Positions 1-64,000 are shown, counted from the first letter of the stretch. The stretch: 64,000 bases of DNA from Prochlorococcus sp. AG-409-O23 (GCA_003215355.1 QCKL01000003.1:45744-109743); one strand, 5' to 3'. Numbers and translations: made by a program. The notes: a model not told the origin generated them from the letters alone.

Positions 1-363
1 TCAGTAATTAATCCACTAGACCCCTCTAGTCGCTCTGCACTTGTTGTGGCTGGATTTCTGCTTGTTGTTGCAATCCTTGGAAAGATTGCTGCCGGCTGGT
101 CTTTCATGATTGATAAGCCCACCGATCGTTTGGTTGTTGGACTAGGAATGATGCCCCGTGGTGAAGTGGGTCTAATTTTTCTTGGCTTAGGAACAAGTGC
201 TGGCTTGCTTACCCCTTCACTGGAGGCAGCAATTTTGTTGATGGTTATCGGGACCACTTTCCTTGCACCAGTTCTGCTTAGAGTTGTCCTAAAAGATAAA
301 ACCCCTGGTGGCGGGAATTCCATCCCCGATGAGGTGGCTGCTAATCCAGTTGGGCTGGTATAG
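1..363 (+). CDS. Cation:proton antiporter (Na+/H+ exchanger family), C-terminal part, 5' truncated by window
   Basis: Open frame continues to window start; hydrophobic TM segments with GLGMMPRGEVGLIFLGLG typical of CPA2 antiporters. Confidence 0.7.
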   Translation, partial: SVINPLDPSSRSALVVAGFLLVVAILGKIAAGWSFMIDKPTDRLVVGLGMMPRGEVGLIFLGLGTSAGLLTPSLEAAILLMVIGTTFLAPVLLRVVLKDKTPGGGNSIPDEVAANPVGLV

Positions 364-490
364 ATGTTTCGTTTTTTTGGGGGGGCTCATGCTTATCTGA
401 AAGAAGAGATAACTTTTTGAGCAATCTTTGATCAGCAGTTTTATATATAGATGATTAGCATCTTCTCTCTCTTTATCTTGCGCCTCAGTT

Positions 491-1408
491 TTGATGTCTG
501 ATTCAGCTGCAGCGCCTAATGCTCCCTGGAGCTATCTAGGTCATGACGTTTTTAGCGTTAGTAGTCGCCCTCTTGATCATGATGATGGTCAAATTAATAG
601 CAAGGGCCCAGCTCTGCTTTTAGTACATGGCTTTGGAGCCTCAACGGATCATTGGCGGTTCAATATCCCAGTTATTTCTCGTACTCATGAGGTGCATGCC
701 TTGGATCTGCTTGGTTTTGGTCGAAGTGCCAAACCATCGGATTTAAATTATGGAGGGGAGCTTTGGCGCAAACAGTTGGTCGCTTATGTAAATGAACGTA
801 TCGGCCGCCCTACTGTTTTAGTTGGTAATTCCTTAGGAGGTTATGCAGCTTTAGCTGCTGGTGCAGATCTTGGTAAAGATGCTGCTGGGGTTGTTTTGCT
901 TAATGCAGCAGGTTATTTCAGTGATTCGACTAAGAGGACTACTACAAAGGGTTTGTTGGCGAGCATTCGACAGAAAATTGGGGGTCCTTTAAGAGACCCT
1001 TTTCATCAGAGACTAATTTTTGAGTATTTGAGGAACCCTTTCATTATTCGGAGAACTCTCAATCAGGTTTATATAGATAGCACCAATGTTGATGATGCTT
1101 TAGTGGATGCCATTAGAAGACCATCCTTAGATCAAGGGGCTTTTGGGGTTTTTCGAAGTGTTTTTAGTGGAAATGGGCGTCTTCATGGTCAGCCTTTAGA
1201 TGAGCTTTTCGCTGAGTTAGACGCACCATTGCTTTTGCTATGGGGCAACCTTGACCCTTGGATGAATGCTGTAGGAAAACGTGCAAGTTTTAAGCGTTAT
1301 GCACCTGCTAACACAACTGAGGTCGTCTTAAATGCAGGGCATTGCCCCCATGATGAAATACCAGATCAAGTGAACTCGCATCTATTGGAGTGGTTGCAAG
1401 CTTCCTGA
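491..1408 (+). CDS. Alpha/beta hydrolase fold protein
   Basis: LLVHGFGASTDHWR, nucleophile elbow VGNSLGGY, C-terminal GHCPHDE. Confidence 0.85.
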   Translation: MMSDSAAAPNAPWSYLGHDVFSVSSRPLDHDDGQINSKGPALLLVHGFGASTDHWRFNIPVISRTHEVHALDLLGFGRSAKPSDLNYGGELWRKQLVAYVNERIGRPTVLVGNSLGGYAALAAGADLGKDAAGVVLLNAAGYFSDSTKRTTTKGLLASIRQKIGGPLRDPFHQRLIFEYLRNPFIIRRTLNQVYIDSTNVDDALVDAIRRPSLDQGAFGVFRSVFSGNGRLHGQPLDELFAELDAPLLLLWGNLDPWMNAVGKRASFKRYAPANTTEVVLNAGHCPHDEIPDQVNSHLLEWLQAS

Positions 1409-1467
1409 TTTATTTGACTGCAGTTATTTATATCTAATCACAAGAAGATTGATTTCACGTTGTAACT

Positions 1468-2325
1468 ATGGCCAGCACACTTATTCAGAGATCCAGCCCT
1501 TACCCACATTGGGAATTCATTCAGCAGTCCACTGGGGATCGTTTACGAATAGTGCCTGATCGAGGTGGCCTTGTCAGCGAGTGGCTTTGTAATGGTAGAG
1601 AAATGCTTTATCTAGATAAGTTGCGATTTGCAGACTTGTCAAAAAGTGTTCGAGGTGGAATCCCGATTTTGTTCCCAATTTGCGGGAACTTACCATCGGA
1701 TTTGCTGAGATTAGATATTGGACAATTTAGATTAAAGCAGCATGGATTTGCAAGAGATTCGCGATGGAAATTGGACTTGTTAGATGATCATTCTGGTGTC
1801 CTTCTTAGCCTTAGGGAGACTGCAACCACTCTGCAACTTTTCCCTTTTTATTTTCTATTAGAGATGGTTGTTAGACCACTTATGAATGAACTTTATATCC
1901 AAATTATTATCCATAATAATGGCCATGAGAGTATGCCATATAGCTTTGGGCTTCATCCTTATTTTCTCGTAAAAGATCTCTCTAGAGCTCGTATTGAAGG
2001 CTTGCCTCAAACTTGCTTTGACCATTTGAAAATGGTGGAAGTTTCCACATCTTCCGAATTAGCTTGTTTAGAAAAGGGAGTCGACTTCCTTTCGAATCCA
2101 TCGGGTCCAGTAACTCTTTTTGATGAGGTAGATGGGACTCGCCTTGCTCTTCATCAAAAAGAGCCGCTTAACCCAACTGTTGTTTGGACTGATCCTCCTA
2201 GGCAGATGGTTTGCTTGGAACCATGGACAGCTCCAAGGAATTCATTATTGACTGGCATTAGAAAACTCATGCTTAAGGCAGGGGAGAAGCAAATTCTTCA
2301 ATGTAGTTTTAAAGTCGATAATTAA
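1468..2325 (+). CDS. Aldose 1-epimerase / galactose mutarotase-like protein
   Basis: RGGIPILFPICG, FGLHPYF and CLEPWTAPRNSL motifs of the family. Confidence 0.75.
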   Translation: MASTLIQRSSPYPHWEFIQQSTGDRLRIVPDRGGLVSEWLCNGREMLYLDKLRFADLSKSVRGGIPILFPICGNLPSDLLRLDIGQFRLKQHGFARDSRWKLDLLDDHSGVLLSLRETATTLQLFPFYFLLEMVVRPLMNELYIQIIIHNNGHESMPYSFGLHPYFLVKDLSRARIEGLPQTCFDHLKMVEVSTSSELACLEKGVDFLSNPSGPVTLFDEVDGTRLALHQKEPLNPTVVWTDPPRQMVCLEPWTAPRNSLLTGIRKLMLKAGEKQILQCSFKVDN

Positions 2326-3542
2326 CCACGAATTCCAGGCAGTCTTCCTAGTGCCAGTTGTCCTTTGGGATCAAATTGTGACTTGACGGCTTCAATAAGT
2401 GGTTTTGAATTTGCGTCGAACCAAGCAGGCAATCTTTTCAATGTTGTAGTTGGCTGATTGAGCAGAGTTAATTGGCCATTAAGCTCGATCACCCTCTTGC
2501 GAAGATTGTCAATTTTTCTTGTGCAGTCTTCTTGTATTGAATTAGCATTTTCATGCCACACATCTCCTACTCCAATTCCTGCGCTAAGTCGCCAATCGCA
2601 ATAAGGCATTGATATAGCCTCTTCACTTTTTATTAGATTGAAAATTTGTGCTGGTGGGAGGCTCACACGCATCAACCAATATTCTTTATGTAATATATCT
2701 TCAGGCCATTTAGGAGATTTGAGAGGATTTTGTAATCCATTATCAATGCTAACTAAGTTATGCTTTCCAGCAAGAATCTCAATAATTTTCAATTGATCAT
2801 TTATCGCTTGCGTATTAATACTTGCTAGCCCAATTTCTAAATTCCATTTATTCGCTGGATTGCAGACCCAATCAAAGAATTCTGGTGAGAGACTTGTTTT
2901 AATTATTTCAGATCTAAATGTTTCCATATCTTGGAGAGAGCCTTCAATAGCTAGAAAACGATGGAATTTTCTTATTGGTTGTGTTCTTAGAGTTAGTTGG
3001 GTTATAAGTCCAAGACTCCCCCAACTTCCACATAGAAGTCGCATGAGGTCATATCCAGCTACGTTCTTCACGACCTTGCCCCCAGCATTTGCAGATATCC
3101 CGTCACTGCGAATTAATCCAATACCAATCAACTGATCTCTTATTCCCATATATCTCTGTCGCAAACTGCCAGAAAGACCTCTTGCAATTAAGCCTCCAAT
3201 AGTCCCAGTACTTGAGGCCTGTGTGTTTGGTTGACTGCCCCAAGGCCAATCGATTGGGAGCCATTGTTTGTGTTCTGCTAGAGCTGATTGAAGATCTGAT
3301 AAGGGCATACCCGCTTCAACAGTGATAGTTAAATCATCGACAGCGTGATCAATTATTCGATTGAGGTTCCTAACACTTATAGATTTAGAGGTAGATAGGA
3401 CTTCAGGCCCCCAATTGATTCGACTTCCTAGGCCGCTTGGCAGCCAATGAGTCCCTTGATCATGGAGGCCTTTGACTAGCTCTGTGAGGTCTAGCTTTGT
3501 ATGCGGTGCCTCCGCAGATGTTATTTGGGATGGAGTTTCCAA
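2322..3542 (-). CDS. glcE: Glycolate oxidase FAD-binding subunit
   Basis: FAD_binding_4-like N-terminus (TGTIGGLIARGLSGSLRQRYMGIRDQLIG, GGKVVKNVAGYDLMRL); GlcF-like gene nearby. Confidence 0.75.
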   Translation of the reverse strand: METPSQITSAEAPHTKLDLTELVKGLHDQGTHWLPSGLGSRINWGPEVLSTSKSISVRNLNRIIDHAVDDLTITVEAGMPLSDLQSALAEHKQWLPIDWPWGSQPNTQASSTGTIGGLIARGLSGSLRQRYMGIRDQLIGIGLIRSDGISANAGGKVVKNVAGYDLMRLLCGSWGSLGLITQLTLRTQPIRKFHRFLAIEGSLQDMETFRSEIIKTSLSPEFFDWVCNPANKWNLEIGLASINTQAINDQLKIIEILAGKHNLVSIDNGLQNPLKSPKWPEDILHKEYWLMRVSLPPAQIFNLIKSEEAISMPYCDWRLSAGIGVGDVWHENANSIQEDCTRKIDNLRKRVIELNGQLTLLNQPTTTLKRLPAWFDANSKPLIEAVKSQFDPKGQLALGRLPGIRG

Positions 3543-3556
3543 GACACGATTGCGCT

Positions 3557-4912
3557 ATGAAGATTGTGGTTCTTGATGACGACCCGACGGGCTCCCAGAC
3601 GGTAAATGGTTGCTTGTTGATGCTTAGTTGGGAGGTCAATCTGCTCAGGCAGGGATTGAAGAATCCATCCCCACTTCTTTTTATTTTGGCGAATACCCGG
3701 GCTTTGATGCCTGTTGAAGCTGCGAGGAGAACTCGTGAAATATGCATTGCCTTGGGCAAGGCAATGCAAGCTGAAGGGATTAAACCTGGGGAGCTTCAGA
3801 TTGTTAGCCGTGGTGATTCCACGCTTAGAGGGCATGGAGTTCTTGAGCCACACGTGATCTCAGATGCATTGGGACCTTTTTCGGCGACCTTGCATGTTCC
3901 AGCTTTTTTTGAGGGGGGGCGCACCACTGTCAATGGCATTCATTTATTGAATGGAGTACCTGTTCACAAAACTGCTTTTGCAAAAGATCGTTTGTTTTCT
4001 TACACCACAAGTGATCTGGCTGAATGGCTTGAAATAAAGAGTGGAGGATTGATTACTCAAGAAAAGGTAAAAAGAATTTCTATTGCACAACTTGACTTGG
4101 CGGCTAATAGCAGTTCAGGGATGAGAACTCTGGAGGTTTGGCTGAGAGATTTAAAAAATAATGAAAATGTTGTTGTAGATGCTGAATGTTTTGAGCAATT
4201 GTCTGCTCTGGGAAAGGTAGTTAGAAATTTGGCTGGTGAAAAAAGATTCTTATTTCGATGTGCAGCAAGCATGCTGAATGGCTTGACAGCTGTGAAATCT
4301 AGCTTGATGAATGTGAATGATTTAGCGACCTTGCGACGTCGTGATCAACATGGTCGGGCATTGCCTGGGATGGTAATGGTTGGCTCACATGTTCCACTTG
4401 CCGATGAACAGCTGCGCTGCTTATTAACTCAACCCAATTGCAAGGGGGTTGAGTTGAAGGCATCTGAGCTGGCTCGGGGGATTGATGCTGGGTTTCATGA
4501 TTGGCTTCTGACTGATCTCGAAAAACTATGCCTTGATGAAATGTTTGAGATCTTGGCAAGTGGATTGACTCCAGTGCTCTATAGCAGTCGAGGTGAGTTG
4601 TTGTTCTCATCTACAAAAGATCGCCTGAACTTTGGGATGCATTTATCCAAGTTGATGGCACGTCTTGCATATGCTTTATCTCCAAAGTTGGGTTACTTAA
4701 TTAGCAAAGGCGGGATTACAACCCACACACTTTTGCAGGAGGGTTTTGGTGTAGAAGTAGTGAAGTTGGAAGGTCAAATCTTGCCTGGCTTATCTGTTGT
4801 AATACCCTCTTCTAAAAGGTGTTCTAAAGATCTTCCTATTGTTACCTTCCCTGGCAATTTGGGAGATGTTGAATCTTTATTAGAGGCTTGGCGGCTTATG
4901 GAGTCCTGCTGA
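3557..4912 (+). CDS. Four-carbon acid sugar kinase family protein (DUF1537-like)
   Basis: MKIVVLDDDPTGSQT N-terminus, RGDSTLRGH, KGGITTHTLLQEGFGVE; internal ATG preferred over ORF start 3497. Confidence 0.75.
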   Translation: MKIVVLDDDPTGSQTVNGCLLMLSWEVNLLRQGLKNPSPLLFILANTRALMPVEAARRTREICIALGKAMQAEGIKPGELQIVSRGDSTLRGHGVLEPHVISDALGPFSATLHVPAFFEGGRTTVNGIHLLNGVPVHKTAFAKDRLFSYTTSDLAEWLEIKSGGLITQEKVKRISIAQLDLAANSSSGMRTLEVWLRDLKNNENVVVDAECFEQLSALGKVVRNLAGEKRFLFRCAASMLNGLTAVKSSLMNVNDLATLRRRDQHGRALPGMVMVGSHVPLADEQLRCLLTQPNCKGVELKASELARGIDAGFHDWLLTDLEKLCLDEMFEILASGLTPVLYSSRGELLFSSTKDRLNFGMHLSKLMARLAYALSPKLGYLISKGGITTHTLLQEGFGVEVVKLEGQILPGLSVVIPSSKRCSKDLPIVTFPGNLGDVESLLEAWRLMESC

Positions 4913-6253
4913 ATGCGCAAGAATTTCGATTGGATGAGCTACTGGTAATTCATTATTCAAATGCTTTCTCAACTGAAGAGTACAGCCGATATTTCCGCTG
5001 GCTATGAGTTTTGCTTCTGTTCTTTTCAAGTTTTCTACTTTAATCTTGCCTAGCTCAGATGCGGTCTCTGGCTGAACCAGGTTGTAAATACCCGCACTCC
5101 CACAACAAATACCTGCTTCATTGGGCTCCTTAAGCTTTAGGTATGGAATAACTCCTAAAAGTTCTCTTGGTTGAGTCGCAATCCCTTGGCCATGAATCAT
5201 GTGACATGCGTCGTGATAAACAACCTCTAATGGATTTCCTATTTCCGCTATTTGTCCATCAGGATGGCTAAGCGGTTGAAGCTTGTTGAGAAACTCATCG
5301 CTTAGTCCTCGAGCAATCAAGAATTCATGGACATCTGTGACTGGAGCGTCAAAGTTACCTCCATTAGCCACAAATTTTTTGTATTCCTTCATGGTGTGAC
5401 CACAGCCAGAGGCAGCTACAACTATTGCTTCCAATGGTTCAGCTCCTCCAGGGCGACCCTTGCCTATTACAGAGCGAAAGCTATTGACTAGTGCTGTTGC
5501 AAGCTGACGGGTTTGTTGAAGGTCACCCTGGTGATGAGTCACTGCACCACAACAGCCTTGATTTGGTGGAATTACAACTTCGAATCCATTGGCTTGGAGC
5601 ACAGCAATGGTTGCTTTGTTCACGCTTGGGTCGAAGCACCTTTGTACACAACCCAGCACGAAGCCCACTTTCCCACGCCTTTTACCTTTTGCTGGATTTA
5701 GAACCTTCCATTCGTCAATGAAGCTTTCTTTTGAAAGTGGAGGTAGAAGTGATTCCATAGCCTCGAGTTGAGGGCCTAGGAGACCAGTTAGCTTTGATAG
5801 ACGAGCCGCTTTTTGCAATGGTGTTCCTGCATAGCCTCTTAAAGATTGCAGGATGATTCTTAGTCTTCTTGGGTAAGGAAGAACCCATAAGAGAGCCTTA
5901 CGGAATAAATTCTGACAAGAGGAGCGAAGTCCTGGCTTATTTAGTTTTGGCCTTGTGGCTTCGATGAGTTCGTCATATCGCACACCTGATGGACATGCAC
6001 TCACACAAGCGAAGCATCCAAGGCAGGTGTCGAAATGGCTGGCAATCGTGAGGTCCATTTCCAACTCTCCATTCTCTATAGCTTTCAGAGTATGGATACG
6101 CCCTCTTGGCGAATCCATTTCGGTGCCTAGCACCCTGTAACTTGCACAAGTAGGGAGACAAAAGCCACAGTGAACGCAGGGATCTATAACCCCCTTTGGT
6201 ATCCCTTGTTGGGTCAATTTCTTTGACTCGTTCGTGGTGCCATTAGACTTCAT
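4880..6253 (-). CDS. glcF: Glycolate oxidase iron-sulfur subunit
   Basis: Two 4Fe-4S motifs (CVHCGFCLPTC, CLGCFACVSACPSG) and CCG domains (CCGAV, CCGSAGIYN). Confidence 0.85.
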   Translation of the reverse strand: MKSNGTTNESKKLTQQGIPKGVIDPCVHCGFCLPTCASYRVLGTEMDSPRGRIHTLKAIENGELEMDLTIASHFDTCLGCFACVSACPSGVRYDELIEATRPKLNKPGLRSSCQNLFRKALLWVLPYPRRLRIILQSLRGYAGTPLQKAARLSKLTGLLGPQLEAMESLLPPLSKESFIDEWKVLNPAKGKRRGKVGFVLGCVQRCFDPSVNKATIAVLQANGFEVVIPPNQGCCGAVTHHQGDLQQTRQLATALVNSFRSVIGKGRPGGAEPLEAIVVAASGCGHTMKEYKKFVANGGNFDAPVTDVHEFLIARGLSDEFLNKLQPLSHPDGQIAEIGNPLEVVYHDACHMIHGQGIATQPRELLGVIPYLKLKEPNEAGICCGSAGIYNLVQPETASELGKIKVENLKRTEAKLIASGNIGCTLQLRKHLNNELPVAHPIEILAHSAGLHKPPSL

Positions 6254-6459
6254 AACTTCACTCTTACAAAATAGATTAGAATGTAGATACTTGAAAAAAT
6301 AGTGATGACGTAGTTAGTCAGAGATCAATGTCTGATGATTTTATTTGACGAGGACAGGAGGACTTCTCTTGCCTTTAGGTTTTAATTTTAGTAAATAAGA
6401 ATGATTATTTAAAGTTCACTTTAAGCTTGTATAAGCTTCTATATAAAACTTTTATAGAT

Positions 6460-7884
6460 TTAGAAGCGCTCAATCACAGCTTCTGCGAATCCGCTACAAG
6501 TTAAAGGATCAACCATTGGTTCCATAAGTCGTGCCAAGTCATAAGTCACATGTTTATCTGAAATGGAACGACTTATCCCTTTTGTGATTAGGTTGGCGGC
6601 CTCTTGCCACCCCAAAAATTCAAGCATCATTACTCCACTAAGTATTACTGAACCAGGATTTATTCGATTGAGGCCTGCATGCTTAGGGGCTGTTCCATGA
6701 GTGGCTTCAAATATTGCGGCTTTATCTCCAATATTTGCACCAGGGGCCATCCCTAGGCCTCCAACAACTGCTGCTGCTGCATCAGAAATATAATCTCCAT
6801 TGAGGTTTAGAGTCGCAAGGATTGAGTATTCTTGCGGTCTAGTTTGAATTTGTTGGAAAATACTGTCGGCAATTCTGTCGTCGATTAAAACCATTTCCTT
6901 CCACTTATGTTTCCCATGGCTTGGGCCTATTGAATCGATTACTCTTTTGACCTCTGTACAAATGACCTCTTTCTTTTCAGGAGTTAGAGACTCATATCCA
7001 GGATCTATCATCCGTGCATTCTTCTCAATACTTAGTTCTGGATTCTCATCGGAGTTACTAAGGATCCAACTTTCACGTTCAGTGATACACACATCACGAA
7101 ATTCACTAGTGGCTAATTCATATCCCCAATCTCTAAATGCACCCTCAGTGAACTTCATAATGTTCCCTTTATGAACGAGCGTTACATGCCTTTTCTTCCC
7201 TTCAAGCCTTAAAGCATGTTGTATTGCTTTGCGGATATGCCGCTGACTACCTTGTTTGCTTACAGGTTTAATGCCAAGACCCGAGAAACTTGGGATTTGA
7301 CGTTTGCCAAGCTTTCCATTCGCAGGAATAACCTCATTATTTAAGTAATTTAGTAATTGGATCCCAACCTTGTCGCTTGCTTCCCATTCAATCCCCATAT
7401 AAATATCTTCGGTATTTTCTCTGTAAACGATGACATCTAAGTCTTCTGGACGTTTGTGAGGACTTGGGGTCCCTGGGTAATACCTGCAAGGTCTGACGCA
7501 GGAATATAGATCAAAGATTTGGCGAAGAGCCACATTTAACGATCGAATACCTCCTCCTACTGGCGTAGTGAGCGGCCCCTTGATTGCGATCCCATATTTT
7601 CGAATTGCCTCCAGTGTGTCGTTAGGAAGGTATTGATAAGTCCCGTATAGCTCGCATGCTTCATCACCGGCATAAATCTTGAACCATTCGATACGGCGCT
7701 GTTCCCCATAGGCTTTTTTTACAGCAGCATCAAGGACTGTTTTTGTGGCAGGCCATATGTCCACTCCTGTGCCATCTCCGCGTATAAAGGGAATGATTGG
7801 GTCATTAGGCACTTCGGGATGACCGTTCACGAAGCGAATAGCAGTTCCCTGTTGTGGAGGAGTGAGCTTTTCGAAGTGTGCCAT
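6460..7884 (-). CDS. icd: Isocitrate dehydrogenase (NADP+)
   Basis: VYRENTEDIYMGIEW, KGNIMKFTEGAF, DYISDAAAAVVGGLGMAPGANIG; start taken at MAHFEKL. Confidence 0.95.
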   Translation of the reverse strand: MAHFEKLTPPQQGTAIRFVNGHPEVPNDPIIPFIRGDGTGVDIWPATKTVLDAAVKKAYGEQRRIEWFKIYAGDEACELYGTYQYLPNDTLEAIRKYGIAIKGPLTTPVGGGIRSLNVALRQIFDLYSCVRPCRYYPGTPSPHKRPEDLDVIVYRENTEDIYMGIEWEASDKVGIQLLNYLNNEVIPANGKLGKRQIPSFSGLGIKPVSKQGSQRHIRKAIQHALRLEGKKRHVTLVHKGNIMKFTEGAFRDWGYELATSEFRDVCITERESWILSNSDENPELSIEKNARMIDPGYESLTPEKKEVICTEVKRVIDSIGPSHGKHKWKEMVLIDDRIADSIFQQIQTRPQEYSILATLNLNGDYISDAAAAVVGGLGMAPGANIGDKAAIFEATHGTAPKHAGLNRINPGSVILSGVMMLEFLGWQEAANLITKGISRSISDKHVTYDLARLMEPMVDPLTCSGFAEAVIERF

Positions 7885-8019
7885 AAAGATTTTCGCAGCA
7901 ACAATTTGCCTGCAGGCGAGCCTATGACTTAGAGGTGTTTCACTGGTCCCTGATAGAGGCTTAGCGTGATATTGCAAAGGTTTTTTTAAGTCCAGTAGTT
8001 TTCTGTGTAGGAACTGTGA

Positions 8020-8997
8020 ATGAGTAATTCGTTACCTCGATCATCTGAAGAGCAATCTCAGATATGGGCTGTAGCAGCTTGTTTTAACGAAGAAGAGGTG
8101 ATTGGCAATTTTATTGAAAGATTGGTAGCACTCCCTGCAATAAGCCGATTGGTACTTGTGGATGATGGATCGAAAGACGGTACGGTGGCCAAGATTCGAG
8201 CTTGGCAAAACAAGTCCTTTTGTGATGAAGCCGATAAACCTGTCATCTTGCTTGAGTTAACAAGAAACTTCGGGAAAGAGGCTGCAATGCTTGCAGGATT
8301 AGATTATTCAGAAGGTAAATGTGATGCTGTTGTTTTAATAGATTCTGACCTCCAACATCCTCCTGAGCTCATTTCTCAAATGGTTGACTCTTGGGAAGAT
8401 GGGGCTGAAATAGTTACAGCTGTAAGAGAGGCTGAGGATGAGGAATCTCCATTAAAGATCGCAACTGCCGCTTGGTTTTACAAAATCTTCAATCGCATTG
8501 TTGATTCTATTCAGATTACAGAGGGTGCAGGTGACTATCGCTTACTAAGTGCACCAGTAGTTAGCGCATTAACTAAAATGAGAGAATTTAGTCGGTTCTC
8601 TAAAGGATTAGTCCCTTGGACTGGATATCATAGTGTTGAAATTAGTTATAAACGAATTGCGCGTGTTGCAGGTCATAGTTCATGGAGCCCCTTAAAATTG
8701 TGGAGTTATGCTTTAGATGGCCTGTTTTCATTCTCTGTCGTTCCTTTGAAAATATGGAGCTTGATAGGCTTGACTGTATCTGCACTGAGCTTTTTCTATG
8801 CACTATGGATAGTTTTCAGTACGGTGATTAATGGGGTTGATGTACCAGGTTATGCATCTTTGATTGTCACAACGTTATTCCTTGGCGGGATACAACTTAT
8901 TGGTATAGGTGTACTTGGAGATTATATTGGGAGGATTTATGTGGATACAAAGTCAAGGCCTCATTATTTTGTAAGATGTATTCATTCCCCTGATTGA
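8020..8997 (+). CDS. Family 2 glycosyltransferase (GtrB/DPM1-like), membrane anchored
   Basis: LVLVDDGSKDGT, DSDLQHPPE, ELTRNFGKEAAMLAGLDY, two C-terminal TM segments. Confidence 0.85.
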   Translation: MSNSLPRSSEEQSQIWAVAACFNEEEVIGNFIERLVALPAISRLVLVDDGSKDGTVAKIRAWQNKSFCDEADKPVILLELTRNFGKEAAMLAGLDYSEGKCDAVVLIDSDLQHPPELISQMVDSWEDGAEIVTAVREAEDEESPLKIATAAWFYKIFNRIVDSIQITEGAGDYRLLSAPVVSALTKMREFSRFSKGLVPWTGYHSVEISYKRIARVAGHSSWSPLKLWSYALDGLFSFSVVPLKIWSLIGLTVSALSFFYALWIVFSTVINGVDVPGYASLIVTTLFLGGIQLIGIGVLGDYIGRIYVDTKSRPHYFVRCIHSPD

Positions 8998-8998
8998 A

Positions 8999-10306
8999 TC
9001 ACACTTTGTAAAGCTCTCTTAGAGACTCTAATTCTTGCTGGCGCCAAGATGAACTAATGAAATTATGGGATATATGGAACCCAGCCAAGTCTATATTGTC
9101 CTCTTCAAGCTCTATTTTTATAGATGGATGTGTGAGTAGTATAGGTGGAGTTTCATCTGGCGAATGATGAGTAATCTGTAGCTCTCTCCATGCTAAATTG
9201 ATTATGGGTTTAACCATTCTTCCGGTGAAAAGCACCCCGCTAAATCTAGAATTAGTGGCTAGCAATGCTTTATATATTTTAGGTTTTGCTAGTAAAGATA
9301 GAACTTGAAGTATTGACCATTTTAACCATCTAAGTTCTTTTAGAATAATCAGCCAATATCGTAATGGTAAGCCTGTTGGTAATGGTTCCATGGTTGTTCT
9401 TATCCAATTGATTTTATAAGTTGAATTATTTTTTAAAAGAATGTTTAAAACTATGGGCACTAGATGGACATGTTGGTGGCCATCCAAGGAGATTGAAGAG
9501 CTTCCTGTCAGTGATTTAAATAGTTCAATTTGTTTAGTGATTTCCAATTCCAATTGTTCTTCCAATGCTCTTTTGAGTGAACTTCTCCTTGGTAGGAAAG
9601 AGCTCAACAGCAATTCAACAAATGATTTTTTTAGAATACCCTTATTATTTACTAATGACGAGACTTGATTTTTTTCGGATAGCGCGGGCCCTTCAGTTAG
9701 ACATAGGTGAAGAGATAAAGGTAATTTCTTTAAATCTTCCCAACCTTTAATAGCTTCTGGAACGGCTGTGCCATTAATTATTAGGCTGGCACTATCTAGA
9801 TGTCCCTGACTTGCAAGGGACAGGATGGCTTTGTTAGAGGCTTTACTCAGCCCTAGGTCGTCTGCATGTCTAAATGGGATTGAAGTTAGTTTTCTTTGTC
9901 TATTATTACTAAAAATTGCAGCTCTTTTCCAGATAATTGCATTGATTACCGTCGGAGTAAAAACTAATATCAACTTAGTTACTTGTTGATCAGACCATTG
10001 ATTGAGGGCTATAGGCAAGAGAGCGCTAACGCTTAGATTGACACTGAATTGAAGTAGCAACCAACGCCTTGCGAATCGTTGGCCGCGTGTTTCAGGACGG
10101 AATGTAAAAAGACTATGTCCTAAATAACTTGTGATTGAAGCGGTTAAGAAGCCACTTAGATTGCTTAGCCACAGAGGTAAGAACTTCAACAATAAAATTA
10201 AGACTGTTGCGTGAATGGATGCAGCCAAAACACCAACGATTCCGTATCGCCCAACAAAGGAAAAAACGTCTTTTGCGATCATGTGTCTTAGCAAAGTCTT
10301 GTGCAC
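8999..10306 (-). CDS. GtrA-like membrane domain fused to ChbG/YdjC-type polysaccharide deacetylase domain
   Basis: N-terminal ~130 aa with four TM segments and GtrA-like spacing; then RHADDLGLSKASNKAI, LHLCLTEGPAL, DGHQHVHLVP. Confidence 0.7.
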   Translation of the reverse strand: MHKTLLRHMIAKDVFSFVGRYGIVGVLAASIHATVLILLLKFLPLWLSNLSGFLTASITSYLGHSLFTFRPETRGQRFARRWLLLQFSVNLSVSALLPIALNQWSDQQVTKLILVFTPTVINAIIWKRAAIFSNNRQRKLTSIPFRHADDLGLSKASNKAILSLASQGHLDSASLIINGTAVPEAIKGWEDLKKLPLSLHLCLTEGPALSEKNQVSSLVNNKGILKKSFVELLLSSFLPRRSSLKRALEEQLELEITKQIELFKSLTGSSSISLDGHQHVHLVPIVLNILLKNNSTYKINWIRTTMEPLPTGLPLRYWLIILKELRWLKWSILQVLSLLAKPKIYKALLATNSRFSGVLFTGRMVKPIINLAWRELQITHHSPDETPPILLTHPSIKIELEEDNIDLAGFHISHNFISSSWRQQELESLRELYKV

Positions 10307-10439
10307 GGTGTCCCCTTAGAAGGGAAGTTCAATCTTTGAAAGCCAAGGCGGGTCATTCTTAAGAGGCAAGTTGTAAATGAGCCTCACCGCCAATTGCATG
10401 GCATGTTCATTAAGACATAATAGTTTTCAGGAGGTTTGT

Positions 10440-10883
10440 ATGAACGCTGCTGAGAAGGTGCACAGTGTGGCTTTTGCCCATGCCCTGGCTTCAGCAGTCA
10501 CGCTGGTGCGGCAATATTTCCCAGAAGCTCAAGTGAATCTCACCCCATGGAGAGATGATGATCAGACTCGTAGATGGTGCGAGAACGAGACACTTGATAT
10601 AGCCTTTCATTTCCCTGGTTGGAGTCCTCGCTTGCAGTGTCGCAGCCTATTAATGCAGTTGAGAATAAGTAATGATCAAGACAACGCCCCTCCCCATCTC
10701 CTTGGTTTGATTATGCGTGGGATGACTTTTGATGGTGAGAGATGGCGTTTGGTCACAGTTGGTGACTGGCATCCGACGGGATCTCACTTGCCGCAGTTGC
10801 CACAGAGGAATCAGCTGAAAAAAATTTGCCGAGAATTGTTTGTTCTTTTCCCAGCATCTCCTTCGTCAGGGGATGATCAGTAA
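10440..10883 (+). CDS. Conserved hypothetical protein
   Basis: Open frame with good SD (GGAGG) before ATG at 10440. Confidence 0.55.
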   Translation: MNAAEKVHSVAFAHALASAVTLVRQYFPEAQVNLTPWRDDDQTRRWCENETLDIAFHFPGWSPRLQCRSLLMQLRISNDQDNAPPHLLGLIMRGMTFDGERWRLVTVGDWHPTGSHLPQLPQRNQLKKICRELFVLFPASPSSGDDQ

Positions 10884-10966
10884 ACATTCGCAAGCCAAAG
10901 GCGCTTAATGCGAATAGATTCTTTTAGGTTCTCTCTACTCCTTTCCCCTTCATTCCACTCTTAGCA

Positions 10967-11686
10967 ATGTCAGTAGCCCTAGCAAGGCAACTTAGAGAAG
11001 GAACTAAGAAATCTCACACAATGGCCGAAAATACAGGCTTTGTGAGTTGCTTTCTTAAAGGTGTGGTCGATAAGTCCACTTATCGAACTCTTGTTGCGGA
11101 CTTTTATTTCGTCTATAAAGCTATGGAAGATCAGACTTCCAGGCTTTCTTCAGAAGGACATTCCGTTATTACTCCTATTGGTTATAAAGAACTGAATCGA
11201 CTTAAATCACTCGAGCAAGATTTAACTTTCTATTTTGGTAGCAACTGGATCAATGAGATAAAGCCAACTCCTGCGGCTCAGTCTTACGTAGAGCGTATTC
11301 ATCAGGTTGCTAATGAAACCCCAGAACTTTTAGTTGGCCATCACTACACTAGATATCTAGGCGATCTCTCTGGTGGGCAGATTTTAAAGAAAATTGCTCA
11401 AAAGGCAATGAATTTGTCTGAGCATGACGGGCTTCGTTTTTATGAGTTTGATGAGATTGATGATGAGAAGGCTTTCAAGCAAAAATATAGTGAGACACTT
11501 AATTCCTTGCCAATTGATCAGGCGATGGCTGATTTGATTGTTGAGGAAGCAAATAGAGCCTTTAAATTCAACATGCAAATGTTTGAGGAGCTAGAGGGTA
11601 ATTTAGTAGCGGCAATTGGCAAACTTCTTTTTGGATTGCTTACTAGTCGTAAGAAACGAGGCAGTACAGAGGTTGGTAATACTTAG
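10967..11686 (+). CDS. ho1: Heme oxygenase
   Basis: LREGTKKSHTMAENTGFV, GHHYTRYLGDLSGGQILKK. Confidence 0.95.
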   Translation: MSVALARQLREGTKKSHTMAENTGFVSCFLKGVVDKSTYRTLVADFYFVYKAMEDQTSRLSSEGHSVITPIGYKELNRLKSLEQDLTFYFGSNWINEIKPTPAAQSYVERIHQVANETPELLVGHHYTRYLGDLSGGQILKKIAQKAMNLSEHDGLRFYEFDEIDDEKAFKQKYSETLNSLPIDQAMADLIVEEANRAFKFNMQMFEELEGNLVAAIGKLLFGLLTSRKKRGSTEVGNT

Positions 11687-11890
11687 TATTATTGTGGCAT
11701 GATAGCAATTCAGCAAAAGAAGTATTTGGTACTAGATTACGAATTTAGCTGTATATACAGATCTCTTCTTTCATTCACTCTAAAGCAGTCTTTGCTTCCC
11801 CGAGCAATGCTTACAAACTTGACTCAACCTTGCACAAGCTATGTACTTTTACTAGTCACTTTAGATCTTCCTATTATATCTAGGCTGTAG

Positions 11891-12619
<729 letters not shown>

Positions 12620-12630
12620 CAATTAGTCAG

Positions 12631-13401
12631 ATGAGTTTTATCCGCCAAAGCAGTCTTGATCCACCATATATGCCAAATTGGCGATGGCAAGTATTTCTTG
12701 ATAAGACAATTGAAGCATTCTCAGAATTTCAATTAGAACCATACCCTATCGATCTAGAGTTTTTGGATAAGGAAGGAGTTGCGGGTCCTAAAGCCAGGCG
12801 ATCTAATGTAAAAACCTCTATATGGGCATGTCAAACCTTCAAAATAAGTAAGTTACGCGCTGTTTGTGTAAATGGAGAGAATGTTGGCTCAGTACTGAAC
12901 TTAGTAATAAAGCCCGCTCATAATTTTGACTTGCCTTTCTTTGGTGCGGACTTTGTTACCTTGCCTGGGGGACATCTGTTGGCATTGGACTTACAGCCAG
13001 TGCTAAAAAATGATCGAGCTCATACAGAATCTGTTTGGAAACGTTTGGTTCCTATACATCAAAAATGGCAATCTAAATTGCCATTTGGAGGGGCAATACC
13101 TGTATCGGCAGAACCTTTTTTCTCACCAGGTTTTCTCTGGACGAGACTACCTCTTGGAGAAGTAGGAGAGAAAATTATTGATGACATAATTCAGCCTGCT
13201 TTTGAGGATTATCTTTCTCTTTATTTGGATTTAGTGCATGAGGCTGATGAGGTTTTAGAAGATCGATCCAGATTGATTTACAAAGGTCAAAGGAATTATT
13301 TAAGCTATAGAGCAGAAAATGATCCTGCCAGAGGAATGCTTACACGCTTTTATGGTAACGAATGGACTGAGAAATATATTCATCAGGTATTGTTTGATTG
13401 A
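12631..13401 (+). CDS. pebB: Phycoerythrobilin:ferredoxin oxidoreductase
   Basis: Bilin reductase family (FFGADFVTLPGGHLLALDLQPVL, ENDPARGMLTRFYGNEWTEKYIH); follows pebA. Confidence 0.9.
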   Translation: MSFIRQSSLDPPYMPNWRWQVFLDKTIEAFSEFQLEPYPIDLEFLDKEGVAGPKARRSNVKTSIWACQTFKISKLRAVCVNGENVGSVLNLVIKPAHNFDLPFFGADFVTLPGGHLLALDLQPVLKNDRAHTESVWKRLVPIHQKWQSKLPFGGAIPVSAEPFFSPGFLWTRLPLGEVGEKIIDDIIQPAFEDYLSLYLDLVHEADEVLEDRSRLIYKGQRNYLSYRAENDPARGMLTRFYGNEWTEKYIHQVLFD

Positions 13402-13487
13402 TAACAACGACTGATTTTCTAGTATCCAATTTAATTTTGATTGTTTGCTAGGAATCTCATCATTTCCCATTTTCTATTTCTCCTAAT

Positions 13488-13958
13488 ATGAAAACCAAAA
13501 TTTTGTTTGTTTGCCTTGGAAACATATGCCGTTCTCCTGCTGCTGAAGCTATCTTTTTGCATCAAATTAATACATTAGGCCTTAGTGAGAAATATTTCGT
13601 TGACTCTGCAGGAACTGGTGGTTGGCATGTTGGTAAGAAAGCTGATTCGCGGATGCGAAGTGCTGCAAAAAGGAGAGGTATTTTAATTGAGAGCCTTGCA
13701 CGACAAATCACTTCGGAGGATTTGCATGCCTTTGATTTGATTTTGACGATGGACTCGGAAAACTTTGCTGTATTAGAAGAACTTTCTAATCAAGAATGCT
13801 CAAAGTCAAATGCAACCATTAAGCCAATGCTTAGCTTTTCTAGCCAAACTAATTCCTTAGATGTACCAGATCCCTATTATGGTGGGGCTAAAGGTTTTGA
13901 AAATGTTCTCGATTTACTTGAAGATGCATGTAAAGGGTTGATTGATGCACTTAATTAG
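13488..13958 (+). CDS. Low molecular weight protein-tyrosine phosphatase
   Basis: P-loop VCLGNICRSPAAE and DVPDPYYGG. Confidence 0.92.
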   Translation: MKTKILFVCLGNICRSPAAEAIFLHQINTLGLSEKYFVDSAGTGGWHVGKKADSRMRSAAKRRGILIESLARQITSEDLHAFDLILTMDSENFAVLEELSNQECSKSNATIKPMLSFSSQTNSLDVPDPYYGGAKGFENVLDLLEDACKGLIDALN

Positions 13959-15504
13959 AAGGAGTAGGCCATACTTCTTCAGGTATTCGATTTCTGAATA
14001 ACTCGACAAGTAGCTGAACAACTTCCTCAATATCCATTCCATCAGTGACTATTTCTGATGCATCATCTGCTCGTGTTAATGGAGCGATCTGTCTAGTGCT
14101 ATCTATTTGGTCACGCTCTTTAATTTGCTCTTCTAAAGTGGTTAAACTAGGCACCCTAAAACCTCGCTCGCGTAAATCATTTGCACGTCTACGTGCACGT
14201 TCTGCTGGGCTTGCTGTGAGAAAAATCTTTAATTCTGCACCTGGGAAAACGGCAGTGCCAATATCTCGACCTTCAGCAACTAGACCACCATCAATACCCA
14301 TTGCTTTTTGTTGTTCTGTAAGGGCTTTGCGGACAGGAGGTTGAGCTGCGACTAATGACACCGCTGCAGTCACATCTGGTGAACGTATGGCCTCGGTTAC
14401 GTTGTATCCATTGATAGTTACTTCTTGCTCAAGGTTTTTGGAAGGGAGAAATTCAAGTTTGAGACTGTTAAGTGCTTTGAAAAGTTCGCTCGGCTCTTGA
14501 AGATTAACGCCTTCTTTTTTGATGAGCCAGGTCACAGCTCTGTACATCGCACCTGTGTCTAGATAAAGAAGGCCAAGCCTTCTCGCAAAATTTTTTGTAA
14601 CAGTACTTTTCCCTGCTCCTGCAGGTCCGTCAATAGCAACAATTGGCTTGCGAGTCATTAGGAATGCGTGATCAATTAAACGTGTCCTTCCGCAACGGAC
14701 TGAGGCTGCCAAAAGGCTCAGTGGTTGGTTGGTCTCCGTTGGTTGAAGATGGAATGGATCTACTTTCTCTAAATACTCCACTTCCAATCCACTTTGCATT
14801 AAATAGGACTTGATTTTTTCAAGGTTGGGGATTTCTCCTTTTTTTATTCCATTAGCTGCACTAGCCAGCTGGCGAGGTAAAGCCAATGCTTTCTTTCTTT
14901 GATCCTGGCTTAAGTATTGATTTCTTGAACTCATTGCAAGCCCATCAAAATCTCTGACTGTGGCTACGCCGAGCACTTTTACGGGTAGGTCTAGATCCTT
15001 TAGAAGATGACGCAGGATTATGAATTGTTGCCAGTCTTTTTCTCCTAAAAACAGAACCTGGGGTTTAGTCAGATTCAATAATCGCAAGACAACAGTTGCA
15101 ACTCCATCAAAGTGGCCTGCACGTTTTCCTCCACAGAGATGGGCTTGGAGAGTCGGTGGTACTTGCACTTTGAAATGAGCGTTAGGTCCTTTTGGAAAGA
15201 TCTCATCAATTGAGGGGGCCCAAAGTGCATTGGCGCCGCAGTTGGAGGCGACTTCGCAGTCATGCTCTAGATCACGGGGATATGCTTGGAAATCTTCATT
15301 GGGCCCAAATTGCAAGGGGTTTACAAAAACACTTACAAGGACAACACCTGGCTTCGTGGTTGAGAATTTTTGAGCAGCTTTGATTAGTTGGCAATGTCCT
15401 TTGTGCAGTCCGCCCATAGTTGGGACGAAATTTAAATCAGACTTTTGTTGCATTCGCCACCGCCTGAGCTCACTCGTCGTTCTCAGTACAGAAAAGTTCG
15501 GCAC
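13951..15504 (-). CDS. panC/cmk: Bifunctional pantoate-beta-alanine ligase / cytidylate kinase
   Basis: PanC motifs (FVPTMGGLHKGH, SSRNQYLS) followed by CMK (IDGPAGAGKSTVTKNFA, VAEGRDIGTAVFP). Confidence 0.93.
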   Translation of the reverse strand: MPNFSVLRTTSELRRWRMQQKSDLNFVPTMGGLHKGHCQLIKAAQKFSTTKPGVVLVSVFVNPLQFGPNEDFQAYPRDLEHDCEVASNCGANALWAPSIDEIFPKGPNAHFKVQVPPTLQAHLCGGKRAGHFDGVATVVLRLLNLTKPQVLFLGEKDWQQFIILRHLLKDLDLPVKVLGVATVRDFDGLAMSSRNQYLSQDQRKKALALPRQLASAANGIKKGEIPNLEKIKSYLMQSGLEVEYLEKVDPFHLQPTETNQPLSLLAASVRCGRTRLIDHAFLMTRKPIVAIDGPAGAGKSTVTKNFARRLGLLYLDTGAMYRAVTWLIKKEGVNLQEPSELFKALNSLKLEFLPSKNLEQEVTINGYNVTEAIRSPDVTAAVSLVAAQPPVRKALTEQQKAMGIDGGLVAEGRDIGTAVFPGAELKIFLTASPAERARRRANDLRERGFRVPSLTTLEEQIKERDQIDSTRQIAPLTRADDASEIVTDGMDIEEVVQLLVELFRNRIPEEVWPTPSN

Positions 15505-15638
15505 AATTTCAACTCAGCTTTGTGAAATGTTTGGCTTAAAGATGATGAGCTTCAGCTCAGAACGATTACTTGCATACTGGTTCAAGAGACAACTCAGAAT
15601 CAAGTTCAAGTTATAAGCAGGAGGGACTCGTCTCAACT

Positions 15639-16676
15639 ATGGATTACAAGACTTCTGGCGTTGATGTCCAGGCTGGTAGGAACTTTGTTAATCGGATTAA
15701 AACCAGTGTTGAAGCTACTCACCGCTCAGACGTAATTGGAGGGATGGGAGGTTTTGGTGGCTTGATTCGAATACCCAAGGGCTTCTCCAGCCCAGTACTG
15801 GTTGCAGGCACTGATGGAGTTGGGACGAAGTTGGAATTGGCTCAGAATTACAAGGAGCACTTTGGGGTAGGGCTTGATTTAGTTGCAATGTGCGTCAACG
15901 ATGTCATCACTAGCGGAGCGCAGCCCCTGTTCTTTTTGGATTACATCGCGACTGGTCTACTTGGTCCTGATGCAATGTCTGAGGTGGTGGAGGGAATCGC
16001 AGAAGGTTGCTTGAGAAGTGAATGTGCTCTATTGGGAGGAGAGACTGCTGAAATGCCAGGTTTCTATCCCAAAGGAAGGTATGACTTAGCAGGCTTTTGT
16101 GTTGCTGTAGTTGAGGAAGCGTTGATAATCGACGGAAGCAAGATGCGTGCTGGAGATGAAATCATTGCTATTGCCAGTAGTGGAGTGCATAGCAATGGAT
16201 TTAGTTTGGTTAGAAAGGTTTTGGAGTTGAAAGGGTCTGATCAAAAGACACTTTTTGGGAAAGAAAATCGGCTCTTAATAGAGGCCTTGCTTAAACCGAC
16301 AACTCTTTACGGCGGCCTTGTGCAATCTCTTGTTAAGGCAAAGATTCCTCTACATGGGATGGCACACATTACAGGTGGTGGATTACCAGAAAACCTTCCT
16401 CGTTGTATCCCTCAAGGCCTAATTGCTGTCTTAGATACTCATTCTTGGCAAATCCCTGAGCTTTTTCAGTGGTTAAAGGATGCTGGAGATATCCCAGAAG
16501 TGGACTTGTGGAATACCTTCAATCTTGGAGTTGGATTTTGTTTAGTGGTATCACCTGAAGGAGTTCCTGCTGCGCTTGAGATTTGCAGAGAAGAAGAACT
16601 AGATGCTTGGTGTATGGGACGAGTGGAGCAGGCGTCTAGTTCGGGTAGTGAAATTTTGGTTGGTTTGCCTCTATGA
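15639..16676 (+). CDS. purM: Phosphoribosylformylglycinamidine cyclo-ligase
   Basis: [48 protein letters not shown]. Confidence 0.96.
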
Positions 16677-16831
16677 CAAAGCTCCAACAACTTTTGGCAA
16701 GCTGTTCGATTGCATCGGAGTCCTACGAGCAATTGCTTAGTCACGCAATCCTTGATTTGCGCTAGTAATATTTTTTCATGCAAGCCGAAAAACTTTTCGG
16801 CGGCTGCGTCGTTAGATCATCAATTAACTCG

Positions 16832-17503
16832 ATGCCTTTTGATACCCCCCAGCGGCTAACACGTCGTCGTACTTCAGCAGGGCCAGTACCGCCACGTCGT
16901 CCACTTGGCATTGATGCCGATGGTAATAATTCTCATCGACAGAGCCCTAGACCAACCTTTCTGACACTTAGAGATCATGGCAAGGTTTATGTCGCTGATT
17001 TACCTAACCTTTCGGATGGCCAGTTGGCCCACATCGGGAAAGAGGCCGAAGAAGTTCTTGAAAGCCTTGAACGCAGATTGACTGATCTTGAGCGTGAGGG
17101 CGGGAATGCGCTTGGCGACAGTGACACATTTATAAAGGCCTCTACAAAAAGGGATGTAACTCTCCGTTTTATTCGGGCTATTCAGGATGAGCAGGAACAT
17201 CGTCGGAATAATCCCGCATTAAAACGAGCAGCAGCTGAGTCTTTGCCAAGGACGTTCCTTGAGGTTGCTCGCCATCGTTTGCCTGGCTCTACTTTTGATT
17301 CTTTACTTAGAGAAGCTTTGGCGGCTTGCTCTCAGGAGGAAGAAGCAGATGCAGCCTCAAAAGAAGCCAAAGAAGAGCCGCCAGCTCCTGCAAAGGCACC
17401 TCAGCCGCCTGTAAAGGTTGTTCAGCTCCGCTCTTCAACTAACAGCATGCCTGTTGTAGTAAGTCCAGACCCAAACCTGAATAACAGCACTACTAGGGCT
17501 TGA
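16832..17503 (+). CDS. Conserved hypothetical protein
   Basis: Long open frame with start MPFDTPQRLTRRRTSAG; acidic/proline-rich tail; no recognised family. Confidence 0.6.
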   Translation: MPFDTPQRLTRRRTSAGPVPPRRPLGIDADGNNSHRQSPRPTFLTLRDHGKVYVADLPNLSDGQLAHIGKEAEEVLESLERRLTDLEREGGNALGDSDTFIKASTKRDVTLRFIRAIQDEQEHRRNNPALKRAAAESLPRTFLEVARHRLPGSTFDSLLREALAACSQEEEADAASKEAKEEPPAPAKAPQPPVKVVQLRSSTNSMPVVVSPDPNLNNSTTRA

Positions 17504-17576
17504 AATATTTTTAGAGTTTAATTTCTTAAAGGTAAAATTGAATTTCAAATAATCTATAATTTTTTCATTACATCAT

Positions 17577-17909
17577 TTAAATATCACCTCTAACAGTACA
17601 GCAGGCAACAATTGGTTTGTTTGGGAGGGCTTTACCTGATTTGGTGAACTCTGTACCAATTTGGTAACAATTTTGACTCAGAAATTTTTTCCCTTTAGGT
17701 GAGCTATTCTTTTCAGCCGCCTGCAAATAATTTTGGCTATTTGGGCTATATATAATCTCGCATATACGGCTCTCAGCAAACGACTCAGCTCCTTTGAATA
17801 GAAAGAGAATCCCTGTAAAGTAGATGACCTGGCAAAAGACATTAAATCGATAAGATAAAAAATTAAATCTTGCTTTAACTAAACAATTACAGCGGACTGG
17901 CTTTGGCAT
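17577..17909 (-). CDS. Hypothetical, possibly secreted small protein
   Basis: 110-aa ORF with internal hydrophobic segment and AES-like cleavage region; no homology recognised. Confidence 0.35.
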   Translation of the reverse strand: MPKPVRCNCLVKARFNFLSYRFNVFCQVIYFTGILFLFKGAESFAESRICEIIYSPNSQNYLQAAEKNSSPKGKKFLSQNCYQIGTEFTKSGKALPNKPIVACCTVRGDI

Positions 17910-18119
17910 TCTTGCTTTTTAAAGAAATGGATGGACAATTTACTTGCCTCTCGTTCACTCAACTTAGCGATTATAGTTGGTTTATGGCAAATCAGAGGTT
18001 TGTAAGTTTAATTATTGAGTATTGGAAAAGCATTTTCTATAGATATGTTTTCTTTTGATGGTTTTAATTATATGAATTGGCCAATTGCTTAGAATTGATT
18101 CTTATAAGATGAATCTAAA

Positions 18120-18356
18120 ATGGCAAAGAACAAAAAATTAAAGAAATGTTCTAGTAGTCGCCGCATCCTTTGGTATGCATTTGGCGCTGCAGGTCTTGGT
18201 GCTAGGGCTCTTGCGGCATTAGCACTTATGGCAATAGCTATAAAAATGCACCCAATTAAATCTCAATCCGATTTATTTAATGCTTGCGTGGAAGAAGTTC
18301 GAGCCAATGGGCAAAGCTCATCAGGAGCTGTTCGCTTTTGCAATGGTGGTAATTGA
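18120..18356 (+). CDS. Hypothetical small membrane/secreted protein
   Basis: 78-aa ORF with basic N-terminus and one TM. Confidence 0.5.
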   Translation: MAKNKKLKKCSSSRRILWYAFGAAGLGARALAALALMAIAIKMHPIKSQSDLFNACVEEVRANGQSSSGAVRFCNGGN

Positions 18357-18388
18357 GGATATGATTTTTAGCTAAAGCTTTTATTGCC

Positions 18389-18658
18389 CTAGGGCTCTGA
18401 ATCCGGCCCCCATTGGGGCTCAACACATTCCCACCCCTTTAACTTAAGTGTTTCCCATACCATTAGGGCATCACTTTTGGGTAAATGCAGTCTGCTTTTG
18501 AGTAAGGCTGGAGACCCATCATTCATGACTTTTCCCTTGTCCATAAATACAAATGGATAACGTTCCCAGGACTTGGGGTCTCTGTGAAATCGCATGGACC
18601 ATTTGCCTTCAGGATCCCTAATCCAACCTTCAGGACCGTTTGCTGATATAGCACCCAT
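18389..18658 (-). CDS. Conserved hypothetical protein, 89 aa
   Basis: Compact Trp-rich ORF (GPEGWIRDPEGKWSMRFHRDPKSWERYPF). Confidence 0.55.
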   Translation of the reverse strand: MGAISANGPEGWIRDPEGKWSMRFHRDPKSWERYPFVFMDKGKVMNDGSPALLKSRLHLPKSDALMVWETLKLKGWECVEPQWGPDSEP

Positions 18659-18670
18659 AGAGACTGCGGT

Positions 18671-18684
18671 AGTAAATATGTACT
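18671..18684. promoter_or_regulatory. Weak LexA-like box (AGTAAATATGTACT)
   Basis: One mismatch from AGTAC-N4-GTACT, 12 nt upstream of the 89-aa ORF start. Confidence 0.25.
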
Positions 18685-18938
18685 ATTATACATCTGTCGC
18701 TGCCGGGGGGCGATTTTGACTTGGGGAGGCTATGAGGCCTTGCTGTTTGGCAACGAGAATCGCTTCATGAGATTTGCTTTGGAGTACAACTGCTCAGCAT
18801 AGATACTGTATTTAAAAGACTCCCTAAAAAAACGCATATTATTAAAAGATTGCTTTAGAGACTTTATTGTTGTGTTCTGTAAAGGATTGTTTTCTCAGTT
18901 TTTAATGCTAGTTTTTACTATATTCTTTTCAGTACAAA

Positions 18939-19586
18939 TTGGCTCTCATGCGCAATGGGCCTTCGAGATTTCTGGCCGACCGCAAGCCTTTTTTGGGAAG
19001 GTTGATTAGTAGATCAATTGGATACAGTCGTACTTCATTTGTCTCTGGGGCTAATGACTCGCAAGTTTGTGCTTTGAAGGAGGCTGGCTGTTTAAAGATT
19101 TTTCAGGAGGCTATTACTCATCAGCAGGATGAAAGGAGAAGGCCTCAATTTGAGGCTGCGCTATCAGAACTAAATAAGGGTGATGAACTTGTATTAATTA
19201 AGTTAGGTATTGCATTTAAATCTCTTAAGGAATGTATTGATTGTATTAATGCTCTCCAGAAGAAAGGTATTTATGTCAGAACATTGGATGGGTTGATTAA
19301 TACAAGATGTCTGGGCTCATTTGCAGTTCAGGTTTTTCCTCTTCTTGCTGGTTTGGCAGATTTTGAGAGGTCACTTGTTCAAGAGAGAGCATTTGAGAGT
19401 ATTCAAAGACGAAAAGAGGTTGGTGGTTCACTTGGAGGGAGGCCTAGAATTAGTTCAGAGAGGGAAGGTTTGGTCTTGCGTTTGAGGGGAGAAGGAAATT
19501 CATATAGATCGATAAGAGGTCAAACAGGGCTTGCACTCTCAACTATCCGGAGGATCATTGTTGAGAGCAAGCCTGAAATTGCATGA
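18939..19586 (+). CDS. Serine recombinase/resolvase-like protein with degenerate active site
   Basis: Resolvase fold signatures (GYSRTS, LADFERSLVQERAFESIQRRKEVGGSLGGRP, C-terminal HTH) but KLGIAFKS replaces the usual KLDRLxRS. Confidence 0.7.
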   Translation: MALMRNGPSRFLADRKPFLGRLISRSIGYSRTSFVSGANDSQVCALKEAGCLKIFQEAITHQQDERRRPQFEAALSELNKGDELVLIKLGIAFKSLKECIDCINALQKKGIYVRTLDGLINTRCLGSFAVQVFPLLAGLADFERSLVQERAFESIQRRKEVGGSLGGRPRISSEREGLVLRLRGEGNSYRSIRGQTGLALSTIRRIIVESKPEIA

Positions 19587-19801
19587 ACGATTTAAATTGG
19601 AAAGATCAATACAAGAAATGGAAAACAGGTCTCAAGCCTTTCCAAATCCAATTACTTGATGAGGGGGCAAACAGTTTGTCCCAGTCATGGTTGTTGAATG
19701 CTATGTGGTGTGATTGGACAGAATTGAAAAAGATAAAAGAAACAGAACTCCCTGATGTCAAAACTACTTCTAAAGAATGGGCAAAAGACCCATGGGAATA
19801 A
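19583..19801 (+). CDS. Hypothetical protein, 72 aa
   Basis: ATGA overlap with upstream recombinase-like gene. Confidence 0.5.
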   Translation: MNDLNWKDQYKKWKTGLKPFQIQLLDEGANSLSQSWLLNAMWCDWTELKKIKETELPDVKTTSKEWAKDPWE

Positions 19802-20536
19802 TAAAGCCCTTCGCATTTTTGATAGGTATCCTCATTGTTAGATCATTGAATATCACGCTTTTAAAAAGTTTTCTTGGAATTCTTTGTTGACAATTAATAT
19901 TAAACTTTCTTAAGGCATTTTGCTTTAGTAAATTATGAAAAGGTATCTATCTTGTTGCCATTGGCTGCTGCAAAATTTGGCTTAAGAGAGAAGTGAACTT
20001 AGAAAAAGGATTGCTTAGTTAATCAGGGATTAATGCTTTCTGAGGGCTTAATTAGCCTTCTGTTTACATATTCGCTTTTTCTTGCTCTAATTGCTTTTAG
20101 CTTTACTAAAAGACTACGGAATATAAGCTTTTGTTGAATGCTTTCAGAAAGTTCGAAAAAACTGGAAAAGTGGCTGAAAGGGGTTTCGGTTTTGCTATCG
20201 CTGTTATTGAATCCCCTTGTCTTTTGAAGCTATGCAATCGTTTGGTTAAAATTGTATGAGGGGTATGTACCTTTCTTACCAAGAATGGTTGCAGGATTTT
20301 TGAATTAGAAAGAATATCTCTTGCGTTCATTGTTGACAAATGGCGACTTGGAATCGGTAAGAAAAACTGAAATCTGGTAATCGATTTGGTTGCTTCAGAT
20401 CGATTGAGCAGGAGAATAGGAATGTAGCTGGGTTGGTCGAACCCTATAGAGAACTGCATTTTTACTACTCTCTCTAAAGGTCTTGCCTAGTCAAAGAAAA
20501 CGCTTAAAGCATTTCCTAAACGGGATTTTTTGTTTT

Positions 20537-20564
20537 GGTAAGAAGGCGGCACCCAGATTCGAAC
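20537..20564. repeat. attL: GGTAAGAAGGCGGCACCCAGATTCGAAC (partial tRNA-Cys 3' end)
   Basis: Identical to 33319-33346; sequence diverges immediately afterwards. Confidence 0.9.
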
Positions 20565-20625
20565 AAGGTTTAGATCTCTCGGAAGCATTGGTATAACTAG
20601 GATTTAGGGTTGAGGATTCCTCTGT

Positions 20626-20648
20626 TCCCTATCACCTCCCTATCAGGT
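20626..20648. repeat. Putative left arm-type recombinase site (TCCCTATCACCTCCCTATCAGGT)
   Basis: Tandem TCCCTATCA units; near-identical copy at 33217-33239. Confidence 0.6.
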
Positions 20649-20717
20649 AGACCTAAGTAACTACAAGGGGGAACCTCCAAATTGCCCCAGTAATGAGATC
20701 ACTAATGATGGGGAGTT

Positions 20718-22094
20718 TTGCCACGCAAGTTTCCTGAAATTTGGACAACGCTGAAGGTTGCGGACTATGAACGTGGGTCTTTCCCTGCCAATCTTTATCT
20801 GTTTTGGAAACCTTCTAAAAGCAAATACATTTACGCAAAATATTTACCGGAATTAGAGGAGGACATTCGCCCAAACAAGGGACGGAATAAAGACGGAAAA
20901 GGTAGGAGAGCGCCTTTTGAGGCATCTATGCAGACAATCGATACAAGAGAGGCATTGGATTGTGCAATTCAGTGGTCAAAGGGAATCAAAAGAAAAGTGC
21001 AGAGGCAAGAGGAACATTCTTTGCACCGTTATTGGGAGAGATGGTCTCTTCGTGAATTTGAGAAACCCAGAAGGAACCTTCAGTCAAAGGTCAAATTCAG
21101 GCGGGACACTCAACTGAAATGGGATGGGGAGCACTACGGGATCAAACATCAACCATGGGCGCAGAAGAGTGTGGATGAGATCAACTTTGTTGATTTTCAG
21201 GACTATTTCTTATTGCTGGAAAAGAGAGCACGAAAGAACAATGGAACGAATGGGAGTGGGATGAAGGAACAACAAAAAGCATTTATTAGAGCGTTGATGA
21301 TGGAGGCAGAAATCGATTTTCCTCATCTACAAATCCCTAGATTTCCTTCTATCTCACGCCAAACCAAACAGGTCGTACACCTCAATCAAAAGCAGTGGGA
21401 TTTGCTTTTAAGAACGATCAAAGAGCAATGTGATTTTGCAGTGAATAAGCAACTCAACTACAGGCAATACAAGGCATTGAATTGGACTTACAACAACAGA
21501 CAGAACCAACGCAATTGGGTTGATCTTTATGACGCATTGCTTTTGGAGTGGTTCTTTTTCCTTCGCGCTGAAGATATGCCTCGCCTTAAGAGTGAATGGT
21601 TCCAAGGCAACGGGGAAGGTCAATATCAATGCTTATTAGAAGAGACCAAAGGCAATAGGGATATTCATGTCACTCAGTCATTTCGACCTGATGCTGATCG
21701 ATTTATGAGAAGGATGAAATTAAGGAGACCAAAGAAGGGATATTTGATCTTTCCTGAGATCCCAAGACCTGAAGAGGGAGGTGCAGAAAACAAAGTAAGA
21801 AACCTCCTTAATCATTTGCTGAGGAAAGCAGTTGAGAAATGCCTACCTGATTTCGACTTAGGACCAAAACCTTGGACAACTATTAGACACACTGCATTTC
21901 GCTTGATGCTGGAAGATGATCCTTCGCTTTGGGTTGGGCACAAGTTGAGGGACTTTGCACGCAACGGTCACACCAGTCCAGACCAACTTCAAACCACCTA
22001 CATCACGCCTATCCAATCAGCACAAACAGCAAAAGAGACAAGAGAAAATCTTCGGTCTAAAGGTTGGAATACTGGAAGCAGGGTCAAGGTTTAA
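20718..22094 (+). CDS. Tyrosine recombinase/integrase (tycheposon type)
   Basis: Catalytic-like Arg in EWFFFLRAEDMPRL, RHTAFRLML (HxxR), GHTSPDQLQTTYI (H and Tyr); directly inside attL. Confidence 0.85.
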   Translation: MPRKFPEIWTTLKVADYERGSFPANLYLFWKPSKSKYIYAKYLPELEEDIRPNKGRNKDGKGRRAPFEASMQTIDTREALDCAIQWSKGIKRKVQRQEEHSLHRYWERWSLREFEKPRRNLQSKVKFRRDTQLKWDGEHYGIKHQPWAQKSVDEINFVDFQDYFLLLEKRARKNNGTNGSGMKEQQKAFIRALMMEAEIDFPHLQIPRFPSISRQTKQVVHLNQKQWDLLLRTIKEQCDFAVNKQLNYRQYKALNWTYNNRQNQRNWVDLYDALLLEWFFFLRAEDMPRLKSEWFQGNGEGQYQCLLEETKGNRDIHVTQSFRPDADRFMRRMKLRRPKKGYLIFPEIPRPEEGGAENKVRNLLNHLLRKAVEKCLPDFDLGPKPWTTIRHTAFRLMLEDDPSLWVGHKLRDFARNGHTSPDQLQTTYITPIQSAQTAKETRENLRSKGWNTGSRVKV

Positions 22095-22375
22095 GCAACT
22101 TCAGGACACCAACCAATCTCCAGCACTCGCTTCTTTTGCCAGTGAGGACAACGCTTGGTGAGATGCTCTCCTTGTTGAATGAGACGTTGGTGAATTGGAC
22201 AGGTCAAAAGAGTGACGCACTGCTTGGTACAGGAATAGGTGAAGTGCTCACAGGTCATGCAAACGGCACTACCTCTTGAGTGCTGTAGTTCCCCGTGCTC
22301 GAAGTAGTCCCACTCTTCGGGTTCGTCAGTGACTTTGACTGGTGCGACTGGGGTTTTACGCTTTGCCCATGCCAT
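22091..22375 (-). CDS. Small Cys-rich, probably zinc-binding protein, 94 aa
   Basis: CMTCEHF, CTKQC, LLTCPIHQRL, GEHLTKRCPHW. Confidence 0.65.
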   Translation of the reverse strand: MAWAKRKTPVAPVKVTDEPEEWDYFEHGELQHSRGSAVCMTCEHFTYSCTKQCVTLLTCPIHQRLIQQGEHLTKRCPHWQKKRVLEIGWCPEVA

Positions 22376-22389
22376 AAGGTTCCTCTATC

Positions 22390-22403
22390 AGTACATCTGT
22401 ACT
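22390..22403. promoter_or_regulatory. LexA-type box AGTACATCTGTACT
   Basis: Perfect AGTAC-N4-GTACT palindrome 14 nt upstream of the 94-aa gene start. Confidence 0.5.
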
Positions 22404-22504
22404 AGTAGAGAAAGGGGTCTTTGGTCAAGTGGGTCTGTTGAGGTTGATCATTTATCCAATTGTCTTAGGTCTTATGATTAATAGATATATGACCAAGTCA
22501 AATA

Positions 22505-22771
22505 ATGCAGAGGAAAAATTATACCAAAAAGTATAACTTAGACGAGTTCCTTTCTACTAGAATAGGCAGTACATTATACATGTTTTTCTTTACTGTTTGG
22601 CAGTGTAGTGTTTATCTAATAGGTCTAATGCTTTTCTGGTTCTTAATAGGCAAACTATTTGGCGCAAAAATAGATTTAGATTTTATTAATGCCTGTAAGG
22701 GAATTATCATTGTAAGTATATTGCCTGGGATTGGTTTTTCTTTTGCAGTATGGAGGAAAGGAGGTCTCTAA
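22505..22771 (+). CDS. Small membrane protein, 88 aa
   Basis: Two predicted TM segments; no family recognised. Confidence 0.5.
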   Translation: MQRKNYTKKYNLDEFLSTRIGSTLYMFFFTVWQCSVYLIGLMLFWFLIGKLFGAKIDLDFINACKGIIIVSILPGIGFSFAVWRKGGL

Positions 22772-22795
22772 TAATAATTTTAAGTGAATAAACAA

Positions 22796-23872
22796 TTACC
22801 GAATGCAATACTTCTCATACTTTTCACTAGCACATTTTCTTATTTCATCCTTTCCTAATACTGTTGCTGACCACCAATCTTCACAGGCACCTTTCATGTC
22901 ACCGGACTCTTGCTTTAATGATGCCCTATAATTATATGCTTGTGACATATACTCATGTGCTTCTCCCAAATAACCTTCTGGAATTCCTGAAGAATACTGG
23001 TTAAGTACCTCATTAAAATCATTAATTGCGCCTTTACTATCTCCTAACTTACTTCTTTCAAATCCACGAAATAAATATTCTTTAGCGTTATCTCCAAAAT
23101 CTATTTTCATTGCTTCTGTGTAATCTTCTATCGCCCCTTCGTGATCACTTAATTGAGACTTAAAACTTGCTCGATAAAAGTAGTATTCTTTACGATTTTT
23201 TTCATCTTTCAACTTCTCCAATTCTATTGCCTTATCAAGATCTTCAATTGCTTTTTGCTGCTTCCCTGATTCCCCTCTAATTATTCCTCTACACCCATAA
23301 GCATAATAAGAAGATTCTGTATCGATATCGATTGCTTTTCCATAGTCATCTATTGCTCCATTTAAATCACTTGATATACGTTTTACATTGGCACGATCTA
23401 TGTACATCAAATAAATTTGTTCCTGAGCATATCCCTTAAGAGTTTCAGCAACTTCCTGATCTGGAATTCTATTTTCAGAAACAAGTTCTATTAATTTTGT
23501 GTAATCCTCAATAGCACCATTGAAATCATTTGCCTGCTGTCTTTTTTTAGCACGTTCCAAATATAAGTCACTTAGATGAGCAAATCTAGGACCTATATCA
23601 TCTATGCCAACAGGGTACTTTTCTATATATTCACTTAACCTATTAATATTCAAATCATCGTATGTATCTTCAGAATCATCTATTTGATTGCAATGCTCCT
23701 GTGTTAATTCATCTGCATTTAATTCGTCTTCATCCTTAAGAAGTATCAATCCCGCACCAACAACAACAGCAGTCGATCCAATAACAACTGGTTTATCCAC
23801 TTTCAGCAGAGACAAACCAGCAGCAGTGGCAGCACCAACTCCCAGGGCAATAGCAGTGCTACGAAGTTTCAT
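22796..23872 (-). CDS. TPR-repeat protein with hydrophobic N-terminal anchor, 358 aa
   Basis: Multiple TPR units (GAIDDYGKAIDID, GAIEDYTEAMKID); N-terminus MKLRSTAIALGVGAATAAGLSLLKVDKPVVIGSTAVVVGAG. Confidence 0.85.
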   Translation of the reverse strand: MKLRSTAIALGVGAATAAGLSLLKVDKPVVIGSTAVVVGAGLILLKDEDELNADELTQEHCNQIDDSEDTYDDLNINRLSEYIEKYPVGIDDIGPRFAHLSDLYLERAKKRQQANDFNGAIEDYTKLIELVSENRIPDQEVAETLKGYAQEQIYLMYIDRANVKRISSDLNGAIDDYGKAIDIDTESSYYAYGCRGIIRGESGKQQKAIEDLDKAIELEKLKDEKNRKEYYFYRASFKSQLSDHEGAIEDYTEAMKIDFGDNAKEYLFRGFERSKLGDSKGAINDFNEVLNQYSSGIPEGYLGEAHEYMSQAYNYRASLKQESGDMKGACEDWWSATVLGKDEIRKCASEKYEKYCIR

Positions 23873-23874
23873 AT

Positions 23875-24732
23875 CTAGAAGAACAACCTTCTTTGAACAG
23901 GTTTGCTCTCACCGTTTCCTCCTCCATGCACTGCCTTTGCGTATTGATCAGAATAGGCACAGTTCTTGCAACTCTCATTCGGTTCAGGGATCTGGTGTTG
24001 GTTCATCAGAGCAACCATGGCATCGACCTCTGCCTCGATCCAACCAGCATTCCAGTCATAAGGAACCAGTGATTCTTCAAACGTCATCACCTGATTGAAG
24101 TTTTCCTTGTGGCGGTCGGCATTACAGACCAGGAAGTAGGCAGTGCGATGAACATCAAATCCCATCTTTAAAAGGAGATAGGCATAGAAGTCCATTTGGG
24201 TCTTATAGGCATCGTGATAGGCATCCTCTAGATATTCATCGGGATCAACAGCACTGTTCTTTGCCTGGGATTTGTAGTCCACCACTATCAATTTCTTGGT
24301 GATCGTGTCTTGCCAGATGTCGTCCACACCTCCAGTCAGGATGATGGGCGTGTCCTTATGTCGCACCATTAATCCGTGATGCAGTGAGTTCCTCCAGTTG
24401 TCCATTTCTGGATGATCAAAAGGAACGACATGACTCAACCCATTGGGAGCAAATAAGCGATGGGGGATCTGATGTTCTCGGCAGTGATCAAACTCTTTCT
24501 TGAGTAAGAGGTCAGTGGTTTCATTGAGCGTCCAACCGGGAGTACCTGGGGGATCAAGACCCATCACCCGATCTAGATAGAAGCACCTTTTGCAGGTCAG
24601 GAAGTTGGAGAAGCGACCCCGACTGATCTTGAAGTCATACGTTTGATTGGGTTTATAAGACGACGTTTCCCTTACGCGAAGACCAGTTGCCTTGACGGGT
24701 TCTTTCTTACTGTTTCGTTTGAGATCGATCAT
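23875..24732 (-). CDS. PD-(D/E)XK nuclease superfamily protein (RecB/Cas4-like)
   Basis: GGVDDIW ... LIVVDYKSQ core; Cys pairs CKRC and CKNC. Confidence 0.8.
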   Translation of the reverse strand: MIDLKRNSKKEPVKATGLRVRETSSYKPNQTYDFKISRGRFSNFLTCKRCFYLDRVMGLDPPGTPGWTLNETTDLLLKKEFDHCREHQIPHRLFAPNGLSHVVPFDHPEMDNWRNSLHHGLMVRHKDTPIILTGGVDDIWQDTITKKLIVVDYKSQAKNSAVDPDEYLEDAYHDAYKTQMDFYAYLLLKMGFDVHRTAYFLVCNADRHKENFNQVMTFEESLVPYDWNAGWIEAEVDAMVALMNQHQIPEPNESCKNCAYSDQYAKAVHGGGNGESKPVQRRLFF

Positions 24733-24743
24733 TTATCTATTCA

Positions 24744-25541
24744 TCAATCATAAATTTGGCAGTCAACAACATCTTCGTCTTTAAAACCGTGGTATCTAGC
24801 GCTTTGTTCAGACGTAAACAAGTTTCGATCTTCAAGGTCTGAGGGATTAACTATCTCGTAAAAAGTTAAAGGTGTCCAAAACATTGGTTCAGTAAATACT
24901 GAATCTTCTTCATCAAATTCCTCAAGGAGAGTATTTTTATAAAATTCTGGATCTGCTTCAACAAGTCTCTTCGGAACGTAAACACTACCTTCTAAGTCTC
25001 GATATTCTTGAATCAGAAAACCTTCCCATATTTTGTAGGGAGGGTCATTTGGTTCACAATCGACCAAGTTATCTACCCAACGATCTCCTTCGTCATCAAC
25101 AAACTGTTCTTCAAGTAGGTCGATCAGTGGAACTTTCTTGCCTTGTTCATCTGTGTAGTAATAGTTCAGTGCTATCGCAATATCCTCCAAAGATTCATTT
25201 TGGAGATCAATCATTACGGTCTCTAGATTGTTGCAGAGAGCATCTGGATTATCAGGTTTGCGAGTGGATTGACTTGCATTGATTGCTTTTCCCTCTATCT
25301 CTTTAATCCACTCCCCTGCCTCTTCATCACCTAAATCTGCTGCCTTTTGCCAATCAGCAATAGCACCTTCTTTATCATCTAACTCTTCCTTGGCACATCC
25401 ACGATTTGCATATGCCTCTGCATAATTAGGATCTAGTTCAATTGCCTTGGTGTAATCCTCTATTGCTCCTTTAGAGTCCCTTTTATCGTCCTTATCGCAT
25501 CCACGATCAAGATATTCAGAAGCAGTTTTAGGTTCAGACAT
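24744..25541 (-). CDS. TPR protein with uncharacterised acidic C-terminal domain, ~265 aa
   Basis: N-terminal TPRs (GAIEDYTKAIELDPNYAEAYANRG); ATG at 25541 overlaps upstream stop (TAATG), so the ORF-track TTG start at 25550 is less likely. Confidence 0.8.
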   Translation of the reverse strand: MSEPKTASEYLDRGCDKDDKRDSKGAIEDYTKAIELDPNYAEAYANRGCAKEELDDKEGAIADWQKAADLGDEEAGEWIKEIEGKAINASQSTRKPDNPDALCNNLETVMIDLQNESLEDIAIALNYYYTDEQGKKVPLIDLLEEQFVDDEGDRWVDNLVDCEPNDPPYKIWEGFLIQEYRDLEGSVYVPKRLVEADPEFYKNTLLEEFDEEDSVFTEPMFWTPLTFYEIVNPSDLEDRNLFTSEQSARYHGFKDEDVVDCQIYD

Positions 25542-28500
25542 TATTGGCAATGCTCCTTCAATAATTCAGCAGCATCTTCATCTCCTAATTCTGCTGCTTT
25601 CTTCCAATCTTCACAGGCACCTTTGAGGTCTCCAATTGCTTTCCTGCAATTTGCTCGTAGAGAATAGATATATCTTTTTTCTGGACTTACTTCTATAACT
25701 AGAGTGTAATCATCAATTGCACCTTGAATATCATCAATCAAGCGCTTTACTTCAGCACGTCCAATTATTGCACTCTCCTCAAATTCCTTTGATTCTTCTA
25801 TTTTATTATTAAACATTTCAAAGACAATCTGAAAATCAGAACTTGCACCTTCTGGATCTCCCAATGCTTTTTTATAACTCGCTCGCTGCAAATAAAGACC
25901 TGAATCATGATAAAAATCCTCTTCTTCTAGTATCGTATTGATTGAATCAATCGCTTCTTGATACTTTCCTAGTTGATAATAATCCGAGGCAATATCTAAA
26001 ATAATCGGTGGATCTATATAATCAGGATCAATCTCATATGCTTTAAGTGCATCAGATAGAGAACCTACGTAATCCTTTGCTTCTCTTCTTACTTGTGCAC
26101 GAGCGTGATATGTAGAAACTATTGTTTGATCTAACTCTATTGCCTTATTCAAGTATGGAAGAGATTCTGCATACTTCTCTTCTTTTATTTCTTTTTCACG
26201 AGTGCGATATGAATACCCCATTGTTTGATCTAACTCTTTATTCTTCTCTTCTTCTGCAGCGAGTATATCTTCTATATATTCTTCATTGACGAGAATCTCT
26301 CCTATACAACCATATGCCCTAGCATAATCATTATCAATTTCAATGACTTTCTTAAGATCTAAAAGTGCATTATCATAATCATAATAATTCATCTCTGCTA
26401 TACCTCTATTAAAGTAAGCGTCTGGATTGTCAGGATTTAATTCTAAGAATTTTGTACAACTAGAAATTGATTTTTCATGGTCTCCTACATCATTATATAA
26501 TTCTCCTAGATAAAAATGAACTTTCTCATTATTAGGACTAATTTCTAATACTTTCTCGAAATCTTTAATTGCGTTCCAACGGTCTTTTATTAGATCATAG
26601 ACAGCAGCGCGATTGAAATAAGCAAGATTAGATTTTGGGTCAAGTTCTATTGCCTTAGTGAGATCTAGAATCGCACTCTGATGATCTTCCAGATCACTCT
26701 TGGCACTCCCACGTAGGATGTAGGCATTGACATCATTTGGATCAAGTTCTATTGCTTTGCTGGAGTCAATAATTACTCCTTGATAATCTTCTAAGTTATT
26801 TTTATCGCAAGCACGATTGTAATAGAGCATTGCTGCTTTTTCTTCTGCTACAGATTCAATTGCCCTGGTCCAGTCGGCAATTGCTCCTTCATAATCTCCT
26901 GATTTACCCTTATCCTTTGCACTCAAGAAGTAAGTAACGTCAGGATACATTTCATCTTCAGTACCCCATAACAATTCAGTAGCACCTTGATCTCCTAACT
27001 TCGATGCCTTTTTGAAATCTTCTCTGGCACCTTTTAGGTCTGACAATCGACCTTTCAACAGACCTCTATTTCGATATGCTAAAGCGTATTCTGGATTTAA
27101 ATTGATTGCTCTAGTGAAATCATTTATTGCACCTATCTTGTCACCTGAATCTCTCAAAGTAACCCCACGGTTATAGAAAATATCTGGATCGTTTGGGTCG
27201 ATTTCTATTGCTTTATTATAATCCTCAATCGCTGATTTTGGATCTCCAAGTAAGTCCTTACAGGAGGCACGATTGAGGTATGATGTGGCGTTATAAGGAT
27301 CAAGTTCTATTGCCTTATTGTAATTCAATATTGCTTCTTTATATTCACCTTGATCCTGCTTTTGGTTCGCTGATATTATTGCTTCATTAAGTTGTTGATC
27401 ATATTTTTCACCCCAATCACGAACGGTTTTTTGTGCTTCATTCAATTCCTGACTGTTTTCATTTTGTAGAAATTCTGAATGACGCCTAATTATTTCTTCT
27501 TTTGTTAATCCTGATTCTTTGGCATCTATGTATTTACCTAAATCCCTGCACCAGGAACCAGCAGCATTCAACCAACTTGCTGTTCCCTCTGCTCCAAGTG
27601 ATGCTGCCATTTTAAAGTCATTACAGGCATCTATACAATTATCTAATGATTGCTTAGAACGTCCACGTTCATTGTATGCTTGGTGGTAATTCGGATCAAT
27701 TTCTATCGCCTTTGTATAATCATTGATTGCAGCATAGTGATCTCCTAGTTTATCCTTAACATACCCACGATTATAAAAAGCAAAAGCAAATTTTGGGTCA
27801 AGTTCTATTGCTTTAGTGTAATCATCTATTGCACTTTTGAAATCATTTTTTCTACTTTTGGCAAGTCCACGGTTGAAATAAGCACTTACAAAAGTTGGAT
27901 CAATGGTTATTACTTTGCTGTAATCAGATATTTCACCATCAATTTCATTTGCTTTCCCTTTGGCGACCCCACGTTTGAAATATAAATCAGGATTGTTTGG
28001 GTTTTCCTGAATATCCTTAGTCAAAAGGTGAATGCTATATTCACCCTCAATTTCTTCCTCTTTGTAATCAGAGTATGCTTGCAAATTAGCAGTTTCAAAT
28101 TCAATACCTAACTCTGCTGCTTTCTTCCAATCTTCATAGGCACCTTTTTTATCACCTGCTTTGATCTTTGAAAGACCTCTCTGTAAATAACTAAGATTTA
28201 AATATGGTGTATCGTAATCCGTCTCATTTAAATCCATTTCTATTGCACTAGAGCAATCATTGATTGCTCCGAAATAATCCTTTAATCGATGTTTAGTCAT
28301 TCCACGTTCAAGATATAAAGTTGAATCGTCTGAAGTTATTACTATCTCCCTAGTAAAATCTTCTACTGCTCCATTTAAATCTCCTACAAATATCTTTGCA
28401 TGTGCTCTCCACTTATTAACAAAATTATTCTCCTCGGGATCTAATTCTGAACACTTATTCAAATCAGAGATTGCACCAGAGTAATCACCTAAAGTATGTT

Positions 28501-29101
28501 TGTGTCCTGCACGGTTAAAATATGCATCCAGATCATTTGGATTGATTTGAAGTTCCTTGTCTAATTCTTTTAATCTTTCTTCAGATGAAACCAATGCCAA
28601 AGCACTTTCTTTCTTTTCTGTAAATATCTCACGAACTGAAGGGGGCAATTCCTCTGCTGCCTTTATCCAATCCTCATAAGCACCTTTTGTATCATCTTTT
28701 CTACTCTTTGAAAGTCCACGAGTTAAATAAAGAGAAAAGTCATTTGAGTCAATTTCAATTGATTTTGAATAATCATCAATTGCTCCTGAATAATCTTTCA
28801 AATTATTTTTGGCAAGTCCCCGATTGAAATATGCTTTTGGATCATTTGGATTTACTACTAGTGCTTTAGTGCAAACTCTGATTATTTCCGCATAATCATT
28901 TTCATTTATCTGCGTCATCTCATCAGATTGATTTAGTGATTCTTTCGTTTCCTCTTCTTTCCTTCCAGCAACCAACAACCCTGCACCAAAAACAACAGCA
29001 GTCGATCCAATAACAACTGGTTTATCGACCTTCAGCAGAGATAAACCTGCAGCAGTGGCAGCGCCAACTCCTAGGGCAATAGCAGTGCTACGGAGTTTCA
29101 T
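25541..29101 (-). CDS. Giant TPR-repeat protein with hydrophobic N-terminal anchor, 1186 aa
   Basis: Many TPR units (AYFNRGLAKSRKNDFKSAIDDYTKAIELDP etc.); N-terminus nearly identical to the 358-aa protein. Confidence 0.9.
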   Translation of the reverse strand: MKLRSTAIALGVGAATAAGLSLLKVDKPVVIGSTAVVFGAGLLVAGRKEEETKESLNQSDEMTQINENDYAEIIRVCTKALVVNPNDPKAYFNRGLAKNNLKDYSGAIDDYSKSIEIDSNDFSLYLTRGLSKSRKDDTKGAYEDWIKAAEELPPSVREIFTEKKESALALVSSEERLKELDKELQINPNDLDAYFNRAGHKHTLGDYSGAISDLNKCSELDPEENNFVNKWRAHAKIFVGDLNGAVEDFTREIVITSDDSTLYLERGMTKHRLKDYFGAINDCSSAIEMDLNETDYDTPYLNLSYLQRGLSKIKAGDKKGAYEDWKKAAELGIEFETANLQAYSDYKEEEIEGEYSIHLLTKDIQENPNNPDLYFKRGVAKGKANEIDGEISDYSKVITIDPTFVSAYFNRGLAKSRKNDFKSAIDDYTKAIELDPKFAFAFYNRGYVKDKLGDHYAAINDYTKAIEIDPNYHQAYNERGRSKQSLDNCIDACNDFKMAASLGAEGTASWLNAAGSWCRDLGKYIDAKESGLTKEEIIRRHSEFLQNENSQELNEAQKTVRDWGEKYDQQLNEAIISANQKQDQGEYKEAILNYNKAIELDPYNATSYLNRASCKDLLGDPKSAIEDYNKAIEIDPNDPDIFYNRGVTLRDSGDKIGAINDFTRAINLNPEYALAYRNRGLLKGRLSDLKGAREDFKKASKLGDQGATELLWGTEDEMYPDVTYFLSAKDKGKSGDYEGAIADWTRAIESVAEEKAAMLYYNRACDKNNLEDYQGVIIDSSKAIELDPNDVNAYILRGSAKSDLEDHQSAILDLTKAIELDPKSNLAYFNRAAVYDLIKDRWNAIKDFEKVLEISPNNEKVHFYLGELYNDVGDHEKSISSCTKFLELNPDNPDAYFNRGIAEMNYYDYDNALLDLKKVIEIDNDYARAYGCIGEILVNEEYIEDILAAEEEKNKELDQTMGYSYRTREKEIKEEKYAESLPYLNKAIELDQTIVSTYHARAQVRREAKDYVGSLSDALKAYEIDPDYIDPPIILDIASDYYQLGKYQEAIDSINTILEEEDFYHDSGLYLQRASYKKALGDPEGASSDFQIVFEMFNNKIEESKEFEESAIIGRAEVKRLIDDIQGAIDDYTLVIEVSPEKRYIYSLRANCRKAIGDLKGACEDWKKAAELGDEDAAELLKEHCQ

Positions 29102-29218
29102 TCAGAGCGTCGGACTACCTAGACACTCTAGTTAGGACAGTCGATCTCATCAGAAAGCAGTGGTGAACTGGCATGAAAAAGGACACCCTCATCGAGCAGT
29201 GCCCATACCGACAAACTT

Positions 29219-29229
29219 GTGTGAGGAGT
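29219..29229 (+). promoter_or_regulatory. GTGTGAGGAGT: perfect complement of the Yfr1 sRNA core motif
   Basis: Reverse complement ACTCCTCACAC equals the conserved Yfr1 motif as I recall it. Confidence 0.2.
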
Positions 29230-29344
29230 GTCGTCTTTGGGTATACCTATAAATCGGATAGGAATACGACAGTTTTGTGTCGTTTTTAAGTCGGTTTTTA
29301 TTTTTACGACGAGTATTGGTTAGACTCTAGAAGTAAAAACGACA
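29229..29344. promoter_or_regulatory. Cluster of ACGACA/TGTCGT-type repeats between divergent transcripts
   Basis: TGTCGT 29229, ACGACA 29266, TGTCGT 29278, ACGACG 29306, ACGACA 29339; copies two and three form an inverted repeat with 6-nt spacer. Confidence 0.5.
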
Positions 29345-29352
29345 CTAGGAGG

Positions 29353-29901
29353 ATGAAAGTTTCATACATTCGTGTTTCTTCTTCTAGTCAGTCACTAGAA
29401 GTTCAATTAGATGCGGTCAAAAAGTTTGGAGTAGATAAGGTCTTCCAAGAGAAGGTTTCAGGGACATCGACTCAAGGCAGACAGAAGTTGAGAGAGTGTC
29501 TTGATTTCGTGCGTGAAGGCGATGAATTAGTCATTACCCGTATTGACCGACTTGCCCGTTCAGTCCTTGACCTTCAACTAATCGTCAAAGAACTCACCGA
29601 CAAGGGAGTGACCCTCACAGCAACTGAACAACCCATATCCACAAAGGATGCAACCTCAAAATGCTTCCTGGATATGTTGGGGGTCTTCGCAGAACTGGAG
29701 ACGAACCTTCGTAAAGAGCGTCAGACAGAAGGGATTGCCCGTGCAAAGGAGAAGGGCGTTTACAAGGGCAGGAGATCAAAAATTGATGTTGACCAAATCA
29801 AGGCACTGAAGAGTGAGGGTTTAGGTGCAACGGCAATAGCAAAGCAACTGAATATTCATAGAGACAGCGTTTATCGTTTACTTAAGGAGGCATCAGCATG
29901 A
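29353..29901 (+). CDS. Serine recombinase / resolvase-invertase
   Basis: YIRVSSSSQS, RIDRLARSVLDL, GVFAELETNLRKERQTEGIARAKEKGVYKGR, C-terminal HTH. Confidence 0.93.
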   Translation: MKVSYIRVSSSSQSLEVQLDAVKKFGVDKVFQEKVSGTSTQGRQKLRECLDFVREGDELVITRIDRLARSVLDLQLIVKELTDKGVTLTATEQPISTKDATSKCFLDMLGVFAELETNLRKERQTEGIARAKEKGVYKGRRSKIDVDQIKALKSEGLGATAIAKQLNIHRDSVYRLLKEASA

Positions 29902-30095
29902 CTAAAAAAGATATAGGGGGACTATCTGATTACATTGTTCTGAAGGAAAAGAAAGAAGTTATTTTTTATCTGCATAATCCCTATCCAGATTGCTTGGAAA
30001 TTCCAGCAATCATGAAGCAGCGTTTCCCGGAGGACTACCAGAGCATCGTCATAAGTGATTTAGACGAGTTCAAGAAATATCGAGGGCAGGTCTGA
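29898..30095 (+). CDS. Hypothetical small protein, 65 aa
   Basis: ATGA overlap with serine recombinase stop. Confidence 0.55.
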   Translation: MTKKDIGGLSDYIVLKEKKEVIFYLHNPYPDCLEIPAIMKQRFPEDYQSIVISDLDEFKKYRGQV

Positions 30096-30235
30096 TGAAA
30101 GTTGAAGTCACCCTCTATCAAGGCGGTCAAACTTTTAAGGAGGTTGTAGTGGTCTCTAAATTTGAGGATGCCAAGAAGACTGCTCTTGCTCGAAACCCAA
30201 CGGCAAAAGTGATCGCACAAAATCCGGTGTTTTGA
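30095..30235 (+). CDS. Microprotein MKVEVTLYQGGQTFKEVVVVSKFEDAKKTALARNPTAKVIAQNPVF
   Basis: Manual translation; TGATG overlap with upstream stop; 46 aa, below the ORF-track threshold. Confidence 0.55.
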   Translation: MKVEVTLYQGGQTFKEVVVVSKFEDAKKTALARNPTAKVIAQNPVF

Positions 30236-30237
30236 CT

Positions 30238-30330
30238 ATGGGATTCTTCGAGTGGCATCTAGTAGTTGATGCAGTTCTAGTTACTGGGATTGTGGGATTC
30301 CTTGTCTACAAGAGCAGAAGTAAGAAGTAA
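30238..30330 (+). CDS. Single-TM microprotein MGFFEWHLVVDAVLVTGIVGFLVYKSRSKK
   Basis: Manual translation; one TM with basic tail; 2-nt gap upstream and TAATG overlap downstream. Confidence 0.5.
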   Translation: MGFFEWHLVVDAVLVTGIVGFLVYKSRSKK

Positions 30331-30662
30331 TGCCAGTTTTGATAATTGGTTGGAGCGTGTACGACAAACTCCCAGAGGAAGATCAAAAGGAGTTTGCATT
30401 AGTAGAGCGGTATAGGACTGATTATTTCTATGAGTGTTATGAGTATGAGAATGCAAAGGGGAATAAAAATTATGAGTGGAGTGATCGATGCTTTAACAGT
30501 CAGGAAGAGTTATTGGAATTCTTCGGTTATGAAATGATCGAAGACTTAAATGCAGATGCCGTGTATGCAAGAAGGGTAGAGACCTTTACTGATGAGGATA
30601 AAAAGAGATGGATGAAACTAAGTGATGCTGGAAATCAAATCAAAGTAATGGGAGCAAATTAA
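30330..30662 (+). CDS. Hypothetical protein, 110 aa
   Basis: Open frame, start overlaps upstream stop. Confidence 0.55.
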   Translation: MPVLIIGWSVYDKLPEEDQKEFALVERYRTDYFYECYEYENAKGNKNYEWSDRCFNSQEELLEFFGYEMIEDLNADAVYARRVETFTDEDKKRWMKLSDAGNQIKVMGAN

Positions 30663-30812
30663 ATGCTTGCCACCATCCGACGGGTACACGACAACACGAT
30701 TGATAGGTATAGAAGGTTGGGTATGAATAACTCCACGATTGGATGGATACTTTTTACAGAAGGTTTATTTGTTCTGTTTGTAGGCAAAGCGATCGTGGAG
30801 TTTGTTCGTTAA
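30663..30812 (+). CDS. Single-TM microprotein MLATIRRVHDNTIDRYRRLGMNNSTIGWILFTEGLFVLFVGKAIVEFVR
   Basis: Manual translation; starts at the base after the previous stop. Confidence 0.45.
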   Translation: MLATIRRVHDNTIDRYRRLGMNNSTIGWILFTEGLFVLFVGKAIVEFVR

Positions 30813-30822
30813 TGCTTGGGCA

Positions 30823-31305
30823 CTAGAACTCCACCTCCCACAATGCTTTTGCTGCTGGAGTGGCATCTCTCAACCAAAAACCTCCAGTTTCTTCAACTCT
30901 GTATGGATGCCAATCACCCATATCATCTTGAAGATAAGTACCATCATCAGTAAGTTCCCATTCAAGTTCTTTCTTTGCTTCTTGAAGATGAGCAGTTGCT
31001 AAGTCATAATTGAACCCAGATAACTCTAGTAAGTATGTGTTGAGTTGCTTGAGATAGGTTAAACATCTGCAGAAAAGTTTCTCTGTAGTAGTTGTTTCTT
31101 GGTAATACCATTCATCCTTGATCCAAGTACCTTCCATATCATTACAATTATCATTGATGTCTTGAAGAATTCGTGAATAGTGTTGATTCAGGTTGATTGA
31201 GATAAGTTCACCACCAACATCAAGATCAAGACTTGGTAAACCGATTGAATTGGTCGGTTTGTTCTTGATCCTCGGACGCACAAGTTCTGGAGAATAGACA
31301 GGCAT
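30823..31305 (-). CDS. Hypothetical protein, 160 aa
   Basis: Open frame; no family recognised. Confidence 0.55.
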   Translation of the reverse strand: MPVYSPELVRPRIKNKPTNSIGLPSLDLDVGGELISINLNQHYSRILQDINDNCNDMEGTWIKDEWYYQETTTTEKLFCRCLTYLKQLNTYLLELSGFNYDLATAHLQEAKKELEWELTDDGTYLQDDMGDWHPYRVEETGGFWLRDATPAAKALWEVEF

Positions 31306-31530
31306 AATAATAAGTAGGTAAACAACATCTTCCAGTAGGGTTTAGAGACGGTTCTGGTTGCTCTTTCGTCTACAGAACTAGAGCAATTTAAAGGTTCCCC
31401 CTTTGTTAGAATTAGTATTAGGACAGTGTTTTTAATTAAGGTGATTATTGATATGAAAAAAGTACCTTTATCTAAGCGATTGGAGATTTCCTAGACCACT
31501 TCCTAGAACGAAATTAAATTCCATTTTCTA

Positions 31531-31878
31531 TTAAAAATTTCCTCCAGAATTTCTGCCTCGTGTAAGGTTTAATTCCTTTTTATATTGATTAAACAATGCA
31601 GGGTTATACATTGCCAGGAAATTATAAAAAGACCTTCCTCCGCCTCTGCTACGACAGTCTGAAGACCAACTGCGACGGCATACGAACTTATAGTCAAAAC
31701 TATCTTTAATAGGTGCTAGAGAGGCACATTTCTTTTGCCTTGATTCATCACTCTGAACGTACATAGTGCAAAAAGGACATCTGAATTTATACGAAATTAA
31801 CCCGTTAATAAGTTCAGTCTCTATATCATCATCTATGTAAGATAAGATCAATTGAATATACTTTTCAGTAATAGTCAT
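31531..31878 (-). CDS. Zinc-finger protein, possibly CHC2/primase-like
   Basis: CPFC ... KKCASL ... YKFVCRRSWSSDCRSRGGGRSFYNFL. Confidence 0.5.
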   Translation of the reverse strand: MTITEKYIQLILSYIDDDIETELINGLISYKFRCPFCTMYVQSDESRQKKCASLAPIKDSFDYKFVCRRSWSSDCRSRGGGRSFYNFLAMYNPALFNQYKKELNLTRGRNSGGNF

Positions 31879-32250
31879 TTTAATTAAATTTACATTCTTA
31901 CTATTTAAGTCTGAGTAATAACATTTTATTCTAACTCTTATTTTCTGTCAAATGCAATCGTGCTTGACATATTATTAAATTGCAAGTAAAATTAACTCTG
32001 TCAGGGTTGATGGGACATCTTTAAGTATATATCTATAAGATATCTTCAAAATATCAAAATGTATAAATAACTCTGTTACTTGTGAGTTAAAAACTATCTG
32101 CTTTTTCCTTACTGAAGTCTAAAAAAGAATAGAAGAGGCGAATGAAATGAGCAAACCCGAAGGGTTTTACATTGGGGAATGTCTAAATAAATATACTTGC
32201 TTCTTCTATCTCTTTCGATCTAAGACGGTGAGCAATAGGGGTCAATAGAT

Positions 32251-32288
32251 TTTCATCAAACCTTTCATCAAACCTTTCATCAAAAAAA
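32251..32288. repeat. Three tandem copies of a 12-bp repeat (CCTTTCATCAAA)
   Basis: TTTCATCAAACCTTTCATCAAACCTTTCATCAAAAA read directly. Confidence 0.8.
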
Positions 32289-32311
32289 CTATTCAATTAG
32301 ATATAGAAAGT

Positions 32312-32497
32312 ATGGCAATCTTTAAGACCAAATCACAAAAATTCTGTATGTCATTTACGAAGGATGAACTTCCTGTTTATGCTCCTATAGAAGAACAATT
32401 AGTAAAAGAGACTGGCAGAAGTAGATCTGGTGTTTATAAAGACGCACTTAAGTTCTATGCGAATCACAGACAAATATCGAAACTTCAATTGGTATGA
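32312..32497 (+). CDS. Small putative ribbon-helix-helix-like protein, 61 aa
   Basis: ORF; pattern EEQLVKETGRSRSGVYKDALKFYA. Confidence 0.45.
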   Translation: MAIFKTKSQKFCMSFTKDELPVYAPIEEQLVKETGRSRSGVYKDALKFYANHRQISKLQLV

Positions 32498-32625
32498 GTA
32501 TGAAACAAGTAAAAGTTGGACCTGTGTATTACGAAATGCTGGTGGAATTAAGTAAGAAATCAGGCAAGAAACCAGAGAATTATTTGGGTGATCTCATAGC
32601 AGAAAAGTATCAAGGTAAGAAGTAA
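32494..32625 (+). CDS. Microprotein MSMKQVKVGPVYYEMLVELSKKSGKKPENYLGDLIAEKYQGKK
   Basis: Manual translation; ATGA overlap; RHH-like composition. Confidence 0.55.
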   Translation: MSMKQVKVGPVYYEMLVELSKKSGKKPENYLGDLIAEKYQGKK

Positions 32626-32768
32626 TGGACGCTAAAGAAATTCTCAACCAATCAAGGACTAACGCCGATTCAAAAAATTGGAATAAGCACATTGCGGGAA
32701 AGGAGTATTACCAACTTCACCCTTCAGAGAAAAATACTTTTAGAACGATAGTGGATAAAGATCCGTGA
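32625..32768 (+). CDS. Microprotein MDAKEILNQSRTNADSKNWNKHIAGKEYYQLHPSEKNTFRTIVDKDP
   Basis: Manual translation; TAATG overlap with preceding ORF. Confidence 0.45.
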   Translation: MDAKEILNQSRTNADSKNWNKHIAGKEYYQLHPSEKNTFRTIVDKDP

Positions 32769-32798
32769 GAAATCAATTACACAGACGGTAAAGAGGGT

Positions 32799-33077
32799 AT
32801 GAAGGAAACTAAGAGTGAGGTTTATATCAACTTGAGTGAGGAGCAACTACATAAGTTAGATGTCATTCATTCCTGCTTTGAGGAAGAAGTCAGTAGAAGC
32901 AGAATGATTGGAGGATTTATAGATGACAGATTCGCGTATGCATTAGAGATCCTTAATAGAGAAGGTGAACTAAGTATTGCTGGTTTGGAACATGGTTTAA
33001 CTCTTTTGCCTGACTGGTTGCAAGACCGCACTAGAGAAGGAATTGCAGCGGAATTAGAAAAGCAATTAAAAGAATAA
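32799..33077 (+). CDS. Small putative DNA-binding (RHH-like) protein, 92 aa
   Basis: EVYINLSEEQLHKLDVI ... SRSRMIGGFIDDRFAYALEI. Confidence 0.5.
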   Translation: MKETKSEVYINLSEEQLHKLDVIHSCFEEEVSRSRMIGGFIDDRFAYALEILNREGELSIAGLEHGLTLLPDWLQDRTREGIAAELEKQLKE

Positions 33078-33106
33078 ATAATTGAGATTGAAATCTGAAC
33101 CCTTAC

Positions 33107-33141
33107 CTGTCCTTCTCTCAGAGGGGATGGGCATTTTTTTG
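33107..33141 (+). terminator. Rho-independent terminator
   Basis: CCTGTCCTTCTC-TCA-GAGGGGATGGG imperfect hairpin followed by ATTTTTTT. Confidence 0.6.
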
Positions 33142-33216
33142 TTTTGCCTTGGCGAACGCAGGGGAATTCTGGGAAACTAGAAAAGGGTTACAAAGTAGGT
33201 CGATAAGTAATCCAAG

Positions 33217-33239
33217 TCCCTATCACGTCCCTATCAGGT
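33217..33239. repeat. Putative right arm-type recombinase site (TCCCTATCACGTCCCTATCAGGT)
   Basis: Same as 20626-20648 with one substitution. Confidence 0.6.
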
Positions 33240-33318
33240 CTTCATGCCAAAAAGGATTAGGAAAAGAGACCTGATACTCGAGTTTCTGCAGTTGCTTACA
33301 GGAATTGGAGTGAAGAAA

Positions 33319-33346
33319 GGTAAGAAGGCGGCACCCAGATTCGAAC
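33319..33346. repeat. attR: 28-bp direct repeat overlapping tRNA-Cys 3' end
   Basis: Identical to 20537-20564. Confidence 0.9.
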
Positions 33347-33396
33347 TGGGGATAAAGGATTTGCAATCCTCTGCCTTACCACTTGGCCATGCCGCC
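33326..33396 (-). tRNA. tRNA-Cys(GCA)
   Basis: Reverse complement GGCGGCATGGCCAAGTGGTAAGGCAGAGGATTGCAAATCCTCTATCCCCAGTTCGAATCTGGGTGCCGCCT folds as cloverleaf, anticodon GCA. Confidence 0.95.
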
Positions 33397-34677
33397 GATA
33401 GGGATAGGGAAGTTGAACTTCCATCAGCGGATCGTATCAGCGACCCTACTAATGCTCTTTTAGTCATTTCTAATGGTCATGGTGAGGACCAAATTGCTCT
33501 TCGGGTAATTGAAGCGCTGCATGCTTTATTGCCAAATCGTGTTTTTGATGTGCTGCCTTTAGTGGGAGAGGGAAAGGCCTTTGGAAGCGGGATTGCTCAA
33601 GGTTGGATTCGTCGTGTTGGAACTCCTTTAAGACTTCCTAGTGGAGGATTCAGTAATCAAAGTCTCCCTAGCTTGTTTGCTGATATAGCCGCAGGCTTAT
33701 TCCAAAACACTTGGAAACAATGGTGTTTTGTCCATGCTGCCGCAAGAAACGGGACAGCTATTTTGGTGGTAGGAGATGTGCTGCCATTGTTTTTTGCATG
33801 GAGTAGCGGCGCTCATTATGGTTTTGTAGGTACTCCTAAGAGTGATTACACCTGGAGAAGTTGTTCAGGGTGGACCCTTGGAAATTGTTACCACGCAATG
33901 AAAGGTACTGAATGGGAGCCTTGGGAGTATGCCCTCATGGGTTCTTCTCGTTGCAAATTAGTAGCTACTCGTGATGAGTTAACGGCAAGAGGATTAAGGC
34001 GGCATGGAGTGGATGCAAAATCTCCTGGGAATCCAATGATGGATGGTCTTATGCGGGGTTTGCATCCTGCTGCTCTTGATGGCCATAGACGATTGCTATT
34101 GCTTTGTGGCAGTCGAATGCCAGAAGCGCTCAAAAATTTTCAACGGCTAATGGAAGCTTTTGGATTTTTAGAGCAACAAAAACCTACTGTTCTTCTTGTT
34201 CCACTAGGCTCTGAACCAACTTTTGAGCAAATTGAACCTGTCTTAGAAACTTTGGGATATCACCCAACTTCGAGGTTCAAAGAGGAAACTGGGGCTCAGG
34301 TTGCATGGGAGAAAGATGCACACCTCGTGTTAGTTGGTGAAGGCCAATTTGCTTGTTGGGCAAGTTGGGCAGAGGTTGGTCTTGCGAATGCAGGTACTGC
34401 GACAGAACAATTGGTGGGACTAGGCATACCTGCACTTTCTTTGCCAGGGGAAGGTCCGCAATTCAAGCGAAGTTTTGCATTGAGACAGAGTCGTCTTCTT
34501 GGAGGTGCAGTATTGCCTTGTCGAACTTCAGAAATAATGGCTGAGAGGTTGGGATTACTCTTAAATGATGCAAGCTTATGTCGACAGTTAGGAAATGTGG
34601 GCAAGAGACGGATGGGGCCTGAAGGAGGTAGCGCATCATTGGCACTTCTTATCTCAAGATTTTTGCTGGCTTGTTAG
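33397..34677 (+). CDS. Lipid-A-disaccharide synthase-like protein (cyanobacterial LpxB-related); start codon uncertain
   Basis: LLVISNGHGEDQIALRVIEAL, LLLCGSRMPEA, NAGTATEQLVGLGIPALSLPGEGPQF; frame runs through tRNA-Cys with no clear start after it. Confidence 0.65.
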   Translation, partial: DRDREVELPSADRISDPTNALLVISNGHGEDQIALRVIEALHALLPNRVFDVLPLVGEGKAFGSGIAQGWIRRVGTPLRLPSGGFSNQSLPSLFADIAAGLFQNTWKQWCFVHAAARNGTAILVVGDVLPLFFAWSSGAHYGFVGTPKSDYTWRSCSGWTLGNCYHAMKGTEWEPWEYALMGSSRCKLVATRDELTARGLRRHGVDAKSPGNPMMDGLMRGLHPAALDGHRRLLLLCGSRMPEALKNFQRLMEAFGFLEQQKPTVLLVPLGSEPTFEQIEPVLETLGYHPTSRFKEETGAQVAWEKDAHLVLVGEGQFACWASWAEVGLANAGTATEQLVGLGIPALSLPGEGPQFKRSFALRQSRLLGGAVLPCRTSEIMAERLGLLLNDASLCRQLGNVGKRRMGPEGGSASLALLISRFLLAC

Positions 34678-34743
34678 CTATACATTTAGAGGCAGGGTGT
34701 ATGAAGATCACCGATACTGAGCTTTTTCTCCAGTAGTACTCAC

Positions 34744-35010
34744 ATGGCGACTATGGAAGATCATTCGTATTTGAAAATTTGTGCAGAGCTTGCGAGTTGT
34801 TTAAGTATCAGCATTGCTGCTGCACGCCGAAAAGTTTCACTTGCTGCAATCGAAAGTGGAGTTAAAGATCCTCAGGGGCGCAAAGCAATTGCTGAACGCC
34901 TTTTAGCAGAAGCAAAATCTTTAAATCAAGGAGATCAAACTTCTGCCGAGCAATTCGATCAACTTTTGGAAGCTCTAGCCGAAGAGGAAAACTTTATGCT
35001 TGAGGATTGA
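34744..35010 (+). CDS. Conserved hypothetical protein, 88 aa
   Basis: Open frame between conserved genes. Confidence 0.55.
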   Translation: MATMEDHSYLKICAELASCLSISIAAARRKVSLAAIESGVKDPQGRKAIAERLLAEAKSLNQGDQTSAEQFDQLLEALAEEENFMLED

Positions 35011-35021
35011 TCTTCAGTATT

Positions 35022-35666
35022 TTAGTGTTCAAAAACTTGATTGAATCTCCGCCTGTCTAGTTCAGCCATTACAGAGACACATTTAAAACAGCTTTGTGCT
35101 AGCTCCCAACGGCCTTCTCTCTTTAACATCTTTGAGAGTTGACTTTTGGCTTCTATTAAGTATCTTGCATCATTTGCTGCGTAAGCCAATTGAGCTTCAT
35201 TTAGCTCCTCTACCCGACCCCAATCGCTGCTTTGTGCATGTTTATCAAGCTCTATACCTACTAGTTCCATTACCACTTCCTTGAGTCCATGCCGAGGTGA
35301 GTAGGTTCGAGCAAGCTTACTTGCTATTTTTGTACAAAAAATCTGGCTAACTTCAATCCCAAGTCCACTCGCTAGAGCAGCAACATCAAAGCGAGCAAAA
35401 TGAAAGACTTTTTCAATCGAACGACTTTCCATTAAGGCTTTCAATCTGGGAGCAGAATCTTGGTTAAGACCAATTCTTATGCAGGCCACATTGTCAGTCT
35501 TGTCGCATATTTGAACCAGGCATAATCTATCTCGGCCATGAATGAGGCCCATCGCTTCAGTATCTACCGCAATCTCTGAAGACTTGGAAAAGTCTTGATA
35601 CCATTTTTCGTCAAGGTCTCCATCAAAGACAATAAAATTTGCAGGAGTTTTTGAATAGTCGGTCAT
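35022..35666 (-). CDS. Ribonuclease D-like 3'-5' exonuclease
   Basis: EIAVDTEAMGL, VFHFARFDVAAL, YAANDARYLIEAK (DEDD motifs). Confidence 0.88.
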   Translation of the reverse strand: MTDYSKTPANFIVFDGDLDEKWYQDFSKSSEIAVDTEAMGLIHGRDRLCLVQICDKTDNVACIRIGLNQDSAPRLKALMESRSIEKVFHFARFDVAALASGLGIEVSQIFCTKIASKLARTYSPRHGLKEVVMELVGIELDKHAQSSDWGRVEELNEAQLAYAANDARYLIEAKSQLSKMLKREGRWELAQSCFKCVSVMAELDRRRFNQVFEH

Positions 35667-35916
35667 AAGGTGAATAGGGATGGTGGAGTAGAGACTTAGA
35701 CTGCAGTGATATCTCCTGGAGATCGTTCAATTCAGTATCTCAAGAAGAATTTTATCCGGGTTGGTTAATTCAAGGAGAGATTTTGGTTGCTTTGCTTCTC
35801 ATAGACCACTAGATATAGAAGGAATTTGTTGAATCTCTCCAACTCCTTTAAAAACCTCTAAAGCGATTCACAGTTTTAGAAAAGGAGAGAAGGCATTCTC
35901 AATCATTTTCCTATAG

Positions 35917-36474
35917 ATGACACAAGCATTCCCTTCTACCCTCTTGCTAACCCTTCTTCTTGCCATTGGGTTGGGGTTTTTCCTTCGTGCTGGGAGCAAG
36001 GACAGGACGACGGTTTTAGATGTTCATTCACCATTGCCACCCCTAGAGGTCCTAAATGGCATAAGTCATTGGCTAGAGAGCAGGGGGTGGAAGCCTGATG
36101 GTGGTGATGCAGATAGGCAAGTCCTCCGTTTTCATGGGAGTGTTGCAGCCAGTGGATTCTTAGCGATTTTGTTGTCACTACTGGGTGGTCTTGGCGCAGG
36201 ATGTTTGGGCTTAGTACTTCGGCAGCTTTATCCAGCACTTGGCTGGTGGCCATTGTTATTGGCAGCTATTGGCGGTCCATTGGCAGGCCTCCTTTATCGC
36301 CGACGTGCCTCACGTATCGAAGCTTTAGAACTACGTTTAATGAGCTTTTCTGAAGACAAAGGAAGCATTTTGCGACTCAGGGCTCATCGAGATGAATTAA
36401 TTGCTATGGAAATAGACCTTGCGAAAAACCTTCAGTTAGCTAGTGACGGGTCACTACTCTCTTCTCCAATTTAA
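35917..36474 (+). CDS. Membrane protein, possibly cofactor assembly of complex C subunit B-like (DUF3529)
   Basis: N-terminal TM, SHWLESRGWKPDGGDADRQVLRFHGSV, two central TM segments. Confidence 0.45.
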   Translation: MTQAFPSTLLLTLLLAIGLGFFLRAGSKDRTTVLDVHSPLPPLEVLNGISHWLESRGWKPDGGDADRQVLRFHGSVAASGFLAILLSLLGGLGAGCLGLVLRQLYPALGWWPLLLAAIGGPLAGLLYRRRASRIEALELRLMSFSEDKGSILRLRAHRDELIAMEIDLAKNLQLASDGSLLSSPI

Positions 36475-36477
36475 GAA

Positions 36478-37263
36478 ATGAGATTCGCATACTTTATGCC
36501 TGTAAATATATTTTTATTGATTTTTGGGTTGGCCTGTCTTTGGAGTACTTCTTCTCTAAAGACATTTGCTGAAACATCGACTTTTAAAGGCTCAGGCTTA
36601 ATTACAGGCCCAAGGGTACGTCTGAAAAGTCAATGGGTTGGATTAAGAGAGGTATCAAAATCTATCCCGATTTTAGTTATGGCAGGTCATGCTGACTCCC
36701 AAGGACTTGCAGGTGCAGGAACCTCAGGGTCTGCTGTTGATGAGAAAGGCGCAAGTCCTATGGATTTAAATATTAGCGATGAGCTCTTTTGGAACCTTCG
36801 AGTAAGAGATTCAATCGTCAAGCTTGGATTAGAGAAAGGTTTAAAAATTAGCTCATATAACCCTAATAATCGGAACATCCAAGATGGCAATGATCCTAGG
36901 ACTAATTGGTCGGTAGGGGCTCGACATGTTAGGCAGGGTGGATATGCACTTGAGATCCATTTTGATGCATATGGTGAATATGGTTTTGGATCAGGACTTA
37001 TTCCTGCCTTTACTCGAAAGTTGAATACTATTGATGAATCTTTGGCAAATTACTTTGGGCGTTATCCTCTTTTCTTTCGAGGAGGGCTTGGTGCTCCCAG
37101 AAGAGGTATAAGAATTCTTGAGATAGGAAAATTAGAAGGTAAACTTGAAGAAAGTTTGCGAGATCCTAATTCTCGAGAGGAGACTATTAACGCAATTTCT
37201 ATGCAGATAGTCCAAGCTTTAATTGCAGGTATTGAGGGGGCTAAAAATTCATTTACCCAATAG
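36478..37263 (+). CDS. N-acetylmuramoyl-L-alanine amidase-like protein
   Basis: Signal-like N-terminus; [10 protein letters not shown] and [11 protein letters not shown] suggest amidase_3-like fold. Confidence 0.45.
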
Positions 37264-38299
37264 CTTCATACGGTTGGCATTGCTCCTCAAGTGCATCATC
37301 ATTAAGCCAATCTTGAGGTTTTGTAAATAGTTCAGTTAATAGAGCTTCTCTAGATTCAGTAGATGCCTTGAAGCCATATTCCCATCGAGCTAATGGAGGT
37401 AATGACATGAGTATCGATTCGGTTCGACCATTGGTTTGAAGCCCAAAGATAGTTCCTCTATCCCATACGAGATTGAATTCGACATATCTGCCGCGACGAT
37501 AAAGCTGGAATTGCCTTTCTCTTTCGCCGTATTGTAGGTCTTTTCTCTTTTGAATAATAGGAACATATGCAGGTAAAAATGCTTGGCCGCATGACTTTGC
37601 TAAAGCAAAAAGTTCTTCCCAAGTCTTTGGACATAGTCCAATTTCCTTGGAAATATTGGCAGCATTTCCTTGTTGATCTTGACCTTTATAAAGAACACCT
37701 GATCCATCTTGATAGTCATAAAAGATTCCTCCAATTCCTCTAGTCTCATTCCTATGTTTGAGGTAGAAGTATTCGTCACACCAAGGCTTGAAAACTTTGT
37801 GTAATTCAGGACTAACTTGATCACAAGCTTCTTTGTGGGTTCGATGAAAGTGACGAGCATCTTCTAAATATGGATAAAAAGGAGTGAGATCTGCTCCTCC
37901 TCCAAACCACCAAACTGGCCCGGCCTCGAAGTAGCGGTAATTGAGATGAACGGTAGGTAGATAAGGATTGCGAGGGTGCAGAACCATTGAAGTACCAGTT
38001 GCGAACCAAGGATGGCCTTTCGCTTCTGGTCGTTGATTCAAAATTGAGGGAGGCAATTGTTCTCCTTGAACTTCTGAGAAATTCACTCCTGCTTGCTCAA
38101 AGATGCGCCCTTCGCTCATAACTCGAGACCTCCCACCACCGCCTTCTGGACGTTTCCAAGTCTCTTCTTTAAAAAGTCCTTCCTCGTCGAGGTTTTCTAG
38201 TCCAGAACAGATTTCATCTTGCAGTGCAAGAACTAGCTTTCGTGCACGTTCTCTAGAGTCTGAGGGCGGCAAGGAAATTGTGCTGGCTGGACTTTGCAT
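37253..38299 (-). CDS. hemF: Oxygen-dependent coproporphyrinogen III oxidase
   Basis: [59 protein letters not shown]. Confidence 0.96.
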
Positions 38300-38483
38300 T
38301 TGCTCTCGTTTTGTATTGCTCCCTTTGGGAGTCCCTTTTAGACTACGAAAAAAAGGAACTCAATATTTAAATAAACGTAAGAACTAATATTTACCTTTTC
38401 ACTTCAAGGGCAGAATTTTTTGCCATCTTGAGGCTAATTAATATGAATCGAGGCCTAATATTCAGGGTATCTGAGAGGAAGGC

Positions 38484-39551
38484 ATGACTACTGCCGAGGA
38501 GGCAAGGATAATTCTTGAAAGAGTAAAAGATTCTGGGAGTGGGCGATCACTAGATGAACTGGGTTGGATTGAGCAAATTCGAGTTGATCCCCCTAAAGCT
38601 ATTTTGCGCCTAAAAATCCCAGATTTTGCCAAGGGGCAGATACAGCGTCTGGCCCAAGAAACTAGAAATTTGCTTCAAGGTCTTCACGACATTGATGAAG
38701 TGCAGATTGAACTTGGTAATTCTCCAAGCCAGGGAGGCATTGGGCAGGCAGGGCATGGAGAACCTTCTCCTCTTCAATCAATTCCTGATGTGAAGCAGGT
38801 AATTGCCGTCAGTAGTGGGAAAGGTGGGGTTGGTAAAAGTACTGTTGCTGTCAACTTGGCCTGTGCACTCGCTAAGCAGGGTTTAAAGGTTGGACTTCTG
38901 GATGCAGATATATATGGTCCTAATACTCCAATAATGCTTGGTGTGGCTGATAAGACACCAGAGGTTACTGGTAGTGGTGCCGATCAACAGATCATTCCTA
39001 TAGAAACTTTTGGAGTTGGAATGGTCTCTATGGGATTGTTGATTGACGAGCACCAACCAGTGATTTGGCGAGGCCCAATGCTTAATGGAATCATTAGGCA
39101 GTTCCTGTATCAGGCCCGATGGGGGCATCGTGATGTGTTAGTCGTCGACTTGCCTCCAGGCACTGGCGATGCTCAACTTTCACTTGCTCAGGCAGTTCCT
39201 ATGGCTGGAGTGGTGATAGTTACCACTCCTCAAAGAGTCTCTTTGCAAGATGCGCGAAGAGGATTGGCAATGTTTAAACAGATGGGAGTAAGGGTCTTAG
39301 GTGTCGTAGAAAATATGACTGCTTTTGTGCCTCCTGATCAACCAGAACAAAGTTATGCATTGTTTGGTTCTGGTGGTGGGAAGCAACTTGCTCTGGAGAG
39401 TGAAGTTCCGCTTTTGGCGCAGATTCCATTAGAGATGCCTTCTTTAGATGGTAAAGATGAAGGCCGTCCAATAGTTAATAGTAGGCCTAATTCTATAAGT
39501 GCTGAGGTATTTCGGGAGCTTGCAGTAAGTGTGCTTGAGAGTGTGTCTTAG
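38484..39551 (+). CDS. mrp: Mrp/NBP35 family Fe-S carrier P-loop ATPase
   Basis: GKGGVGKSTVAVNLA, LLDADIYGPN, DVLVVDLPPGTGDAQLSL. Confidence 0.92.
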   Translation: MTTAEEARIILERVKDSGSGRSLDELGWIEQIRVDPPKAILRLKIPDFAKGQIQRLAQETRNLLQGLHDIDEVQIELGNSPSQGGIGQAGHGEPSPLQSIPDVKQVIAVSSGKGGVGKSTVAVNLACALAKQGLKVGLLDADIYGPNTPIMLGVADKTPEVTGSGADQQIIPIETFGVGMVSMGLLIDEHQPVIWRGPMLNGIIRQFLYQARWGHRDVLVVDLPPGTGDAQLSLAQAVPMAGVVIVTTPQRVSLQDARRGLAMFKQMGVRVLGVVENMTAFVPPDQPEQSYALFGSGGGKQLALESEVPLLAQIPLEMPSLDGKDEGRPIVNSRPNSISAEVFRELAVSVLESVS

Positions 39552-39562
39552 ACATCCTAAAA

Positions 39563-40840
39563 ATGCTTTCAAATTCTGGCCTTAGGAGTCATAGAAAGCT
39601 TGCGCGTAGAAAGGGTCGCTTAAAAAAGAGCTTGATCAATATGGATTGGATCCTTTGGGGAGTTCCATTCCTGCTAGTAGTACTTGCGGGTCTTTTGATT
39701 GCAAGCACTCAGCGAATGGCCAATTACGCTGACTGGTATAACCATTGGATAACTGCGGCATTAGGTATTGTTCTTGCTATAGGAATAGCGCAATTACCAT
39801 TAGAAAGAATTCGATCAATCTTGATACCTATTTATGGCCTCACAGTTTTGAGTTTGGTAGCAGTAAGACTTGTAGGGACATCGGCTTTAGGAGCTCAGCG
39901 CTGGTTAAGTATTGGGGGCCTGAATGTCCAGCCTTCTGAATTCGCAAAATTGACCGCAATCCTAGTCCTGGCCGCAGTACTTGACCGTCATAAGATTGAA
40001 CACCCTATGGATTTATTGAAGCCTTTGGGAGTAATTGTTGTGCCTTGGATATTAGTTTTTGTTCAGCCTGATCTTGGGACTTCGTTGGTTTTCGGCGCTT
40101 TGCTTTTGACGATGCTTTATTGGGCTGGAATGCCTTTGGAGTGGGTTCTCTTGGCGTTGTCAGTTTTAGTCACTGCAGTCTTAACAGGTATTGCACCATG
40201 GACTTTGATGATATGGATACCTTTCGTTGGGTTTTTGGCGTATCGCTCTTTACCTCATCGACGTTTCTCCACAACCGTTGCAATAGCCTTTCAGGCTCTA
40301 ACTGCATGGGCAACTCCTTTAATGTGGGCTCATGGTTTGAAGGAATATCAGAGAGAAAGATTGGTGTTGTTCCTTGATCCGTCGAAGGATCCTTTAGGGG
40401 GTGGTTATCACTTGCTCCAAAGCAAAGTAGGTATTGGTTCAGGGGGAATATTTGGGACGGGGTTGTTGAATGGTCAGCTAACCAAATTACGATTTATTCC
40501 TGAGCAACATACTGATTTTATTTTCAGTGCATTAGGAGAAGAAATGGGGTTTGTGGGGACCATGATTGTTATCTTTGGATTTCTACTATTAATGCTTCGA
40601 CTGTTACAAGTAGCGCGTCAAGCAAGAACTGATTTTGAATCCCTCCTGGTTATAGGTGTGGGAACTATGTTGATGTTTCAGGTTGTAGTGAACATATTTA
40701 TGACTATTGGCCTTGGTCCAGTCACAGGTATTCCACTTCCTTTTATGAGTTATGGACGCTCAGCATTATTAGTTAACTTTATTTCGTTAGGTTGCTGTCT
40801 GTCAGTTGCTAGACGCGGGCATTCTTTTAGTAAAACCTGA
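39563..40840 (+). CDS. rodA: Rod shape-determining protein RodA (SEDS family)
   Basis: WLSIGGLNVQPSEFAKL, LVFVQPDLGTSLVF, FIPEQHTDFIFSALGEEMGF, GIPLPFMSYGRSALLV. Confidence 0.92.
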   Translation: MLSNSGLRSHRKLARRKGRLKKSLINMDWILWGVPFLLVVLAGLLIASTQRMANYADWYNHWITAALGIVLAIGIAQLPLERIRSILIPIYGLTVLSLVAVRLVGTSALGAQRWLSIGGLNVQPSEFAKLTAILVLAAVLDRHKIEHPMDLLKPLGVIVVPWILVFVQPDLGTSLVFGALLLTMLYWAGMPLEWVLLALSVLVTAVLTGIAPWTLMIWIPFVGFLAYRSLPHRRFSTTVAIAFQALTAWATPLMWAHGLKEYQRERLVLFLDPSKDPLGGGYHLLQSKVGIGSGGIFGTGLLNGQLTKLRFIPEQHTDFIFSALGEEMGFVGTMIVIFGFLLLMLRLLQVARQARTDFESLLVIGVGTMLMFQVVVNIFMTIGLGPVTGIPLPFMSYGRSALLVNFISLGCCLSVARRGHSFSKT

Positions 40841-42216
40841 TGAGCTTAATACCCTTATCTGCTATTCAGCAGCGAATGGCTGATGGAGTACCTACTGGAA
40901 GGGTTGATGAAGCGACTATTAGACGTCTTTGGTGGGCTGCGCTTGACACCTTGCAAGAAGATATTTTGTCGCCAATGAATTTAAGTACTGGCTTATGGCT
41001 ATCTGCTCCATTACCTGCTCTTTATGAACACAGGCTTTTGGAAAGACTTCAGGGATGGGTTTGGGCACCAGATGAACTTGAGAGCTTGGGTACTCCTACA
41101 GCAGGATTACTTCCTCCTAGTCGAGTCAGGTCTTTGCAAGAACAGAATTCTTTCCGAAAAGTCAGTTATAGCCGAATGCCTTTAAGGAAATGTGATGGGC
41201 ATGATCCACTATTGATAATGCTGACTCCGGAGGTACAGGTAGCCCTTGCTTTACAAGGCCCTGAAGGGAAAAGGAATCTTTTGATGCGGAGTGATCCCGA
41301 AACTCTTAGAGACATTTTGAAAATGTTAAATAGGAGGCTGGATGACGAAGATCCCTTGCAGGCAAAGGAACTTCGTCAGGCACTGGCAGATTTAGGGCAA
41401 TTGCACAGCAATGTTGGACTTCAACAGGTTTTTTGGCCACTGCTCTCTGAAAGACTTGCAGGGATGGCACCTAGCTTGACTCTTCAGACGCTGCCTGAAA
41501 GCTCTTCTCCTGGGAAACAATCTAAGAAGGAGCCCAATGGTGAATTAACGCTTTTAGAGGCACTGACTCACGAGGTGCGTACCCCTTTAGCCACTATTAG
41601 AACCTTAATACGGTCACTTTTACGTCGTAAGGATCTTCCTGAGTTGGTCCTGAGCCGATTAAAACTTATTGATTCTGAATGTACTGAGCAGATTGATCGA
41701 TTTGGACTGATTTTTAACGCTGCAGAACTTCAAAGGCAACAACCTGAAAAGTCAAGGCTTGCAAGTACAGATTTGGGCAGGATGCTTGAGATGTTGCGCC
41801 CAAGCTGGAGTGAACAGCTTCACCGTCGAGGAGTCAATCTTCATTTAGACATAGCCCCTGATTTACCCCAGGTGCTTAGTGATCCAGAGCGCTTAGAACT
41901 CATGTTGGGGGGCCTGATTGATCGCAAAACTCGAGGACTTAAATCAGGTGGAAGCCTTTTGATGAAACTTCGACCTGCAGGACAGCGATTAAAACTTCAA
42001 ATTCTTAGTAAGGCTCCCAATGCTCAAGATCAGGTTGACTTAACCGAGCTGAATTCCGATTTGGGACCTGTGCTTAGTTGGAACCCAAGCACAGGAAGCC
42101 TGCAGTTGAGTCAAGCTGCAACGCAACGTTTGCTGGCAAGTTTGGGAGGGCGATTGACCCATCGTAGAGACAGAGGCTTAACGGTCTTTTTCCCAATTTC
42201 TGATGCCCAAAACTGA
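40840..42216 (+). CDS. Sensor histidine kinase-like protein with degenerate ATPase domain
   Basis: H-box ALTHEVRTPLATIRTL; weak N/G boxes. Confidence 0.7.
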   Translation: MSLIPLSAIQQRMADGVPTGRVDEATIRRLWWAALDTLQEDILSPMNLSTGLWLSAPLPALYEHRLLERLQGWVWAPDELESLGTPTAGLLPPSRVRSLQEQNSFRKVSYSRMPLRKCDGHDPLLIMLTPEVQVALALQGPEGKRNLLMRSDPETLRDILKMLNRRLDDEDPLQAKELRQALADLGQLHSNVGLQQVFWPLLSERLAGMAPSLTLQTLPESSSPGKQSKKEPNGELTLLEALTHEVRTPLATIRTLIRSLLRRKDLPELVLSRLKLIDSECTEQIDRFGLIFNAAELQRQQPEKSRLASTDLGRMLEMLRPSWSEQLHRRGVNLHLDIAPDLPQVLSDPERLELMLGGLIDRKTRGLKSGGSLLMKLRPAGQRLKLQILSKAPNAQDQVDLTELNSDLGPVLSWNPSTGSLQLSQAATQRLLASLGGRLTHRRDRGLTVFFPISDAQN

Positions 42217-42333
42217 CTTTTTTTTACGTCATAATGTTGACGGGTGTGAAGGTTGGTACCCATTAAGGACATAAGGCACAAAAGCCAGTGCTACTTTTCA
42301 CATGTAAAGGCATGCCGATTTTTGAGTAAAGCC

Positions 42334-42756
42334 ATGACAGAAGCGCTGAAAGGCAATCTCCCACAAAGCATCGGCAGCACCGGTGGTCTTTTAAATTCTG
42401 CTGAAACCGAGGAAAAGTACGCAATCACTTGGTCCAGCTCAAAGGCTCAAGCCTTTGAACTACCAACTGGTGGTGCAGCGGTAATGAATGAGGGAGACAA
42501 CCTCATGTATTTCGCTCGTAAGGAGCAATGTCTCGCCCTTGGGACTCAACTAAGGACTTTTAAACCAAGGATCGAGGATTACAAGATCTATCGCATCTTC
42601 CCAGGTGGAGACACAGAGTTCTTGCATCCAAAAGATGGTGTTTTCCCAGAGAAAGTGAATGAAGGTCGTCCAATTGTGAATCACAACCCACGACGTATTG
42701 GTGAAAACCCAAATCCAGCAAGCGTTAAGTTCAGCGGTAAGACCACTTTCGAGTGA
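42334..42756 (+). CDS. psaD: Photosystem I reaction center subunit II
   Basis: [42 protein letters not shown]. Confidence 0.97.
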
Positions 42757-42818
42757 TCATTTTTTTCACAACTGGTTGAGACCTTTAACTTCACGATACG
42801 AGCTGCGATGATTTACTC

Positions 42819-44345
42819 ATGCACAGCTCTTATCGTGCCTCATTTTTAGATGCAGCTGCCAATGGCGCCAATTTCATACCTCTGACACGTAGTTGGCCGG
42901 CGGATTTAGAGACCCCTCTTACTACTTGGTTGAAGGTTGGTCACGGCCAATCCTCAGGGGTATTGCTTGAGTCAGTTGAAGGTGGAGAGACTCTAGGGAG
43001 ATGGAGCATTGTTGCTTCTTCGCCGCTATGGACAGCGACGGCTCGCGGAGATCGATTAATTAGGCAATGGAGGGATGGTCCATGTGAGGAGTTAACTGGT
43101 AACCCTTTCGAAGGACTCAGACGTTGGTTATCTCCTTATCGCTCAGTCAATCTTTCGGGGCTTCCTCCTCTGGGTCAACTGTATGGAATGTGGGGTTATG
43201 AATTGATTCAATGGATCGAACCCAAAGTGACTGCTTACCCGCGGGAAGAAAAGGATCTGCCTGATGGTGTATGGATGTTCATGGATAGCATCCTCATTTT
43301 TGACCAAGTCAAGCGCTTGATTACAGCAGTCGCTTACGGTGATTTAACTACTGAAGAGTCCCCAGAGGTTGCATTCGATAGTGCTTTGGATCGGATCGAG
43401 AGGCTTGAAAAGCGTATGGCTGAGCCTCTCGCCCCGATCAATCCATTAAGTTGGCAATCAGAGCAAATAAAAACTCCTAGAACTAAGAGCAACTTCAGCA
43501 AGTCTGATTTTGAGGATGCTGTAAGAACTGCTAAAGAACACATCGCCAGTGGTGATGTTTTTCAGCTTGTATTAAGTCAAAGACTGGAAACAAGGGTTTT
43601 TCAACAGCCTTTTGAGTTGTATAGGAGTCTGCGGATGGTCAATCCTTCCCCTTATATGGCTTTCTTTGACTTTGGAGATTGGCAATTAATTGGCTCAAGC
43701 CCTGAGGTCATGGTTAAGGCTGAGCCATGCTCCAATAATGAAGGGATTCGAGCGAGTCTTCGTCCAATTGCGGGCACACGTCCAAGGGGGCGAAATGTAG
43801 AGGAGGATCTGAAATTACAAGCTGATTTGCTTGCTGATCCAAAGGAACGAGCTGAACACGTCATGCTGGTTGATTTAGGCCGTAATGACTTAGGTCGTGT
43901 ATGTAAATCAGGCACTGTTGAAGTTAAAGAACTAATGGTCATTGAGAAGTATTCACATGTGATGCACATAGTGAGTGAAGTTGAAGGCATCCTTTCAGCT
44001 GATATGGATGTTTGGGATTTGTTAATGGCTTCTTTCCCTGCAGGAACAGTAAGTGGGGCTCCCAAGATCAGGGCAATGCAACTGATTAATGAGTTGGAAA
44101 CTCAAGCAAGAGGTCCTTATTCCGGGGTGTATGGATCTATGGATTTGAGTGGCGCCCTTAATACAGCAATTACTATTCGCACAATGCTTGTCCGCCCTCA
44201 TCCTCGAGGAGGCTGGCTTGTACAAGTTCAGGCAGGAGCAGGAGTGGTTGCAGATTCGGTTCCCAGAATGGAATACCAAGAGACACTAAATAAGGCAAGG
44301 GGGATGCTTACGGCTCTTGCTTGTCTGAAAACGCCAAAGCCATGA
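42819..44345 (+). CDS. trpE: Anthranilate synthase component I
   Basis: SGDVFQLVLSQRLE, SSPEVMVK, RPIAGTRPRG, LVDLGRNDLGRVC, FPAGTVSGAPK. Confidence 0.93.
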   Translation: MHSSYRASFLDAAANGANFIPLTRSWPADLETPLTTWLKVGHGQSSGVLLESVEGGETLGRWSIVASSPLWTATARGDRLIRQWRDGPCEELTGNPFEGLRRWLSPYRSVNLSGLPPLGQLYGMWGYELIQWIEPKVTAYPREEKDLPDGVWMFMDSILIFDQVKRLITAVAYGDLTTEESPEVAFDSALDRIERLEKRMAEPLAPINPLSWQSEQIKTPRTKSNFSKSDFEDAVRTAKEHIASGDVFQLVLSQRLETRVFQQPFELYRSLRMVNPSPYMAFFDFGDWQLIGSSPEVMVKAEPCSNNEGIRASLRPIAGTRPRGRNVEEDLKLQADLLADPKERAEHVMLVDLGRNDLGRVCKSGTVEVKELMVIEKYSHVMHIVSEVEGILSADMDVWDLLMASFPAGTVSGAPKIRAMQLINELETQARGPYSGVYGSMDLSGALNTAITIRTMLVRPHPRGGWLVQVQAGAGVVADSVPRMEYQETLNKARGMLTALACLKTPKP

Positions 44346-45484
44346 AACAAAGGTTGTTGCTGAAAGGGTTTGAGGTTGAGTTATTTACTGGTCGTGTGAC
44401 CGGTGAACATGTTGGTGTTGCGTCAGCCGTGACTAAAGATCTTCCGGAATTTGTAAAAGAACCCGATCATCGCAATCTTGAGTACATCACTGAGCCAGAA
44501 CCTCATTACGGACTATTGAAAGAGTCCCTTTTGATTCCAAGGCGAAGTCTCCGTAAATGGTTGATGCCCAGAGGGCTTACTCTTTTACCTTGCAGCACCC
44601 TTAGTCTTGGAAATAGCAAGCAGTTTGAACGTTCTGATCCCTTAAATCCTTATCACGACTTAATTGAGGCCACCTATGGGACCAGGGTGGTTACAACAAG
44701 TATTCATATCAACTTAGGCATTGAAGACTTATCTTTACTTTTCTCAGCTCTTCGCCTTGTTCGTTGTGAAGCTGCTTTATTTCTTGCTCTTAGTGCAAGC
44801 TCTCCATTCTTGGATGGTCAATCTACGGGTGCCCACTCCCAGCGATGGCTGCAGTTTCCTCTGACCCCCGAGAAGGTCCCAATTTTCTTGAATCATGCGC
44901 ACTATGTGAGTTGGGTCGAAGAGCAATTATCTAGTGGGACTATGCGCAATGAACGTCATCTTTGGACAGCTGTGAGGCCTAACGGTCCATCGCGTCCATA
45001 TGAAGTAAATCGCCTTGAGTTGCGTATTTGTGATCTAGTGACTAATTGCGATTTGCTTTTAGCCATTACTGCTCTGCTTGAGCTGAGAGTTTTGAGCCTT
45101 TTCAATAATCCAAGCAAGCTTGACCCTTTGAAAATAAGCGCCCTAAATCCGATAGAGCTTGAAGGACTTAGTGATAGAAATGATCGAGATGCAGCTAGAT
45201 CTAGTCTTGATTCCACCCTTCATCATTGGATAGATGGCCGATCAATTCGATGTCGTGATTGGATTAGTCAATTGCTTGAAGAGGTAAACCCGTTAGCAAT
45301 TGAGATGGGCATCTCTGAAAAGCTTTCTCCTATTAATACGATTTTAGATAAAGGGAATCAGGCAATGAAGTGGCTTCAGGAATATTCAGAAGGGAGCTCC
45401 GTGCAGGCTGTTCTTCAGAAAAGTATTGCTGAGATGGACGCAGAGGAAAATCTTCCTAGTAAGGCGGAGGCCATTTTGGGATGA
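44342..45484 (+). CDS. gshA: Glutamate-cysteine ligase, cyanobacterial type
   Basis: [25 protein letters not shown]-like segment, [14 protein letters not shown] overlap with trpE. Confidence 0.85.
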
Positions 45485-48400
45485 TCATGGCCAACAAGAA
45501 CTCTTCAAGCTCGCCAATGCAGCAACCCTCATCTCAAGTGTCTGATCAAATAAAACTCAGAGGATCAGAGCATGATGCAGGGAGGCTCCTAAAACATCGA
45601 TTGGAGTTGGTTGAAGATCTTTGGGAAACAGTGCTTCGAAGTGAGTGCCCTCCGGAGCAGACAGAGCGCTTGCTCCGGTTAAAGAAATTAAGCGACCCAA
45701 TTGCTATCGAAAGTAGCGATCAAAATTCTACAAGTATTGGCATAGTCCTTCTAATTAGAGAAATGGATCTTGCTGAGGCTATTTCAGCCGCACGTGCATT
45801 CTCTCTTTACTTTCAATTGGTGAATATTCTTGAGCAGCGAATTGAAGAAGATAGTTATCTCGAAAGTATGAGTCTTGGTAAGGACAATAGTGCTTCTGAT
45901 GAATCTTTAGATCCTTTCGCTCCTCCATTAGCTAGTCAGACAGCGCCAGCAACTTTTCGAGAGTTGTTTGAACGTTTGCGCTCTTTAAACGTTCCACCTG
46001 CTCAATTGGAGTGTTTGTTGCAGGAGATGGATATTCGACTGGTATTTACAGCTCATCCAACTGAGATTGTTCGACATACTGTTAGACATAAACAGCGAAG
46101 GGTCGCAAGTCTTTTACAGCAACTTCAATCTGATTCCCCAGGGACAGATCCAGAGAAAGAGATCCTTCGACTGCAACTAGAGGAGGAGATTCGACTTTGG
46201 TGGAGAACTGATGAGCTTCATCAGTTCAAACCAACAGTTTTAGATGAAGTTGACTATGCCTTGCATTATTTTCAACAAGTTTTGTTTGACGCAATGCCGC
46301 AGTTGCGTAGACGAATTGCTTCTGCATTGTTAGGTAGTTATCCAGATGTACAAGTTCCTCAAGAAGCTTTTTGTACTTTTGGATCTTGGGTTGGATCCGA
46401 TAGAGACGGTAACCCCTCGGTCACTCCGGAAATAACTTGGCGCACTGCTTGTTATCAACGTCAGTTGATGTTGGAGCGTTATTTCAGTGCAGTTCAACAT
46501 TTAAGAGATCAATTAAGCATCTCTATGCAATGGAGTCAGGTTAGCGCTCCTCTATTGGAGTCTCTGGAGATGGATAGGCTTCGCTTCCCAGAGGTTTACG
46601 AGGAAAGAGCAGCTCGCTATAGGTTAGAACCTTATCGATTGAAGTTGAGTTATACCCTTGAACGCTTACGACTAACTCAATTAAGAAATCAACAACTTGC
46701 CGAAGCAGGATGGAAAACATCTCCTGAAGGCATTAACCCAAAAGATATAGCTAATAACCCTGCCGAAGCTCTGCATTACCGTTCAGTGTCTGAATTCCGT
46801 GGCGATTTAGAACTGATTCGGAACAGTTTGGTTAGTACAGATCTTAGTTGTGAACCACTGGACACCCTATTGACGCAGGTGCACATTTTTGGTTTTTCGC
46901 TAGCCAGTTTGGATATTCGACAGGAGAGCACTCGTCATAGTGATGCACTTGATGAATTGACTCGACACCTCCACCTCCCTAAGGCCTATGGGGAGATGAA
47001 AGAGCATGAAAAGGTGATTTGGTTGATGGAGGAGTTAAAGACTCGGAGGCCACTTATTCCTACTGCTGTTGATTGGAGCAAAAGTACTGAAGAAACAGTG
47101 TCTGTATTTCGGATGCTTCATAGGTTGCAGGAGGAATTTGGGAGTCGTATTTGTGGCACATACGTCATATCAATGAGTCATACCGTATCTGATCTTCTTG
47201 AGGTGCTTCTGTTGGCGAAAGAGGTAGGCCTTGTTGACCCATCTGTTTGTAGATCAGATCTTTTAGTTGTGCCTTTGTTTGAGACAGTTGAAGATCTCCA
47301 GAGGGCTCCTGCAGTAATGGAGGAGCTTTTCCAGGCAAGTATCTATCGAGATTTACTTCCACGTGTAGGTGAACAAGGGCAGCCATTGCAGGAGTTGATG
47401 CTTGGGTACTCAGACAGCAATAAGGATTCTGGTTTCCTTTCAAGTAATTGGGAAATTCATCAGGCGCAGATTGCACTTCAAAACCTTGCGAGTAGTCAGG
47501 GCGTTGCACTTCGTTTGTTCCATGGAAGAGGAGGGTCTGTTGGTCGGGGAGGTGGACCTGCTTATCAGGCAATCCTTGCTCAACCGAGCGGGACTCTTCA
47601 AGGGCGAATAAAGATAACTGAGCAAGGTGAAGTATTGGCTTCGAAGTACAGCCTTCCTGAATTGGCTTTATACAACCTAGAAACAGTAACTACAGCCGTT
47701 CTTCAAAACAGTTTGGTGACGAATCAGTTGGATGCAACTCCAACATGGAATCAACTAATGAGCAGACTCGCTGCAAAATCTCGTGAACATTACCGCGCAC
47801 TTGTTCATGACAATCCAGAGTTAGTGGCCTTCTTTCAGGAAGTGACCCCTATTGAGGAAATAAGTAAGTTGCAAATTTCTAGCCGCCCTGCAAGGAGAAA
47901 AACGGGAGCTAAAGATCTCTCAAGTTTAAGAGCTATCCCTTGGGTCTTTGGCTGGACACAGAGTCGCTTCCTTTTGCCTAGTTGGTTTGGGGTTGGTACA
48001 GCTTTGGCTGCCGAAGTGGCTGCAGATGCTGATCAGCTCGATTTACTTCGTCGGCTTCATCAGCGATGGCCATTTTTCCGAATGTTGATTTCTAAGGTGG
48101 AGATGACTCTTTCTAAGGTTGATCTTGAATTGGCTCATCACTACATGACCACACTTGGTAGTGTGGAGAATCGAGATGCTTTTAATTGCATATTTGAAAC
48201 CATTGCGACTGAGTACAGCCTTACAAGGCGATTGGTACTTGATATAACTGGGAATACAAGATTGCTTGATGCTGATCCTGCATTGCAATTGTCAGTAGAT
48301 ATTCGCAATAGGACCATTGTGCCGTTGGGTTTCTTGCAGGTTGCGTTGCTTCGCAGATTGCGTGACCAGAACAGACAACCACCAATGAGTGAGACGCCAC

Positions 48401-48504
48401 GAAGTGATGGTGAGAGTAGTCGAACCTATAGCAGGAGTGAATTATTGCGAGGTGCTTTGTTGACTATTAACGGAATTGCTGCAGGTATGCGTAATACGGG
48501 TTGA
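45481..48504 (+). CDS. ppc: Phosphoenolpyruvate carboxylase
   Basis: [57 protein letters not shown]. Confidence 0.98.
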
Positions 48505-48507
48505 ACT

Positions 48508-48963
48508 TTGTTCCCTTTTCGACCTAATTCTTCACCGCCCCGCTTGCCAAGTGGCTTCATCTTGGAAAGTTACCGCGCGCCTTCTCCGCGAGAATTGAAT
48601 CGTCTACTTTCTAATTGCAATGAAAAAACGCATCCACCTCGGAGATTAGCCATGGCTTTGGAAAAAAGTCTTTGCCATGTGAGCATCTTTGAGGAATCGA
48701 GTGGAAAACTTTCTGGTTTTGTACGCGCTACTAGTGATTGTGGGTTGAATGCCAACCTATGGAATCTTGTTGCTGAACCAGGAGATAAGCAAGCGGAGCT
48801 TCTTGCCGTTTTGGTACATCGTGTACTTCGTGTGTTGCGTCAAGATATGCCTGGCTGCAGTGTTTCGGTCTCTGCTCCATCGATAGCTTTTCAAGCATTG
48901 AAAGCACAAGGCTTTTTGATTGACCCTTCAGGCATTCGTGCAATGGGTTTTAGGCTTCGTTAA
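48508..48963 (+). CDS. GNAT-like acetyltransferase family protein
   Basis: LSGFVRATSDCGLNANLWNLVAEPG; TTG start. Confidence 0.6.
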   Translation: MFPFRPNSSPPRLPSGFILESYRAPSPRELNRLLSNCNEKTHPPRRLAMALEKSLCHVSIFEESSGKLSGFVRATSDCGLNANLWNLVAEPGDKQAELLAVLVHRVLRVLRQDMPGCSVSVSAPSIAFQALKAQGFLIDPSGIRAMGFRLR

Positions 48964-48989
48964 CCTGTTTAATTTTCAAATAAGAATAA

Positions 48990-49063
48990 CGAGCATGGAG
49001 GGACTCGAACCCCCGACCCTCAGAACCGGAATCTGATGCTCTATCCAACTGAGCTACATGCCC
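48990..49063 (-). tRNA. tRNA-Arg(CCG)
   Basis: Reverse complement GGGCATGTAGCTCAGTTGGATAGAGCATCAGATTCCGGTTCTGAGGGTCGGGGGTTCGAGTCCCTCCATGCTC; anticodon CCG. Confidence 0.95.
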
Positions 49064-49148
49064 AAATATTGGCTTTATGCCGCTATATGAGAGCTGCCCT
49101 CATGCAGTCTCATTAGAGTTAGCTTAGCCAAAGGTTGCATAAGGAAAG

Positions 49149-50249
49149 ATTCGGCTCCATCAGCTTGAACTTCATGGTTTTCGAAATTACAGTCAGCTCC
49201 AGTTGGAGTTGACTGAAAAGCGCTTGCTGATCATTGGATCTAATGGAGTGGGAAAGTCCAACCTATTAGAAGCTGTTGAGTTACTAGGAAGCCTTCGCTC
49301 ACATCGAGCCAGCAGTGATCAAGACCTTATTAATTGGGACGAGAATAAGGCTCTTTTACGAGCGACAACACTTGAAGAGGAAAGTCTGGAACTTGAATTA
49401 AGGAGGAAAGGAGGCAGACATGCTCGAAGAAATGGGAAGAATTTAATTCGTCAATTGGATTTAATTGGCCCATTGAGATGTGTGGGATTTAGTGCTCTTG
49501 ATCTGGAATTAGTACGAGGTCAACCCTCTCTTCGCCGTCATTGGCTAGACAGAGTAGTTCAGCAATTGGAACCCATTTACTCTGATTTGATAAGTAGATA
49601 TAGCAAGTTGCTTCGTCATCGAAGCCAATTTTGGCGAAAACTGCGCAATAGTTCCACTCTAGATAGTGAGGCTCTTTTAGATGCTTTAGATGTTCAGATG
49701 GCTTTGGTTAGTACGCGTATTCATCGTCGAAGACGAAGGGCATTGGGACATTTGCAACCATTGGCGGCCATTTGGCACGAGAGGTTAAGTCAGGGGGCAG
49801 AAAGTTTGGAGTTGGTTTATTTACCTGGGAGCGCATTAGAAGGTGAGGAGGCAGAAGAGCCATGGAGGCTATCTATTGAGAAGCAGCTCATGAATCAAAG
49901 ACCAGAGGAGGAAAAATTAGGCATATGCAGGATTGGCCCTCATCGTGATGAGGTCGAATTTTTGCTAAATGGAGTAGTAGCTCGTCGTTTTGGCTCGGCA
50001 GGGCAACAACGGACCCTTGTTTTGGCATTGAAATTAGCTGAATTGGAATTAGTGGGTGAACTTTATCGAGAACCACCAATTTTACTTTTAGATGATGTGC
50101 TTGCAGAATTAGATCCTATGAGGCAGCTATTGCTGCTTGAGGCTGTTGGTGAGCGGCATCAGTGCTTGATTAGTGCTACGCATTTAGACGCATTTGAATG
50201 GGACTGGCAAAATCAATCTCAAGTTTTGGAGGTGGCATCTTTGAGTTGA
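49149..50249 (+). CDS. recF: DNA replication and repair protein RecF (putative ATT start)
   Basis: [54 protein letters not shown]-terminal homology extends upstream of first canonical start (TTG 49203). Confidence 0.88.
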
Positions 50250-50294
50250 ATGTGTGACGTCGGTTAATGTAAGCAGCTATTTTTTGATTGCCTA

Positions 50295-50786
50295 ATGGAG
50301 CAGACCTGGCGTTGCCTGCATCCCAACCCTGGATGGAGTGATTCAGCGGTTGAAAACACCCCAAGTTCTTCCAATGGATGTACTGATGACATCGTTGGTA
50401 AGCATTGCATTCTTGAACTTTATGAATGTGATCAGGCCAAATTAAATGACGAAGCTTTTTTGAGAACGGCTGTCACAACAGCGGCCAAACTTTCTGGAGC
50501 GACACTCCTTAATCTCATTACTCATCGATTCGAGCCTCAAGGAGTAACAGGTCTTGCCCTTTTAGCTGAATCTCATATCTCTATTCATACATGGCCAGAG
50601 AATCGATATGCAGCGGTAGATGTTTTTACATGTGGAGATCACACCATGCCTGAAAGAGCTTGTGAGGTACTTCGAGACGAATTGTCTGCAAAGCATCATT
50701 TATTACGAACTCTTCAGCGCAAAGCCCCATCGCAACTGGACCAAGCCCTTGTTAATTCAAAGTCAATACCGTTGTCAACTTGTTGA
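50295..50786 (+). CDS. speD: S-adenosylmethionine decarboxylase proenzyme
   Basis: [27 protein letters not shown]. Confidence 0.93.
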
Positions 50787-50864
50787 TTCTTTGATATCAA
50801 AAATAGGATTAAAGTTGCATCAAGTGTGAATGAATCTCAAAAATTAATTACTTTATTTCTTCTG

Positions 50865-51707
50865 CTAACCATTGGTTTTTCTAGTTCTGTTGAGCTTGCC
50901 ACTTACTAAGCCCTCAAGATCAATGCTGACGGAAGTAAATCCGATTGAAAGGAAATAATTGACTATATCTTCACGCTTTAAGTTAAAAAATAAACTGTGA
51001 ATTTGACTTGATGGCACTTCTATCCTTGCAGATAAACCTTGACTGCGGACTCTGACTTCTGTGAATCCATTGACTCTTAGCCATTGCTCGGCTTTGCCAA
51101 CTTGCTGTAGACGAGTACTCGTTATTGGGTCTCCGTAAGGGAATCGTGACGCTAAGCACGGTTGAGCAGGCTTATCCCACCAAGGGAGCCCAAGTGCTTT
51201 TGAAATGTTACGTACGGAGTTTTTGCAAATATCCAGCTCTGCAAGAGGTGATCGAACACCAGCTTCTACGGCAGCTTTGATGCCAGGCCTATGTTCATTT
51301 AAATCGTCATAGTTAACCCCATCAACAACTTGAGCGCCTTTAGCGGCTTTGGCTATTTCACTGAGATGCTTATGTAGTTCAAGTTTGCAGGAATAGCATC
51401 TATCAATTGGATTTTTCCTGTAATTAGGATTTTTGAGTTCGAGTGTTTGACATTCGATGTGTCGGATTCCGATCCATGAGGCTTGTTGGCGAGCCTCTTC
51501 TAAGAGATGGGGCGCTAATGCATCAGATACGCCAGTTACTGCTATAGCGTTTGTGCCAAGTTGTTCCTGAGCAATAGTTGCTACCAAGGTGCTATCTACT
51601 CCTCCTGAATAGGCCACATACACTTGCGAGAGCTTCTGAAAAAACTCTCTTAACAAGAGTAGTTGCTTACTCTCCAGTCGTGATAAATCCTCTACCAGGC
51701 GAATCAA
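50865..51707 (-). CDS. larE: LarE-type ATP-dependent sulfur transferase / PP-loop protein
   Basis: VAYSGGVDSTLVATIA, CYSCKLELH, DGVNYDDLNEHRPG, QPCLASRFPYG. Confidence 0.85.
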   Translation of the reverse strand: MIRLVEDLSRLESKQLLLLREFFQKLSQVYVAYSGGVDSTLVATIAQEQLGTNAIAVTGVSDALAPHLLEEARQQASWIGIRHIECQTLELKNPNYRKNPIDRCYSCKLELHKHLSEIAKAAKGAQVVDGVNYDDLNEHRPGIKAAVEAGVRSPLAELDICKNSVRNISKALGLPWWDKPAQPCLASRFPYGDPITSTRLQQVGKAEQWLRVNGFTEVRVRSQGLSARIEVPSSQIHSLFFNLKREDIVNYFLSIGFTSVSIDLEGLVSGKLNRTRKTNG

Positions 51708-51784
51708 AGCTTTCCCAGAATTTCTTTTCGAAGCCTATCTTCACTTGCTGAGCTAGTTAAGCTCAAATAGTAATAGGCCAGTTT

Positions 51785-52993
51785 ATGGCGTTAAAGAATG
51801 AAAAGGCCAAGAAACCATCAGGCCAAAAGTCATCACGTGGACGAACGAGTAGAGGGATTGGCATAGTCACTGCTGCTGATAGTCAGGAGCGTAGTGATGG
51901 CCAATTACATATTTACGATGGGGAGGGGAAGGGTAAAAGTCAGGCTGCACTTGGGGTTGTATTGAGAACAATCGGGTTAGGGATTTGTGAGCAACGCCGT
52001 ACAAGAGTCCTTTTACTTAGATTCCTTAAAGGTCCTGGGAGGGCTTACGACGAAGATGCCGCGATAGATGCATTGCAGCAGGGCTTCCCTCATTTAATTG
52101 ATCAAGTTAGGACTGGGAGAGCTGATTTTTTTACTGCTGAAGAAGCGTCTAAATTTGATGTTCAAGAAGCGAATCGCGGTTGGGATATTGCGAAGGGAGC
52201 TATCGCAAGTGCGCTTTATTCAGTTGTGGTTTTGGATGAACTTAATCCTGTCCTGGATTTAGGCCTGCTTCCTGTTGAGGAGGTTGTGCGCACTCTTGCT
52301 GGAAGACCTGCTGGGATGGAGATCATTGTTACTGGGCGTGCTGCGCCTTCTGAATTGGTCCAGATTGCGGATTTGCATTCAGAAATGCGGGCACATAGGC
52401 GTGCTGACCTAGATCACGGGACAACTTCTAGCTCTAATGGGATTAGTGGAATAGAGATTTACACCGGAGAAGGGAAAGGTAAATCTACGAGTGCTTTAGG
52501 GAAGGCCCTTCAAGCTATTGGTCGAGGGATTAGCCAGGATAAGAGTCATAGGGTTTTGATTCTTCAGTGGTTAAAGGGGGGTAGTGGCTATACAGAAGAT
52601 GCTGCAATAGATGCGCTAAGAGAGAGCTACCCCCATTTAGTGGATCATCTTCGATCTGGCAGAGATGCAATTGTGTGGCGAGGTCAGCAACAGCCCATTG
52701 ATTATGTTGAGGCAGAGCGTGCATGGGAAATAGCAAGGGCGGCAATTGGCAGCGGGCTTTATAAGACAGTTATTCTGGATGAACTTAATCCAAGTGTGGA
52801 TCTTGAATTATTACCAGTTGAACCAATTGTTCAAACCTTGCTTCGGAAACCCTCAGAAACTGAGGTAATCATTACTGGACGATGTAAGAATCCTCCAGCA
52901 TATTTTGATTTGGCTAGTGTGCATTCCGAAATGGTCTGCCATAAGCATTATGCAGAGCAGGGCGTAGACCTTAAAAGAGGTGTCGACTATTAA
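51785..52993 (+). CDS. Cob(I)alamin adenosyltransferase, tandem two-domain form
   Basis: Two BtuR/CobO-like domains, each with GEGKGKS and VLDELNP. Confidence 0.85.
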   Translation: MALKNEKAKKPSGQKSSRGRTSRGIGIVTAADSQERSDGQLHIYDGEGKGKSQAALGVVLRTIGLGICEQRRTRVLLLRFLKGPGRAYDEDAAIDALQQGFPHLIDQVRTGRADFFTAEEASKFDVQEANRGWDIAKGAIASALYSVVVLDELNPVLDLGLLPVEEVVRTLAGRPAGMEIIVTGRAAPSELVQIADLHSEMRAHRRADLDHGTTSSSNGISGIEIYTGEGKGKSTSALGKALQAIGRGISQDKSHRVLILQWLKGGSGYTEDAAIDALRESYPHLVDHLRSGRDAIVWRGQQQPIDYVEAERAWEIARAAIGSGLYKTVILDELNPSVDLELLPVEPIVQTLLRKPSETEVIITGRCKNPPAYFDLASVHSEMVCHKHYAEQGVDLKRGVDY

Positions 52994-53021
52994 TTGATCG
53001 CATAAAATATTTGACTGACGG

Positions 53022-54185
53022 TTATTGACTTCGAAGTATTTCGTTATTCCAGGCATCAATGCCGCCTTTGACATTAATACTTTGAATTCCTTGATTTCGT
53101 AATTCTATTAGGGCTTTGATTGAACGGGCACCACTCTTGCAATAAACATATATCCTTTTCCTGGCTGAGAGTTCTCGAATCAGCTCAATCTTTTCACCCG
53201 CTTGAATATCTTTTAGTGGCATGAACTTGGCGCCATCTATTGAATTATTCGTGGTCTCTTCAGTGTTCCTAACATCCAAAAGTAGAATATTCTCAGGTTC
53301 AGTCTTTAGTTGATTCTTAAGTTCGCTAACAGAGATGCTTGGAAAAGAATCTTGTTCTGGTGAATTATTGGATCCCCTTCCTGGTGAGCAGAATTCATTA
53401 TAGTCAATTAATCTGGTTATTCCTTTCCCAGCCTCAGTTTGCAGTAGGTTTAATTTTCTAAAATTCATAGTTAGGGCATTAAAGACTAATAACCTTTTAT
53501 CTAAAGTTTCTCCTATTCCAGTTATTATCTTAATGGCTTCTGTCGCTTGGATGATACCAATTAATCCTGGAAGTACCCCTATTACGCCTCCTTCTTCGCA
53601 GGATGGAATCAAGCCAGGTGGCGGCGGCTCGGGAACAAGGTCTCTATAGTTTGGACTATCTATATTTAGATTGAAGACTGTAGCCTGGCCTTCAAAATGA
53701 TCAATAGATCCAAATATGTTGGCTTTGCCAAGAATTACGCAAGAATCATTGATTAAATAACGACTTGGGAAATTATCTGTACAGTCACAAACTAAGTCGA
53801 ATTTGCTAATTATATCTAGTGCATTTTCTCCTGTTAGGAATGTCTCAAATACATCTACTAAGCAAAATGGATTGATTTCAAGTATTCGATTACGAGCCGA
53901 GATTACTTTGGATTTTCCTACAGAGTTTGTAGAATGAATGATTTGTCTTTGCAGATTTGAAGTTTCTACTTGGTCACAATCAACTATTCCAAGTCTCCCA
54001 ACGCCCGCAGCCGCTAAATAAAGAAGTAATGGTGAACCTAGCCCACCACTCCCAATGCACAAAACTGAACTTGCCTTGAGTTTTTCTTGCCCGTGAATTC
54101 CTATCTCCGAGAGAGTGATGTGCCTTGAATAGCGTTCTAATTCCTCTGGCCCAAGATTAACTCCACTCTTTTTGTGAGTTTCCAT
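53022..54185 (-). CDS. moeB: E1-like ThiF/MoeB adenylyltransferase with C-terminal rhodanese
   Basis: RYSRHITLSEIGIHGQEKLKASSVLCIGSGGLGSP, DCTDNFPSRYLIND, rhodanese VYCKSGARS. Confidence 0.92.
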   Translation of the reverse strand: METHKKSGVNLGPEELERYSRHITLSEIGIHGQEKLKASSVLCIGSGGLGSPLLLYLAAAGVGRLGIVDCDQVETSNLQRQIIHSTNSVGKSKVISARNRILEINPFCLVDVFETFLTGENALDIISKFDLVCDCTDNFPSRYLINDSCVILGKANIFGSIDHFEGQATVFNLNIDSPNYRDLVPEPPPPGLIPSCEEGGVIGVLPGLIGIIQATEAIKIITGIGETLDKRLLVFNALTMNFRKLNLLQTEAGKGITRLIDYNEFCSPGRGSNNSPEQDSFPSISVSELKNQLKTEPENILLLDVRNTEETTNNSIDGAKFMPLKDIQAGEKIELIRELSARKRIYVYCKSGARSIKALIELRNQGIQSINVKGGIDAWNNEILRSQ

Positions 54186-54213
54186 TAGAGAAGAGCACTA
54201 TCTATTTATGTTC

Positions 54214-54723
54214 TTACTCATGATTCCCTTTAGCTACCTCTAAGGGCAGAAAATGTTGATTATTTTCTATCCACCAGGCATTAGCGTCCCCACATTGGTC
54301 GACAATAACGATTAGGCCTGACGTAAAGGCCCAAGATTTATCAACTGTCGAAAGGTCTCCTTCCCCTTTGGGATGTGAATGTGCACTCCCTAAAACTTGT
54401 AAGTCTCGATTCCTGGCCCATCGCTGAGCTAGTAGTTGCTCGCGAGGGTCGATAGCAAATCTGTTTTGTCTGGAATTATTAGCCTCAAAATCTTGTTCTT
54501 GTTCATTTAATGGGTTTGATATGTTGAAAATACCAGGCTTCCAGACGTTGCAGCATGGCCATATCAGTCTGATTCTCAAAAGTGAATCTTCTGTCAAGAA
54601 GCTAGCTTTTTCTTGATTACCAATTAGCAAGGCGCAACCTTCTTCGGGCGCTACTGCAAGCAGACTAATCCTGAGAGTATTCAGGGAATCCCCATCGAAT
54701 TGAATAAGTCTTGGGCTTTTCAT
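54214..54723 (-). CDS. JAMM/MPN+ metallopeptidase
   Basis: SAHSHPKGEGDLSTVD (HxH...SxxD). Confidence 0.85.
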   Translation of the reverse strand: MKSPRLIQFDGDSLNTLRISLLAVAPEEGCALLIGNQEKASFLTEDSLLRIRLIWPCCNVWKPGIFNISNPLNEQEQDFEANNSRQNRFAIDPREQLLAQRWARNRDLQVLGSAHSHPKGEGDLSTVDKSWAFTSGLIVIVDQCGDANAWWIENNQHFLPLEVAKGNHE

Positions 54724-54844
54724 CTAATGCTTTCCTTGGTTCGGAATTCTCTATATCTGGGTTCGGCATTATCTCTAGAGTACCCCTGGCATTTAACAGA
54801 TTAATTCGATACGCTCTGGGCAAATTGCATTTGGTGTTGTGTTC

Positions 54845-55222
54845 ATGAGCGACACAAGTCCTGATACAAATCCAGGCCCCAGTACTGCCACAGCTCCCAA
54901 TGATCAAACCGATGGGGCTAACTTCTCAGATCGAGCAGGTGATGTAATGGGTCAGCTGAACGAGACCTTGAACAAGGTTGATTGGAGTCAGATGGGTAAA
55001 TACGGCAAGGCCGTGGGCATTATCGCTGTAGTGATTATCGCCCAAGTTGTCATCAAAGGTGTGATTGACACAATCAATTTGTTGCCGATCTTGCCAGGAT
55101 TGCTTGAGCTTTTAGGAGTTGTAGTTTTGGGTCAGTGGAGTTGGCAGAACTTAACTACTAGCGAAAAAAGGAATGCAGTTTTTGAGAGAGTTCAAACGCT
55201 TAGGAAAGAGTATCTAGGTTAA
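54845..55222 (+). CDS. CAAD-domain thylakoid-type membrane protein
   Basis: Two TM hairpin and C-terminal WSWQNLTTSEKRNAVFERVQTLRKEYLG. Confidence 0.75.
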   Translation: MSDTSPDTNPGPSTATAPNDQTDGANFSDRAGDVMGQLNETLNKVDWSQMGKYGKAVGIIAVVIIAQVVIKGVIDTINLLPILPGLLELLGVVVLGQWSWQNLTTSEKRNAVFERVQTLRKEYLG

Positions 55223-55243
55223 TCTCGGCCCGATTAAATTTTT

Positions 55244-56167
55244 TTACTCGCCTAACAGAACTTCTAAACTCTTTAGTTTTGATAGGCACTGTTCCTTGTA
55301 GGAGCCTCCAAATATATTTGCATGGTTAAGTAAGTGATACAGGTTGTAGATATCTACCCTTTTCTCTGATGATTTTTCTAGGGGCCAAATATTTTCATAT
55401 CCCGTGTAAAAATCATTAGAAAAACCTCCGAATAATACAGTCATTGCAATGTCAACTTCTCGATCTGCCCACCAAGTCGCAGGATCAATAAGGACTCCCC
55501 TACCGTCTGGCTGAATACCACAATTTCCACTCCAGAGATCTCCATGAACCAGGCTTGGACTTGGTTTGTGGAGATCTAAATAAGAAGTAATTACTGACAT
55601 GAGGCCTTCAAATTCAGATACCTGAAGCCCCCATTTACGTGCGGTTCTGAGTTGAGGTAGTAAACGTAGATTGACGAAACACTTGCCCCATTTGTCTTCC
55701 CATCCTCCAGGTTGGTTGCCGGCACCTATATAGCCATCACCTTCCCAGCCAAAGCTATTTGGGTTTTTGTGTGTCGAAAGTGTGTGTAGCATCGCAAGCC
55801 CCTCGCCTAATGCTTTTTGATTGCCTCTCCCAAGATTCACCCAAGGCATAAGCATCACTGCAGTTCCTTTTGACTTCACGAGTGCTAATGGCTCGGGTAT
55901 GGCTAGCAAATTGTTATCTGCAAATTGCTTGAGTGCAGCTAAGCCCTTGGCTTCAAAATCAAGAATCGGGAATGATTCGTCTGTTGTGGATTTTGCAAAA
56001 AGTTTGCTGCCATCGTTTAGATGTAATCGCCATGTATTGCAGAAAGATCCTCCAGAGAGGCAATCAATGTGGGTTATTTCGTTTTCCGAGAAGGACCCTT
56101 TGGACGCAATTAGTGCTTTTTGAAGAGTCTTTTGCATGTTGGTTGATCGTTTCATATGTGCCAGCAT
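55244..56167 (-). CDS. Fructosamine kinase family protein
   Basis: LSGGSFCNTWRL, SLVHGDLWSGNCG, LIDPATWWADREVDIAMTVLFGGF. Confidence 0.88.
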   Translation of the reverse strand: MLAHMKRSTNMQKTLQKALIASKGSFSENEITHIDCLSGGSFCNTWRLHLNDGSKLFAKSTTDESFPILDFEAKGLAALKQFADNNLLAIPEPLALVKSKGTAVMLMPWVNLGRGNQKALGEGLAMLHTLSTHKNPNSFGWEGDGYIGAGNQPGGWEDKWGKCFVNLRLLPQLRTARKWGLQVSEFEGLMSVITSYLDLHKPSPSLVHGDLWSGNCGIQPDGRGVLIDPATWWADREVDIAMTVLFGGFSNDFYTGYENIWPLEKSSEKRVDIYNLYHLLNHANIFGGSYKEQCLSKLKSLEVLLGE

Positions 56168-57685
56168 GCCTTGATGACAAGGGAACCGGTAATTGTCATT
56201 GGAGGAGGCATAGCTGGTCTGACAGCAGCGGCACTTCTGACCTTTGAAGGGGTGCCAATAACACTTTTAGAGTCTCATCATCAGTTTGGAGGTTGCGCAG
56301 GTACTTTTCGACGTGGCCCTTTTGTTTTTGATGTTGGCGCTACTCAGGTGGCAGGTTTGGAACCTGGTGGCAGTCATGAGCGAGTGTTTAGGCATTTGGG
56401 TTGTCCTCTCCCAGGCGCAGAGCTACTTGAGTTGGCTTGTTTAATTGATCTTCTTGATGGCTCAGAACCTATCCACCTTTGGCATGATGCAGGGAAATGG
56501 GAAAAAGAGCGCAGAAGACAATTCCCAGGGTGTGAAGCCTTTTGGTCTTTATGTGATTTTTTGCACAAAAGTAATTGGGACTTTGCAGGAAGAGATCCAG
56601 TTTTACCAGCGAGGAATATTTGGGATTTTGCTCAACTTCTGAAGGCCATCCGCCCGATGAATTTAGGTACGGGGCTATTAAGCACTTTCTGTGTGTCAGA
56701 TCTACTGAGAATTTGTGGCTGTGCTCATGACAAGCGATTAAGACACTTCCTTGATTTACAACTCAGGCTTTATTCGCAGAAGCCTGCGGAAAGGACTGCA
56801 GCTCTTTATGGAGCAACAGTTTTGCAGATGGCTCAGGAGCCTCTTGGACTTTGGCATTTAAAGGGATCTATGCAAAAGCTTGCTGATCATTTGGCTAGTT
56901 GTATCTCCAGGGATGGAGGCAAATTATTGACTCGCCATCGTGTAGTGGGATTAGCAGGTGGTGGGCATAAGCATCCTTGGAAAGTGGATGTCATTAGCCC
57001 TGATGAGCGCCTTCTGCAATTGGAGTCTCGTGATGTGGTTTGCAGCTTGCCACCACAATGCTTGCTTAAATTGATTCAACCTGGCGCAGGATTGCCTGAT
57101 TCGTATCGCAAGCGTTTAGAGCTACTCCCAAAGCCTAGTGGGGCAATAGTTTTTTATGGTGCAGTTGACAGGGCTTTACTTCCAGAAAATTGCCCTGCTC
57201 ATATTCAATTAGCAGTCACAGATCCTGGTGCACTTTTCATTTCTATTAGCCGTGAGGGTGATGGGCGTGCCCCTAAAGGCACTGCTACTTTGATTGCAAG
57301 TGTTTTCACTAAAACGGCTGATTGGTGTTTCTTAAGTAAGCCAGAATATAAGAAACAAAAACACTTAACTCTTATCAAGATCATGAGTGAACTTGAGAAA
57401 TATTTTGATTTTGATAGTAAGGGTTGGTTGCACAAAGAGTTGGCTACACCTAAGAGTTTTTCTCATTGGACTGGCCGCCCTGAAGGAATAGTTGGTGGAT
57501 TGGGGCAGGATCCAGGTATCTTTGGATTGTTTGGGTTGCCTAGTCGGACACCAACTGCTGGGCTGTGGCTTTGTGGCGATTCGATTTACCCTGGAGAAGG
57601 CACGGCCGGTGTAACCCAATCTGCTCTCATTGTCTCTAGACAGCTAATGGCTCAAAGAGGTTTGCAGATGAATGTGCCTGGTTAA
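56156..57685 (+). CDS. FAD-dependent phytoene desaturase/isomerase family oxidoreductase (CrtD-like)
   Basis: VIVIGGGIAGLTAAALLTFEGVPITLLESHHQFGGCAGTF; C-terminal GLWLCGDSIYPGEGTAGVTQSAL. Confidence 0.82.
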   Translation: MCQHALMTREPVIVIGGGIAGLTAAALLTFEGVPITLLESHHQFGGCAGTFRRGPFVFDVGATQVAGLEPGGSHERVFRHLGCPLPGAELLELACLIDLLDGSEPIHLWHDAGKWEKERRRQFPGCEAFWSLCDFLHKSNWDFAGRDPVLPARNIWDFAQLLKAIRPMNLGTGLLSTFCVSDLLRICGCAHDKRLRHFLDLQLRLYSQKPAERTAALYGATVLQMAQEPLGLWHLKGSMQKLADHLASCISRDGGKLLTRHRVVGLAGGGHKHPWKVDVISPDERLLQLESRDVVCSLPPQCLLKLIQPGAGLPDSYRKRLELLPKPSGAIVFYGAVDRALLPENCPAHIQLAVTDPGALFISISREGDGRAPKGTATLIASVFTKTADWCFLSKPEYKKQKHLTLIKIMSELEKYFDFDSKGWLHKELATPKSFSHWTGRPEGIVGGLGQDPGIFGLFGLPSRTPTAGLWLCGDSIYPGEGTAGVTQSALIVSRQLMAQRGLQMNVPG

Positions 57686-58560
57686 TTTTTGGTGTTCTTT
57701 TTAAAAAAACTTTTTCTTAGTGCTTGGGTCCTTTCAAGTTCTGTTTCTAATTTGCCCCAATGTCCAGTGATTATTGACTCTTCAATCTTTTCAAGGCTCC
57801 ATCGGTAAGAGGTCAATGCTTTAAGGACGGAGGAGGTGTTGCTGGCTGCCATGGATGTTCCTAGTTGAGGATTCCCTCCTCCAACTCTTGTGGTATCAGT
57901 AAATCCGCTTGAGGCTAGATCTATCGCTAAGTTACGAACATTGGGGTCACGTTCATCCCCAAGGGTTTTTATTAATGCCGCGCTTATAAGTACAGGTAAA
58001 TGTGATATTAGAGCTACAGCTTGGTCATGCCTTTCTGCTTGAGTGCTGACCCACTTACATCCAATTGTGATCGCTAGCTGATGCACTAATTGCAGTGCCG
58101 ATTCGTCCGTTGTTATGTCAGGAGTTACGACCCAAGGTCGATTGCGAAATAATCCTATTTTCCCTGACTCAACTCCTGATTCAGCAGTCCCTGCCATTGG
58201 ATGGCTTGCTACAAACCGAGGATGGAGCTTTTGCCAGACTTTTAGAACTGGTTCTTTGACTGATCCAACGTCTGTTACAACAGCCGCTTCAGGCAAGGCA
58301 CTAATCAGCTCTGCAGTTGGTTTAAGTAGGCTTTCTAAAGGCAAAGCAATTATGACAAGGTCACATTCCGAAAGAATTTGGGGATCAGTACTTATTACTT
58401 GAGCCAAGCCTCTTGACTTTGCTCGTTCTGCAGTCTTATGCCTATGCACTAGACCACGCACTTCATGGCCAAGAGATTGCAGTTCTAGGCCTAATGAACC
58501 GCCTATTAGACCTAGGCCAACAATCCCAATGTTTGTTGATTGCTTCAATTGCTTAGTCAT
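57682..58560 (-). CDS. tyrA: Prephenate/arogenate dehydrogenase
   Basis: IGIVGLGLIGGSLGLEL, TDVGSVKEPVL, ASHPMAGTAESGVE. Confidence 0.9.
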   Translation of the reverse strand: MTKQLKQSTNIGIVGLGLIGGSLGLELQSLGHEVRGLVHRHKTAERAKSRGLAQVISTDPQILSECDLVIIALPLESLLKPTAELISALPEAAVVTDVGSVKEPVLKVWQKLHPRFVASHPMAGTAESGVESGKIGLFRNRPWVVTPDITTDESALQLVHQLAITIGCKWVSTQAERHDQAVALISHLPVLISAALIKTLGDERDPNVRNLAIDLASSGFTDTTRVGGGNPQLGTSMAASNTSSVLKALTSYRWSLEKIEESIITGHWGKLETELERTQALRKSFFKKNTKN

Positions 58561-58643
58561 GCATAAGGACTAATTCCCTTGCTCATGTTGATTCACCTAT
58601 CAACATTCGCAAATCAGACTTGATTTCTATCTAGCCTTTATTA

Positions 58644-60089
58644 ATGCTGGAAGCTCTAGCTCACAATCAGTTAAAAGATCTGCTCCATAGGAGCTCTTCT
58701 AAATGGCCTCATAATCTCACTCTTAGTCGATTAGTTGCTAGGAGCCTGCGTAGAAGGGATAAAACGTTAATTCAGCTTGATATTGCTAGCCGAGATTTTT
58801 GGTGGATAGGTCTACTTGTTCCTATCTGTTTGGAAAGCAAAAGCATTGTCTTAGTCCTTTCAGCTAGACACCGCCGTCGACTTCTTAATGTTGAACTCCC
58901 AAGGCTCAAGAAGGAAGGGCTCAAACTTGCTTGCTGGGAAGGCTTGTCGCCTCCTGCTGGTGAACACCTTTGGCTCCTAGATCATGCCGAGGTAGTGGTT
59001 GCACTTGAGCGGGGTTTTCTCAAGACCAGACAGTTGATTTTTATTGAGGCAGAGCTGCTTAGTGAGCGTTTGCGAGATGCCATGTCTATAGAAATTACTG
59101 CAGCAGATTGGGAGAAGTTGACACGGGCGCATCCTTCCGCGCAGTCTGCTTTGATTCAGTTGTATGAGCGTCTAAGTCGCAGACTTTTTTCCCAAGCGAC
59201 TCGTGTAGATGCTCATATCAGGATGGATTGTAGTGAGATCCTGGCCTTAAAAGATCTAATAGGTCTTTTTGGGGACTCTCCTCCTCCATGGCCTGCTGTA
59301 ATGAACGCTTCCAGCGAAAGTTGGGCGAGCTGGGCTGAATTGGATCACAAGACCCTTAATTGGGGATGGCACCTGAAGCCGCTTGAGCCATTGCACAGCT
59401 TCCTTGATCTTTTAAGTGACCAGCCATTTCTTCTTTTAACTGCATCTACTCATAATTTTGCTTTGCTTTCAGATTTGTCCTCTTTGGCGTGCACTATTCC
59501 CGTCAAGGTCAAGCTTGGGGGAGGGATTTTTCAAGAACCTATACCTATCTTTGCACCTCGTCGGCAGCCTCTCCCTAATTCAGAGTTGTATGCAGATCAC
59601 CTTTTGGTGCAATCTCGCCGATTAATTCTTGGTCGCTCTGGCATCACAATTGTGGTGCTAGACGATTTTCAGCTACGTAGAAAATTAACTAGTGAACTAG
59701 CGGCTGAATTTGGCCGAAGGGTTGTTCATGAGGCAACATCTCCAGAATCTAATGGTGTGGTTTGTTGTCGTTGGACCTGGTGGCTTAAGCATCAAGACCA
59801 ACTACCATTCCCGGAGCAGCTGATAGTTGCGTTACTTCCTTTAGCGAGTGTGGAATCACCTTTAATGGCGGCGAGGGTAGAGGCCTTTAAACGTCAGGGT
59901 CGTGATTGGTTTCGAGAACTTCTGCTCCCAGAAGCCCTTAGCCTTATCCCACCAGCGATTGCCCCAATTCGCGATAGTCATGGTCGCATTGCAATCCTTG
60001 ATGGCCGTTTGCGATCTCGTAGTTGGGGTGAGCAGGTCTTTCATGCGCTTGAACCTTGGACCCCACTGCATCGACTGCTTCCTGGCTAG
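58644..60089 (+). CDS. Conserved protein, degenerate DNA/RNA helicase-like
   Basis: Long open frame with helicase-like layout; no Walker A motif. Confidence 0.5.
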   Translation: MLEALAHNQLKDLLHRSSSKWPHNLTLSRLVARSLRRRDKTLIQLDIASRDFWWIGLLVPICLESKSIVLVLSARHRRRLLNVELPRLKKEGLKLACWEGLSPPAGEHLWLLDHAEVVVALERGFLKTRQLIFIEAELLSERLRDAMSIEITAADWEKLTRAHPSAQSALIQLYERLSRRLFSQATRVDAHIRMDCSEILALKDLIGLFGDSPPPWPAVMNASSESWASWAELDHKTLNWGWHLKPLEPLHSFLDLLSDQPFLLLTASTHNFALLSDLSSLACTIPVKVKLGGGIFQEPIPIFAPRRQPLPNSELYADHLLVQSRRLILGRSGITIVVLDDFQLRRKLTSELAAEFGRRVVHEATSPESNGVVCCRWTWWLKHQDQLPFPEQLIVALLPLASVESPLMAARVEAFKRQGRDWFRELLLPEALSLIPPAIAPIRDSHGRIAILDGRLRSRSWGEQVFHALEPWTPLHRLLPG

Positions 60090-60129
60090 TTGTTCTAGTC
60101 TTGTGTGATATAGACCTCTAGTAAAGGTT

Positions 60130-60378
60130 ATGGGAGAAGCCCGCCGTCGTGCCGAATTGGGTCTGCCAAGACGTCAGCCCAAGACTAAGACGAGTCAGAG
60201 GGATGACTCTCCTAGGATTGTTTCTTGGCTTCCAATTACAGAGAAGCAAAAGAATCAGTTTTATTCCATCACAATTCGTGGTGGTTGGATAGGGATTGGT
60301 TGTGTTGTTTTGGCATGGATTGTGGTGCGGTTTGTAGGGCCAGCAGTTGGTTGGTGGACACCTGCGGATTTGCGATAG
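60130..60378 (+). CDS. Small membrane protein of DUF2839 type
   Basis: MGEARRRAELGLPRR N-terminus; C-terminal TM and GPAVGWWTPAD. Confidence 0.65.
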   Translation: MGEARRRAELGLPRRQPKTKTSQRDDSPRIVSWLPITEKQKNQFYSITIRGGWIGIGCVVLAWIVVRFVGPAVGWWTPADLR

Positions 60379-60421
60379 TTGGTAATTCAGTGAGGCGATA
60401 TTTTTAGATATCTGTAGTTAA

Positions 60422-61561
60422 TTAGGCGGCTGCAGGTGTTGAGTTGGTGGTTGGCTTGGCAGCTGCAATGCGAGCTGCAGTTGCAAGAGGCTTCATGGAA
60501 TTAGCTGTAACTTCAGAGCCTTCAGTGAGCTTTTGACGCACTAATGATTCGATTTGATCTTTAGCATCAGAGTTTTGCTCAAGCCAGGTAATTGTGTTGT
60601 CACGCCCCTGTCCGATGTTGTCTCCTTCGTAGCTGTACCAGGCACCTTTGCGAGTAACCACACATGTCTCTTCTGCGAGATCAAGCAAGCATCCCAGCGT
60701 ACTAATCCCTCTGCCAAAAAGGATGTCGAATTCGGCAATGCGAAAAGGAGGAGCGACTTTATTTTTGGCAACTTTGACCTTGGCACGTATTCCGTATTCT
60801 TCAGTGCCTCTTTTCAGTGTTTGAATGCGTCGTATATCTAGTCTTACAGAGGCGTAGAACTTCAAGGCATTACCTCCTGTAGTCGTTTCAGGGTTGCCGT
60901 AGGTGATACCAATCTTTAAACGTAGTTGATTGAGGAAAATAACCGTGCAGCCTGATTTTCCAATGTTGCCAGTGATCTTGCGCATGGCTTGGCTCATGAG
61001 ACGAGCTTGACTACCTACAGCCAGATCTCCCATCTCTCCTTCGATTTCTGCTCGAGGTGTTAGGGCTGCTACGGAGTCGACAACAACAAGATCAACAGCT
61101 GCTGATCGCACAAGTTGGTCGACAATCTCTAGAGCCATTTCTCCTGTGTCTGGTTGCGATACCAAAAGGTTTTCAATATCGACCCCTAGAGAGGCTGCGT
61201 AAACGGGATCAAGAGCATGCTCTGCATCCACGAAAGCAGCTACACCACCAGAACGCTGCACTTCGGCGATGGCATGCAGAGTGAGTGTTGTTTTGCCGGA
61301 GCTTTCGGGTCCGTACACTTCGACGACCCTTCCTTTTGGGTAGCCACCGCCTAAAGCGAGATCAAGTGTCAGGGCCCCTGTAGATATTGTCTCCACCCGC
61401 ATTCTGGAGGCGTCTCCAAGTCGCATGATTGAGCCTTTGCCAAAGTTGCGTTCTATTTGGCCAAGTACGAGGCTAAGTGCTTTGTCGCGCTCGCCTGACC
61501 GAGCCTCAAGTTGGCGAGCATCTGGCTTGGAGGATTGAGTCGCTTTTGTGTCAATTGGCAT
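60422..61561 (-). CDS. recA: Recombinase A
   Basis: [61 protein letters not shown]. Confidence 0.98.
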
Positions 61562-61681
61562 GGTGATAGTTAATCAAGAAATCTGGAGATTGATTCGATC
61601 GCCGGCCCAAAAAGTATTGCGCCACGGGAGGCGGGGGTTGACACAGCAAGCACGTCACTTGCCGCGTCAAGGGCGTCAGGT

Positions 61682-61695
61682 AGTACAGGCGTACG
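61682..61695. promoter_or_regulatory. LexA-like box AGTACAGGCGTACG upstream of recA
   Basis: AGTAC-N4-GTAC half-sites 121 nt upstream of recA start. Confidence 0.4.
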
Positions 61696-61703
61696 CTAGC
61701 GAA

Positions 61704-62483
61704 TTAAGGCCAGTTCGCCAAGGGGGACGCCAGAGTTTCTGGTTCTAAGAGGTGGATACCTGGAGGCAAAGCTTTCTTGTCATTGGGTTTGAGGTATCCC
61801 CAGCTAGCTAGGTAGCAAGGAATGGATTTTAGTTCTGGTGTCTCTAAAACTGTTTCGAGGGTTGCGCGCCGGTCTTCTATAAAGCCTCGAATAGTTTGAT
61901 TTGCATTTAGTTGGAGAAGTATCTCTGGCTTGCTACCTGAATCATGACCTAAAACCAAGTTTGGTTTTAGGTGAAAGCACTTCAGAAGTTCGATTGCAAA
62001 GTCGGATTTTTTTGTCGTGAGGACAGCCCAGTCGAGCCCTTCATGAGGTAATTGATTTAGGCGCTTTACAAGACCAGGAAAGGGTTGATGCAGTGCTAGC
62101 CAATGCTCGGCGTCCTTCTCAATTGCCGCGTGACGAACATCCTCGAGTGCGGTTTGAAGTTGTGTTGAGGTTAATTCCCAAGCTTTTAGAGCTTCTTGAC
62201 AGTTGGTGTGGTAATTACAAGCAAAAGCCTTGGCGCCTTTTAGACGTAAGAGGCTTTCAGGACGAAGCATCTCTGAAGCAATAAGAACCATTTCCCAGCC
62301 GTGATGAACCCAGGGTCGAAGTTCCCTAAAGGTTTGAGGTACGGAATATGGCAAATCGGCATTATTTGAGGTGCCACCTAGGAGTTTTATGGAGGCTTTG
62401 CGAGCACTCCACCAGTACTCATTTAGCCCGTCGACAATGACTCCATCAAAGTCAAAGATCAAAAGAGAGCTAGGGATCACCAA
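61704..62483 (-). CDS. HAD superfamily hydrolase
   Basis: LLIFDFDGVIVDGLNEYW, AVLTTKKSDFAIELL, FIEDRRATLETV. Confidence 0.88.
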   Translation of the reverse strand: MVIPSSLLIFDFDGVIVDGLNEYWWSARKASIKLLGGTSNNADLPYSVPQTFRELRPWVHHGWEMVLIASEMLRPESLLRLKGAKAFACNYHTNCQEALKAWELTSTQLQTALEDVRHAAIEKDAEHWLALHQPFPGLVKRLNQLPHEGLDWAVLTTKKSDFAIELLKCFHLKPNLVLGHDSGSKPEILLQLNANQTIRGFIEDRRATLETVLETPELKSIPCYLASWGYLKPNDKKALPPGIHLLEPETLASPLANWP

Positions 62484-62496
62484 TTTGTTTTGAAAA

Positions 62497-62568
62497 CTGG
62501 GCCGCTAGGATTCGAACCTAGGAATGTCGGGACCAAAACCCGATGCCTTACCACTTGGCGACGGCCCA
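62497..62568 (-). tRNA. tRNA-Gln(UUG)
   Basis: Reverse complement TGGGCCGTCGCCAAGTGGTAAGGCATCGGGTTTTGGTCCCGACATTCCTAGGTTCGAATCCTAGCGGCCCAG; anticodon TTG. Confidence 0.95.
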
Positions 62569-62668
62569 TTGATCTAGATCAAAACCTGAGCTGAGGAGTA
62601 GATCTATTAACCAAATAATTGCACACAAGGGGATTCAAAGTTTTCAATTCATCATTTCTAGTGTCATT

Positions 62669-64000
62669 TCAGTGAGGGTAGACCCTTAATCGTTCTTGGT
62701 CAGGACGTCCCAGAACATCACTTCTGAGTTGATAGCGAGTCACTAACTCAGCTTGCATTTTCAGCACGCTTTTACTGCGAGGTAAGAGCTCTACTGGTCG
62801 TCCAAGAGGTATGACGATTTTTTCTATGGCCAGCCTGCATTCTTCGAGTGCTGCAAGAGTGTCCTCTTGATCACCGTTAGAGGGCCTGGAAGAATTTGGT
62901 AATAGTGAAGCCCGTCGAGACAAGAGTCGCTCTATAGCCCTTTCAATTTGATGAAGAGAGTTTGACTTGATTACAAGAATTGGGAGTTGAAAGTTTTTAG
63001 CCTCATTCCTTATTGATTGCTTTTGTCCTAGCCCTTTGCGAATACTGAGCACTACATCAGCTTCATTTAGCTCATCTACCCAACGTGCAGGCCATTGATG
63101 ACGGCGGATGGCTTCATCAACAAGTTGATGCGAAATCCCACAACAAAAAATATTTAGAGGGTGATGCCCGTTTTCACTTTGAGGAGATAGATCATTGTTT
63201 GTATTATTGAATGATGGATGTTTACGCTGATTTTCAGAGATTGTTGGGGCAGTCTGCTTTAAAGATTTGGTGGATGGAGAAGGCTTTCTTAATGCAGGGT
63301 TAATGTGCTTTTCTTCGATTAAGTGAAAAGAGCCATCATTTCCTAGCTCACGTTCTTGAGTTCGAGGGGGCTGTCCACGAAGGATTGAATCAACTGTGGC
63401 TGCGACATCTGTATGTATTGACCAACGGCTTCTGCTATTTATTTCAACTGCAATAGGGAAAGTAGGAGCAGAAGCTCTCTCTAAAACTGTTTTTTGTGAG
63501 CGACGTCGTCTAGCTTCTTCATCACCAAGTGTGACTGATTGAATCCCTCCTACTAAATCACTAAGAGTTGGATTCTTTATTAGGTTTGCTAAAGAGTTTC
63601 CATGAGCAGTCGCTACTAATTGAACCCCTCTTTCTGCAATTGTTCTGGCAGCATGAGTTTCTAGCTCAGTCCCTATCTCATCAATAACAATGACTTCTGG
63701 CATGTGGTTTTCAACTGCTTCAATCATTACTTGATGTTGATACTCAGGGCGAACAACTTGCATTCGCCTAGCTCTGCCAATTGCTGGATGTGGAATATCT
63801 CCATCTCCTGCGATTTCATTGCTTGTGTCAATAACCACTACTCTTTTTTGAAGATCGTCGGCGATCACTCTCGCAATCTCTCGAAGTGCAGTTGTTTTTC
63901 CAACACCAGGGCGACCCATTAATAATAGCGACTCGCCACTTTCAATTAAATCTCTAACCATGGCAACAGTTCCAAAGACAGCTCTACCTACTCGACAAGT
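62669..64000 (-). CDS. AAA ATPase (SpoIIIAA/Ycf45-like, possible R3H family), 5' end outside window
   Basis: LLMGRPGVGKTTALREIARVIAD, IVIDEIGTELETHAARTIAERGVQLVATAHG; frame open to window edge. Confidence 0.8.
   Translation of the reverse strand, partial: TCRVGRAVFGTVAMVRDLIESGESLLLMGRPGVGKTTALREIARVIADDLQKRVVVIDTSNEIAGDGDIPHPAIGRARRMQVVRPEYQHQVMIEAVENHMPEVIVIDEIGTELETHAARTIAERGVQLVATAHGNSLANLIKNPTLSDLVGGIQSVTLGDEEARRRRSQKTVLERASAPTFPIAVEINSRSRWSIHTDVAATVDSILRGQPPRTQERELGNDGSFHLIEEKHINPALRKPSPSTKSLKQTAPTISENQRKHPSFNNTNNDLSPQSENGHHPLNIFCCGISHQLVDEAIRRHQWPARWVDELNEADVVLSIRKGLGQKQSIRNEAKNFQLPILVIKSNSLHQIERAIERLLSRRASLLPNSSRPSNGDQEDTLAALEECRLAIEKIVIPLGRPVELLPRSKSVLKMQAELVTRYQLRSDVLGRPDQERLRVYPH

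What the first reader, a model, noticed from the sequence alone, without database searches (positions are those of the whole stretch)
22796..29101. Four-gene TPR / TPR-X / PD-(D/E)XK nuclease / TPR operon: candidate undescribed system
Seen: four minus-strand genes packed with a 1-nt stop/start overlap (TAATG at 25541), an ~11-nt gap and a 2-nt gap. They encode a 1186-aa TPR protein, a TPR protein with unknown C-terminus, a RecB/Cas4-like nuclease, and a 358-aa TPR protein. Knowledge: repeat scaffold plus nuclease combinations on mobile elements are often anti-phage systems, and tycheposons carry such cargo. Inference: a membrane-associated TPR sensor/scaffold controlling a nuclease. The nuclease family may be widespread alone; the novelty claim is the combination.
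Basis: partly seen in the sequence, partly recalled or inferred. Interest (0 to 1): 0.85.

Follow-up and report, generated by a model that had tools for sequence, protein, structure and literature searches.

The report
Mobile nuclease with swappable repeat proteins
A small mobile DNA element in a Prochlorococcus genome carries a DNA-cutting enzyme in one operon with repeat-rich partner proteins; the enzyme barely changes between related genomes while most of each partner is swapped out, which suggests, but does not prove, a variable recognition system that steers a nuclease, possibly against viruses.

Summary
In detail: four tightly packed minus-strand genes encode a 1186-aa TPR protein, a 265-aa TPR protein with a unique C-terminus (TPR-X), a 285-aa RecB/Cas4-type nuclease (NUC) and a 358-aa TPR protein. 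They lie inside a 12.8-kb element at tRNA-Cys, bounded by a 28-nt direct repeat. The combination recurs: about 16 Prochlorococcus loci carry NUC beside TPR genes, on elements at tRNA-Cys, -Pro, -Thr and probably -Ser, and in 12 of them a TPR gene abuts or overlaps the NUC start. Three further genomes fuse NUC, a trypsin-like protease and TPRs in one protein. The TPR genes are hypervariable cassettes. Between two elements with 97-98% identical NUC, TPR-X and flanks, the large TPR protein keeps its first 42 and last 31 residues but only 35% identity between them. Two things weaken the claim of a fixed four-gene system. NUC is found without TPRs in most genomes, including next to SRAP/HMCES in one clade, and across other marine phyla; and neither gene order nor partner is fixed. 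Nearly all cyanobacterial stand-alone NUCs end in QxxLF, a partial match to sliding-clamp-binding motifs. Defence is plausible but undemonstrated; a fork-associated repair nuclease is the main rival.

The parts
20537..20564 (.). left attachment repeat (28 nt, identical to 33319-33346)
   Evidence: the repeat finder D7
33319..33346 (.). right attachment repeat, inside the 3' end of tRNA-Cys
33326..33396 (-). tRNA-Cys (GCA), integration site
   Evidence: ARAGORN; Rfam
20718..22094 (+). 458-aa putative tyrosine recombinase next to the left repeat (C-terminus TIRHTAFR...GHTSPDQLQTTY); no profile hit
   Evidence: sequence; no Pfam/PHROG hit; remnant of a 62% relative at the tRNA-Cys site of L037
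22796..23872 (-). TPR358: leader-bearing TPR protein, last gene of the operon
23875..24732 (-). NUC: RecB/Cas4/EXO5-type PD-(D/E)XK nuclease with four invariant Cys and C-terminal QRRLF
24744..25541 (-). TPR-X: two to three TPRs plus a rare acidic C-terminal domain found almost only near NUC
25541..29101 (-). TPR1186: membrane-leader TPR array; hypervariable middle, conserved ends
28976..29101 (-). conserved 5' leader cassette end (repeated at 23747-23872, 92% identical)
23747..23872 (-). second copy of the leader, start of TPR358
25541..25633 (-). conserved 3' cassette end of TPR1186 (GDLKGACEDWKKAAELGDEDAAELLKEHC), about 85-96% DNA identity in many other TPR genes
29353..29901 (+). serine recombinase (Pin-type), divergent from the operon; 100% identical in G019

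Best explanation
The operon is cargo of a tRNA-Cys-integrated, tycheposon-like element. It pairs one conserved catalytic protein with interchangeable recognition proteins. Shown by sequence: NUC is a RecB/Cas4/EXO5-type nuclease with an intact active-site motif set and four invariant cysteines, and it ends in QxxLF. The TPR genes beside it are swapped wholesale between otherwise near-identical elements, at conserved 5' and 3' ends. The association recurs and includes fusions with a trypsin-like protease. Inferred: the cysteines hold a 4Fe-4S cluster; QxxLF docks NUC on the DNA sliding clamp, at replication forks; the leader-bearing TPR proteins sit at the membrane; TPR-X and the large TPR arrays bind variable targets (most likely phage proteins or altered replisome parts) and recruit or license NUC, which then degrades invading or replicating phage DNA. 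Conserved gene ends would let homologous recombination exchange the recognition part and keep the docking parts.
For: Recurrence and coupling. Fusions NUC-trypsin-TPR at L104, L110 and L271. TPR swap: window vs L031, NUC 98%, TPR-X 99.6%, serine recombinase 100%, but TPR middle 331/939 identical against leader 39/42 and tail 29/31; no DNA relative of the middle above 74% in 149 genomes. NUC tree: TPR linkage needs at least 8 changes on well-supported branches, so it was gained or lost repeatedly. X domain found in 5 of 149 genomes, four of those in NUC loci. Element mobility: att repeats at tRNA-Cys, -Pro, -Thr and probably -Ser. QxxLF in 58 cyanobacterial NUCs and in none of the non-cyanobacterial ones. 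NUC also sits beside HsdM, GmrSD/DUF262 and ResIII genes in other bacteria.
Against: Most NUC genes have no TPR neighbour, so the nuclease does not need one everywhere. In one clade NUC is followed by SRAP, a DNA-lesion protein. No known defence profile matches and no defence gene was recognised in the element. QxxLF lacks the aliphatic second residue of the revised clamp consensus (PMC13254535). Upstream partners include non-TPR genes. No expression, binding or phage data exist. Neighbourhood counts are inflated by shared ancestry.
Confidence: 0.4

Rival explanations
1. NUC is a replication- or repair-associated nuclease of marine bacteria (clamp-tethered, acting on stalled or damaged forks). 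The element merely carries it as host-benefit cargo, and the TPR genes are unrelated variable cargo in the same hot spot.
For: Wide taxonomic spread as a single gene. Conserved NUC-SRAP pair, one starred clade of 13 sampled loci. C-terminal QxxLF. Structural neighbours are AdnAB, EXO5, MGME1 and Cas4. YqaJ or OGG-like genes beside some non-cyanobacterial copies.
Against: Translationally coupled TPR genes at 12 loci against a 1.3% background. Three direct fusions to protease-TPR. TPR-X domain almost confined to NUC loci.
Confidence: 0.35
2. The operon serves the element itself: the nuclease processes element DNA or attacks competing elements and phages, and TPR proteins act as element-specific adaptors.
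For: NUC lies beside integrases in L040 and L043. It sits in elements with different tRNA sites. Degraded NUC copies litter islands.
Against: The NUC-SRAP locus recurs with the same neighbours in one clade and looks like a stable chromosomal site. Many NUC copies lie outside any recognised att-bounded element.
Confidence: 0.13
3. NUC is a promiscuous tail gene that spreads on its own and is co-transcribed from whatever operon it lands behind; TPR genes are just frequent landing sites.
For: Very different coupled upstream genes (TPR, 54-aa, 62-aa, 69-aa, 285-aa, 1091-aa BRCT-DUF6891-TPR). Two intact copies in G003 and G230. Neighbouring GIY-YIG-like or NUMOD3 genes in a few alphaproteobacterial loci.
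Against: Preference for TPR neighbours is far above background, and a TPR-leader gene also follows NUC directly in several loci.
Confidence: 0.1

Closest known systems
Cas4 / RecB-AddB / EXO5 nuclease superfamily (PF12705, PF01930)
   Same: PD-(D/E)XK fold, active-site motifs and four cysteines in N- and C-terminal positions; Foldseek neighbours AdnAB, Cas4, MGME1, EXO5
   Different: Below Cas4 curated cut-offs, no cas1/cas2 seen, extra N-terminal 30 residues and C-terminal QxxLF; PDB sequence profile search finds no match
Tycheposons of Prochlorococcus
   Same: tRNA-bounded, integrase-carrying cargo element of 12.8 kb in Prochlorococcus
   Different: Integrase not assigned by profile here; cargo is a nuclease-TPR operon rather than nutrient genes
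Nuclease-protease pairs and canu loci in antiviral immunity (PMC12799240)
   Same: Nuclease combined with trypsin-like or caspase protease and TPRs; the three fused NUC relatives share this logic
   Different: Nuclease there is metallo-beta-lactamase type; the window operon has no protease; no activity shown
EndoMS/NucS and E. coli RecB clamp-binding nucleases (PMC8228993, PMC13254535)
   Same: Nuclease with a clamp-binding peptide
   Different: Motif here is only a partial consensus match, and NUC is a different nuclease family with TPR partners

Membership tests
Tycheposon | Bounded by tRNA-derived direct repeats | tested here: met
   28-nt repeat, one copy in tRNA-Cys; similar repeats of 49 nt (tRNA-Pro, L038) and 19 nt (tRNA-Thr, L062) around relatives
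Tycheposon | Carries a tyrosine recombinase of the tycheposon group | tested here: inconclusive
   ORF 20718-22094 has an RxxHT...GH...Y-like C-terminus but no Pfam or PHROG hit; relatives L031 and L040 carry Phage_integrase
Tycheposon | Length 4-200 kb with cargo (PMC10872708) | tested here: met
   12.8 kb
Cas4 | Score above curated Cas4 models | tested here: not met
   TIGR00372 22.0 vs 65; PF01930 19.1 vs 22.7
Cas4 | Linked to cas1/cas2 or a CRISPR array | tested here: not met
   no cas1/cas2 profile hit in the neighbouring proteins tested and no array-like repeat family in 18-36 kb
RecB/Cas4/EXO5-type PD-(D/E)XK nuclease | Catalytic D...D-x-K...Q-Y motifs | tested here: met
   D137, D152, K154, Q179, Y183 invariant in 19 sequences
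RecB/Cas4/EXO5-type PD-(D/E)XK nuclease | 4Fe-4S cysteines | tested here: met
   C47, C50, C255, C258 invariant; the cluster itself is not testable here
Clamp-binding protein | Consensus Q-aliphatic-x-[LM]-[FL] or QL[SD]LF | tested here: inconclusive
   Q, L and F anchors present, second residue G or R
Known anti-phage defence system | Matches PADLOC system models | tested here: not met
   only weak Cas4 and TPR hits
Known anti-phage defence system | Protects against phage | not testable with these tools
   needs experiment
Nuclease-protease pair (Tuck et al.) | MBL-type nuclease with partner protease | tested here: not met
   no protease in the window operon and a different nuclease fold

The most novel reading that the evidence does not exclude
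A nuclease immune system whose recognition subunits are TPR arrays diversified by cassette exchange: conserved gene ends serve as recombination handles, so one clamp-tethered Cas4-like effector is re-targeted by swapping whole TPR arrays carried on tRNA-hopping elements.
Probability: 0.25. Interest if true: 0.85.

Novelty: new variant of a known kind. Interest (0 to 1): 0.6.

Why it matters
How Prochlorococcus islands diversify under phage pressure is an open question, and few recognised defence systems are known there (own knowledge). A conserved nuclease with hypervariable, recombinationally exchanged TPR partners gives a concrete, testable candidate for a diversifying recognition system. 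It also shows a widespread, little-studied marine nuclease family with a possible replisome-docking tail, linked in different lineages to SRAP, to protease-TPR fusions and to TPR operons.

Tried and rejected
PADLOC, PHROGs and NCBIfam gave no named system. PDB sequence profile search found nothing; fold search gave the RecB/Cas4/EXO5 class. The TPR-X structure was too weak (pLDDT 69, pTM 0.37) and matched only TPR folds. NUC is absent from the annotated phage collection; only four IMG/VR contigs carry relatives. Rfam found only the tRNA. The promoter and terminator scan was at chance. The Cys-rich 94-aa neighbour (22091-22375) looked NUC-linked but proved a multi-copy family in 76 of 149 genomes, so it was dropped. 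Relatives of the integrase were not found in viral contigs. A phage origin of TPR1186 is unsupported (three weak unannotated hits).

Full report
Observation. Pfam gives TPR for three and PD-(D/E)XK for the fourth. The window belongs to a fragmented genome of about 1.38 Mb, 69% complete; the closest named relatives are Prochlorococcus single-cell genomes.

The element. A 28-nt direct repeat at 20537-20564 and 33319-33346 bounds a 12.8-kb stretch. The right copy is the 3' end of tRNA-Cys. A 458-aa ORF beside the left copy ends in a tyrosine-recombinase-like motif but has no profile hit. This fits a tycheposon-like element; the integrase assignment rests on sequence reading.

The nuclease. NUC aligns with 18 relatives over its nuclease domain. 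D137, D152, K154, Q179 and Y183, and Cys 47, 50, 255 and 258, are invariant down to 32% identity. The AlphaFold model (pLDDT 78) is closest to AdnAB, MGME1, Cas4 and EXO5. It falls below Cas4 cut-offs and has no CRISPR context, so it is Cas4-like, not Cas4. The C-terminus varies except for QxxLF: 58 NUCs carry it, and the cyanobacterial exceptions are the protease-TPR fusions, L103, L097 and the borderline L048 (QQLGF; L090 is the same gene); none of the non-cyanobacterial relatives has it. Sliding-clamp motifs are QL[SD]LF or Q-aliphatic-x-[LM]-[FL] (PMC13254535); the second residue here is G or R, so the match is partial.

Distribution. A relative with E at most 1e-3 is present in 25 of 149 relatives. 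In 400 genomes of the family 128 match at 1e-10, but many of those are a separate core paralogue at about 34% identity. A collection scan reaches SAR116, OM43, SAR11, SAR202 and other marine lineages. NUC is therefore not defined by TPR partners. In one starred clade it is followed 56-57 nt later by an SRAP (HMCES/YedK-type) protein.

Recurrence of the TPR link. Distinct loci with TPR genes beside NUC are the window, L031, L032, L034, L038, L039, L040, L041, L042, L043, L048, L056, L061, L062, L067 and L070; in L040 and L042 the immediate upstream gene is not a TPR protein. In twelve the upstream TPR ORF ends between 12 nt before and 10 nt past the NUC start. TPR ORFs are 1.3% of ORFs more than 6 kb away in the same loci (6 of 470). 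By my count, about 10 of 24 strong leader copies lie near a NUC gene or fragment, where a few percent would be expected by position alone; this is an estimate. Three genomes (L104, L110, L271) encode NUC, Trypsin_2 and TPRs as one protein. On the NUC tree the TPR label needs at least 8 changes on well-supported branches, so the link was made or lost repeatedly.

Hypervariable TPR genes. G019 carries nearly the same unit next to tRNA-Thr rather than tRNA-Cys, with a different integrase. NUC is 98%, TPR-X 99.6% and the serine recombinase 100% identical. The large TPR protein is 39/42 identical in the leader and 29/31 in the tail, but 331/939 in between. DNA homology at 97-98% stops at about 28980 and about 25633. 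TPR358 is replaced after codon 8 by two other TPR genes. Point mutation cannot give this pattern; replacement by recombination can. The same DNA-conserved ends occur on TPR genes elsewhere, with and without NUC, and the leader is a 92% repeat within the window. The TPR1186 middle has no DNA relative above 74% identity in 149 genomes. The C-terminal domain of TPR-X is found in 5 of 149 genomes, four of which carry it in a NUC locus, plus L062 and weakly L041.

Mechanism. Best supported is a conserved effector (NUC) with exchangeable recognition partners. Clamp docking, membrane anchoring and phage targeting are inferred. The fused protease-TPR relatives resemble the logic of nuclease-protease immunity (PMC12799240), but there the nuclease is of the metallo-beta-lactamase type and the window has no protease. 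A fork-repair nuclease on a mobile element is almost as likely, given the SRAP pairing and the many stand-alone copies.

Verdict. Real, recurrent and unusual, but not a fixed four-gene system. Defence is a hypothesis at about 40%. Novelty: a new variant combining known parts. No paper found here describes it, but the library is partial and few searches were made.

Noticed in passing
L104:9002-11890 (+), L110:9998-12586 (+), L271:7702-10428 (+): Single proteins of 862-962 aa joining NUC, a trypsin-like protease and TPRs; L104 and L110 form the first branch inside the cyanobacterial NUC clade.
   Followed up: partly
L046, L047, L079, L081-L086, L088, L096, L117, L140: NUC followed 56-57 nt later by a 212-aa SRAP (HMCES/YedK) protein whose C-terminus ends QLSFL in the copies read; conserved clade.
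   Followed up: partly
window 29353-29901 and 18939-19586: Two serine recombinases: one inside the element, divergent from the TPR operon; one just outside its left repeat. Role in TPR swapping not tested.
   Followed up: no
window 29102-29234 and 29898-30523: Stretches, largely non-coding, conserved at about 92-98% in several NUC loci (L031, L032, L033), including the start of a 110-aa ORF of unknown family that also recurs near NUC in L272.
   Followed up: no
L048:8821-12096 (-): 1091-aa BRCT-DUF6891-TPR protein directly upstream of NUC; a trigger-factor N-terminal-like 130-aa ORF lies in the same locus.
   Followed up: no
L052, L053, L054, L055, L057, L058: Degraded NUC fragments with stop codons in islands of other genomes, indicating frequent loss.
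   Followed up: partly
window 22091-22375 (-): Cys-rich 94-aa protein, a multi-copy family across picocyanobacteria, not NUC-specific.
   Followed up: yes
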